A DNA stretch of 64,000 nt from Struthio camelus (Eukaryota > Chordata > Aves > Struthioniformes > Struthionidae): contig NC_090968.1 of NCBI RefSeq assembly GCF_040807025.1, positions 7,119,906-7,183,905 of the forward strand, in the 5' to 3' direction. The position numbers were made by a program, and so were the translations under genes. The notes beneath the pieces were generated by a model. The model did not search any database, was not told the origin of the DNA, and was given only the letters and a program-made list of their open reading frames with translations. The number at the start of each line of letters is the position of its first letter. Positions within the stretch are counted from its first letter, which is position 1. Of the stretch, positions 1-64,000 are shown one piece after another.

Positions 1-168
1 CTGCAAAAAAGAGTCCAAAGTGAGAGCTGGCCTACATTTCTTCTTGTCCTATCCATTAGGTGAAGGGGAGGGCAGCTCTGAGTATACTGTTATGCTGCTG
101 CATTTTCATAATGGAAACGGGCACCAGCAGTTGTGGTTGAACCACATTGCTCTGCTTTATTCCTTTAG

Positions 169-328
169 AAACAAAGCCAGAGACGCCTGAACCGGTGAAA
201 GAAGAGGCCTCCCACATTAATGTGGGGATGTTGAATGGAGGGCATCGCATAGACTATGTGCTGCAGGAGAAGCCAATAGAGAGCTTTAATGAATATTTAT
301 TTGCACTACAAGGCCATCTCTGCTATTG
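169..328 (+). CDS. DDHD2: DDHD2 penultimate coding exon (partial gene)
   Basis: DDHD2 is an intracellular phospholipase A1 and triglyceride lipase of the DDHD family, acting at ER/Golgi membranes and lipid droplets. This exon encodes the C-terminal part of the DDHD domain, with the recognisable stretches [20 protein letters not shown] and [15 protein letters not shown], close to the vertebrate protein as I remember it. The acceptor follows a pyrimidine tract ending TTTAG at 168; the donor is TTG|GTAAGC at 329. The exon starts in phase 2 and splits the final Trp codon, which the next exon completes. The catalytic serine and most of the gene lie left of the window. Confidence 0.93.
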
Positions 329-564
329 GTAAGCTTCTGCATAACCACTAGGCTTCAAGTTCATGTCTGATAACGTTCTGTCTACATCACCTTTAAAGTT
401 AATACAGGAAAAAGCCTTAACTGAGTAAGCAAGCTATGCTCCTTGCCTGTAATACAGACACAGTGGGTGGGTAGGGCCAGAGGAAGAAAACCAGTGAAGT
501 TCTCCTTTCTCAGTACTATCTGCTGAGGGCTGCATCTACACCATAACCACCATGGATGCCCTGA

Positions 565-705
<141 letters not shown>

Positions 706-3375
706 CCAACCTGTGCTCTTCTGGCAGTTTGATGTAAGTCACCTTGCCTATACCTTTGTTCTGAATTTCCTAAGAGACCTTAGAAGGCATCTGGTCCGCT
801 TGAGGGAAAAATGTTTCATATTCTTGTCGCCATGCCAAAGGGAAGAGATCATTTAGGGTTTTTTTCTGGCCTGTCAGCATGTTTGGCTTCTTTTCGCCTA
901 ACTTGCACACAAGCATTATCAGGCACAAGGATGGCTAATAGATTTCTGCTGCTGAAGATATGGGCAAGAGCAATTGCTCATGGCATGTATGATCATTTGC
1001 ATCCACCAAGGAAATGACCAGATATGAAGCCTATACTTTAAGCCTCCTGGGCTAAACATTTCTTACAGACATGTAGGGAACCACAGCATGAACCTTGCTG
1101 TTATTACAGAGCGTGTATTCACCCTATGCTGCAGATTGTTGGGAGAGGGTAGACTAAGGGAAAGATTCATTCTTACTGTTTCTTGTACTCCAGGTCTACT
1201 GCTGGCAATTGCTGGATACGGGAGACTGGGCCAGATAGATGGTCTGCTGTAATACAGCTATTCTTACATTTTTCTTTTGCTTTCTTAGACCCAAACTAAC
1301 TCAGTACTCACCAGGAAAGTCCAGATTTCTTCTCTGCCTTCCTCCCTCCTCTGCTGCTGTGTCCTGCATGCTGCTTCCCAAGTACCTGCTGCTACCTGGA
1401 GATGTGGATGATTTTCCTCCATTTTGGGTAGAAAAATCAAAGGAAAACACTTCTGCAAAAACACACACAGCACTTGCACTGTGACTCCCTGTGGCAACAT
1501 GTACTCTTAACCCTTCACCCTACAACCTGTGTGACCACCTTGTAAGTTATCACACCAGTACAAACGCAGACTAGATGTCTAGGCTAGGAACTGACATACA
1601 AGGGCCTGAAATCTGCTCCCGACTTAGTGAGGAAACTTGTAGCTTGCAACCTTTGAGAAATAAAAGCCTTAAAAGTGCAGTGTGGAGAGAGCTATAGCAG
1701 GCTTGCTGAGCAAAGGGGCCTGCTGACTTCTCTCAGGAGAAGGATGAGGCATTGTCTCTTTCCCTCCTGTAACAGTGAGCACTAGAGAGGCTAGAGCATG
1801 CGAGGTGAAGAACAAGGAGCACAGGCATCTGCTAAGCAAGCAGGAATATGCCTACCAACCACTCTTATCTCCCTGAATTGCTCCTTCTTGGTTCCTTCAG
1901 GAAGGACTGCCCCATAAAAACAACTCATGAGAGAAGCATGTTTGTGAATACTTGAACCAGGCTTTACTGTCTGCTGTAATACATTAGTATTGATTTCTCA
2001 GCATCATTGTCTTTGAGCCTACTATGGCCAATAAACAAAGGGCCTCCCTGAGGCACTGCACATATCCTGTGTAGGATGGCAGCGCAGCTCGTGCCTACGT
2101 CTATCCCATGCATGAAGCAGCCATATGTCCTCAAGTCTATGGTCAAGAGTATATGAGGGACAGCCTTTTTTGAAAACAGTTTGGGAGCTTGTCTTCTATT
2201 CCCCGTTCCTTGAGTTCCACTGCTGAAGTCAGGTTTTAGCTGGAGAGGTGTCTAGTTGAAGTTTATTGATTAGGGATCTAGACCCTCTGGCCTGAGGCGC
2301 TCTGTGCCTCATGGAAGCCTTCAGGGAGGGATCGAGCACATCTACCTCCCTCTTCATGACTACATACAAAAGCCAGAATGACAAGTCTCAATTCCCATGG
2401 AGATGGAACCTCATGCTAGGAAAGATATACCTCCAGATTGAAACTATAGCTAAATCAGGGGGAAGCAGCTGCTCCTCAGCACTGTCCAAGCAATTCAGAG
2501 CCCTGGAGGGACAGCTCTTCCGTGCTATGCAGGAGCATGGAGCAAAGCTACTGTTCTGCTGCTGTGTGGCTTTCAAGGTGGCTATAAGGACTTAGTGCCA
2601 GCTGGGCTCCGGCACTACTCCAGTTGTTGTTTTTGTTGTTAAATATAAGAAATGCAGCTAGTGAAGTCAGAGCCCAGGTCATAGGGTTTGGACACTATGT
2701 GCTAATGACTCCACTGAGGAAATTAAAACAGTTTTGCACAGAGTTAGGTCTGCAGCTCATTGACGTGTGTTAGCTCTACTCTAAGGGTAACCGGGCCAGA
2801 GAGCCTCAGGTGATCTGTCCCTTGTGACCAAAAACATCCAGGCTGACTCACTGGCTAGGCTGAAGCCTGAGCCTCTGAGCAAGGGGAAGGCAGATGTTTC
2901 AATGATGTGTAAGGTCATTGCTCTGACTGTTTGGAAAGAGCCAAACCACTTTTCCTTCCTACCGACTTTTGCCCTGCGTGGGGTAACAAGCCTTTTTTCC
3001 ACAGCTTCAGTTTGTTTGTCCTCCATTGTACTACATTATTTGCACTATTTAAAAGGTATTGTTTGCAACCCACAACCCTCCTCCCATCCAGAAAGAACTG
3101 AAGCTGGTTTTTGTTTTTGTTTTTTTTTTTTTACCTGACTGAAGAAAAAGACATGCTGCTCAGTCGGAGCCTGAATTACTGATTGATTGCTAAAGCGTCT
3201 CCTACAAGAGTATCAAAAGGAACAGTCTTAACAGGGGATACTGTCACGATCAGCTTGTTAAGTTATGCACTTTGTATAAAAAAAAAGAAAAAATTAAATA
3301 CGTTTTAAATGTTATTTAATGTCTTTTCCAGTAAAAGCCAAAATAAATAAATAAATAGGTGGCTGTAGTGTGCGC
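706..3375 (+). other. DDHD2: DDHD2 3'UTR (inferred extent)
   Basis: There is no coding signal after the stop. AATAAA signals on the plus strand occur at 1659-1664 and in a short (AATA)n run at 3341-3357; the second would give a 3'UTR of about 2.7 kb, the first about 1 kb. A GATGTAAGT donor-like string at 731-739 could permit splicing within the UTR but no matching acceptor is obvious. The end point is inferred. Confidence 0.55.
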
Positions 3376-3990
3376 ATGTTTGGGTGAGACAGAGGGAAAG
3401 GGTTTAGGAACTTACAGTTGCACAATTTCAAGGGAAAGTAAAGCTATTTCTGTAACTTCTTCTAAAGTAAAATGCAGGGTCCTGATGGGCTGATGAGGCC
3501 CAAGCTGAAGATGAGGGAGTGTTTTCATTACTGTCATTATGTGAGCTCAGTAGAGGCACACGTGCCTAGCTCTGCCATAGTCTCACCTTGCTGTTTGCAC
3601 ATATGTACACTTGATAAAGAATGTGCATATCTATGCAGGAAACTAGTGAGAAATAACTACTTACAATCATATTGCCATATAGCTGTGCCTTGGATTTCTC
3701 AGCAGCATTCTACCCTTCCATTGTCTAAGAAACCAAACTGGTGCAGAAGAAAAAGCAACTCTAAAAGGATGCTTTAAGACACCATTTCATTTTCTGCTGA
3801 TTGTCATCTCTTCACAATTATGTGCTGTATTAAAGCTGCAAAGAAAGAGATTAAAAAAAAAAAAAACCCACCACCTAGAAACCCATGCAGACATACCAAA
3901 GTAAATGGTTTATACAGCAATAAACCCAGATATCAAAGTAAAGTTTTTAGTATTGCAGGTAATACAGCTCCCACTTAAAAAATTAAACTT
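3376..3990. other. Gap between the convergent DDHD2 and PLPP5 3' ends
   Basis: This 600-bp stretch lies between the last plausible plus-strand AATAAA (about 3342) and the last plausible minus-strand one (3992-3997). It holds an A-run near 3855 and short open frames on both strands that match nothing I know. No gene recognised. Confidence 0.5.
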
Positions 3991-3991
3991 C

Positions 3992-4581
3992 TTTATTTGG
4001 CAGATTAGGAAAAAAAAGCAGGGTGAGCACAATAATAATTAATAACACCAATAACAATCTACTTTCATCTTCCCTCTCCCCACTAAATACATGGTTAAAG
4101 ACTGCAACCTTGTACTTACTACTCCAGATTTATTCAACTGTGATTTAACAGATGTACTTAAACTTAGTGCAAGGTCCTGCACTTCAACATATTCTTTCTA
4201 TGAAAAAGGATGCTCAATTGAATTGAAGGAGAACATCTGATCATGCTTTCTGCATTCTTTCACTGTAAAGTGGACAGAAGAACACTCATCCATACATGGC
4301 ACACAAATTGTCACATTTTTCCAGTTTTCACATCAGGATCTTCTGTAACCAGGCATTCCTCCTGTAGGCTTGCATGCTGAATACCTAGCTCACTTCAGAG
4401 CAGGTCCAAAGGAAGGGACACCTATAAAATTTTGTGAAACTAAACATAGGCCTACTGAGCAGGACAACTTACCGACACTGCAGAAACAAGAATTCTTGTT
4501 TGTTTTTCAAGTTTATCCTCGTTTGAGTCACTTCTTGTGGACTATGACCAACCTGCCTAAAGTCTTCTCCTGCCCTATCAC
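3992..4581 (-). other. PLPP5: PLPP5 3'UTR (inferred extent)
   Basis: This follows the PLPP5 stop at 4582-4584. Minus-strand AATAAA signals (TTTATT as given) lie at 4129-4134 and 3992-3997, so the UTR is about 450-600 nt. Which signal is used cannot be told from sequence. Confidence 0.6.
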
Positions 4582-4751
4582 TTATACATCTAGGCGAAAG
4601 CTGGAAGTCGCTGGCTTTTCTTGGTGCACTGGCAGTTGTTTGGATTTGCACAGGAATGGCTTGTGGCACATGGAGTCCATCAGTGGAGGGTAATATTGCC
4701 TGTAGCAGAGGTACGCGAGCACGAAGCCGATTGCTGAGCCAACTAACACAT
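4582..4751 (-). CDS. PLPP5: PLPP5 last coding exon
   Basis: Begins with the Asp of PAP2 motif 3, then [20 protein letters not shown] and PPLTD, a final membrane segment. The tail ends SSFRLDV with TAA at 4584-4582. Acceptor TTGCCAGCAG. Confidence 0.93.
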
Positions 4752-7700
4752 CTGCTGGCAAAACCAGAATAGAGTTAACTTCCTTTTACTCTTGCAACCA
4801 CGTAAGTAAATTTTCCAGCAGGCTGCTTTTCAGCCTGCTCACAGCACTTGAGGTAGCTCTGCAGCTTAACACCTTGCAGGCAACAAAAAGATTACCACTA
4901 GAGAAGTAATCAAAAAACCTAAGTTCATGATTTTGGGCTCTGAATGTCTCTATATGCAGCAACGCAGACCCTGTCTTGCTCTGAGCTATCGTGGTGCCCT
5001 GCACATGGCACCTGGTTCTGCCCAGCCCCTTCGACCCCCTCAGTGCAGGTCAACGAGCAGACCCTGACTCACCTTGCCAGTGGTGCTTGTAATCGCAGGT
5101 GCGGGACAGAGCAATGAGGGTGGCGGAAAACAGAGGGAGCAGGAAGGCACAGAGCCGCAGAGCCCGGCCTCTTCGGCCTGGAAGGAAGCAGTGCAGCTTC
5201 CCCGCTAGGTAGAAGGCAGAGAAGGCGAGACCAGCAAAAGCAACTGGAAGAGAAGCGCGTCACTTCAGAAACAGCTCTCGGAGCTTTGAGATAAACATGG
5301 GCCCTCCGCCAGCCGTCATCCTCACCCCTGAACCTTGTTATGGTGGGCAGACTGACGGGCAGTCTGCACTGCCCGTGCAAGTCATGGGAACCGCTGGTGT
5401 GGGGCGAGTGGTGGAGCAGCCCTAGCAGCTAGTACATGGCAAACATCCTTCTTCTCTAGAGCTGCAGACAGCTTCAGACCACATCTTGTGTCCCACTGCT
5501 TTGCAGAGGGAAAGCTGAAGCCGTGAGAGAGGCCAATGAATTTGGCCAAAGTTGCAGTTGCCTGAAAGCAAACCCAATCCACCCTCCCCATGGGCTTCTG
5601 CTCACTGTACTTGGCTGTGTCTGGGGCTGCAACAGATAGGGGATGCAGAAGCACTTACACGAAGCATGTCCACTGGGGAAGCTTTTGCGTCCCTCGGCCA
5701 CTATGCTAGGGTCTCCTGTGCACACCAGCTCAGCGTTCACTCGTCCGTCTGGGAAGCAACGATAAAAGAAGTCCGGACGTGGCCTAGGACAGAGGAGCAC
5801 AGCACATAGCCTGGCGGCATGGGCCGGCCACCCCTGGACAGTGGCTCCGCCCACACACGGTGCTCCTAGCATGGTCCTCAGGAGCCATCTCAACAGCCAG
5901 TGCTTCCATGAAGCACCTATGTCCAAATGCACTTGTCAAACACCTAGTGGAGTTCATTCTACATGTGGCAATGGGAAGGTAACATGACTCAGGCCCTGAG
6001 AAATGCAAAACTGAGCATATCACTGACTTCCAATCCTGCCCAGGCTGGCAGGTTTAGATACGCAAGAACCAGACTGCAGCAGAAAACCATCATCACCCCA
6101 CTGCTGCTCAGGGCAGGGACCAATTAGGTACACCCAGCAGATTAACAATATGCTCATCTTATTCCCTTTATCCAGCAGTGGAGCAAATGTGTTACATGAA
6201 CTGAATTTCCATGTGGCCTCAGTGGAGGTCCCTTCAGACAGCCTGTGGGCACACAGAGTAAAACTTCTGAGGCTGCTGTTCTGCACAGATAACATTTTGC
6301 CATCCAGACCACATAGCCCAGAGATGTAACAGTCTCATCTGTTCCCTGTACACATGCCAAAGCACTCCTCCCAGGTATAGGGAGTGAGCGAGCTTTCTTA
6401 CCTCCCCACAATCAGCTTCAGGGCGTTTGTGAAAACCCCGTTCAGGACCAGAGCGAGGCTGGCAGCTGGAAGAGAGCAGAGAGCCAATGTCAGCATTGTT
6501 CTTATCGCAGCACGTGCCAACCTCTACCCTGACACAGCCTCCCTCAGCGCAAAGAGAAACTACAGGTGGGGCTGACTGCACCTGATAGAAGCCTGAGCTG
6601 GAGGCTAAGTCTGTTTAGCTGGAATCCCAAAGAACAACGCTCCAAGCCTCACTGCTCTTTATGCATGTCCCATACAGCTTTGAGGCATGTTCAGGTACTG
6701 GCAATGCTTGAACTTCAGCTGGAGCCAGAGAGCTCTGCTGCAATGCCCTGGCACAGCACTTGTGCTCTGACAATGGCAAAGGACTCATCTGCCAGACCAA
6801 GGACCCCCAGGTTCACAGCCACAGCGTCAGGGCAGATCTCTGCAAGGTTGCAGCTATTTGGGTTAAGAAGGAGCTCACCTAGGCAGGCTTCCCTTGTATC
6901 TTCTTCATCAGCATTCATGAACAACCTTGCCAGGACAATTAGCAGTAAAGGAGACAGAAAGGAGATGAACTGCCACAAAATGAGAAGACTGTTACGACAT
7001 GTCTATTAATGCAACAGATTCAAGTGCTCTCACCAAAACACAACAACAATTGCTTAAGCAGACTATAAACCTTTCATTCTTCAAAGCCCAGCAGCAATCT
7101 GTCACCTCCAAACACAATTTAATTTTCATCAGAACGCAAAAACCAGCTCCAGCTATATTTGGAGCAAATAACCTCTGCAGCAAACCCAGACTAAACCTGT
7201 GTTCCCCAGAGCATGGCTACTCCTCCGCTGTTTGACATCCAGTGATAACATCTCATGTACAAAAGCAAGTTTATGGGCCATAGGATGCTGGGTGTGCTAC
7301 AGCATGAAAGGAAACAGACAATAAAATAATGCACTAAAAAGCCTCTCTCTGCATCACAGTCCGTCCTGTTGCTTTACCCCCTGAGAGGGTAAGCTCCACA
7401 GAGCAGGGGAGCTTGTCTTCACTTCTCTGAAAAAGGCCCAGCACATCTTCAAGCTGGTATAAGCAATACCACTGGCACAAGAGACTGCTACTTCAGCTGG
7501 CTGCCTTATGTGCAGCTCCCTCTTCCTACTCTGCCTTCAGGTATCCCTTTGCAACATCAGTGACAGTACCTCAACTCTTTCCGCTTTCTAGGCACTTTGT
7601 AAGCACAGAGACTAGTCCTTGATCAGCAACGTCCACACTGTTCACTAGCAAAAATACAGGAGCAGCTGGTTCAGAGAAAAACAGTTATTATTCAAACATC

Positions 7701-8062
7701 TCAGGGGTGACCAATGCTATGGGATTTCACCACAACATCCACAGCTCCGGGGACATCCGTGATACATCAGAAAGGCTCTCAAGTACTTTGCTGCCATTTG
7801 GAAGTCTAGCATACGTTTTGCATTCACTACCCAATCCAAATGCTAAAACCAAGGTTTCATCCTTTAACATTAAAAAAATCCTGACCTGTGTCTTACAGAA
7901 AAGAATTGCTATTTGCTAACAAAGCCCCTGCCCAAATCAGGAACCACAGCATCTCTTCTGAATACCGCTTCCTCAGAGAAGGGGACACAATCCCTTTAAT
8001 ACTGTTTACTTGAAATCTAGTTAAAATTAGTTAAAAAGAGTAAAAGTCTAGCTGCATTTTTC

Positions 8063-8095
<33 letters not shown>

Positions 8096-9265
8096 AAGGT
8101 CTTCTTTCCTTGTCTATATGCATGATGCCCATAAGCAGCTAGGGCAGCAGCTCACCGACACCACTCATTTGACCTTATCTTCTGTTTTTGTTCCCCTTTC
8201 ATTGTCTCCATCAGTCATTTTCTCTCTTGGGAGTCAGAGTCCTTTCTTATATGCCAGCTTGCAAAACTGCCCAAGCTATCTAAAATTCAGTTCACATGCG
8301 TGATTACAAGAAGTTAGGCCAAAATTTGTAATTTCATATGAAATTATTTTAACAGAATCTAGACACCTAAGGAAAACATTCTCAGAATAAACATTATAAT
8401 AAAATTCTGCTTAAAATGACTGCTTTTAAGCAAAGCATTCCCCAAAAGTGAGAGAAATGCCATACTCTACAGTACTAGCAACCTGGAATGAACACCTGTG
8501 AAATGATTCAGTAGTTTTTAATAATTTTACCTAAATCCAAAAGACAATCTGATACAGTGAAGTCTAACAAGACTAAAGAATTTGACTGTAGATGTTGTTT
8601 TGTTGGTAACAACAAAATGTACTTTCAATATCATGAATGGTATTTTCAGTATCATGAATTAAGAACTACAGGTCCTTGCAACATGTCTTTTCCCATAGCT
8701 TTGTTTTAAAATAATGCTTATAATTAGAGAAAAAAATGAAATAGATATAGGAAGCTACTAAACTTACAAACATAGGTACAGTGGGCACATGATCCACTTC
8801 TACATATGGGTTTTTATAAAGCCACATCTCCTCGGGCTGCACAACACGCTGAAACGGAGGCACAAATTCCATGATCCTGGAGAGGAAAAAAAGAGAAAAG
8901 ATTGTGGACAGGCTGCACCCACGGACAGCAGTTCAGAGCGATTTGTGCACACAGACAACTTTAATCTTCTCCCATTGCACAGGAACAGGATGCAGAGCCG
9001 TAAGAAGGCTAAGAGCAAGGGGAAGTTTGAGACCAATCAGAAATTCTTGCTACACGTCAAGCCTTATTTCCAAGGCTGCGTAAAACCCACGAAGGCCCGA
9101 CTCTCTTATTCGCCTTGCACGGATTTGCGTGCAGCGGGTGGGCCGCAGATGCTGGGCGCGGGAGGGAGCCCGCCGCCCGGCCGGCCGCACTCACGCGAAG
9201 GCGCCCAGCAGCAGCCCGCGCACCGCCGCCTCCGCCGCCAGCTCCGCCGGGCCCGGCCGCCGCAT
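4582..9265 (-). CDS. PLPP5: PLPP5, phospholipid phosphatase 5 (complete, 7 coding exons)
   Basis: PLPP5 is a membrane PAP2-type phosphatase that dephosphorylates phosphatidate-like lipids. Joined exons on the minus strand: 9265-9195, 8876-8768, 6969-6879, 6465-6402, 5783-5659, 5243-5073, 4751-4582. They total 801 nt, or 266 residues plus stop; human is 264 as I recall. All junctions keep frame and have GT donors and AG acceptors. The three catalytic motifs are intact: KX6RP at residues 107-115, PSGH at 148-151, and SRX5HX3D at 200-211 with His151 and His207 as the expected catalytic pair. Several hydrophobic membrane segments are visible, for example residues 61-77 and 92-105. The ATG at 9265 has G at -3 and is the first ATG in frame; the frame is open upstream without another ATG. 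NSD3 lies in tandem upstream. Confidence 0.95.
5073..5243 (-). CDS. PLPP5: PLPP5 coding exon 6 (PAP2 motif 3)
   Basis: Encodes [20 protein letters not shown] and continues to [20 protein letters not shown], giving the SR...H of motif 3. Acceptor TCTCTTCCAG, donor CAAG|GTGAGT; the motif's last Asp is completed by exon 7. Confidence 0.95.
5659..5783 (-). CDS. PLPP5: PLPP5 coding exon 5 (PAP2 motifs 1 and 2)
   Basis: Encodes [20 protein letters not shown], then [20 protein letters not shown]. It carries the end of KX6RP and the PSGH catalytic motif. Acceptor CTGTCCTAG, donor TCGT|GTAAGTG in phase 1. Confidence 0.95.
6402..6465 (-). CDS. PLPP5: PLPP5 coding exon 4 (start of PAP2 motif 1)
   Basis: A 64-nt exon encoding [20 protein letters not shown] followed by G; the donor GTAAGAAA splits the Arg codon of the KX6RP phosphatase motif, which exon 5 completes. 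Confidence 0.93.
6879..6969 (-). CDS. PLPP5: PLPP5 coding exon 3
   Basis: Encodes the hydrophobic segment [20 protein letters not shown], then [10 protein letters not shown]; acceptor TTGTGGCAG, donor GTGAGCTC in phase 1. Likely transmembrane plus a short loop. Confidence 0.93.
8057..8095. repeat. T-rich tract
   Basis: TTTTC repeats running into an unbroken T stretch of about 18, in PLPP5 intron 2. Confidence 0.85.
8768..8876 (-). CDS. PLPP5: PLPP5 coding exon 2
   Basis: Acceptor CCTCTCCAG; encodes [20 protein letters not shown] and continues [13 protein letters not shown] to donor GTAAGTT. The PPFQR...QPEEMWLY stretch is the family N-terminal signature preceding the first membrane segment. 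Confidence 0.95.
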
Positions 9266-9490
9266 GGCTCCGCTGCCGCAGCCTGGCCGGCCGGCCGACG
9301 TGGCTCCGCCGCCGCTGCCGCCCCCGGGCCGGCCCAGGCGGAGCTGCGGTGCGGCGGGCGGCGCTTCCCCGCGGTAACGCAAGGCGCTTCTGAAGACGAA
9401 CGCTGTAGGAGCCGGCAGCGAGCTGTACGCACCCCCGCCTTGGAGCGCCGCTGCAATTCAATTCCGGGTGGCACCAGGAAGCAGGGCGAA
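9110..9490 (-). promoter_or_regulatory. PLPP5: PLPP5 CpG-island promoter
   Basis: A sharp GC- and CpG-rich block covers PLPP5 exon 1 and its 5'UTR in otherwise AT-rich sequence. There is no TATA box in the expected place, consistent with a housekeeping-type dispersed start. The transcription start cannot be set exactly. Confidence 0.75.
9195..9265 (-). CDS. PLPP5: PLPP5 coding exon 1
   Basis: Encodes [20 protein letters not shown] then GAF, and ends in phase 2 before donor GTGAGTGC. It is very GC-rich, being inside the CpG island. The N-terminus is the least conserved part of the protein, so the start rests on the first-ATG rule and on length. Confidence 0.88.
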
Positions 9491-9504
9491 GAACCGCATT
9501 TATT

Positions 9505-9930
9505 TTTCTAAGCAGCCAACAGCTGCTGCCAGAGGTTCAGCAAGCGTACAACCACAGACAGAAAACCGAGTTCCTTGAACGTGCTTTACAAAGTCAAAAA
9601 CGGGTATGTCACAGCTGAGTTTCAGCAGTATGCACTGGGCATTGCATCTCTTTATCAGGTTGTGGGCGTTTCTGCAGCACTTCGACAGTTCAAAGGCGAC
9701 CGTATCCGACCCAGCCGGGTGCAGAACTGACGTCTTCCCCGATATTACCATTGTCACCGGTGGCAGCAGCTCCCGCGGCGCGCCCCAAGCCCCCCTACCC
9801 CACACCGGGGAGCTGTTCTGCTCCTCGGCCGTCACTCATGAACCACCTTCAGTAACTTGCACATCGCTAATGCCAAAGTTGGGCATTCTACTCTGTGCCC
9901 GGACTGAAAAGCATGAAAAAGCATCCATTC
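9505..9930. other. Spacer between the NSD3 3' end and the PLPP5 promoter
   Basis: About 425 bp of moderately GC-rich sequence. Both strands have open frames of over 100 codons (minus 9835-9500, plus from 9606), neither resembling a protein I know. A minus-strand AATAAA at 9504-9499 sits at the PLPP5 promoter edge and might be a distal NSD3 poly(A) site. Most likely non-coding. Confidence 0.4.
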
Positions 9931-9934
9931 CTCA

Positions 9935-12900
9935 CTGGAACATTCAGAACAATTTATTGAAGTCAACCTCAAGCAAAATTTTAAATCAGTGGAATGTCAT
10001 TAAAAACCTTTCCAAATTAATCCTCACGGAAGCAAAAACACATCTGAATTCCAAAGTATTTGTAAAATAAAAAAGGCAACATCTCAGTAAATATAATGTA
10101 CAAAAATTATATGTTCCTACCATCACACACATTCAGTAAGAAGCTAAAATATTACAGGCAATTCTAAATACACTATAACTAGTTGACAATAAGCTATCTA
10201 TATACAGGTTAACCAAGCTTTACAGGTTTCACACTATGCAAGAGAACATAGGCCAAACAACAAAACCCCCAAAATATTTTATATCTCAAAGTCTATGCGG
10301 CAACATCAAGTCATAATACAGTAATGCCCCAGTGGAACATCGCCAGGGAAATTTAACACTACTTTGTTAGTGTCAAGAGCTTCTAGTCAACTTCCAAAAA
10401 CTCTTAAGATATTGACTTCAGTGAATATTGATGCTTTGCTATTAAAGACTCAAGTGATTTAGTTAAAATAACATTTCACAGAATCTACAAAGTTTGTTAC
10501 AGATAAACAAAGTCTACAGAAATAACGACTCTACAAAGGTCATTGTTACAGATAAAGATTACATGGAAATGAAAACAGAATCTGTAGGTATCTGTGTTGT
10601 GCAATATCACTCGTGTGGAAACAAATGGTTTAGTTTCTCATAGCAACCCCAGTTATGCATATACCCTTATACAAAACAAAACAAAAAAAATCTTAATACT
10701 AGCCAGTTGAAACAGTTATTTATCATCTTGTTTTCTGCGGCAACATGATCAGTTTAAAAATGAAAAACACTAGAAATGAGATACAGTTCAACCAATGAAT
10801 ATGAAACAATTTTTTCATCCAGTCTGTTTATAAATCAAAAGTGAACAAGAATTCCTCAAAAATGTTCAGTGCTAGGCTATGCAAGAGATGTCTGGGAGAG
10901 GATCAAACACATAGCCATCTTTTTTTTTCAAGCTGGAAGAGACACCATTAGAAAAGGCAGCTTTCTTACTCTTGTGCACAAAAGACAAAAACAAAAAAAA
11001 AACCCCATGCAGCTAGTACCACATGAGAAACAGTGAACGAATGAATGGCTTTGGCAAATTCATATGCATTTTCCCTTTTTGTTTTCACATTAACTACATA
11101 AGTCTTCTATGCAAAGCACAGATACATAGTTTCAGCTTAATAATCCCCCCTCTCTCTCCAGAGCAGTGAGATATCCCCTCACAGGGGTAATAAGGACCTG
11201 AGCTTGCCACTCAGGAATAGAATATAATAGGAAACAGCAAATTTTTTCAGAACAACATTTTGAATACATCCAAAGTTTAGGAGTGTATCACAAGTGCAAA
11301 CGTTTTTGCTACACAAAAATAAATGGCAAGGTAAAGTTGATGGAAAACTGAAAGCAATAGGACATCCTTAATCAAAGGGTTGCTGTGTCTCATGCAATAC
11401 ACTTCTTCAACGTACGTAAGTCTGAGACATCCACTTTGAAAATCTCTCCCATTTGCCATACACTGTACACTGGGAGCAGAAAGTAATTTCAGGAAAGTTA
11501 AAGACATTTTCAATGTAGTATACAAAAAAGTTATGTATAAATAAAAAAGCTGTATAAGGAACTGCAGAGCTTCAAGTACATTAAACCCTGAATTCAATGA
11601 GGCAGAGGTTTCAATGTTAAAGTGACTACTTCGTACCAGCGTTGGACAACCCCCTCCCTTCCCACCCTCCTCCCTAGCCCCACCCAAATATTTCTGTAAA
11701 GTTTCAATATATACAGATTTTATGCTGTTAATTATGCCTAGTAATTGTCTTTCCCATTCTACCCAGAAATCCAGATATAATAAATTTTTTAGCAGAAAGG
11801 CCAGAATCAAACATTCCAGCTCTATCATTCCATTTTAACAGATTCTCCAAGACCATGGTGGTGAACAGAGAAGGTAATTTGCCCACAAAATTGCCTTTAA
11901 TTGCCTTTGTCCTGAGCTGCAAATGCCTTTAATTCTTACAGTCTATTGATAAGATAAGTCTACGCTAATAATCCGAAAGCTACACTAACTAATGCTTGCA
12001 CCGTGTATTTAAAAAATCGTAGTAACTAGCCATTGCACCATTTGGCCATGGCCTGCAGAACTTCTGCTCCGTGCTAAGGTGCATACAATAGAGTAAAAGC
12101 TCCAGTAAACAACAAAATCCTGTTAACTTCACAGAGCAGCTCAGATATTGCATTACTATATAGATAATACAAACTAAAGATCTAGAGTCGGGTGTTTACC
12201 AGAAGCATGATACTAGCTCAAATATTTAAGACACGAATAAGGAAAAGGTATGATTGCGTGTTCCAGTTAAGGAACAACGGACTGTTCTGGACAGTGGATT
12301 AAAGAACTCAACTGAAAACACCAGTAGCTCTGTAGATTTCTCCTCAATCTCAGCATTAAACAACTACACCCCTAAACTGCTGAATACTACTTTCTTATCT
12401 CACTTGAGAGACCACAAATTTTAATTCAATAGCTGATTCTCCTCTCTGCTGATGCCAGTTAATCAAAACATCACTGTCAAACTTCTTCCTTAAAATAGAA
12501 TTGCATTATTGTTCTATTCAGTTCATGAAGATGTGGTTAAAATGTGTATTTTAACATTTTGTGTGTTCAACATATAGAACAAACTGACTACATTTATCAA
12601 TTTACTATGAATTAGATGTTTTCTTATTTCAGAAAATTTAAATCTTTTGAAAGATTCACCTTCTCTCCAACAGTGTGAAATCCAGTCCAAGCTTTTTGTT
12701 TGTAAATTGTAAAAGCATATAGACCAGTCTCCTTTCAAGTCCAAGCTCAAACGCTGGCTGCTCTAATTAACTAATTTTTCATGGAAAAATAAAAGGAGCA
12801 CCCATGAGAAGTTTGAAAACAAGTTAACCAAGATATCAAGTGTCATGGCAGAGGAGTAGCAATAGGCCTCATAACTCTTAGCATCTTCTAGGAGTTTTTA

Positions 12901-15414
12901 AGCCTTCTGTGAACCTTCACGTGTTCCATGATAACCAGCATACCAGTATGTCACAGCAGCACATTTCACATGGCAATTAACGTTCGGTGACTATTGTCTG
13001 CTCATTGCTGTTTCAAATACTTGCGAAGGCATTCTGGCACCACCACGCTATTCCTCTCCATGCAGTAAGTTACCACTGACAGAGAACAAAAAAAAGGATG
13101 TAGGTACACTCACACTATATAGTATTTGCAATATTTAGAATGCTCTGACTTTCCAGGAGAAAAATCATTTGAACATTATCAAGCCTAATACATAATACAA
13201 AGTAAACAGATCAGGCCTTATAGACGCTGTAGCAAGAGTTATGTTTGGAATTTCTGAAAAAGTTAAATACCCTCAGTAAGAGCTTAGAAACAGACGTTTA
13301 TCACACAAAAAATGTTAAAAAAAATAAAATCCTTTTTGTAAATTTTTTTTGTAAAAAATACCAAAATATAGCACTGCTTTCAAGCAAGATTAGTGTTTTA
13401 GACATTCACTTTAGTATTGACCACAAGAAGATGAAGTGCTCTGTATATCCCATTAGCCCTCTGTACCATAAACTGACCCAAAGAGATATCTACACAGCTA
13501 TGCAATCCAATTCACTCAAAAGCTTGTAGAAAGGCATCTGCAAACTGTTCAGAAGATGAACTGCCTGATCAGTTAAAATGGCACAGTAGCTGCTTAAAGA
13601 ATCTGTAGTGTATTTTGGAATTTTAAATTGCACATAAAACAAAAATTTGTTCCCTTATACATAAATTTGAGAATGGCAAGGGCACCAGCCAAAGGTAAGA
13701 CATGTTCCAAAATCCCACAACCTGCTATTTTCTGGAACTGAGATGTCACCGTATTCCTGTAGGTTTAGGTAAGTAGTTTTCCCGAGACAAGGTTCTTGAG
13801 AATTACGCAGCTTAATTTAGCCGAGTGCCAGCAACACATATTAACTCCTTTCATTCAGGGCTATTTTCAACACCCTTTAGCAAAAAGCTATCATAAAGTT
13901 AGCTAATATCAGCATCACAATCAGAAGTACACTAACTATACTGGGGCAGGGGGAGATGCACAGTGCTTTTTAAGATTTCAGGCTAGGGTAGGAGATTCAC
14001 AAAAGACTAACTTCAGCCTGGGAAAATTTACCCTCCTAGGCTCTTTGCACAGCAAACGGAGAGGGATAGGTTCTTCAAGGGAAAATTCGGACCAGGAGCC
14101 TACCTAAGCCACTTCAAAACACTTGCTGCAGGAGCCTGTCTCTCTACTGATTACAGAGGAAAGCCAAGAGAGATTCATCTCATGAGGTTAAAGTTGGCTG
14201 CTGTGAATACATCCCATTATGTAAATATAGAAAATACCCTGTTCATTGAAGAAGTGCTCTTGGGAAATAACTGATTTTCCTTAACTCCATTATTAAAGGA
14301 GATTAAAGTTAAAAGATTTGTCTCCCTCAGCAAAAAATCCAAACATTCCATCAAAACACACACATATATGGGTCTGATTCCTTAAGCACTCAAACTCCCT
14401 TTGAAGCTAATGGGAGCCTGAAAAAGCAATAAAGAATCACACGAATATAATTGCCATAAAACAAGTACAGACTTGGCAGATGACAAATACATATGCACAA
14501 AACAATCCTGCATCTAATGAAGTCAGTGATAGTGCTCCCACTGGCATGGTTAAGACGTCAGTTATGAGAGTGCTGCAGTATGTGACCGAGGCCAGAAGGC
14601 TATCCTAACTAGGCAGGTTTTCCAAATTAGGTGGGACAGAGAAGTGAACATTGTGCAATTAAGCTTTTTTTTGAATTTCCTCCTGTCTGCAAGCACCACT
14701 GATTACAGCTCTCGAGCAAGGAACCATAATTTCTTCCCTTTTAAAAAGTGTCAAATCTTGCATCACAAACACTTCCAAAAAGTCATATACCTGATTTCGC
14801 ATAGGGAAAGCTTCAAAATAATATACATAAGTTAACACGATACATAACCTACCTTCTCAAAATGCCTTTAAGAGATAAGTACTGGAATGGAGGCATTTCA
14901 CTGTCACCTGGTCCAAAACCCACATCTGTCTTTATGGCAGTTGAATGTTACACAGAGTGGGGAGGATTTATTCTTCTCTCACAAACTAGACATAAAAGTT
15001 ACGTTGGCTTTGCTATTACACAGACTGATCAAAATCAAATCCTCAACATCCTTTAAAAATTAAATAAATAAATATGTTGCTATGCTTTGCTTCTACACTC
15101 AAAGAACATATTTTAAACAGAATATTCTTCTCACTGTCAAAAGGTCTACTTCTTTTCTTAAGAAGGCCAAGATGTTCTTGTTTTCCAACAGTAAGAGCTG
15201 CTGTAGCACATTCAAGGGTAAAAGACAGACCAAACAATAAAAAAAAAAAAAAAACAAACATCACTGCCTGCTTCTGCTGGCTAAGATTAAATGGTCCCAT
15301 TCCCAGTTCAAACAAGGCGGCTCTGATGATAAAGACTGAACGTGTCAATAGCAGTCTCTTCAAGGTCATCACCTATTTGCCCCTCTTCTCCCCTCCCTTG
15401 CTTTTTAAGCAAAT
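9935..15414 (-). other. NSD3: NSD3 3'UTR, about 5.5 kb
   Basis: AT-rich sequence follows the NSD3 stop with no splice-linked coding exon. The likely poly(A) signal is AATAAA on the minus strand at 9958-9953; human NSD3 mRNA also has a 3'UTR of several kb as I recall. Two Pumilio-type TGTATATA elements occur on the mRNA strand at 11715-11708 and 10206-10199. Earlier poly(A) sites may be used as well. Confidence 0.65.
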
Positions 15415-15656
15415 TCATTCCTTTGCTTCTTCTACAGGATTCTGTGATTCCAATTTGCACTTTATCTTGTTCCAGTACTCAGGTGCCACAGGAGATTTGG
15501 GGTCATGTGTGGAGCAGCAGAGACGGCCATCCAACGCTGATGCCACCAAGGCTCCCTTCTCGTGATCTTTACAGAATGAATGAGGGCAAAACTCACAGAA
15601 TGAAACTGCAGGATTGCTACAGATGTCGCATTGATGCCACGGACATTCCCACTTTC
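15415..15656 (-). CDS. NSD3: NSD3 last exon (C5HCH module, stop)
   Basis: Encodes [60 protein letters not shown] and [20 protein letters not shown], then TGA at 15417-15415. The Cys/His pattern pairs with the preceding PHD finger in NSD proteins. Acceptor CCATCTTCAG. Confidence 0.96.
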
Positions 15657-18600
15657 CTGAAGATGGAAAGGGAAGGAAGAAGAGAGACAGGAAGCTGAGA
15701 TTAGTGCATTTGGGGGCTGGTACTGGCCTTTAATCCTTACTCCATGTAGTAATCATTCAGATGAATGCAAACAAAGTTCCAAAAATCAGCTCTTGGTATA
15801 GTTACTACATCTGCTTCTCACAAGAATCTGACTGGAAACAGTTCTCAGACATTTTGCATTTTTTAGGCCTCATCTGGCTCAAAACATTGCTGCATGTATA
15901 ACCAGAGCTTAAAAGAGTTAGATCAAACACTTTTGGCATCAAGACGCCATATCTCCTTGCAAGATGGAGAGCTGGTTTTGTACATTTTTCTGATTTGTGA
16001 ACATCTGTTTTATTGTTCTGGAAAGAGTAATCACGCAGATGTGTATCAAGCTTTAGCTAAACTGCACTGTACTTTAATGTAGAAAACATACTGGATTAGT
16101 TTTGAAAAATAACTGAGAAATGGCTCAGAGAAGTTAGGTAAAAGCGTGTTTGAGCATAAACAGATTCCCCAAACCATTCAGACATGTATTTGAATGACTA
16201 TGTGCTGAACTGTCAGGCAGCAAAAGCATACTGAACACAGCAAAAAGAAAATAGAAAAGCCTTTTTGCTCTTGTGTCCAAGTCTCTCTGAAGTTATTTTT
16301 AGCTGGATTACCTTTGAGAAATAGATGGCGCACTCCTTCACAGGGACATGACATACCGCATGTACAACGTGCAAAGACCCCTGTCCCGAAAAGTAAGAAT
16401 GCACACAAAACAAAATTAAAAAAAAACTCTAAGTGAAGTTGCTGATGGTGATAAGATGCAGCCATTTCTTTCTCCAGCAAAAAAGCGATTTTGAGGAAAG
16501 CTTCCATGATTATAATACACTGAAAAGGTACATAAATTGAACTTCACTCATGGCAGCCTTCTGATTAATTTAAGCACAGACTAATCTGTACTTCCAATTA
16601 TTTTCATTAAAGCCACTGTAATCAGGAAGATTAAGGAGACGACGACTTCTAAAAGGCCCTGCAACTGGCTAAAATGTTGCATTATTGGATAATTTGAGCC
16701 ATAGTTAAAGAAAGGTATGCCTTTGCATGGAAAAAAATCGAATGGAAGACACATGCATCAGGATATAATAGGGAATTTAAATGCAATTACTGAGCCATAT
16801 ATGTTACGCTTAATATGTTAATGGTTTGAACTATCATGGGGTTTGCACTCGGTAACCCTAGGATATCAAGATGATGCTTATATTTCAATCAAAATAAATG
16901 AAGAAGAATATTTGATCCAAGAAAGAAAGGCATCAAGAAGAAGAATAAAACTATTACAATACCTCTCTCTCCACCGGCTCTTATTTAGGAATACTACCAC
17001 CTGGCACATTTCTCAGAATGAGTGGTATGGCAAAGACAGATATGCTACATTTAATGTAAATGGATACTGCAATTCAGCTCAGACATTGTCTTTCTGCAGA
17101 AAGGAAAACATCACTAGGAAGCCATATGAATGCTCTTACCAAAAGGTGGTTGAGTCAGGTTAAGGCATAGGAGGTGGTATGCTTTGGGACAGTCCTTTTT
17201 ATCACACATGACTAGTTCTCCGCCATCTCCACATTGGAAACAGTTGTCTTCATGCATCTGCTTCTGTTCTGTTTTTATTTTCCGTTTCTTCTGTTTTAAT
17301 TTTGCATTCTTCACCTTCTCCTCATTTGCTGTTGCAAACGCTGTCTAGCAATTACAAAGATCACGGTATACAGTTACTTTATAAACCCCTTGCACTGAAA
17401 TAAATTTAATCAACTTTGAGTTATTTGCATGACTTACGCTCAAATTAAATCTACTCTAAAAGAACTTTAAGCAATGAAAGACATCCACATGGATTTGAAT
17501 TAACAATCTGGTAAATTTTTTCATGGTGATATCCAGAGAGCACTTTGCTGTAACGGGAGGTTTATTTGCATATTCACTTTCTTTCTCAAAACGACTTTTA
17601 TACAACAGTGATAAGATTTGTGCCACTACTGTCCCTTGCTCAGGAGGATACATCACAAAATGCAGATTAACATCAGGGCAAGTAACTTTTTTAGAATAAT
17701 GCATGACAGCAAGGCCAGGCTCTTGAGTCCCCCAAGTATACCTGGGAATGTCCCAATGTCATAGCAGAAAGATGACAAATAAAGTTTTATAAAAAAAGAG
17801 GAGGGCACCTTAAGCATATATAAGACTTACTTCCCCAGCTGATAGCATGGTGGTTGATTTCTCCATCCTAGAGGCAGTAACACAAATTTCATAACTAAAA
17901 TCTTTGGAGACGAAAATTTCAAGGGTGGAAAGCATTAAACAGATTAAGGTAAAAGGTTAAACAAAACAAAGACCTCTCTTTGCCCTCCTCTCTAGATCTC
18001 TAAATTTAGGAGAAGCAGCTTCAATTTTCATCCATGTACCTTTGGGCGCACTCCTAGAAAGCCACTGCAGTTTTCTGCTCCACAATGACATTCAGTCCTA
18101 CCGTTGCCAAGGCAATCCAAATTATAATTAAATGTTAACTCCATTCCTAAAACGTAAAGAAAAATAATTCATCCACATAGCTATAGATGAAAGACAGGCT
18201 TGTGACAATGACATGATATTAAAAGTTTCTCTCTTCACAGTCTGTGAGAAATTAGCAGCAATATCTTTTAAAATCTCTAGCTTGAACTGCTGCATTGATT
18301 TCAAAAACAGAGAGAACGGCTCTCAGGGAAGGCAAACTTGAGAAGCTGTTAGAAGAGACACAGATTATACATTAAGCCAAATTCTGAGGAAAATACTACT
18401 TGTTTTTGTTTCATAATCACAATGAATGGTAATTCAGACAATTATAGGACTACAGACTCACAGACTCGCCGAGGTTGGAAAGGACCATAGGAGATCATCT
18501 AGTCCAAAACTAGGTGATCCCTCCTCAAAGCAGGGTCAACTAAAAGAGGAATCTTTACTCATACTTCTAATTCCGAACCTAATATTGAGATTTTATTTCC

Positions 18601-21600
18601 TTTAACTTTTTCTTTGCAGACCACATTACGGTAACAACTCTTTTCACATGATGTGTCAGTATTTTTTGTATGTGACAATGGAAGTGACTCTTTTCAGTAT
18701 GGGATAAAGTTTCCCTTTTGTTCTTGGTTTTTATGCAAGCACCAGCACATCTTTACATGTACCAAATTCTGTGTATATCAGACGTAGGCAGCAGCTATTC
18801 TATCATATAGTGTCAGTTTAAACAGAAGACCAGGTAAAACATTTAATGTGGAAACATCATATCACATCAGGTTAAGTGTTAGTGAAAAGATCAATGCTAT
18901 ATAAAAAGAAATCTGTTTACATGATAAACAGTTAACACTGTGCTTTGTAGCAAATCCCTTAATTCTTTTTAAGGGAAGTTTTCCTTTTCAAACTATTTCG
19001 AATTATGATTCCTGTTGAAACTAGGATTTGTCTCCACACCAACGAATGAAAAAGTTCCTGTGAATGTCACTGTCATTAAGTAACTTCAGAGAAGAAAAAA
19101 ATGGGTAAGTTGGGAACTTTGCCATTTTAAGAGGAAAGCAATCATGCAAAATAGCGCTATCCTTTTACCTGCAGGAATATCACAAAGAGCAAAAAGTCCA
19201 ACTCTAATGTCACCATTCACTGTCCATTTCTGTGTTTCACAGTTTGGATTACAACTATGGTTCATAAAACGAGAATAATTCCCTTTTGGGCCAGCATCGA
19301 TTATTCGGTCCTTCAAACAGAAAAATAAACACACGTTTAGTACTGACAAACAAAAAAAGCTTCCCACTGACAAGTGATTATTTATGCCTAGGACAGCAAA
19401 AAAATATGCTTATTTTCAATTAGCTGAAAGCGATAAACTTTCCCTACAGAGTGAGTTTTAGCAAAAAGTGTCTGAATACTTGTGCTTGCAGAAGTGAAAT
19501 AGGCATGGAACGAGTAACATGAGACACAGGCTTTCGAGTTCATCTCTTCAACCGTTTCACTCAAGAGACACAAAGATGTTATCCTCCTACCAACACCTGA
19601 ATGCCAGCTGGAAATAAGTTGGCATTGCCACAAACTTTTAGTTGGCTGCCTACCTTCCACTACAAGTTTTACTAAGAGCTCCGCAAAAGCACTATGCATC
19701 GAATAGGCCATATAAATTAATTTCTCCACTCCACACAAAACTAGCTCAATCAGATCAAAACTGAGACAAAATAAATCCATAAATTATGCACTCCATAGAC
19801 AGAAGACTTCAATTTGTGTACAATAGCTAGAAATGAAACTCATTTGTTCGGTCTAGGCAAAAGGTCACATATTGAAGTACTATATTTCAAACATGGAATG
19901 ATGATTCTGCTACAATTTTCCACCATATATACCATAAACATAATTTATACTAGATGAAGATGTAATTACCTTTGTAACAGTTAACATATAAAAATTGGTT
20001 ACACTGTTTTCATGGGCACGTTTGATCCGCAACCTGCACTCTTCTTCATCAATTAGCTCACCAACATATTCGTTCACAAATTCACCCTGAAAAATAAGAG
20101 GAAAAAAAATTAAAAATCCATACTTATTGTTTCTTTTAGGTACAGTTAAAGGGAAGCAGCACAGGAAAAAAATGCACTTCCTATTATATACTGTAATGCT
20201 CACAAGAAGCATTAAACTTCAGGCACCTAGTAGGTAATATGTGATTAAGTAGATGTGCCCACTGAGTAGTTGTCATCTAAGCAATAACCCCACTCAAAGT
20301 AAAAGAGGCAGCATTGGAAGCAACACTGCTTCTGTATTCAAAAACAGCTCAAGATGCTACATAAGCCCTACCTGGCAGTTCACTAGAATGTTTTTAAGTC
20401 TCATGCTTTAAAAAGGAAAATGTGAAAATACTCATAGACTCCTAAGACAATAGGACTAGTACAATGGCAAATATTTTCACTACATAGTATTCAATAGTTC
20501 GTTTTTATTAGGACTTTTAATAGTCAATAATAAGCTTTGGAAAGGCTGTAGTAACAAAGTTTTAATGAAACACAGATTATACAAAAACTGACTTAAAAAA
20601 ATTAGTCACTAAGAACATGTTTAAAAGTAGGCCTTCAGGCCAACAGCGTGTTCCCAACTTACTATATAATGGAATTTAGAATAGCTGGGACATGACGATA
20701 CCTTGATACAAGGAGGTAAATACTCAGCACACTGAGCATCACTTTACCCATCAGCAGCTGACTGTCTTGATAAAAACACTGTAAAAATAGCTATTTGATA
20801 CACTCAAATTCAAAGGTCCAACAAGCACCTGGTATTTCAACTCTCAATGAACAACTCTCACAAAATACAGTACAACATGGTAACCAACACTATATTGTCA
20901 GCTATGCCCAGGGACAGACGCCTAGGCAAGCTCAGAGCTGTCAGGTCCTCTAAAGGACACTAAAGGGCTCCAGAGAGCAACGTCCATCTTTGCTTGACCA
21001 CGTTCATGGTTGTCACAACTTGAACACGAAAGAAGAAAACAGTTAACGGAAGGGGTGGACATCGAAGTTAGGCAGCTGAGGTGATGCTTGCAAGAGGTAC
21101 CTAAATGACTCAGAAGCCCAGCACTCGTTAAGATTGATTTAAGGTTTTTAAATAGTCCGAATCCTATCTAAAGCACATTCACTTGGATCAAGTCACTCAG
21201 GTGCTTCTGAAAATCTTAGCCTGAATCAAGAAAACAAAGTCCCTTTGTCACCACCAAGTTGCTTTCTGTTCAGCCTATCTGTTTGGCAACAGCTGGACAA
21301 CACAACAGACTCGTGGACCTTTTTCAGTAAAGCTCCTTCAGGACACAAACGTGTTTCTGTAATTTGCAGGTTAAATTCACAGGAACTCTACCATAAAACA
21401 CCAAAACCTGCTACAAACATTTACCACGTACTTGGGATAGGAATAATCATAGTGTATTAAAAGGTTATTAAACACAAATTTTCTACCCATTATTATTTCT
21501 TCTAGCTACTTGTTGATAAGCCAGTTAGGTATGAATAGATTTAAGTCCCAAATACAGTCAAGGGCTTCCACTTGTAACTGAGGTGGTGGTTAACACAGAA

Positions 21601-24600
21601 TCCTGTCTGAAACTGATTTGATAACACAACTCCAGTATCATCGTTCATAAGTGCACGCTCATCATTTAAACTGCTACATACTATTTCTCTACATCAGATT
21701 TCTAGAGACCATAAACTCCATTTCTAAACAAAGCCCAGGAGGTAGATATCTAATGAAAATGGACAGAAGTAAAGAATTCACAGTTGAAATTACTATACAT
21801 GAGCCCAAAGCTTGACATTGCAGGATCTCTTTAGTGGATTATCCTACATGCTACGTATACATAATATATAAACATCACATCACTTAACGATTAAAGAATC
21901 GATTCAGAATCTCTTTGCTTTTATCTATACATTCTGATTACATTCAAAGCTAAACACATCATCCAACAGGGACTATCCAATCCAAAAATGTCACAGCAGA
22001 ATTTCCAGTCTGGAGAGCAGCCAGTTTCCTTCTATAGAGAAGTGCAGTGTAATCCTTACATCAAGCTAAAGTCCACCAAAACTATGGGATGCATCTTCAT
22101 GATGAGAAGTTCCAGGATATTTTTCCTATTAAGATGAGTGCAAATTCAAACTGAAGAACATAGGAAGGCAACCAAGAACAAAAGAGTTCTCTAGAGCAGA
22201 TTCTTGAGGATGCGGGTCAAATGACAAAAACGTGTCTTGAAGTCTTAAACTGTCCCATTCCATCTGTAGCCATAGCTGCATCTTCCACTTTTCAGGTGTA
22301 TTCAGCCATCTCCTTGTTCAGAAACAACGAAGCCTGCATGAGTAAGAGCAAAACATACATCCGTCCATCAGATCCAATCCTCTGCCTGGTAAGTTAAAGC
22401 AGACGTGAATTCCAGGCCCATCATCCTCATGCTTGCCTCGAAGTACAGCAAGACTGCAATCCAGTTAGAAGAGGATTCTCACACTTGAATATCTAAGTGT
22501 AAGATTTTGTTTTTCCATATCAACTGTCGCAAATCCCACCTGAATCCCAGACTGGTATCCCCAAGAATACAATGTGCAGCGATACAGTGTAAAGGAAAAC
22601 CAAAATGATCCATATCCAATGACTTTCTGACAGTAAGGGAAAAGTATTCCCATGCCCCCATCTCACTCTGATCTCACCCACTAGCACTCTTTTAAAAGAT
22701 GCCAACCATTCTAAAATTTATTCCAAAGTCCTTAATATTTCCTGAGGCTAATGAGTCCTTGCTGCTTTTTGTTATAATAGCAGCATCACTTCCACCAACA
22801 GAAATCACTGTATCTTCATTATTCTTCTCTGCCTTCTTGAACTTTAAGAACCTTTAAAGTTTGTTGTCCAATGCAGCCCGATCACCTCAAGCCTTTCATT
22901 AATCCCCTGCGAGTTCTTCTGAAATAAATCCAGGCTGAAGAGTTGATCGCCAAGGAGGGTGAGATAGCTGCCTTGTTACCAGACGTCTGTAAAAGTAATA
23001 CTGCAACCCCTCCCACTCCAAACAATCGGCTACTGGGAAAATGCAGTGAGCATGTTACCGTGGAATATCTTAAAAAGAAAAGGCAAAGGAAAGACTTAAG
23101 AATAACCCCCTGGAAAGAGGCTCTCAATTCAAGCTGCCCTCCACCCACCCTTTGAGTTTCTCCTGTGTCTTTGTGATTGTCATTTGTTGTGCCTATGGTA
23201 AGGGTGAGGGGAAGAAAATAAAAACAGGCAACTTATTTTGCCATCCCTCTAAGATTTAATTATCTTCCATAGCCTTATTTAGGTAAAGAAACCATCATTA
23301 TTTTTTTCCAGGCTGCTCTCCCTTCTTTCCCAGTAGTCAGTGAGAACACGCATGCTCTTTCCTCCTAGATGCACGAGACAGTCAACTCTTCCCCTCCACC
23401 AACAGGATTCACAAATTCACAATCAACTGAAACTTATTTCTGTGTGTAAGTACCAGTTAAGACAATTCTGCCCAATCAGCTAAGACTTCACTATTACTGC
23501 TTCACCTACAAAAGTTTTATGTCTTTTTAATACAAAACAATGACTTGAAAGTGCTGAAATTTGTGTGCATTAGCTTAAGATACACAAAGTTGCAGTGTTC
23601 TCATAAATAAAATCATGCTAATGGCTAGCACAGCATTTGTCCTTTGCAATTCTACCTTTTTAATGTTCCTTTTTGTCCTGAGACCCCATCCACGTCGATC
23701 AGTTTTTATGATTTCAGCATCAGGGTAGAGTCTTTTGGTGAAACACTGGTTCTGACATCGCTCTCCTGCTGGGCAAACCTGGGGATGGCATTCATACTGT
23801 AGCATCCTGTTCAGACACTCCGATTCTAGGCCACAGGGGTTCTCATCAGATGGCTTGCAGTTACAGCGAGGGATTTCTGATAGATCAGCTACTTGAATCT
23901 GAACCTTCCCTATTACTTTGTTGGACTGCAGGACAAAGGGGAAAAAAAAAAGAATAAATGATGAAGACAATGCACACAGAACATGAAACAGCTTTATTTG
24001 AGGTTTATCATCACCTGACTTGAGAGGGCAAGCAAATAATTATTACATAGTTATTTTTCCACTAAACCCTTTTTGTAGGATAGTGTGTCACAACAAATAT
24101 ACTCCCTTGCAATCTAGAAGCAGATGCAAGCATGAACTTCTACAGGTGGCATCTGTTGCCACTCAACTGTTAACTTAATCAGAGGTATATTATAGTGTTC
24201 AGAGAAGCCAGTAGCAAGCCACATTAAGTCGAGACCCTCAGATAAAACGCATGACTCCAGACAACACAGCATGAGTCATTCACCAGTACAGTTACTGGTA
24301 AAATGGCTCTTTCAAAGCATACAAAATTTATCAGATGCATCCCTGGGACTTCTTTCAACTAAAATTAAAAACATTAAGTGAACACTAAGACCTACAGGTC
24401 CAAAATCGCTGCCAAAAACTACACTCTACAGTAGGTTCAGCAGTTTGTATTCATACCAGTGTTGAGTTCAATGTTAACAAAGTTTAAGTTGTAATAGCCA
24501 GCATTTTTATTTAAGATGAATGACACCAACCTGTATACAGTCATCAAAATTCTTTATCTTAAGTAGAACTGACATTCAATTGATAAGTCTTTCACTGACC

Positions 24601-27600
24601 CTCTGCTAAAAGAATGTTTTATGGGACCATATAAGGCAGAACAAAAGATTTTGGAAATAATGGCAAAATGATTTATTTATATTTCCTTAAGTTGGAATTG
24701 TTACAAATTTTGCTTGTTTAAGTACATAGCTTACTCATGCAAAGAATAAAAAAAAAGTCAACTCACTTTAATATGTTTATAAGGTGGAGGTTTTCTTGAA
24801 TTCCTTTCAATTTCTAACGCTTCTTTGCTTTCTCTTTGTGCTTTCAGCTCCTGGAAGCGTTTTGCTGCTTCTTCAAGTGCTGTGCAAGGGAGTTCAAAAT
24901 AGGAAGCAATCAGCACCACTTACTGCTGATCAAATATGTACATGTATGTATTTAAATGCATTTTTTAAAAGCTAGGAATAGAAGTCTATGAGCAAAACAC
25001 AAGCTAAAAATGAGTTATTGTGGTATATCATGAAACTATCTCCAATCAGGTACTTCTCAGCAGGTATTGAGATACTGAATGATGATCCCATGCATCAGAG
25101 CCCAAGCTCCATCTTAATGTTTCCCAATTTGTGGAATAACTAAACTTGCCCGCAACAATACACAATGGGAAGGGACTTAAAGAAAGATATTTTTTATCTG
25201 CAGTCAAGGGATCTATATAATGTTTGCAGTTTTACGTGAACACAGAACACTAGTCACATAATATTCCCATGCAGGTTAAGTGGTGATGGAGACACAAACA
25301 CGTGGAACTTTTGTCATAAACCACTATAAACTTTGTTTGATTTTACCTTTCTTGAAGGTCTTGTTAATACTAGTTTGCCCCTCAGCAAAGCTTTTATCTC
25401 CTTCAACATAAGGGAAAACTCTGCCCTGGTGTACCCAATAGTAGTCATGTGAACCAAAGAAAAATACTGGGAAGTCCCCGATATCATGTTTGAGGCCCTG
25501 TATGTTGAGAGGCACAGACCTGGGATTGCAGATCTCTGCTGGCCACCACCTGAAAAAGTAGAAAAAGAAGTAAGAATCTAAGTTCTGTGAACCAGAAGAA
25601 AAAGTCTTAGCTTCTGAATTTGCCCAAGTTGCGAAGTATGAGCTACTTTTCCTTTCTAAAAAAAACTCCTTTCTTATGCAAACACGGCTCCCTTCACCAA
25701 TACCTAGGAAGCACCCTGCAAAACAAAAAAAACACTTCATTCTCAAAGTTCTAATTCCAAATTTTGGAAAAGTCTTACAAAAACATGTGGCACAAGATTG
25801 GATTTCTAAGATCACCTACAAAGGCTTGTATTCCTGCAGGTGACAAACAGCAAACACAAGCTAGGGCACCTTGATTCTATAAGGCAGTCCCTGATTTTCT
25901 GTATCACTATTGCACTCTACAGAGCCAATGTAAGTGAACTCAAGTATCCAGCAATGCCTGGAAAAAGTAAAAGAATTTAATTTAAAAGGTGACATCAGCG
26001 TCTGACACCAAGTTCGCAAATTAGTGAATTTCCAGTTCTTGCTTACTAGGACTGAGCTGCTTTGAGATGTTTGCCTGTAATTCCTGTACTTTAAAACCAT
26101 CCAAAGCATCAAACAAACAAAGATGGTGAACTTGCCTGTAATTTCCAAGCTTGACCCAAACAATCTGCTTGTAACGTAGTTTCTTGCCAGCTTTACAGTC
26201 ATTGCAATTCCAGCATCCTTCAGGCATTTCAATGTTGAGACACTCAGGGTGAAAGGAAGCTGGGCAGGATTCACAGCACAATAATTTTCCACCTTTAAAC
26301 AAAGAAACCCTACTTGGTTTATAGAAGTAATGATTTGCTTTCCCCTGTGCATAGCAATGGTTTATAGAAGTAATAATTTGCTTTCCCCTGTGCATAGCAA
26401 TCGATATTAATTTTAAGTTATACATGCTATGCTTTGATCTGCCTTACAGCAAACAAACGGCAAAAGAAAGGGATCAAGTCAGACTTACAATGCTGGATTA
26501 AAAAAAAGAGACTGCACAATGCACTTATCTAATGTATAAGTTGTGACACTTGACTGCATCAAAGGTGAATACAGAAGAGCAAATGAGTTTGTTTTAAACA
26601 TGAGGTAAGTTGTCACTAGAAGCAACATTCACAAAGGAAGCACTACGTATGAAAGCAGCAGTGCTAGCTTTTGTGTAGTTAGGCGGTGGCCAACGCTAAG
26701 TGATAAATACCTGAATTTTAGGGAACACTTTTTAAAATCAACATTGTCATGACTGAATCCCTTAGCAATCAGTTAGTGTCCATGAAAAAAACCCCACAGC
26801 CTATAGGTTGATCAATGCTTTTCTGTACCAAAAATGTTACAAATTTAAAAAAAAATTGTAGTGATAAATCTGTATTTATTCTTTAAAAAGTTTACCTGTA
26901 TGAGCACTGTAAATTCAATTATATAATGCAGAATGAGACACCACACAAGAGCTCTCCCCATCCCAAAAGTTCCCTTCGTACACAAAGGAAATCTGATCAC
27001 AGTGTGGTTAAGATTACTTCTTACACTTTACACTTATTTGGACAAAAGTTCTTTTGGCTGGCTTATATTCTGGCAGATGTATTAATTGTGGAGAGCCACA
27101 GCACATCTCTAAGCCATCTGCAACAAATAAAGCAGCTCATACAATAGTACTTGTTAAAATATATATCTATATAAACACATATATATTTCTATACGTGTGT
27201 GTATATCTACGTACGTATATATATAAAAATTTAACAAGTTTTGGTGTCCCAGACTGAAAACCGGGAGAGATTTGAGAGTATTTAATGCGATTTTTGACCA
27301 CAGTATCAAAAGAAGTGTGAACGGTAACTTTCAAACTTTTATCAGAAAATTTTGCCCACCTATAGACTTCCAAAAATGTCATTGCATTAATTGATTGTTG
27401 TATATTGCGATAAGCATTCCTTAAAAATAAATCAGTGACACAATCAATACTGTATTTCCTCTGCTAGAAAACATAATAAAATCCAACCATTTGGACTTTC
27501 CAGAGCTTCCCAAACCCACAATAAAGTTTTAGCTTTTAAAATAATTTTTGCAGAAGTTATTTCAGAGGAAATACAGACCCAGTGTGAATTATTGAAACAA

Positions 27601-30600
27601 TATCCAACATGGTAAAATGCCAACAGATGCAAAACCAAACAAAAAAAAAACCACAAAATTTTCAGTGCTAAGCAAGGGAAAAAAAAAAAAGAAACTTTGC
27701 TTTCAGGATGCATTAGTAAGATATTGCTCAAGCTAAGCAGAGGGCTCAAAATAATTTTTATTTTCAGGAATTACAGAAACTACTGAAAGCCATCAATCTA
27801 GCAGCATTCAAAATAACCTAACTTTAGAATGGTTAATTGGGCACCATTTCTGAACATTCTTGGGGGATCAAATTTCTGTGGGGAAGAGAGTATTACCTCC
27901 GATTATTTTTTTTAAAAAGACAGTGGAATCTCTCTCCATAAGGTATTTTGAGACGCTACAGCATTCCCTGTACCAGTGTAAAATGATCTACTTCTCCTGC
28001 AAAAATCCTCTTTTCTATCTTAGCGCTGCATACTTTTCTTCACAGGACAGCAACCCTGCCTGCTGGAGATAAGAGCATCTCCTGTCACTCATAGTAGTCA
28101 GTCACATCAGAGAAAGGAGCACTAGCTGTCCCAAACTAATCAAAGTGGAACACAAGGCCCAATGACCGTAATGGACACATACACAGGCAAAACCTTACTG
28201 CCTTCGTACATCTTTGGACTTCCTCTGGAATGGCAAGCATACCGATCAGTGTTCAACCTGAAAAACCCTATACTCTTTCAGGGTTTGCATAAACTACCTA
28301 AAAGAATTGAAACAGAACATCCCCCTCTTCTTCCTTATATAAAATCAATTTAAGCTGTTGGTAAGTACTGAACTGCAACTACATTAAGCTCTAGTTGGCT
28401 CCTCTTTGTATTGCTCTGCAAATAGCTTCCCTAAAGTTAGAATAACCCAGGTCAGCTACAAAACGATTTAACCTCTGCAAAGGAGAATTTAGTGACAGTA
28501 ATTATTTTAAGCCCTTTTATAATAAAAAAAATTGCCAACAACACGAACACACGCTCACAGTAATCAATGAGTGAAGTTTACTAAAAGCAACAAGTGGTGC
28601 TTGACAAGCAAACATTTCTTGTTTGATTTAAAGAGAAAGAAATAATAGAAAAAGCAAAAGTAAATTAAAGAGAAAGAAACTATTTTGGTTACCTTTCTCA
28701 CATTTCTTTTTGGAAGCTGACGAAGGAGGAGGAATCATAGGTAATTTCATCAACTCAGCACGATTTGATTCATTCAGTAGGTAGTGGGACTTATAGGCAT
28801 ATGAACTGAACATGGGGTCTGAATGATCCTGCACTACCAACCCTATACGAAACAAACAGAAAGAGATGAGTTGCAATGAAACTACCCATGATTCCATAAA
28901 GGAGAAAATAAAATAAATCAAATGAACACCTATAATGCATATATATAAAAGGGTGAATGAAAAAAGATAAAATGAAGAAAAAGAAAAGTCTGACAGAAAA
29001 GGTTTCTTTACTAAGAAAGAGGTTACGTGTTGGAGAGGCTAAATTCGGCTGTATCTGGAAAAACCTACAATGAATAAGCCATTTCTAAGTGGAAGTTCAA
29101 TTGTGCTTTTAGTTTTAATTTGTACATTTATAGAAAAGCACAAGAAAAGGCATTTGATTTGAATGCTGTGTGAATACTGTGTGAACCACCCTCCCTCCCA
29201 AATGAAAAAGGTAAGCCCTTTTTAAGAGTTGAGTTATGATGGCCACTGCATCAAACGTAACACTGTTAGTTGGGGCTACAGAGAGAGAAAAAACAAATGC
29301 ATTGTATAGAAGGCCCCACATAGCTGAAAAACTCACCATCCTGGTTGCTACAAATCTGATCTCTAAGATTCTACCTATGAAAGCGTCTTCATTATTGCAT
29401 CAGAAAAAAAATAATGGGAGGGGTCAATTCTGCAAGGCACCAGAGGCAAAAGAATGGATGAAACGTCCACCCTATCCCATTTAAGTAAAGCTCCACCAAC
29501 CCTGCAACTCCACAACTATAAAATTAAACGCTTTGCAGCAGTCAAGCACATCACATTCCATTTTCCCATCTGCCTTCACTTCAAATAACGTGTTTGTCCT
29601 TTTTCTCTTGTCTTTCTCCACAAAAAGGAGTTCGCTGGATCATAGCGCACTTTCCATGTTGTTCCAAAGAGTCAGGCAGCCTAAAGCCAGAGAGCCATAG
29701 CTATAGATCAGAAACGCATGGCCAGTAATTCAAAGGAATAACATAGCAATTGAGTCCCAAGAAGCAGGAAAGATGAGCTATCAAAATAGCCACAAACTCT
29801 TTCCCTTGTGAGACAGAGCTGAATGCTGTAGAGAAGCTTTTGAACTGGTGTGTCCAGAAAACTGGATTAAGGAGAAGAGCGTCCACCTATCTGAAAAGCG
29901 TGTCCTCAAAGGGGTTCATAAAACATAAGAGAAATCAACTTACAAGTATGACCTATGCTTATGTAATTATGTGGACTAGGAAAGGGCTCAGTGAAGGATA
30001 TTTCAGGATAGTGAATTCAAAGTCTTAAAATACACTGTATTTCAAGTATCTGATGATAAGCAAGTTTTACATATCCTACAGGCATTCTGATATCTGCATT
30101 TCCTCACTTTATATTTAGATACAAAACATTACTGAAGTTTCTCCTTCTAACATAAACTAAAACTTATCAACCAACCATTCTCACATACAGATGCCCAAGT
30201 ATTTCTAAAATACTCAAGTTTCCTATTTCTTTCTGAACAGGTATTCTCAGTGCTCCTGCCACAGATGCTGTCCTCACCATACGTCCCTCATGCTGACCAC
30301 ATATGACTAGAGAGGACTCAAGTCAACCCATCCTGGGAGAGTTTGCTAAATATAAACCTCACGTAAGCTTTCTTCAGTGAAGCACACTGGCTCCTGATTC
30401 CAGCTATGCCTAGTAGAAACAAACCCCACCAAAATTTTCTAAAAGAAAAAGTAAATAGCTGCTATAAAATACATAGGATTCAGTCAGTGGTAGTGGTTTG
30501 TAACTCAGAACTAAGTTCTCAGAACTAAGACTCAGTGAACTATGCAAGGCTGGAAATCCCATCTGCTTGGGTACAAACACTACTTATACTGCCAGGAGAA

Positions 30601-33600
30601 AATACAGACTTCCACACAGTTCAGTTTCCGGTCTGAGGAAGACAGATTTAGATATAAACAGAATTACTAAAACAATGTCAAAAAAGAAAACATTTTCTTA
30701 TGCAATCCATTAATTTTTTTAGAAATAAAGTCAGGTCTGCATCTTCCGCAAGCATCAGGATTCCCTTACTATGTAACCAGATAATAACTCAGTTTTGGAA
30801 TCCTACTCCTAAATTCTGATTTCTGTGCCATATAATAAAATGGATGCCAAAGAGCAGACATACTTTTTCAGAAAGTTCTTAAATAGGTCCTGCCCAACAG
30901 AAGGAGGGGACCTCTATCTTATGCCTTTGGTAAGGCAGCCAAAACTTGGACACAAAAATTCAAGAGTTACACCTTCACAAGCATTGATAACAAAGTACTG
31001 CAGATCTATAACCTAAAAGTTATAAAGTTGTTCTTCTATGAACAAAAAAGCATCAGGATACTCAGATCTTAAAAGTCAGCTTCAGACATCTTTGGTAGCT
31101 GGTCACAGGGTTAATAATAGCACAGTTTCAGAGAAACTTATTTAACTGTTTTGTGTCATGCAAAACAATTTAGTACTACAGCTTATAACTGTTTTTAAAT
31201 TGATAGCAAATAAAATATTTATGAGAAACCCAATTCTAGAAGCCTGTCATTGCTTTTCATCCATATCTTAGTACAAACACAGCTTTCATAATTGAGATTA
31301 ATGACATTCCAGTTTTTTTTGCATCAGCACAATTCTCTAATGGCTAAGATCCCATGACGTACCTCATGTACGAGCAGAACAAGACACCATCCTACCACAC
31401 AGAATTCTTCACATTAATACTTACAGAGACAGACTAACGCCACTGTTGGACCTTGTAAAGAGAAATTTCTAATCTGATGTTCAAACCAGGAAAGATCCAC
31501 AGAAACTGGTCCGTCATATACCTACATCTGACCTTGATGCAAAACTAATCACAGAAAACTGAGCTAGAAACATAAAACCAATCTGCTGGAAACATTGTGG
31601 AACTTCTTTACCTGTCACAGAAATTGTTTTTAATAATTCCACTCTAGCTCGAGAAGACAAGCAGCTTCTTTCCCCATACTGGGCATTTGGGCATAACTAT
31701 TAGTTAAATTACTAATGTTGAAGGACAGGTATTTGGTTTTTTTAGATAGCATTAGCATCTGATACAGAATGCCCAAAAGCATCTATACGCTAACAGAACA
31801 GAGTTTTGGCTAGCTCTGTTTCAAAGGCGCAGCAATTGGCTTGGTTTTGCTGTTCAAACCGTGCTTTTGTACGGGCAATAAGGCTGCCAACCAAAATTAA
31901 ACACTATATATGTGTATGTATATATATATATACACACACAAACACTTATGTGTGTGTGTATATATATATATATATATGTGACTACCTAGAATCCTGCAAT
32001 AAAAGAGCATAAAGACACATGTAACATCATAAATTTGCACATGTGTACATTTATGTCATGCCATGTGACTCATTGCACATACATCCTGTTTTGGGATAGT
32101 CTCAAAGTATTCAAATGACTCCTCAAAAGGACAAACACTGTCACGTCGAAAACACCTTTTAACATATTCTGAGGAGCTTTTATAAGGTTCATTCTAAAAC
32201 TTATTTTTTCCCCTCTAAGCTTCCGGATGACATTTATCTGGAAGACACTTATGTCTAATTATTATATTAAAACTTGATCCTCTGTGACAGGCTCCTGGAC
32301 TACTTGGAAATGAGGAATGGGAGGGAGAAAGGAGAGACGTAGAAAGGAAATGGTTCTGGCACACATCTTCCCTTCCTTCTCAAAGATTTTTAATTATTCA
32401 TCTGCTCTTGCAAATTCAAGGCAATCTTTCCCACATTAAACCTCCGACTGAATGAACACAAGTGAAATTTCCACTCTCTACTAGTGACTTTTCAAAGCTG
32501 TTGAAAAGAATATATCCAACATAAAGTATTTGAAATACTGTGTAATATATATATTACTATACAAAAACCTAACCATGACACTTCTTTGATTCATCTGAGA
32601 GAAAAAAAGGTATGTTTGCTTTGTGTGAATAGAATAACTGATGCCCCAGAACTTTTCAACATTATCTGGCAGAAGTCAAGTGACTGAAAAGCCATAAAAG
32701 TAATTGTAAGGAAAAAGAAAACAATTTAAAAAGGGAAGAAAAAGGAATTTTAGCATATGGAAAAACTCAGCATGAAACTTGTTTACATGGCATTGTAAAT
32801 GTTTTTCTTTCAAAGTTCTCAAATGTGATGGTAGTTATAAATCAAAATGAATTCTTCTAGCTCATGAGTAAATCCTACCTTTTTGACTTAAAAATTTAAA
32901 GTTTTAAGTTTGTAAGCGCTGAAGGAATCCCCTTCTGCTTAACAGACAGTGAATAAGTAACACAACACTGAGAATCCACTTTTTCCCACTGGCAACACAA
33001 ATATGCCTTCTGAGCACCTAGAGCTGTTTCTGAATACTGATTATTAAGGGCCAAAACAGCAAGTGAAAGTCTAGTGAGAACTGTTTACTACACTGAAAAA
33101 AAAAAAAAAAAAATCAGAGGAAGCACTAAAATCCAAGGAAGAGCCCCAAAAGGTATTTTAATGAAATAGATCATTTTTAATCACTAAACTGTACAAGTGA
33201 TCATAGAAGAACTATAAAGCAGAGGGGAAAAAAAAACAAACGTGCTCACCTCTTGCACAAACGAAACAAAAGCCTACATTTACAGCTGATGAGGAGTGAT
33301 TCCTTTTGGAATGGTTACTACAGATGAGAATGTGGGATGACACAAACAAGCTTCCTGCAGCAATACAGCCATCTCCTGAGTGATAGGCAATGGGACATCT
33401 GAAACATCTCACCATGCGACCTGTTTAATATAAATGCAGAAAAATGCACCATGTCACCCTAGAATCAGGATATGGTAGAAGACACCGCACAGAGAGATGC
33501 AAGATTGATATTTATTCCAATCAGAGTACTAGATTAAAGAGAGACATTTACATCTTAAAAAAATTGTTTCACAGAAGTTAGAAGTTTAGAGTTAACTTTC

Positions 33601-36600
33601 ACTGTAAAGCTGTGTTGAAAACAAAAAAACAAAAGATCCCACCATGGTTTTAACCACTGTAGAGTCTGCTGGTTTTGTTTAAACATTTTGGTTTGTTTCT
33701 AGGATTCTTTCCTTCTGAAAAAGCTCTGTTCTACAGGCCGCTAAAGTATCTTTTTTAAAAGATTCCTCAACCTTGTACAACTAACCCTTAGCTTACATCA
33801 AACCCAGGTATTCAGAAACTAAAGGTGACTAAATGTTACAGATCCAGGTACACTTAGAAAGAGGTTTCAGGCTGCTAGCTGTTTTCCCACCCATGACAGA
33901 TTTACATTAATGACATCATTAAGAAGGACCCTTTGTTCCTTCCTACACGCTGCATTACAGAGGGTAAAGTTATATCCTTTGTTACTGTGAGGATGCATTT
34001 TAGTTTGCTCCTACTGTTCAAATCCAGCTGTGCTCTCACCTTTACTCGCTTTATGAATATCCTTATCCATTGAGCAGGCAGTACAACAATGCTGCGGGCA
34101 ACGGAATCCTCGTGACTCGAAGAGAGCAGTGGCAAACTTGCGAACACAGGCCTCGTGATAAAATTTACCGCATGTATTGACAGAACAACGCTTCACGTCC
34201 TTGCCAGGAAGTTTGCATGAAAAGCATGTATGTTCTCCTTGTAAGAAGAGCAATAAAGATGATCAGCCGTAAATGTCATTTTTTTTTGGAGATTCAGATC
34301 TTATGAAATCCTGAAGTGAATAGACCTACACTGGCTTGAGCAACATAGGCTCCTTCCCTTAAAACAGGAGAGTCAGCTACTGCAGTCCACAGTAACTACG
34401 TAATTGGTGTTAACAAAAAGTCCCTTATTCCGATTATACCCTGAACAGCGTATTACTTGTTCTCTTACTAGGTACTTGTTACGTAGAAAATGACAATTTG
34501 GCCTCAGAGGTTAAGAAAACCCCAAACCCATATCCAAAACCTATAATCTTACTATCTCAATTTGTTCCGACTAGAATATGGCTCCTCAGAAAAGCAGTAA
34601 ATTCTTCCCCATTTTTCAGACATGGGAACACATTTACCATTTTTACACTCCGTGCAGATGAACTTCTCATCAGGTATCGACTTCAGGCCTAGACACTCCA
34701 TATGAAAGACACCGCAACACTCGCCTTCGCAGGACACCAGAGACTCACCGGAACTTTCGCAGATCTTAAACAAGCAGACAGCTAGTCAGAGAATAAAAGG
34801 GTATCTGACATACTTAAATGCAAATGACTACCAGATGTTAAACCAACTAACCAAAAAACAAACCAAAAAAAATCCACCACTCCTCAAAACTGGCTGAAAT
34901 CTCTTCAGAGCTATGATAAGGCAGGAGAATTGGCCTATGTCCCAGGGTAACATGACAATATCTACAGGCTGAAGATAATCACAACAGTTATTGGATCTTT
35001 TCCCCTTAACAGGGCAAGTCCATCCTTTAATGGATAGAGATAGGAGAGTTACTACAGGATCCATCTGGACTCCTACTTTTCTTACAATCCTAAAAAGCAA
35101 GAGAAGCTTTTCCTTCCGGTCAATCAGGAAACTGATCAGAATATTCCAGGGTTTTCCTCTCCAAACTACTAAAAAACTCTCACTGTCCTATTCTGAAAGA
35201 CTACCTCAAATCTTCACATGGAACGGAAAATGGCATTTAGTTTTTCTAGGTATGTTAGCTAGTATGGATTAGATAACATATTTGAACTTTCTGGCAGGTA
35301 GAAGGGCACAGGAATAATCTCTAGAACATTTAAAAATAAATAAATAAAAGACTTGATATTTCATCTAAGATGTCAAATTATGAGGCATGGTTAAAATAAA
35401 GTGGTATAATTTGAAAAAATATCATCAAATCGAATTACTATCAAAACCAGACAATTCATCTTTAGTGTACATTTCTTTACAGGACTATTGCTTACCTGAC
35501 ATACAGTGTCTTTTTTATTTGTTCCAGTTCCTCTCCTGGATAAGCTCGAGTCTACTGACTGCACATCAGAAGCATCAGCATCTGCAGTAGCTGATGGGCT
35601 GTCTGAACGTTTTCCAAAACTACCCTACAAAAAGGAAAAAATCCAAGGCACTCTAAACCAAGATACTTTCAAAGGACAGTCACACTATGAAAAAAAAATT
35701 TAAGTTAGCACTGATTAAAAGATCACTCAATATGTTAAGAAAGTCAAAGTTCCTTGAAAGTTGCTGAACTTCACTACAATGATAGAAGAAATGCTGCCTT
35801 CTTAACATATCTTTTACCTGCACAAGCCAAGAGAAAAAAAAAAAACGTTCATTTTACTCTTTTCAGCCACCTCTCTATTTTACACCAAGATAGAGTAGCA
35901 TCCCCCAACTCCCAGCTTAAAATCTCTCCAACAAGCCAGTGATCTAAACTGATATGTTTTGCCAGGCAAAGGAGCAGCAAAATTTGTAAAAGAAGTGGTA
36001 TTTTTTTTTATATCAATATAGGGGAGGATGAAAAATAAAAAGATTATGCTTTATTTTCTAGACAATTAAAGATGTGAGATTTGTGGGAAATATATCTCAC
36101 AGATTTAGCAATATGCAAATGAAGTCTATTATACCACTGATTGGTTAAACATACTACAACCTCTGTGAGAAACAACACACTTTTACCTGTAAATCATTAA
36201 GTCCTCTTGAGTCAGAGTCAGATGTATCTCTGTATGCTGAGCTAGTCAGTTCTACGTCAGTTGAGGCACGACTCCTTTTCTTTAAAGGTTTACAGGAATC
36301 TGAAATCTCGCTGGCACCTTAATACAACATATTGAAATTAGTCCTAAAATATGCTCTCAACTGTTTTTGTTAAATAAAGAAAAAATAAAGATGAGAAATC
36401 ACTGAAACTGTAATTTTTTGCGGCTCTTAATATTCAGTTTGCAACTTTGATAATAATTTAATTCTCTATGAAAAGCTAATTAAATGAAAATCACTTTAGG
36501 AAGATCTTTTGAGAAACTTCTGAATATGCTTATAAAGTGGAGGAAGCTACTAAATTGTCTCTAACAGAGTATAAATCCTTTGCAGATTACCTCTCCATCA

Positions 36601-39600
36601 TTCATCTTTAGCGCATAGCTAGGCAAAGGCATCACCTTTTTTTTTTTTTTTTTTTTTTTCCCCTCAAACGAGACACAGGAAGTCCAGAAGGAGGAACTAA
36701 ACTTATTAAACCTACTAAACTTACTATTTTCCCAACTAGCATTGCAAAACAAACTAAACACCAAAAAACCCACCTCACAAGAGAAATTAAGATCAATATT
36801 TATCGTAATGATCACCAGCAAGCATTAAGACCTCTGGAGCTCGTACAGACTGAAAGCCAGTAACAAAGTATGAAGGGCCAGCAAATTTTAACAGTTTATT
36901 TTTAGTAAGTCACTCACCTTTCTGCAATCCTGTCTTCACTGCAGTCAGTGGTACCATTTCAACCTGTTTAAATAGGAAAATCCATAATTAAAAAACAAAG
37001 GAATTTTTTCCCCTAGTATTAAAAAGAAAACATTTAAGTTTAAGTGATTAGCATATCTGAACTCAGATGTAGTCTGTCATCCCCTTCTTAGTGTGAGCCT
37101 TCTGGTCCTGTTGGGATTTAATCCTAGTTGCCTATGCTGAATACCAGGAGACAAGGCAGCCATACGTTCACTAGCAAGGTCCTTTCCAATTACTCCCTTT
37201 GTGCATGAAGATGACAGGAAAACTTTATCCGTGTCCAGCAGGCAGGAGCGGGGTTCATTTTGACAGCCAACACTGATGCTTTTGTAAAACCCCACACCTG
37301 TGTAAGTACAAGTTTTACCTTAACAGGTATGACATTCAGGTTAGTGAGACACTTAACGTATTGCCATTTTAAGGCACCTCCACCAAGAATGCACTCTTGA
37401 GCTTCTGGGAACACAGACCTTTTCTCTGTATAGAGTGCTGCAAGGCCCACAAAGATGGAGATACGGACTTCGTATAGAGCGTTGCAGAGCTCTATACAGC
37501 TGGAAACTCAATGTCAGTATGAACTTAAGCAGATAAGTTTACGATCTTGCAAAAGCACTTCAAGTTCTTGATCCTATATCAGGAGGATAACTTTAGAAAC
37601 TGTTCTGCCAATGTACATGTAACGTGAGAATTTGGTGACTGTATCATAATTATAGAAGAAAGTTGTTTCCTAAAGTCCTGTTTTTAAGGTTAAGAATTAC
37701 AAGGTTTTTTTTTAAACAATGTGGTTACATATGCATGTAGAAACACATTTAGTAAATATTTAAGGATTATTCTATAATTTTTTTAAAAAATATTTTATTT
37801 TGTTGTACAATAGGTAAAAACATACAATAGAAGGATTTGTATAGGATACATTTCGTAATACAAATATAAAATCTAAACAATCACTTTTATTTCTCTACTA
37901 CTCACTGTAACAGTAGCATTAACATTTTGTTTTTCCCATTAATTGTACTCGTTCCAGTTATAATTTTATACCAAGTGGTTGCAGACTAATTTGGGAATCC
38001 GTTGCAAGAAAACTTGACTTTGGGTAACAAATATTGTTGCATAATTGTAAGAAGTTAGTACTTTTTTTTTCTTAATATAACTTAATACATTCAAGGTTAT
38101 GCGCATTACAGTGCATCTGTGTTTAAGTTTTAGTCATATACTTTTCCTGAGAAAAGCACTTTAATGTTCATAGTCTTAGTTAGCTACATAATATAAGCAT
38201 AAGCAAAGCTAACTGGGATCCATGAAGTTCATATTGTTGGTTCTTATACCTTTGTTAAATTAAGGAACATTTACAAACATAAAATAACTCATTTGAAAAT
38301 AGGGAGGCTGCAACACCTCATGACAAGAGATTTAAGGGACTTCAGATATCTTGCGCCCAACATTTAAGTTGCTTTAAAGTTTCAGCAAGAAACTTTTTAA
38401 AGTTAGAACATTCTTCTGCTGGACACAGAAGTAAATGCTATAGCATAAAAAGAAAAATATGAAAAATAAAAAAGCAATTAGGTCTACCTTCAACCTCTGA
38501 AATGAATGAAGTGCAAAAAATAAAGCATAAAGGGCAAAGAATAAATTAGAATAAAACAGATAAAAACAATTTTTTCCCCTTCCCATATAAATCTTTAGTC
38601 TGACCACCCCTTTTTAAAAAAGCTCATTGGAAAAAGCTGTATTAGGAAACATTTTTATATAAAATTATCAGGTTTCAAGTGGAGAGACCCTTAAAGAGGA
38701 AAAATTGAATATGTAAGGAAAAGAACCAACAACTTTGACAAACTCGTTAAGAAAGTGTATTCAGAATTTAATGTTAAAGTATGTCCATCCACTCAACTTT
38801 CCTATTCATCCCCCCCTCCCCCCCCTTTTTTTTTTTTTTATTAAAGCAACAACATTTGTCTGTCTGACATCCAGATTAAAGGAATGCCCTGTACATGTTA
38901 GATCTACTTAAGGAAAAAAATGTATATCCCAGAAGATCTGTTTTGTTGATGTCTGCCAACATAAAAGTCAAATTATTCATCTTTAAGTTAAATCATTCTT
39001 AAAGTCCATTTTCAAAAGTGGTCAAATTAATCAGTCTAACTTCACTTGAAAAACAAAACCTCAATACAAACCAGCAGCTAAACCAAGAGCAAGAGGAAGG
39101 AACCTGGTGGCAATTCCATCAAAGAAATTACTGAAACAAAATCACTTTGCTCATAACAGAAATCTCAAAGTAAACATGGCAGGTTCATTAGGAGTCTTGC
39201 ATCATTGAGTTCCCATTATCCATAGCCTGACTGATACTGTGAAGATGCCAGTAGCAGAGTCACAGCAATGGTATTGACAAAGGGATTTCATGAAGGATAG
39301 TCCAAAACGAAACCCGATGGGGAAAAATGGAGAAAAATAAAAAGGCACCAATATAAGCCACAACATTTATGAATACAATATATTTTAACTCTCTACATGG
39401 AGGAAGCCAACCTGCTCCTTTTTGATCTTCTTCTTTGGCACAACTTCAGTGGATTTCTCAGACTCTGAGCGGGTTCGAATCGATCTTCTCTGTTGCTTCT
39501 TTTCTACAGAACCTGAAGAAGGAAAAAGGTTTCTATTATACAGTTCCTTGTACTTCAGAGTTACAGTAAGATGTTGAACACGAATCCAACAGATAAAGTA

Positions 39601-42600
39601 ACGAAACCAAGACTTTTTTCCTCTTTTGAATGTTTTATTTTTAAATTCAGTTCCAAGTTATTTGCCAACTGGTTCTCTGGTTGCAGATAACATATTCTGA
39701 TTCCATAAGCAGAGAGGCCAGCTTCAGAAAAAGACGCCAGTTAACAGAACAAAAGGAAAGGCTGGAATCCAGTTTAGGGCAAACAGATTTTCACAATATA
39801 ACTCTCATAGTCTTCACTTTGGTTAATTTTTAACCAAATAGTCCATCTTTGGCGTTTTTGGGAAGGTATCCACGATCAACTTCTTGAACTAAAACATCCT
39901 AGAAATTTCAGACACAAAACAGTTTCCAACATTTCACTCTCAAAAATACAGTTCTGTGCCTCTGCTTTACAGTGAAGAGGATAGTCTTCTGCCAGAACTC
40001 TAGCTATCACAAAAACTTAAATCAAAAACCACGTTATAACACGTGCCACAAATCTGAAATCTAAACACTTGACTAAAGATTTTAAGAGGCAAATAAAAAT
40101 TTTAACACAAATAGAAGCAGTCACCACGATGCGTCCTATTGTAATAAATGAAACTCAAAACTAAGTTTAAAAAAATATATTACCTTGGAAAATAAACTCA
40201 GATTAATGAATGCTATTACAGTGTGAGGTTTTTTTTTTTTTTTTGGGGGGGGGGGGAGGGGAGAGGTGGCAGAAGGGGGCAGGGAGAATTAAGGTTGGCA
40301 AAATCGGAAGACCTTTCTATGCTATACTATCTCCAAAAAGGCCAGGTTGAGAAACACGTTCACAACAGACATAATGTGCAGTTTTTGAAAGAAAGTATAT
40401 ACTTAGTGCTGTACAGACAGAAAACTGAAGTTCAAAGTTTTAAAAATTATCCTTTATCAAGCATTGTTCTTCTTTTTCAGTTTTGGATGTTTTAACTAAA
40501 GAGGGCAAGACTAAAAGATATTTTGTATTCTCCCAAGTAAAAATACAAACCCCTGGGACCAGGAATTAGCTTACTTTACCAGATACACTGTTACAAGTCG
40601 AAAGCCTCTGTCTTGTTGTTAGGGCATAATATATCTAGAGAGTTAGGCAGACTTTAATCTTAAGACCGGAAAAAAGGCTTTCCAAAGGACTCTAGAAAAA
40701 AGTTTAATTTCTTCCTTCAAGTATCTTGATTAACTGGATAAGCATTTTTAACAAGGTTACATGCAACATGCCATGGTGCACAATTCTCAGTAACTAAAGT
40801 TTCTAGTTTAGAAAGTTATTCATTTAAATTGGTTCAACAGAAGTTTGTAAGAACTGTATTTCTGGGAAAAAAACATTTAATTGTTTTTCCTCAAAGGAAA
40901 CAAGTTTAACAATATGCTAACTAATTAATATCAATGAAATTAATTATATTAGTAATTCATAACTCAACTCAAAATCCTTTATGTTAAAACTCGTATAACT
41001 TTGGTTGCAATGAGCTGCATCCATTGCAATACACAGACTTTGTGTTAATTATTACACATCTCAACGCAAAATCTAGAGGCCATCTTTTGTCACCTTTGTT
41101 CCGCCAAAACTCTCTGAAGCAGCTAAAAGTCAATTTTGTGCAAGTATGACCAGGGAAGTTCAGTTAATCAACAATGCCTTCTCTCCCTATGTTCCTGCAT
41201 AGTAGCAAGGAAATTAAGGTGCGAGGTCTGTTTCAGAAGAGAAACTCTATGACCACTGCACCTGGTACCGGCCAACAGCAAGATCAATCAACGTGACAGG
41301 CATGTTTTTTCTCCTCCTACTCTCCAAGAACTCAGTGCATCACCTCCACAATGCTCCTATCTCATCTTCAGGCATATTTTCATCCAGAGTTTCAGAACAG
41401 ACTCAGACCAACAATCTACCTTACTGCTGGTCAAGTCAGGCCAATCCTGTTTCAGCTCTAACTGGAGACCAGAAGCGCTATGAATTCTCATAGCTGTTTT
41501 CTTATTAGATTTCAAGTTACAGAAGTATTTTCCCAGCATTATGGAACTCTGTATATTTAACTGCAGGTTATTAATACGGACTCCCAGAGTCATTCTGTAA
41601 AATACTTTACCGTAAAGGTATTCTGAAGTTCCGGTGACCTTAAATTTGAAAAAAGGACTTCGCTGTTATGTTCCATGAGAGGGGACCAATAACTGTCTGG
41701 ACTTTGGAAATGGCTTTGAAAGTGACTGTTTGGAGTGTATACTGAAGTAAAGCTCATGCACTGTATAGGGTGTTACCAGGTGAAGTTTTACGTATCCAAA
41801 AAACCTAAGAAAATGAAAAAAGAGAGGCTCAGAATTCTCACCCTCCCTATGTCTGAAGAGCCATTGTGAAGGTGAAGCCTTTAGTTCCCAGGTGAGAGAA
41901 ACAAAACAGATCACCTCTCCTGCTGCAAGGCATTTAAAGTAACAACTGCTTGAAAAAGTTGAAATAACTACAGTAGTTAAAATTGGAAAAAAGAACCACT
42001 GTTGACAACAGAAGGGGAAACCCCACTCACACCAGAACATCCAGCCTACTCAATGTAGGCTGTGAAATCCTGAAATACCTTCCAGAAAATAGCATATATA
42101 AAATAAGCCTACCTAAGAGCTATTCAAGTACAAAACTGAAATGGATTTGCAGAGGTGAGTGGTCCCATGTATGTTGACCATTGTGAGGTTTTTGACTTGG
42201 AGTTGCACTTCATTTTTGTTCAGAAAGGGAGAAATAACCAGATAGTCAGACAATTCAAGCAAAAGTTGGGTAACGTTACAAGATTTTTAATCTCCGCAAG
42301 AAATAGGGGGGTTTTGCCATGTAAACTGCAACAAATCTCCCACTTTTTGGTTCTGTAATAGCATTTATTCATCCTACTACGAGAGAACGTAATCTGCTCC
42401 AGCCTAAAATTTACTTTGACATACCCAATGTAAAACTAGATACACTCAAGTATACCAAGGATAGGATTAAAGCACAAACATGTAATAGTTAATGCATTTT
42501 ACATGGCCTGTACAAAGACTGTGGCTGAAATACAAAAGTCACTATAGCAAATGAAGGAACTTGAAAAGCTCTTGATTTAGGAGCACTCAAAACTCTCTCT

Positions 42601-45600
42601 CTTCTCAGGAACCTCCATCCTTTCCCCAGAGGGGTATCTGTCTCCTTTTGAGGATGCTGAGAGAACATACTGCAGAAGGAAATTTCTGCTCAGGGAGGAA
42701 AGCCCAACCCCTTTGGAAGAATTCCCATTAGCTGTTTCTTAAAATCAAAAGATGAAAAAATTTTGGTTTGCTGTTCCAAGGCTAAGCAGCACTCATTCAG
42801 TTTATCATTCTCATTCTTCTCTACTACCATACTACAAATAACAAAAAACTACAAATAATTTGTTTTAGGCTCTCTTTCCAGTCTCGACCTTCATTACTTG
42901 CTTCAGTGATTCTTCTCCCTCAGATATAATACTTCATAGAACTTAGTGCTTCACAATGAGACCCCTAAAATGCTCTCAGAAGGCAAGCGTTTTCTCATTT
43001 TGCTGATGGAGTTAGCTGAAGCAGTAAAGAAATTTGCTTCCTTTACAAAGGTCATACAGGAATTAAACAGCAAAGTTAGGGAAAACACTCATCCTTATTG
43101 AGAGCCATTCTTTGCTGAACTGTGACCCTTCCAGACTCTCTTCCTTTGATCCTAGTTGCCATTTTTTACATTTGGGCCAAAAAGACATTAAAACGCTTTG
43201 CTCACACACGTACACTGTATTGTCTTCTAAAACAGCTTGCTATCTTCTCTCCACCAGGTACACATCCTTCTAATAGGCTGACTTATTGGGTACTTTAAGT
43301 TGCAGACACTAACAAGTTCAACAGAGGGCAAGTCAGTCAGTCCCAAAGACATCCTCTGTTTCTCAAACACCTGGGCTGGCCATTTGTTATATTAGCCACG
43401 CTTGCTACAATTATTAGGCAAACAAGATGATGTTCGAACCCATTTTTAACTAAGGAGGAAATACCAATTTTGACATTTGAATTTAAGTGCTAGCTTGGTA
43501 AAGTTTAGGCAAGGAGTCCACAGTTTTGCCTACCTGTAGACCCAGAAGTTGTTTCAGGAGAGGACACGTTTTGCACCGTTGCTTTTTCCGTTCTCTGATT
43601 CGATGAAGAATTAAGCTTCTCCTGTCCTTTGACGCTTATTTCTGTTTTGCTACCAACTCCCTTAAAAAGGGGAAAAGATTATGTTAGCCTAGTTATATAC
43701 ATGCTGTTGCTAACAGGCATATTAATCTACTCCTAAGTCTCAGAACAGAAGCCTTCAGTGCTCTTCAATTCAACACACACATGCAACAATATTTACTACT
43801 GAGCGGCTCCCTTGCAGAACTTTCCATCCCTCTCAATCGCTACTTACACACAAGGAAAAAAGAATAAAGTTATTCCAGTGACTTTTCTGAAGATTGCCTT
43901 CTCTATAATGCTTAGGACGAAATAAATACCCTCTCTGGAGGGAGGCAGAAGGAGGCAGAGAAACTCCTAAACCTTTTCCTTACACTGACTGTGAGAGAAG
44001 CTGCTGTTCTTCTTAAGGAAGCTAGGAGGCGGAACTCGTTTTAAAAGTCTATTACACAAAATGTAGTTATTACTTCTTAATATATTATTAACAGTTTTAT
44101 CATCTGTTTCTCACAAATAAATCAATTTTAAGATTTGTCTTGCAGAGACTTGATGGATTATTTCAACTAGAAAAGTGGAATTAGTCAGCTATAATATTCT
44201 GAATGAGTCATCAGCAAGAATGTGATCATCTGTAGGGAGCCCCTCTGCAGCCAGTCAAAATGGCTACTGCTGGAGACTTTATTGTACTGAACTCTTAATT
44301 TCAGTGCAACCCAAAAGACTGTGTTGTCGCATCCTGTCTTTTGATAGATTTAGTCTCTCCAAAGAAAGGTACACATACTGTTAAAGTTTGCTGGACACAA
44401 GTGTAAGCTCTGCAATATGAGACACTTGGGTTCATTCACAGAAAAAGAGGAGCCACTAAACAAAGTACCCACCTTAGTAGAATAAACAAACTGATCGATG
44501 AGTTTTCCATCCCCAGCAGCATTCTGAAGAGCAAAAACCTGTTCAATTTTAACAACTGGAGACATGTTACATTTTTGAAGATCCAAGGTCCCCTTGTGCA
44601 TGGTTATTGAAGCTGGTAAAGATTTTCTAGCTGCAGCAGTTTTCCATGCTATTTTTACAGGAGGTGGCTCCTCTTCTTCCACACTTGACTGCCTCCTTTG
44701 ACTTTGTCTTCGCACCTCAGCATTTGAAGGTGATGCTGCTACCGCATTGGCATGTTCTGCCTGGGTGTTCAACGCTGGCTTAGGTCGTCTGTTCTTCTTA
44801 GCCTCTGATTTAGAAGCAGCAGTCTTTTTGGCTTTTGACAAAACTTCCTCTGGCTCTTTGTCTATATAAATGAACGTGTATTGTTCTATTCTTTCTTCTC
44901 GAGTCATTTTCAGTGCTTTCTCAGCGTGGGCAATACCAATATCCCACTGAGCACGCTCTCTTTGTGGCCTTGGTTTGCGAATCTTAAATAATAAAGACAA
45001 GCAGCTAATTACATTGAATCTCTCTCTCTTTTCCAGATTAGGACAATAAAAAATGGAAGATTTTGGTATGTATAACACACAATATGCAATCTTGAGGTTC
45101 TTTAAATCTCTGACAGCAAATTTAAGTTTGCTAAATTTACAGGTTATCTTTGAAAGGTGGACAGTAAATCTCCTACTTGAACTGCAAGCAGACACTCTAG
45201 CCAGATAGCATGACCATCACCATTATAAGATTCTGTCCGGAGTCACAACTTCACTAAAGACAAGAGTAGGCAGTATTTAAGCCCAGAATTCTGTTTTAAG
45301 TGTTAGAATGAAACCCATTTTTTCTATTTTTTAAATCTTCCATTCCCCACCCCCAAAACGTCCTTTTCCTCCCCATCACTATTTTAATTAGCATATATCC
45401 TGACTTAAGTAGTTCATCCTACACACTAATTGCTGTAACTAACACTTCCTTTCCAATAAAGCAATGGAAAAGAATGCATCAACATTCACATGCAATAATA
45501 ATGATTACACAGGAATTGTTTTTATTTAATATTATAGTATAGATATAAAATTATATCCAATGCCCAGGATGACTACCATCACGAGGAACAGATGCATAGG

Positions 45601-48600
45601 AAGTTCAACTATTAGCCTCTTCACACGGAAGTAATGAGAGCACAAGAAAACTTTTAGCTATCTTTGTGAACAGTGCTTTTGCAGGTGAAATGCAGATAAC
45701 CTTTTACAGTCCTGGCACTCAAGTACTCCAGTGTTTCAGAATCGCCCCATATAGGTTTCACTTTCATAGGCATTGTTAATTTTCTACATGATTAGTGTTG
45801 ATCATACCTTCTGTTTCTCAGAGTGGTTGCTAGCTTGCTTCGCAGCCTCAGCCAATAATTGCTCATACTGTTTGTGTCCTTTGTACTCTCGAACCCGCTT
45901 TTCATGCACCCATGCCCTCTCTGGCTGGTTGCTAAAAAACTGAACGTGGTATTCACGGGCACCTGAAATTGAAAAATTCTAGTATGTAGTTTTATCAACA
46001 ACACTTTGTTGGTTTAACTTAAGCTTTCCAGTTCCACATGACTCAACTCCTGCAGCTGGACATACATAGCCGAAGCATGGAAATAAGAGGGGCCTCCAGT
46101 CAGAACAATCTAAATGGGAAGTCAAGTATACTTTGGCCACACTTAACACTCACGCTTATCAGTGTCTTCTCACAAAGACATTGATGTGAGAAGAGTAAAA
46201 GTGGGAGTATCTGTTCACAAGACTAATAGGCACAGGTTCATTTGTAGAACTAATTAAAAAAGTATGTTGTTGCATACTTTACAGTAACAGTATTGTTTAG
46301 CATACACACAAGCAGATCTACCCCACAAAGAGTTCAAGGATAAGAGGTTTTTAATAAAGGAACAACTACAGACACCTGACATTCTGACAAAGATCCTTTG
46401 CCCTTACCTCTTGTATTAATTTTGGTATGAACATCAAGCTGTGGATCACATGAAACCATGCAAGGCCACCATGGGTATGTTCCCACCTTGGACCAAACCA
46501 GATCGCCAACCTGAAACTTGATGTCATGACTGACTTGTGTTGGAAGAGAAGGCAAGAACTGCTGGACCTATAAAGAAGAATGCAAGCTTAACAGAATACA
46601 ATTTAGTGCATTTACAGATGCACAGATTATCCACAGGGATTTGCTATTTTTCCCCTCAGTTATCACCGATGCTTGACAGTCTAATGTGAGGTATACTTTT
46701 CTTACAAACATGACAAAAAGGATTTAAATATAATCAGGATTTATGTAAAATAATCACTGATTAACCAAAACACACAATAGCAAAAAGAAAGGTTTCTACT
46801 CGTAAGTCGATTTAAAATGTTGGTTTTGGGATAAAATAAAGCAATAAATACAGCTCACCAAAAGATGTTTTGAAACACTAATGATTACCAGACATTTAAA
46901 AAAAATGACAATTAAGTTATTTGACAACCTAACGAGTCTATATTATAGTTAACACAAACATAGCATGAAACCAGAAGTCCAGAAAGTGTTAACTTGTATA
47001 TATACTAACCGGTGTTTCCTCTGACAGTGTATCTTCTCTTGGCCTTTCTGATAGCATGCTAAGCCTCTCATTTGGTCTCTAGGAAATGGGTAACAATGAA
47101 GAGAAAAAAAGGAAAATAAACACAAACAGGATAAGGAGACAGTAAAACCAAAAAGCTATACCAATGAGACCAGGCAGAAAAAAATAATTAGCAGAGAGAA
47201 AAACAATCATGAACTCAGAAAACATGAATATGATGACGCTTTACAACCAATTCAAAGCATAGTAGCATCACAATTAAAAAAAAAAAAAAAACACACACCT
47301 TTTTCTTCCACACTATTTACATTACCATTGAAACTACATAGACCAATGTTCTGCTGTAACAAGTGACAGAACAACATACACTCAGAGTGGGGTGTGGGGG
47401 GGGGTAAACCCAAACAGCTTTCCAGCTAAATATACAGCTTGGAAGAAACAGAAGGACAGATGAAGGATATCCATAGTAACATGAAGAGTCTTACTGCATA
47501 CTGGTCATTTTCAAAAATAGCACTACAGAAATCATGTGTTGATTTAAAGATACAATATGAAAACTGTAATATCTATATTGAATTGCATATACTTGATAAA
47601 TGTTTAGAGCATCTAAGGGGGGAAGGGGAAGAAGACTACAGTGCATTCACAAGCCAGGCTGAGAAGCTCATGCAGTTTATAGAGAAACAGGTTTGGCAGA
47701 TGTAGGATCAACACTGAACAGAAGCCAAAACCATCAGCAGAGTGGAGATGATAGGGAGAGTGATGACACAGCAGGTGAGCAGACATGAGCTGGACTGTGA
47801 ACTATCTAATGAAACAGAGACCAGACATTTGCTTTTAGTATGGCAGAAGTCATTAGTGAAAGGACTCAGAGAAAAGCTAAAGAGGAGTTGGACACATTCA
47901 AAGAGAAACTAATAATGCTAACTAAATTATACCTAGTCCACTTAAAATGAAGACTCCATGTTATTACTGCACGCTTCAGCTCTCAGCATCCAGAAAACAC
48001 TCATTTAAGCACCATCTATGACAATTATAATCAGCTTTGGCATAGATCAGTATTTCATTTAGAGTTGCCTATAGGAAATGATTGTTTACGTCCAACCAAA
48101 TATCTGCTGGGTAAAAATCATTCCTCCTTGGTACAGCAGAAAGTATAGCAATGATTCCTGCCTGCCTTTTGCTACAATGAGTTAGTGGAAACTTCATGTC
48201 TGCCTGAACACTTAAACTGATTAGACAGGAAGCCCAAGAGACTGCAAACTTCCAACTCCTCACAGAATACAACTAGTAAAATAACTCATTCTTGAAACAA
48301 ATAGTCAAGAGAGCTTCAAGTTCAACAATGTTTTTGTAACTTCTTCATTTCAAATCAAGTTTTCAAGCACAAACAGTTCCCCAGTCAGTGGGGTTCTATG
48401 GATTACAGGATCAGAATGAGGAAGCAACTACAGAATATCCTACTTTCAAATGACTATGCTAAATAAAGTATAAAACAACTGAAGCTATAACAGAAGTTGT
48501 GTGTGTTTCTATTAAGCCAATTTTAATTTACAAGTCTCATAACATTAATACAAAAAGATCACAAAAAACATACCTAACATCATGCAGTATAAAAATAAAC

Positions 48601-51600
48601 GGTGAGAGAATGAAACTGACGCTGCACTATGATAATTCTTGTTAAAAACCACTAGCACAAAATACTGTTCACCTTAAGAGTTCCACTGTGATTTGAAGTT
48701 TTGTCTGAAACAAAGGGTAAAGACCATGAAAGATTTTATTGCAACAACGCCCTTAGAAAGAGAAATGGAAGCTACAAGGAGGACAAAACCAAGACTATAC
48801 TAAGAATTTTGGTGAATTCTGGATGATACATGGAAAATGTGACTCGAGTAAGACAATATAACTAGGAAATCCAAGACTGCCTTGGATTTTTAGAGGCAAA
48901 ATTTTAGTTCAAATTGGGAAGTACAGCATGCTGGAAAAGACCTGAGAAGGTGTTCTTCATGATAACCAAGCTTGCAGACCACAAGTAACAGAAGTCAAAC
49001 AGAGGACAGGTGCAGCTGAAGCTACGAGAGTAGAATCAGAGTCCCTGGTAAGAGGCACAAAAAAATGGTAAGACAAAACTGACAGCCTAACGTGGGAGTG
49101 ACTGACATCTAGAGAAAAGGGCAGAAGGGACTTGGGAAGCCTGGATAAAACAACTCTTTTGCTGAACTCTGAATGAACCAAACTCACTAAGGTTTGTTTT
49201 AACTGAAACACTGGCACAGGTAGGGTGGAGGGAGATATACAATTATAGCAGCAAACAATGGGCAGGTGGAACAGCAATGTACAAACACACAGCCACTCAG
49301 CAAAAGCACCAAGAATCAACCATGAGAACTAATCTGTCTTTCTACCTCTGCACGCGTGTATAATGCAAGTGTGAGGAGACTGTACTTGACGGAATTTGCT
49401 TTCCTATTATAACTGCCTTCTGGTTCCTATTATAACTGCCTTCTGGTAACAAATGCCAGCTGGACACATCATTTGGCAAACCTGAAAGTGATTTCAGACA
49501 GAGCATTTCCAACATCAAGAAATTTACATACACATTCAATCAAGGACACCCTGTATTTTTTCTTGGATAGTCTATTTCAATTTCAGATTTCATTATTTAT
49601 TAAAATGTTACAGAATTACACTAAAGTCAACTATGGTGATCAAATATAGCAGAAGTTCAAAGCCCTAATTGATGCATCACTCAGCTGACCTCTAGAAGAG
49701 GTCCAGTTAACTACACCTACCAGAAGGCAGATGAAACAGTTGGAAAACATGCAAGAAAACATGCCAAGACGGGGTCAAATCAGCACATCTTCCATTAAAA
49801 CAAACAAAAAAACAAACAAAAAAAAAACCCCAACCAAACAAAAAAAAAAAGATCACACCAAGAATATGAAACTGCTATACCACATCAGAGCCCCAATCCA
49901 TACAGGACAGGTTCTTCCCCCAAATCAGCCAAGAGTGGCAAATATCAAGGAGTTTCACAGGAACCTATGAGAAACTCGACCACAGACGATAATAGAATAG
50001 CCTAGCTTGAGCTGGGCAATTTCTGTTCTGGCCTGATATGGTAACTTCCACATTCCTGACACACACCACCACTCTCCACTACCCATTCCTCTCTCACTGG
50101 CAAATACAGAAACCAATATCGCAGAGTTGGGAGGAATAAGCAAGAGAAAAGGAAACAGAAGTACTGAAGTGACTCATAAGACTTACAAAAAACAAAAAAA
50201 GGAAAGAAAAAAAAGGCTAACAATACTGGAAAACAATAATTTCTCCCTCCACTTCCTGGAGTCTAAGTTAAAATGCTGCACATATATACCCTGTATATGT
50301 ACATCCATATTACAAAACTTAACAGAAAAGGTAATAGACAATAGTATTGAACTTTCTCAGAGGTTGCTGAGTCAACTGGTATTTCTAATTTGCTTGCTGT
50401 GTTAGAACGCTGATTTCTACCGGCTTGTACACATGCTACATAGACAGCTCTCACTTTTTGTACATCATTACAATATTTAGCATATCTATCAAAAATGTAT
50501 GTGTCAGTAGACAATATCAGTTAAATATAAAGTATGCTCAGATACTGCACAAAAGCAGGATAAGTATCTAAGATTATCCACAGTAGATTTGGGTTTGTTT
50601 TGGAGGAGGGGTAAGGCTGCTGCCTCTGGGAAATTAGACCGTTTCCACCACATTTAAAAGCAGCAGTGCTGAATACTCCAGTGCTGAATACTCCAAGTAG
50701 CTTGACATTCCGTTCAATAACCCAGCATTATTTTAAAAGTCAATTTTAGAACCTTTTGAATGTGTATTTTTTTGGCCAAAAGATGCATCTTTAGCATTGT
50801 GCAAAGCACACCCAACTCTGAACATGTCAGAATATTAAATAATACTAAAAAACATTAAATAGCCTCTTCTAACATTTATTTCTTATATACAATATTTTCA
50901 CCGAAACTGTGTTGTCCTAGAAATAAAGTTGCTAGCCATCTAATATGGAGCATCTGACAAGTCCATGAAGCCTCACAACTTTTTAGGTACACGTACATCT
51001 AAAAAGTAAACAAAAACACTGCCGAAGACGAATTCTTCACCAATAATATCAGGTATACAGACGTCTGAAACTATTATTCCACTTACATTTTGTTCCTCTG
51101 GTTCTAATTTTGGAATTTTGTGCGACTTGCGCTCTTCCGATCGGGAAGAGTCATGCTTGCTACTTTTTTTCCTTTTCTCTTTTCTCCCTTCATGTTTCGC
51201 TTTAGCATACTCACTCGCTTGTACTTCATTTAAAAGGTCCCCACACAGAGAGGACTCAAACAATTCCCTGCCGTTCTGGATAGTTTTGGTTATTTTTAAT
51301 TTGATCTCTGGTGAGCCAGTCTTCTTTGGAATCACTGTTTGTGAAACTGAAGGTGGCGGAGGAGGTGGCGGCTGTGGAGGAGAAGGTTTTTCCAGAACTT
51401 CATGCGGTCTTGCATTAGAGTTTTCCATTTGGTAATACTCTGGGGGACTAAAGTTTCTAACTGTACCAAAACCATTGGCTGAACCATTGGGATATTGACT
51501 GTATGTCTGGTATTTGGCTTGAGGTTCATACATATTGATTGTTGGTGGATAGCCATTAGTGATTGGTGGAAGATCCTCCGTCGTGGGCGTAGGGTACTGA

Positions 51601-51770
51601 AAGCCTTGCTGTAGGGCAGTTTCATATGGTGTTTGTCCACCATCTTCAGCGATGTCACTGCTGGCATCAAAGGCATCCTCTTGGCGGATGTTGGCTGAGT
51701 CAATGAGTTGAGGTGGTTGCTGAATTGTGTTTCCCATGATCCCTTGCATGAAAGAGAAAGAGAAATCCAT
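15415..51770 (-). CDS. NSD3: NSD3 (WHSC1L1), H3K36 methyltransferase, complete long isoform
   Basis: NSD3 is a nuclear SET-domain enzyme that mono- and dimethylates histone H3 Lys36 and binds chromatin through PWWP and PHD domains. I joined 23 coding exons on the minus strand, listed separately; they total 4314 nt, giving 1437 residues plus stop, and every junction keeps frame. Domain order: acidic N-terminus with a poly-Pro run, PWWP1 (about 270-333, WWP from Trp284), PHD cluster (about 704-955), PWWP2 (about 960-1022), AWS (about 1090-1143), SET (about 1145-1262, NHSCNPN at 1223-1229, ELTFNYN at 1256-1262), post-SET cysteines 1265/1273/1275/1280, and PHD5/C5HCH (about 1318-1400). Glu1181 and Thr1232, positions discussed in human disease, have the same residue and number. 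The start ATG has A at -3 and G at +4. All domains look functional. Confidence 0.97.
17140..17344 (-). CDS. NSD3: NSD3 exon 23 (C-terminal PHD)
   Basis: Encodes [60 protein letters not shown] and LNLTQPPF. A basic helix is followed by the PHD finger that precedes the C5HCH module. Acceptor ATTGCTAG, donor TTTG|GTAAGA, phase 1. Confidence 0.95.
18040..18146 (-). CDS. NSD3: NSD3 exon 22 (end of SET, post-SET)
   Basis: Encodes [20 protein letters not shown] then [16 protein letters not shown], to residue 1289. ELTFNYN closes the active site and the CxCxxxxC cysteines bind the post-SET zinc. The exon has no long open frame around it, so it is easily missed. Acceptor TTACGTTTTAG, donor AAG|GTACAT, phase 0. 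Confidence 0.95.
18449..18541 (-). mobile_element. CR1 LINE 3' fragment
   Basis: Contains GAGGTTGGAAAGGACC, GGAGATCATCTAGTCC and CTCAAAGCAGGGTCA, the typical tail of avian CR1 elements read in reverse, so the element points to the minus strand and is strongly 5'-truncated. It lies in NSD3 intron 21 and is the only clear transposon in the window. Confidence 0.85.
19169..19310 (-). CDS. NSD3: NSD3 exon 21 (SET catalytic motif)
   Basis: Encodes [40 protein letters not shown] and ALCDIPA. NHSCNPN (1223-1229) is the SET pseudoknot motif and Thr1232 follows. Acceptor TGTTTGAAG, donor GCAG|GTAAAA, phase 1. Confidence 0.96.
19970..20086 (-). CDS. NSD3: NSD3 exon 20 (SET core)
   Basis: A 39-codon exon: [39 protein letters not shown]. 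It holds the YxG of the SET cofactor pocket and Glu1181. Acceptor ATTTTTCAG, donor AAG|GTAATT, phase 0. Confidence 0.96.
23656..23925 (-). CDS. NSD3: NSD3 exon 19 (AWS and start of SET)
   Basis: Encodes [40 protein letters not shown] and [20 protein letters not shown], the Cys-rich AWS zinc module. Next comes [20 protein letters not shown] then [10 protein letters not shown], the first SET strand with the S-adenosylmethionine-binding GWG at about 1156-1158. Acceptor TGTCCTGCAG, donor AAG|GTAGAA, phase 0, ending at residue 1167. Confidence 0.96.
24767..24879 (-). CDS. NSD3: NSD3 exon 18
   Basis: Encodes [20 protein letters not shown] then [18 protein letters not shown], to residue 1077. A charged helix likely forms a short coiled coil linking PWWP2 to the AWS domain. 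Acceptor CTTGCACAG, donor AAA|GTGAGT, phase 0. Confidence 0.94.
25347..25549 (-). CDS. NSD3: NSD3 exon 17 (PWWP2)
   Basis: Encodes [60 protein letters not shown] and INKTFKK, to residue 1039. Together with exon 16's [10 protein letters not shown] this is a full PWWP barrel. Donor AAAG|GTAAAA, phase 1. Confidence 0.96.
25550..26135 (-). other. NSD3: NSD3 intron 16, GC-AG type
   Basis: The intron starts GCAAGT after exon end ACAG and ends TTTTTCAG. Only this cut restores the Arg codon and reads NYRWWPAEI into the second PWWP domain. The nearest downstream GT gives a frameshift. The context AG|GCAAGT is the strong consensus for GC donors, which still pair well with U1. Confidence 0.93.
26136..26292 (-). 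CDS. NSD3: NSD3 exon 16 (PHD3)
   Basis: Encodes [40 protein letters not shown] and [12 protein letters not shown], ending in phase 2 inside the Arg codon before WWP of PWWP2. Acceptor TGTTTAAAG. The donor is GC: TACAG|GCAAGT. Confidence 0.95.
26316..26401. repeat. 43-bp tandem duplication by the NSD3 exon 16 acceptor
   Basis: Two adjacent 43-bp copies, 26316-26358 and 26359-26401, starting GGTTTATAGAAGTAA and differing by one base. They lie 24-109 bp upstream of exon 16 on the gene strand, in the branch-point zone. Confidence 0.95.
27158..27226. repeat. TA/TG-rich microsatellite
   Basis: Degenerate alternating purine-pyrimidine tract with TATATATCTATA and CGTGTGTGTATATC, in NSD3 intron 15. 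Confidence 0.8.
28693..28842 (-). CDS. NSD3: NSD3 exon 15
   Basis: Encodes [40 protein letters not shown] and [10 protein letters not shown], to residue 919. Acceptor TTCGTATAG, donor AAAG|GTAACC, phase 1. Confidence 0.95.
31903..31980. repeat. TA/TG microsatellite forming a perfect hairpin
   Basis: Arms 31921-31940 (TATATATATATACACACACA) and 31951-31970 are perfect reverse complements around a 10-nt loop. It lies in NSD3 intron 14. Confidence 0.9.
33250..33420 (-). CDS. NSD3: NSD3 exon 14 (PHD2-PHD3 linker and extended PHD)
   Basis: Encodes [40 protein letters not shown] and [17 protein letters not shown]. Cys/His ligands continue the PHD cluster. Acceptor ATTAAACAG, donor AGAG|GTGAGC, phase 1, ending at residue 869. 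Confidence 0.95.
34040..34237 (-). CDS. NSD3: NSD3 exon 13 (PHD2)
   Basis: Encodes [60 protein letters not shown] and IHKASK, to residue 812. A second Cys/His-rich zinc module. Donor AAAG|GTGAGA, phase 1. Confidence 0.95.
34638..34764 (-). CDS. NSD3: NSD3 exon 12 (PHD1)
   Basis: Encodes [20 protein letters not shown], then [20 protein letters not shown] and KN, to residue 746. It shows the Cys4-His-Cys3 spacing of a PHD finger. Acceptor TTGTTTAAG, donor AATG|GTAAAT, phase 1. Confidence 0.95.
35496..35624 (-). CDS. NSD3: NSD3 exon 11
   Basis: Residues 662-704: [43 protein letters not shown]. The Cys starts the first PHD finger. Acceptor TTTTTGTAG, donor CAG|GTAAGC, phase 0. Confidence 0.93.
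36187..36317 (-). CDS. NSD3: NSD3 exon 10
   Basis: Residues 618-661: [44 protein letters not shown]. Acceptor TTGTATTAAG, donor CAG|GTAAAA, phase 0. Ser/Asp-rich, likely phosphorylated, with a KKRSR basic patch. Confidence 0.93.
36318..36917 (-). other. NSD3: NSD3 intron 9, expected site of the short-isoform terminal exon
   Basis: Mammalian NSD3 makes a short form (PWWP1 only, no SET) by using an alternative terminal exon after exon 9. This 600-nt intron would have to hold the equivalent. An acceptor-like tract ending GGCTTTCAG lies just inside its 5' part; read in phase it stops after about a dozen codons. The intron also has a 23-nt A-run on the gene strand (plus 36637-36659). No clear exon can be called. 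Confidence 0.3.
36918..36963 (-). CDS. NSD3: NSD3 exon 9
   Basis: A 46-nt exon: [15 protein letters not shown], residues 603-617. Acceptor TATTTAAACAG, donor AAAG|GTGAGT, phase 1. The mammalian short isoform departs from the long one at about this point. Confidence 0.9.
38810..38841. repeat. C-run followed by T-run
   Basis: Sixteen C interrupted by one T, then 15 T, in NSD3 intron 8. On the gene strand it reads AATAAA, an A-run, then a G-run. Confidence 0.85.
39412..39512 (-). CDS. NSD3: NSD3 exon 8 (basic linker)
   Basis: Residues 569-602: [20 protein letters not shown], then [14 protein letters not shown], a likely nuclear-localisation region. Acceptor TTCTTCAG. The donor CAG|GTTGGC is weak; read-through would add VGFLHVES and stop. 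Confidence 0.92.
40229..40263. repeat. T16-G12 homopolymer junction
   Basis: A run of 16 T followed directly by 12 G and further G-rich sequence, in NSD3 intron 7. Confidence 0.9.
43534..43660 (-). CDS. NSD3: NSD3 exon 7 (linker)
   Basis: Residues 527-568: [42 protein letters not shown]. Ser/Thr-rich and more variable than the domains. Acceptor TTTTTAAG, donor ACAG|GTAGGC, phase 1. Confidence 0.9.
44473..44982 (-). CDS. NSD3: NSD3 exon 6 (linker)
   Basis: A 510-nt exon, residues 357-526, starting [20 protein letters not shown]. It includes [20 protein letters not shown] and ends [26 protein letters not shown]. The sequence is basic and low-complexity in the middle. Acceptor TTATTTAAG, donor AAG|GTGGGT, phase 0. 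Confidence 0.95.
45808..45962 (-). CDS. NSD3: NSD3 exon 5 (PWWP1, second half)
   Basis: Encodes [20 protein letters not shown], then [20 protein letters not shown] and [11 protein letters not shown], to residue 356. Acceptor TTTCAATTTCAG, donor AAG|GTATGA, phase 0. Completes the PWWP barrel and its helical end. Confidence 0.95.
46408..46567 (-). CDS. NSD3: NSD3 exon 4 (PWWP1, first half)
   Basis: Residues 252-304: [20 protein letters not shown] is the classic PWWP opening, followed by [16 protein letters not shown]. Acceptor TTTATAG, donor AGAG|GTAAGG, phase 1. Trp284 belongs to the methyl-lysine aromatic cage in the family. Confidence 0.96.
47010..47078 (-). CDS. NSD3: NSD3 exon 3
   Basis: A 69-nt exon, residues 229-251, [20 protein letters not shown] plus ETP. 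Acceptor TTTCCTAG, donor GTTAGT. Charged linker before PWWP1. Confidence 0.92.
49401..49446. repeat. 23-bp perfect tandem duplication
   Basis: TTCCTATTATAACTGCCTTC plus TGG occurs twice back to back in NSD3 intron 2, with no mismatch, so it is probably recent. Confidence 0.95.
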
Positions 51771-51814
51771 TGTTCTGCTCCAGCATCCTTAGCTTTCCCT
51801 TTTTCTCATAGGGC
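51087..51814 (-). CDS. NSD3: NSD3 exon 2 (first coding exon, start codon)
   Basis: The exon begins after CTGTCTTTAG. 44 nt of 5'UTR precede ATG at 51770-51768, which opens [20 protein letters not shown]. Coding 51770-51087 gives residues 1-228, with a proline run, [20 protein letters not shown], and a basic Lys/Arg-rich tail ending [11 protein letters not shown]. Donor GTAAGTGG, phase 0. The N-terminal segment is the part that recruits partners such as BRD4 in mammals. Confidence 0.96.
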
Positions 51815-54800
51815 CTAAAGACAGGGGAAAGGCAAATAAGTAGTCAGCATAAAACAAACAACTGTTTTAATTTGCTTAATACTTAAGAGAAAACAGATCT
51901 AAAACCCAATCCTCCCTCCTCCCCCCTTCAGAAGCAACCCTTTCATCATGCATTTAGAGAGGACTAATATTACCGAATCTTTAGAAAAGGCTGTTTATAC
52001 AATTTTGCCAAACTTTTTTTTTTTGTTTTAAACATGTTTGCTTGCTTCTTTTCCAAGACATTTAAAGCAATGATATAAGCACCTGTAAGCACTCAAAAAC
52101 TGTGAGCCCAACAGTGTCAGAATAACGGTGCTAAAATTCAAAACACTATATATAGTCCTTCTAGTTTGATTTTAGGAAGCATTATTCTAACAAAGCAGCA
52201 AGACAACAGACTTTGATCCTTTCTCAAACAAACAGAAGATACCATGTTCTCTTGACACTATCGAGTCACTGCAAACTCAGCAGCCCAGAAAGAACACAGA
52301 AAGACCACTCAAACAAAAGACAAGCCTTTTCTCTTCCTGCTCTCCTCACCCCTTGCCAAAACTAGAGACAGATGAGCAGCCCTTCAGACGGTACAAGGAC
52401 TAAGCCACAGGCTTTTCTAAACAATGGCACAATTAAAGCAAGTAGGTCATTCCACCTCAGCTGCTGGGAAAACCAGTTCAGATGGTATGACATTAGTAAT
52501 TCAGCAACCTCAGACCAGGTTTCCCCACCTCTCCCACAATGAAAAAGCAGAGCAGAGTTTGCACTCATGGGCTCTGGAACAGGTAAGTGGGAAAGGTTAT
52601 TCTGCTCACTTTGCTCCCCTCTCCCCACTATTTTAATATTACATACTCAGGGGTTCAAACAATTTATGGTTCTGAGGGGGAGAAAAATAGCCCCAACATC
52701 AAACTATCTCCAGAAACAGTGATCATTCACCGATTTACATTACTGCTGAGAAAGAGTTGTTACACATCTTCAGTTTTCCATTTCATATTAAAACACTAAC
52801 ATCAGACTAAACAAAACCAGACTCGGATTTCCAAAATTCAACTATCCACTCAGAGAAGGATAATCCTCATACTCCCCCCACTACCTCCTCCCCCCAACAA
52901 ACAGAAAAACCCCACAACACATTCACTTGAACCTCAACGTTCAATTAACAAAAACAAACAAACAAACAAAAACAAAGAAACCCACCCACCCACAATGATC
53001 TGAACTTCAGGTAAGAAATACAACTTGCTTCCAAGCAAGGTCAATTTAGCCCTTCCAAAGTAAATATAGTACTGTATTATTTATTCTGTCCCTGTGTAGG
53101 CAAAAAGGAGGGTTATTGTGCCCTTTTGGTCAGGGTTTGAAATGACATTAACACGTCCCACAGATACTTCTCATAACAAGAATCTACGTATAATCCTGCC
53201 CACGTTAAATTCTCACCCTCCCCATGCAATGCATCTCAATACCATAGCTAATAGTTTTCAAAACACTAACCACACTTCCCTCCTCAGAGACTGCAAAAAG
53301 AAATTAAAGTTATAACAGCAACAAGAACAACTTGATCAGAATTTTATTATGTATTTTTTCAACTCCATATTCAGATTATATTGATGTTAGTATCCATCTT
53401 TGCTACTCAGTGCAATCAACTATGGGTACATTTGTCACTGTAATTAAGTGTTTTAAGGAAACAACTTAATAGCACAATGCTGTGCAGCAAAATTCTCTAA
53501 TTGCAGTAACTTTAAATCTCAGAGCAGTTGCACCATCTCTGCTCTCCAACAGCTCTCCAAAACAGCCACAAAACCAACACAAAAATGTTACTGTTGATGA
53601 TGCACATGTAGCAAGCCCTATTGTGTCAAGGTCAAACAAAACAACATCACCACCACCCATGCTACGAGGAGGAAGTGGAACTGTTTGTACTATTTACAAA
53701 TTAATTGTTATTCTCTATATGCCAAACTAAAGAGCAAATGACAATTTTCTCAGACTAGTAAGAAATTTCACCCTAGGTTGTTTTTATTTGCTATTAAAAA
53801 CAGGTTCCATCTAAAGTGATCTTTTCTGAATGCTTCAAAGCTTTGAGCTTAAAACCCTGCATAGAAAATAAAGAGTCGTCATAGCTTCAGTCATCATAGC
53901 ACATCCATTGTTAGGCGGTCAGAGTGAGAGCAGAAATAGTTCAAAAAGTATTAGAATTAATCTTGACTTCCTGTTGCTTTTCTTTTTAATAATAGGAAGT
54001 AAATCGCTTTTTCTTTACTCGAATGCTCTGAAAGTAAAGTCATCCATTTTTGTAGAACCAAACACTTGACAAGTTATGCAAGGTAACTGTTAAGTGATCC
54101 ACCCCAGCACCCAAAGTTTGGTTTGGACACACCAGAATTATACAAACTATCTAAACAACTTGCAGAAATGTGAACTCTGCAAAACTAAGAACTACGCAGC
54201 ATTCTGTGCTTCGCTAAAAAGACAATTTTGCTAATGTCACATGGTATTTGAACAATTATGCTTCATGTTTTCCTACTTGTAAGTCTGACTAAGACGGGAA
54301 ACTTGGTTAAGTTTTGGTTTCTGCCGGATGATGTTAATCTGATGAGATAAGACAATGGTAATATTTAGGTGCTTTCATTTCTCTCTTGAGGAAGAGGAGA
54401 AAGGATGATAATTCGTTCAAAAGATGCATTTGGGGTTTTTTTTCCCCTAGTGCAGGTTCTTTTGTCAAATATCAAGATAGGCTATAAATTTCACCACACA
54501 GGACAGCTCTTTTAATAAGCAAGTATGGTGTAAGAGGGGAAAAAAAAAGACTCACTGCTTCTGCCAGAACGACTAATTCTCATCCAGCCAACACCATCAG
54601 ATTTAAAGCTCTCATGAACCCTTTGGTCTTCAAATCAGCAATAGTGATTTACATTTAGAAGACAGCTTTGAATCCGTTCATATTGTACATCCATCTTCTA
54701 GTCAAAGAAGAGACTCATACAACTCATGTACTCCCAGTATTACAGACTGAGAACCTGTGGCTAAACAATCGTGTCAGGGAGGAAAAAAATAAAAATTCTC

Positions 54801-57420
54801 TCTTACCATTACAACTTATAAATTACATCATTCGGCTATCCAGTGGATTCCTCTGGCAGCAGTTTAACAACATCTCACTGTGGGCTATGTTAGCAGAAAT
54901 TCTGATCTGTCACCAGGCTGATATGCTCATTTAACTTACATCTTACTTAAGGATTTCTCTGGAGTTTAGTCACAACATCAGATTATTGTGCATAAAGAAC
55001 ATTAGAAACAACACATACAATTCATAAGCCAAACAATTCCATTCAAGAGGCACTAAAATTGTACAACAGCCTAAGCAAAAGGCTGCTTGCTGCCCTAAAA
55101 AACATTTCTCTATCCCACTTTGTCATAATTTTAAGTCTTTCCTTACAAGAGCTTCCAAACCTTAGAAGTTATGATATAAACCAAACTATTTTATTTCACT
55201 AGGAAACCAAGGATTATTTATTCTCTGGGATGTTACAGGCACATATTGGTTGATTACAACGTATTGTATTAGGTTATTCACATTCACCCATTCTAATCCC
55301 ATCTATAAACACTGTTTAAAAATCCACAGTCTAATTTATTAAGTGATTTAACAAAGTCTGTTGACCAGTCTCAGCTGTGTTCCTAATAGGACGAGCTCCT
55401 TGTCATAGGGCTAGGGCATTAAGCAATAGTGACAACACTACAGGCTTCTGTTGTCATGGTCATGTTAGTCGGAGAATACAAAAAGGTGCAGTGTTTGATC
55501 AATATAGCCAGTGAAAGTCCTTTCCTATACACAGTTAAAGGATACTCTTGTCAGGATAGTTTATTTTACTCAGAAGAGCTAAAATAACATTAGTAGCAAA
55601 AACATAGTCTTGCTAGTATAGAGAAGATTACGTGCTGCAGCAGGCTAACTAGTAACCGCCATCTCAGATTATTGAGCATAATTTTGAACACTGCTGATTC
55701 TACTCTTACATTATTGATGAAAGTTTTTCTTACCCCCCAAAAAGAGAGTTTTGTAGGTTTGTACAAAATACAGTAATACGACAGAACTTACCTGTAAGCT
55801 ATACAAACATGCAGCTATCCATTACATTATTGCTCTATCAGGAAGAGTTCAAAGAATGAGAAAAGATAAGGTAATTATGTAATGCCTAAGTGAAATCTCC
55901 CAAGATTCAAGAGTAATCACATTAACTTGCTAAACACAACACCAAATTAATTACCATACCATTTTTTTCCTATAGTGTCTTTTAACGGCCTAGTATTTGT
56001 CCTGCAGTAAATAAAGAAATAAGCCATAGCAAAAATTGGTCACAGTAAAAAGACAAAAAACAAAAAAAAACTATTGCAACTTCAACTGCCAAAGAAAGCA
56101 AAAGATTTACTTGATAACTAAAATAATAATGCATTTCTAATCCTGGACGTAGATTTAGTAGCATATAAACTGTGACCTGTGGATTTCTACAGAATTCAGC
56201 TGAACTTAACACAGTGTCTCTTCTAGCAGACACGTTGGATCGGAGGATTCTTGACAAGCTTCTTTAAAATATCTAGTAAGGCTGACTACTTCCCTATGTA
56301 CCTTTTTAAAGAATTTTTTTTATTGCCAAAAAAAACCCTGTCATCTCTGTCATATGCTTTTTATAAGGCAATTTTTAAGAAGTTTCCCATGGGGAAATGT
56401 AAAGAAACAACTTGGACCGCAGCACTGAAAATGCTATATATATAAAAAAAGTGAATTATCCCAAGAATAAGCTTAGAGTACTCATTTGCTTTTAGAGCCT
56501 CAGGGCTTCAAACGGGAAGTGCGGGGTAAAATTTTTAGTTCCTCGCAATACCAAATATCCTAAGAGTCATAATATGTTCTCATATATTAAAATCATGGTA
56601 ATAACAACTGTAATGGATCTAGCACATGACTTTGAACTTTGGCAAAGTTGAAAACTGAAAAATGCATAACTCTGCTTTCGAAAACAAAGAATACAGTCTT
56701 TGGTCATTATCCTCTACTCTTAGTCGATATCTTAACTTAGCACACTTTTTTTTGGAGGGCAAAATGTTTTCAAGCAGTTCATTAAAAAAGCTGCACGTAA
56801 CTGCAAAAACATTCACTGTGCATCTCTACAAAGAGCTGCTGGCAGACCTAAATGGTCATCAAACAGCTACAATTTTTTCTTCAACTATGATTACGGTTTA
56901 TTTTACACTGCTTTTTAGGTTGGCAAATATCAGAGACCTACGTTATTTTTAGAGGTCTCTTATTTTCTTCAACAAACCGAAAATCCTAAAGCCATACGCC
57001 AATCAAATATATTGACAGTTAAACGAAAGCAGAGCCAGGCACTAAGCGGAGCACAACGCTGTATTATTGCAAAAAATTCCAATCCCACAAAGCTAAGCAA
57101 ACCGTTGACCTGCACGCGGTTCTTGAAAGCGTGTCTTAAAAACCTCTCGAGGCGAGAAGCTGACAAGTATCCGGTTCAGCGGCAAGAGGGGACGGGAGCA
57201 GCTCCGCACCGTTCCAGCGGAGCGCGTCGCAGGCTCCCGCTCGCCCGCGGGGACCTGAAGTTTTTTCCCCACCAAAACAATCTCGGAGCTCGGTAACGCG
57301 GCGGGCTCCGCCAGCCCGGCGCCCTCGGGGGCCGCCCTCGCCCTCGCCCGCCGCCGCCGCGCCCCGCCGCCAACATGGCGGCCCCGGCTCCCGCCCCGCC
57401 GGGCCCGGCCGCCCCCTCAC

Positions 57421-57700
57421 CTTCAGTCTGTTCCATTCTAACCGCCCCCGCCGCGTCCCACCGAGCCCAGCGGAGACAAAGGCCGGCGGGGGGCGGCGGC
57501 GGCGGCGGGCCTCCCGGCCTCCTCCCGCAGCAGCAGGCCGCGACGGAGCCCCGGCCTCGATTTCCGCGCCGCCGCCGCTGGCGCCGGGCTCCGCCCCGGG
57601 AGGCCGCCCGCTCCCGGCGGCCGAGGGGAGGCGCTCGGCGGGGCGCGGGCGACCGCTGGCGGCGGGGGAAGGCGGCGCTGCGTGCCGCTGTGCCCGGGTC
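57421..57700 (-). other. NSD3: NSD3 non-coding exon 1 (3' end at 57421)
   Basis: The donor ACTGAAG|GTGAGGG in the CpG island matches the acceptor at 51815 across a 5.6-kb intron 1. The exon's 5' limit is not visible; a start between about 57.5 and 57.9 kb is inferred from promoter motifs. An upstream ATG lies at 57436-57434. Confidence 0.65.
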
Positions 57701-57859
57701 CCGGCCCCGCTCGCGCGCCCGCCGCCTCCGCCCCCCGCCGCTGGCTCGCCCGCCCGCCCGCTCCCTCCCCCCGCCGCCGCCGCCGCGCTCCGCGCAGGCG
57801 CGCGCACGCGCCGCCGGCAGCCCGCGCGCCCATTGGCCGCCGGGCGGCGCCCGCCGCGA

Positions 57860-57879
57860 GGCACGCTGGGGGCTGTAGT
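57860..57879 (-). promoter_or_regulatory. ZNF143-type element
   Basis: The minus strand reads ACTACAGCCCCCAGCGTGCC, close to the ZNF143/Staf consensus ACTACAAYTCCCAGCATGCC as I recall it. It lies upstream of the inferred NSD3 start. Confidence 0.55.
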
Positions 57880-58199
57880 CCCGCTCCGGGTGGGCGGGCG
57901 GGCGGGCGCGCTGCCCCCCCACGGCGGCGGCGTCAGAGCGGGCACCCCACCGCCGCCGCCGCCGCCTGGCGCGCGGAGCCCCCGCGGCCCGGGCGCTCTG
58001 CCCAGCCCAACTCCAACGCCGGGCCCCGCGCCGCCCCGCGGTTACGAAACGAGCGCGGCAGCGGCCGCGGTGCGCCGCGTCCGCTGCGCTGCTGCCGGGG
58101 GGGCAAAAGGCCTGGGGGAGGAAAACAACAAAACAAAACCAACAAATTCTGCTGGAGAGATTGCAGCGTGCCTCCCAGGCTCTAGCTTCAGCTGCTGAG

Positions 58200-61100
58200 G
58201 TTTGGCATCTGGGTCGGCGCGAGGAAGAGAAGGCTGTCATCCCTCAATAGTTTCTAATCCTGTTTTGGCTGAAAAATTATGCACCGAAATGTTTGCAATT
58301 AATTCCCCTCCTCCACCACCCTGAAGTCTTTCCTTTGCAGAACACAACTGAACTACACGCAATAAATCTTTCCTGCAGCAAAAACATTAACATGCAAGAA
58401 AAAGAAAAGAAAATGGAAAGCAAGAAAAGCACAAGAGAATGGAAAGTAAACAAGATGGAAAGATAGTATGACGTCTGTTACCAGAGGAAAAAAGTCAGAT
58501 AATGAAACAAGATGAATTAGGTGGAAAGAGAGACATGATCCAACATGAAAGAGGAAACCGAAGAGATACGAGCTTTACGCGTCACTGAACAAAGACTGAG
58601 CAACGATTTCCAAATTTATGGCATTTCCCATTGCCCAGACCCAGAGGCTCAGAGCCCACAACAACGAGGCGTTTTTCTTGTCTACACTCTTGGGGGGAGG
58701 GGGTGAGAAATTGCTGTAATAAAGTGAATTTAAAAAGCAATTCTCCTCCTACTTAAACACAATAAGTCATCAAAAAAATGGAGGTGACCTAGAAAAGGCT
58801 TTCTCCCTCTCTTCTCCCTTCTGTAAATTCTGCAGCCCTAAATGCTTAGCATTACTGGGGGGTGGGGGAGGGTACTGATGCTCTCACAGCTGAAGTAGTC
58901 ATGGGGTGGACATTTATTTTCTTTGATTCCTTTCGGCAACTAAGCAACATGCTGACAGAAATTCTTGTTTTCCTCCATTTTGCTCCAATACAGTTTTCTT
59001 TCACATTAGTTTTTCCTGCTCCTGATTGGCTTACATTTCAAGTACGGTGGGCTCTTGAAGCAATCTGTTGGTTAGGAAACTGCACAGAGCTAAAAACAAA
59101 TCCAGATCAGGGAAGCACTATCACAGGAACTTACCTTTTTCTGCCCCTAAGGAAGACTGGATAATCCATGCAGTGGCTAGCACATGGAATGAGGGAAAAA
59201 TAAAATGCAGTTTTTGCTCTCCAAGACAAGTATTAGCCATCTACTGGTAAAGAAAATACTGGGCTTTTGAAAAATATCAACCTTTCCAAGGAACAAAGAT
59301 TGAGTATCAAGTGAGTTTTTAACTTTAACTCATGCAAATCTAGGTGAAAGCAAAGTTCAGCGGAGCAGAGTTTTATTAGCTGCTCTCTAGCATAAGAAGT
59401 TAATTTAAAGAAACACCTCAATATGCAGAGTTTATGTGCCCCAAAATAATCTTTACTCATGCTTCATGCAAGGACTACAAGAAAGATAACTAGCCACTAG
59501 GAGAAGAACACACATTCGTGAGTAATTAGTGATCCACATTCGGGATCACCATGAGCTACCTACCGGTTCTTGACACCACTTTGACGCTCTGAATATGCGA
59601 AGCAGCAGCACTTTTGTTCCCCTGCGGGCACTCAGGGGATGGGGTTCTTTGCCTCACTGCCAGACTCACATTTCCAGTTCACAGGGGATCATCACAAGCA
59701 GCGCAGGCCAACAAGAAACCGCAGCTACATCAGTAACAGACCCCAGCATTCCTCAAGGGCCACCCACACGGGTGCTTTACAACAACCCGAAAGACACATG
59801 CGAGAAAAAACCATTCTCGAACAATCCAAGAGGTGTTCTGTTCTTCCTGAAGAATTTTCCCCTTTAAATAAAGTATGATAATTGCTACCAGAGGTTGTGC
59901 CCCAAATCGTACTGTGTACATGTTTAAGAAGAGTTCAAAACTGCTGCCTGCTCCTGGACAAACAGATCCATGCCTGGTATCATTCCCAAAAAGGGTGGCA
60001 TTGCTAGCCCTATGGAAGCTAAGGGGGCTCTGAACAGAAGTTTAGAAGTTGCAACTCTAACAAGGCTTTAAGCAGGCACTGTCAGGCAAGATGCTCTGAC
60101 CCCCTCGCACGCTTTAGTGAATTTCCTAAAGGCTCAGCACTTAAAATAGCATGGGGACGTACACATATCAGCATCCAAAAGAAAAAAAGAGGGAAGGGAA
60201 AAAAAAGGAGTTTTAGCCCTCATTCATGCAGAAAAAAATCTTGAAAACAGAATTCAAGAATGTCTGAATCACAGTTCTGAATACTGAAAATTAGAAAGTA
60301 AATAAACACATCCAACACTGACTCTGGTTTGTAGGTTTTCAGAAGGTATTAACCAGCTCACAAATTCACATTGAAATATGTCTCTGATGAGGCAAAATAA
60401 GCTTTTTCAAGTTCTTGAAAGGTTTAGAGTAGTACAGTGATGTAAATCTTCCACTCTAGCATGATGAACAAAGGGTATCTTCTTGAGCTGTAATCAGAGG
60501 GTAGGAGTTTGTGGCTATTCAGCTACTCTTGATTTCCTATTCTGTTAACTCCTCAAGCAAGAGCCTCCCAAGGAAAAAAATTCTCTTCTGTGATCCCAGG
60601 GGAGCAACTAGCTTAGCAGAACAAACTTTGGTAGAATAGGGCACACAGGAACTAAACTGTACTATTACACAGTCTGCACTAACAATGCAGAAATGCTTTT
60701 GAGAGTAAAAAAGGATTCGGATTAATGGTGGTGTACCCCCTGCAGAATTTAAAGGGCTTGGAGACCAGCCCTTTATGGGAAATGATCTTTCCAACCAAGG
60801 GAAAACATAGCGATGTAACGAGACCTCTGGTGGCAGACCTTGGGAGCTTTCTTCCTCCTTTCTTAGGAATCGTTTTACATTTTATTTTTACTTTTAAAAA
60901 ATATCGTTCACTTGTTGAGGCACTGGTTAGCAAAGTTGCCAATGAGTCGAGGGTATTTTGCATTGTGGGTGATATAGTATTTTCTCACGTTAGTCTCTCA
61001 AACACAGAAGCCATTCCAAGAGAGACTAAGTCTTCTGTCATCCACCGAGAACATTTCTCCAGCTGCCTACTTGTTTCATCATAGCTGCAGATCGATAGTA

Positions 61101-61480
61101 TCTGTCTCAAACATGCCAGGGCTTGAAGACTCCATCTGATGCCTAATTCCGTACAAACCTGTTCTCAGGCAATAACACGCAAAACGAGACTCTCCTCCCA
61201 TTGGCAGCTTTGTACACACAGCTGCTCAAAATACACGCTGCTCTATATATAGATACAAACTGTAATCATTTAAAAGTGAATCTGTCAAGTTTTGTTCCAT
61301 GCAAGAAAATGAAGGGATACTATTACTGTTCTGCTAGATAGCATGGGTTAGCTGTTATACGTTCCTGAACTACTGATTGCATTTTCACTTTCGAAAACCC
61401 TATAAACGTACCAGGAAACACTTAATATGGAAACGGATCAAACAATTTCAGCAGAGTTAACTGTTTAACAAGCTCTCTTA
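58200..61480. other. Intergenic stretch between the NSD3 and LETM2 CpG islands
   Basis: About 3.3 kb of ordinary AT-leaning sequence. Open frames of 75-120 codons at 58862-59164 (+), 60725-61084 (+) and 60963-60679 (-) resemble no protein I know and overlap one another. A small inverted repeat, AAAGGGCT / AGCCCTTT, lies at 60751-60774. If the distal minus-strand exons are real, this is an intron. Confidence 0.5.
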
Positions 61481-61481
61481 C

Positions 61482-61609
61482 CTTCTGCCAAAACTCGAGC
61501 CGAAGCTTTGTAGGATCCAGCAGGAGCAAGCAGCAGAACGAAAAAATCACTTCCTGCCAGGATCTTGTCTTCATACATGTCTCCGAGTTTATCTTACGCA
61601 CTCCTGGCA
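61482..61609 (-). ncRNA. Predicted minus-strand exon (distal NSD3 5' exon or divergent lncRNA)
   Basis: A 128-nt candidate internal exon. The acceptor is a good pyrimidine tract ending TTATTTACTTAG at 61610; the donor is CAGAAG|GTAAGA at 61481. An ATG at 61578-61576 opens 32 codons into the donor. An upstream GC-rich exon ending at 61841, TCTCCG|GTGAGG, could feed it. Downstream the only known minus-strand acceptor is NSD3 exon 2. Function inferred, unproven. Confidence 0.4.
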
Positions 61610-61679
61610 CTAAGTAAATAACAATAAAAAGGCACAGATGAAGATCTTTCAACAGCAGACTTCCTCTTTCCTTGCCGTT

Positions 61680-62400
61680 CGCGCAGAAGGCTCTGCCATT
61701 TCAACGGAGCTCGCCGCCCCAACGCCGTAGCTTGAAGCTAGATTCAGCGGGAACACGAACAGCCGCCAGAGGAGGGAAGGGCTCCCCGGAGCCCCCGGCT
61801 GTGGCTCCCTCCCGTCCCGGGCCGGGCGGGCGCACCTCACCGGAGAGGAACCGGGGCGCCCCAGGGGTGGAGGGGCCGGCCGGGCCCGCAGGCCTCGCAC
61901 CTGGGGCGCACCGCAGGCGGGCCGGGCGAGGCCCAGGCAGGCTACTGGAGGCCAGCGTAGGCCCAGGAGCGGTCCCCCACCGACCCCAGGCCGCCCCGCC
62001 CCTTCCCGGCTCTGACGACACACCTAGCCCCTCCCCCCGCCCCACCCCCAGCCTCGCGGTGGCGTCACGCACCGGCCCGTGACATCATCCAGAAGGCCCG
62101 CCCCTCCGGCACGTCCGCACCGCCGCCCCCGAAGCCAATGAGCGGCCCTCTCCAGGGTCACCTCAGGTCGAGCCCCGCCCCTGCCCTGCTCCCATTGGCT
62201 GGTTTCTGACAGGGCTCCAGTTCAGTGTTCCGATTGGCTTCTGCTGAAGGCGCTGTGACGCTACGCTATGGCGTGATGGCGGGAGAACCATAGAGCGCCG
62301 CGTACCGGGCTAGAGCGCCCAGGGCAGGGCGTTGATGGGACGCCGCGGGCGGACTGAGGCCGTGGCCGGAGCCTTTGCGGGAAGCGGGGCCGGCGGTGAG
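61680..62400. promoter_or_regulatory. LETM2: LETM2 CpG island, probably bidirectional promoter
   Basis: A CpG-rich block with three CCAAT boxes: plus 62135-62139, minus 62198-62194 and minus 62237-62233, a typical NF-Y array. A CRE-like TGACATCA lies at 62080-62087. LETM2 would start near 62260, with a donor at 62396; a minus-strand donor at 61840 suggests transcription the other way as well. No TATA box is seen. Confidence 0.7.
62260..62395 (+). other. LETM2: LETM2 non-coding exon 1 (approximate 5' end)
   Basis: GC-rich sequence downstream of the CCAAT array ends at donor GGCG|GTGAGG. Joined to the acceptor at 63849, the ATG at 62335 reads only to a TGA in exon 2, so it would be an upstream ORF. 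The 5' limit is inferred. Confidence 0.5.
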
Positions 62401-62430
62401 GGGGGCCGGGGGGGTGAGGGGGGTGAGGGG

Positions 62431-63596
62431 ACCAGGACGCCTGGGTCCAGCTGGGGAGGGGGGGACCCGGCACCAGGACACCTGGGTCTGGCCCAGCTTT
62501 GGGGCGGGGGTGGGGGGGGGATCAGCATCAGGACACCTGGGTCTGGCCCAGCTTGGGGAGGGGGGGGGGGACGACAGACCCGGCACCAGGACACCTGGGT
62601 CTGGCCCAGCTTTTGGGGGGGGGGGGACAGACCCGGCACCAGGACACCTGGGTCTGGCCCAGCTTTGGGGAGGGGGGGGGATCAGCAGCAGGACACCTGG
62701 GTCTGGCCCAGCTTGGGGAGGGGGGATCAGCATCAGGACACCTGGGTCTGGCCCAGCTTTTGGGGGGGGGGGGGACGACGGACCCGGCACCAGGACACCT
62801 GGGTCTGGCCCAGCTTTGGGGGGGGGGGGGATCAGCACCAGGACACCTGGGTCTGGCCCAGCTTGGGGAGGGGGGATCAGCATCAGGACACCTGGGTCTG
62901 GCCCAGCTTTTTGGGGGGGGGGGGGGGGACGACGGACCCGGCACCAGGACACCTGGGTCTGGCCCAGCTTTTGGGGGGGGGGGGGGGACGACGGACCCGG
63001 CACCAGGACACCTGGGTCTGGCCCAGCTTGGGGGGGGGGGGATCAGCACCAGGACACCTGGGTCTGGCCCAGCTTGGGGAGGGGGGATCAGCATCAGGAC
63101 ACCTGGGTCTGGCCCAGCTTTTGGGGGGGGGGGGGGGGGACGACGGACCCGGCACCAGGACACCTGGGTCTGGCCCAGCTTGGGGGGGGGGGGGATCAGC
63201 ACCAGGACACCTGGGTCTGGCCCAGCTTGGGGAGGGGGGATCAGCATCAGGACACCTGGGTCTGGCCCAGCTTTTTGGGGGGGGGGGGGGGGGACGACGG
63301 ACCCGGCACCAGGACACCTGGGTCTGGCCCAGCTTGGGGAGGGGGGATCAGCATCAGGACACCTGGGTCTGGCCCAGCTTTGGGGGGGGGGGGGGGGGGG
63401 GACAGACCCGGCACCAGGACACCTGGGTCTGGCCCAGCTTGGGGGGAGGGGGGATCAGCATCAGGACACCTGGGTCTGGCCCAGCTTTGGGGGGGGGGGG
63501 GGGATCAGCATCAGGACACCTGGGTCTGGCCCAGCTTGGGGAGGGGGGATCAGCAGCAGGACACCTGGGTCTGGCCCAGCTTTGGGGGGGGGGGGT
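62431..63596 (+). repeat. G-rich minisatellite, about 22 copies, in LETM2 intron 1
   Basis: The core ACACCTGGGTCTGGCCCAGC recurs about 22 times, after one diverged copy at 62431. Spacers are G-runs of 5 to 20 and one of two linkers, GACGACGGACCCGGCACC or GATCAGCAYCAGG, giving units of about 45-60 bp. Three successive blocks at 62775, 62988 and 63139 repeat as a 151-154 bp three-unit pattern. The G-runs suit G-quadruplex formation on the coding strand. Absence of stops makes long false ORFs in all plus frames. Confidence 0.97.
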
Positions 63597-63849
63597 GCTG
63601 GTTGGGGGACACCTCCCGAGGAGCTGCCGCACAGCCCCACCTCTGGTCACACCTTCCCCTCTCACTGACCACAGCGGCACAGCAGAAAGGGTGATGCGCG
63701 AGAGGCACCGCAGTGCCCTGCCAGGGCTCGGCCCCCCGGCACGGAGGGACATCTCCCGCGGACGGCCGCAACGCTTACCGCCAGCTCCCTGAGGCTCTGA
63801 CACCCAGCTCGCCCCTTGCTGTTGGAAATGACCATCCCTCTGCTCTCAG

Positions 63850-63928
63850 TGTCCAGCCAGAGCTGATAACTCCATGGCACGATGGCCTTCTACAGCTGCA
63901 GCATGCTGTGTGCAATAGCCAGGACAAG
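63850..63928 (+). CDS. LETM2: LETM2 exon 2, start codon (gene continues beyond the window)
   Basis: LETM2 is a mitochondrial inner-membrane LETM-domain protein. The acceptor CCCTCTGCTCTCAG ends at 63849; ATG at 63882-63884 opens MAFYSCSMLCAIARTR, matching the LETM2 N-terminus (MAFYS...AIARTR) as I remember it, a mitochondrial targeting start. The donor ACAAG|GTAAGA at 63929 leaves phase 2. An out-of-frame ATG at 63874 overlaps the start and ends at 63918. An alternative acceptor at 63675, after GACCACAG, could lengthen the 5'UTR. The LETM domain lies right of the window. Confidence 0.85.
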
Positions 63929-64000
63929 GTAAGATAGAGAATGCTTAATTTTTTACATATACTTCATGCATGAGCATTCCTTCCTGTTAGTTCTCATACT

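Follow-up and report, generated by a model that had tools for sequence, protein, structure and literature searches.

The window, i.e., the whole 64-kb stretch of Struthio camelus DNA analysed here, carries exons of NSD3 on its minus strand and, to the right of them, a minisatellite array inside the predicted first intron of LETM2. In a Pfam scan of eight minus-strand stretches, four matched a family at or above the family cut-off (AWS, SET, PHD and the NSD Cys-His rich domain) and the other four had no match. Among solved sequences, the AWS stretch came closest to NSD3 (E 5e-59); NSD2 (E 7e-47) and further H3 lysine-36 methyltransferases followed. The gene containing the array is predicted to be LETM2, based on this sequence-identified neighbour and on the reading frame of predicted exon 2, whose first 15 residues appear to resemble the start of human LETM2. 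We take the region to be placed on chicken chromosome 22; a literature search for FGFR1 and the chicken chromosome 22 placement found no paper. At 57164-58250, another GC-rich segment has long open frames in either orientation and may comprise the NSD3 promoter and first exon; the tandem-repeat finder (TRF) detected a short 36-bp repeat there (57709-57777, 1.9 copies) and no long array. At 5474-5935, a minus-strand open frame without a Pfam match at E 0.001 contains what is presumably a lipid phosphate phosphatase motif and probably belongs to PLPP5, as gene order would predict. The window had no Rfam match at gathering score.

The region in front of the array is CpG-rich, with observed/expected ratios of 0.65–1.03 in the four 200-bp steps of 61601-62400 vs 0.04–0.26 in the six steps of 62401-63600. 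Splice sites were predicted by a simple frequency-based score. Within 62251-63990, the best acceptor was 63675 (3.59; next 63857, 2.45) and the best donor 63929 (10.83), and the translation from the 63882 start codon is MAFYSCSMLCAIART, to two bases before this donor. Short G-rich repeats (62386-62430) take in the predicted end of exon 1 and copy its predicted donor, giving equal-scoring donors at 62396, 62414 and 62423 (8.12 each). The first of these three candidates is 35 bp before 62431, matching the distance of about 35 bp between LETM2 exon 1 donor and array start given in the initial annotation. Its description of a minisatellite adjoining the LETM2 promoter fits as well, in that the array is found in the predicted first intron, behind the predicted CpG-rich promoter. 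With donor 62396 and acceptor 63675 the predicted intron measures 1,279 bp, 91% of which is made up by the array plus its edge unit; the array runs from 35 bp to 1.2 kb past the first predicted exon 1 donor. The coordinates of all features are compiled in Table 1.

Table 1. Features in and around the intronic array (positions within the window).
Feature	Position	Strand	Basis or comparison
Promoter region (CpG-rich) and exon 1 of LETM2 (predicted, non-coding)	61601..62395	+	CpG observed/expected
Short G-rich tandem repeats, periods 18 and 9	62386..62430	+	TRF 62386-62423 (2.2 copies), 62395-62430 (4.0 copies)
Diverged edge unit (unit 0)	62431..62473	+	CGCCTGG replaces CACCTGG; begins ACCAGGACGCCTGGGTC...
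Minisatellite array, 22 units	62474..63596	+	Core, variable T-run, G-block of 11-20 bases, A/B/C/D linker (21 units); TRF, core scan, unit map
Seven-unit block copy 1 (units 2-8), 355 bp	62529..62883	+	vs copy 2
A-C-B block 1	62775..62928	+	vs blocks 2 and 3: 0 mismatches, 3 and 2 gap columns
Seven-unit block copy 2 (units 9-15), 364 bp	62884..63247	+	vs copy 1
A-C-B block 2	62988..63138	+	vs block 3: 0 mismatches, 3 gap columns
A-C-B block 3	63139..63292	+	Pairwise alignment with blocks 1 and 2
Predicted LETM2 exon 2	63675..63928	+	Acceptor 63675, start codon 63882, donor 63929

That this is a tandem array is plain. The core 26-mer CAGGACACCTGGGTCTGGCCCAGCTT occurs 22 times in the 64-kb window, with starts from 62474 to 63557, and 22 of 22 occurrences have 0 mismatches. 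The initial count of about 22 units was thus correct, whereas the constant core is 26 bp long and not 27 bp. In every unit, CAGC is followed by 2–5 T, two of which are counted within the 26-bp core, and then by a G-block of 11–20 bases, which is sometimes interrupted by A, and in unit 1 by C and T; 21 of the 22 units also have a linker. With 21 complete units of 45–62 bp each (three of them 61–62 bp) among its 22, the array is in the size class of minisatellites, i.e., tandem units of about 10–60 bp. TRF returned 26 rows for the window; the top score, 1648, belonged to a row with a 364-bp period over the array, and rows other than those of the array had at most 4 copies each, except for a T-run with 39. 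The diverged edge unit begins at 62431, where the initial annotation had set the array start. In a local alignment to the core, 16 of its 17 aligned bases are identical, and it has CG where the array units have CA. The last 2 kb of the window, with the array inside, have 69% GC; 28 of the 32 two-kb bins of the window have 35–50%. All three plus-strand frames across 62431-63596 are free of stops. These frames were given no weight as a sign of a protein-coding array, since a repeat unit without a stop triplet yields them by itself.

The unit map bore out the four linker classes A, B, C and D proposed initially. Over 21 units their order is B a x D B A C B A A C B A C B A B x B B D, followed by the array end, where a (GACGACAGACCCGG) and x (GACAGACCCGG) denote A linkers with small changes; with these pooled into A, the classes count A 8, B 8, C 3 and D 2 (n = 21). 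The T-run tracks the linker that comes after it, as at least four T were found in 6 of 8 A units (4–5 T) vs none of the 13 others (P 0.0005). Interruption of the G-run by A also differed by class (6 of 8 B units, 2 of 2 D units, 1 of 8 A units, 0 of 3 C units), and the 45-bp B unit is present in five letter-for-letter identical copies. The parts of a unit, from core and T-run to G-run and linker, thus tend to stay associated, and because T-run length goes with the following linker, unit plus linker behaves as a single piece.

Three A-C-B blocks had been reported to start at 62775, 62988 and 63139. The coordinates agree with ours, and the blocks differ pairwise by 0 mismatches and 2–3 gap columns. 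Of the checks proposed in the initial annotation, TRF recovered the array, and the unit-by-unit comparison the linker classes and these blocks. Unit similarity peaks at a spacing of seven, with modest statistical support, in the pattern A, A-C/D-B, A-C-B, with the three-unit block nested within; the mean unit distance, with G-runs capped, was 4.5 at lag 7 vs 8.35 at lag 1. Units 2–8 align to units 9–15 with 348 identities, 3 mismatches and 17 gap columns, and a third seven-unit stretch (units 16–22) fits less well (318 or 323 identities, 9–13 mismatches, 44–51 gap columns). If D is the counterpart of C, the three-unit block would occur four times (units 3–5, 6–8, 10–12 and 13–15). With no mismatches among the three-unit blocks and three between seven-unit copies 1 and 2, the array has the makeup of a higher-order repeat, at modest significance.

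Chance expectations were obtained by shuffling the order of the units. The exact triplet A-C-B occurring at least three times had P 0.003, for a pattern picked after looking; for any triplet of three different classes occurring at least three times P was 0.016, and for any triplet whatever 0.32. Label matches at lag 7 were 9 of 14 (P 0.0038) and at lag 3 8 of 18 (P 0.098), with P 0.016 for the best of lags 1–10. Edit distances with G-runs capped at 7 gave P 0.003 for lag 7, 0.010 for lag 3 and 0.027 for the best of lags 1–11, and full edit distances gave 0.013, 0.086 and 0.117 (best of lags), respectively. In both distance versions lag 7 thus had the lowest P and lag 3 the second lowest, and lag 7 was also ahead of lag 3 on labels. 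The best adjacent block match anywhere in the array was again between seven-unit blocks, which agreed in 6 of their 7 labels (P 0.034). A cyclic A-C-B order had P 0.0005, likewise chosen after looking. Among the tests that allow for the choice of pattern, four lie at P 0.016–0.034 and two others at 0.12 and 0.32. The higher-order pattern is therefore likely to be real, with modest support.

The expansion by three-unit blocks after unit divergence suggested initially holds in one respect: the unit order, with these modest statistics, supports the duplication of blocks after the units had diverged. Three as the main period does not hold, seven being the strongest. As the strongest period is seven with a nested three, the expectation of alleles differing by multiples of three units is too narrow. 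The simplest history would be a three-unit duplication nested in a seven-unit duplication, with single-unit events around them.

We searched for relatives of the core elsewhere. An ungapped scan of the window, allowing up to 6 mismatches on the plus strand and up to 8 on the minus strand, found no copy outside the array. The best matches of a core 30-mer outside the array were 5001-5026 (score 27) and 43367-43381 (score 25), and shuffled queries reached a maximum of 26 in a set of 60 and of 24 in a separate set of 15. This margin is too small to accept either match as a dispersed relative, and a weak relative at 5001-5026 is still conceivable. The 16-mer of a CR1-type tail was absent from the window in an exact search of both strands. 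A core 20-mer had 0 matches in viral contigs. A degenerate 17-mer matched 9 stretches there, with one match each, and at least 117 stretches in prokaryote genomes, with one match each among the matches listed; by our own estimate, the prokaryote count is about at chance level. Neither the viral nor the prokaryote collection is known to be intended for avian sequence, and the two scans therefore say nothing about relatives in birds. In the literature, the letters of the core motif led to no paper with a title on avian repeats among the matches listed. Of the papers listed on combinations of LETM2, birds and tandem repeats (15 of 2,190), one contained LETM2.

In our view, the array is quite probably a minisatellite of local origin within predicted LETM2 intron 1; it would have spread by block copying and most likely serves no function itself. 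In favour of local growth are the core, perfect in all 22 units beside varied linkers, and the lack of another copy in the window at the limits used. The diverged unit at the 5′ edge of the array speaks for local homogenisation, as such units are usual for arrays homogenised from within. Against this reading stand the best-of-lags result on full distances (P 0.117), the any-triplet result (P 0.32) and the poorer third seven-unit stretch.

Growth may have begun when a G-rich stretch right behind the promoter turned into a short tandem repeat. The units then diverged in their linkers, a divergence seen directly in the unit map. Multi-unit blocks would next have been copied in tandem, as the unit order suggests; block sizes of about three and about seven fit best, and the direction and timing of these steps are those we infer. 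Stalling of replication forks or breakage at the long G-runs, repaired from a misaligned copy, probably drove the copying. The unequal exchange proposed in the initial annotation is one candidate process, and the same pattern could equally be left by slippage during replication, by break repair or by gene conversion. G is biased to one strand of the array (G skew 0.29), and 29% of its 25-bp windows exceed a G-quadruplex propensity of +1.5 vs 1.2% beyond 1.5 on either strand for the whole window; a strict G-quadruplex definition with four runs, on the other hand, applies to only 158 of 1,166 bp. A hairpin-driven mechanism was set aside, as single units, folded as DNA, were not clearly more foldable than shuffled sequence (3 units on both strands, 6 folds; z +0.97 to +1.31 for the plus and −0.53 to −0.78 for the minus strand) in a folding program that leaves G-quadruplexes out of its model. 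Additional meiotic breaks may come from the CpG island next to the array, with meiotic conversion from misaligned copies, since birds, being without PRDM9, recombine preferentially near CpG islands. In the excerpted part of a zebra finch study, recombination overlaps CpG islands above expectation, birds are described as lacking PRDM9, and non-crossover conversion tracts have a mean near 32 bp (PMC12047795).

Alternatively, the linker classes might follow one another by chance, in an array grown solely unit by unit. The frequencies of any triplet (P 0.32) and the best of lags on full distances (P 0.117) would be compatible with such a history, but lag 7 on labels (P 0.0038), the best of lags on labels (P 0.016) and on distances with capped G-runs (P 0.027), the tandem-block match anywhere in the array (P 0.034) and the cyclic A-C-B order (P 0.0005, chosen after looking) all speak against it, and we regard it as very improbable. 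The pattern might also, wholly or in part, have been created during assembly, with hard-to-read G-runs and collapsed or duplicated repeats. Every unit has a G-block of 11–20 bases, and such avian repeats are reported to sequence poorly in the excerpts of PMC6792250. However, the units differ in several markers (T-run, A inside the G-run, linker), and the copied blocks differ slightly, whereas a plain misjoin would more likely have produced exact copies; an artefact appears quite unlikely to us.

A functional explanation would make the array a binding-site cluster, located behind the promoters of LETM2 and NSD3, that tunes transcription or splicing, its core being under selection. Each unit contains a putative E-box (CACCTG) and a G-run resembling those that zinc-finger factors bind. 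The core is unchanged in 22 of 22 units although the linkers vary, the array counts 22 CACCTG vs 31, in either orientation, across the rest of the window, and its position 35 bp to 1.2 kb past the first predicted exon 1 donor would suit such a role. However, unit copying multiplies any motif contained in the unit, making the count no evidence, and the diverged edge unit has CGCCTG in place of the E-box. A perfectly constant core beside varied linkers could reflect selection on the core, yet recent copying accounts for it no less well. Overall, a cluster of binding sites is unlikely. The more far-reaching proposal that selection holds the core and that the array acts within LETM2 intron 1 as a regulatory element of variable length seems highly unlikely; if true, array size, altered in steps of whole blocks, would govern transcription or decide which of the three tandem donors is used, and CpG-island recombination would keep producing regulatory alleles.

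The preferred reading, a locally grown intronic minisatellite spread by block copying, has parallels in known systems. Hypervariable minisatellites such as human MS32 were mapped by their variant repeats, and allelic variation and germline mutation have been measured there. The array described here resembles MS32 in its units of tens of bases and in variant units that trace duplications, and is known from one assembled sequence.

A closer parallel comes from chicken introns, in which locally grown repeats with high length variation are described as “sequence stuttering” in the excerpts of PMC12954441. According to the same excerpts, variable introns are, apart from the dot chromosomes, also slightly elevated on chromosomes 22, 25 and 33, and the authors see possible causes in meiotic non-crossover conversion and in replication stress where DNA is GC-rich or has G-quadruplexes (PMC12954441). 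As there, the predicted LETM2 intron is filled by a locally grown, imperfect repeat with units of tens of bases that is confined to the intron: local imperfect repeats make up 91% of predicted intron 1, with no convincing copy elsewhere in the window. Sequence stuttering is described, in the part of the source used, mainly on dot chromosomes and partly with copied exon sequence (PMC12954441). The window differs in its other tandem rows, with at most 4 copies, or 39 for a T-run. The G-rich repeat at 62386-62430, short and at an exon that is only predicted, may be a minor instance of the copying of exon edges described for chicken introns in these excerpts (PMC12954441). Avian introns are further reported, in part of PMC6792250, to carry tandem repeats with G-quadruplex motifs that sequence poorly; the array shares the intronic tandem repeats with G-quadruplex-prone runs, whereas the genes are reported there as GC-rich and 28 of the 32 two-kb bins here have 35–50% GC. 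The array shows ordinary behaviour for a known kind of repeat and leaves the general understanding unchanged. It provides a readable example of how an intron is filled with a GC-rich repeat, as its distinct linker classes make the duplication steps traceable, and, if variable between individuals, it would be a good marker and a test of array growth by CpG-island recombination.
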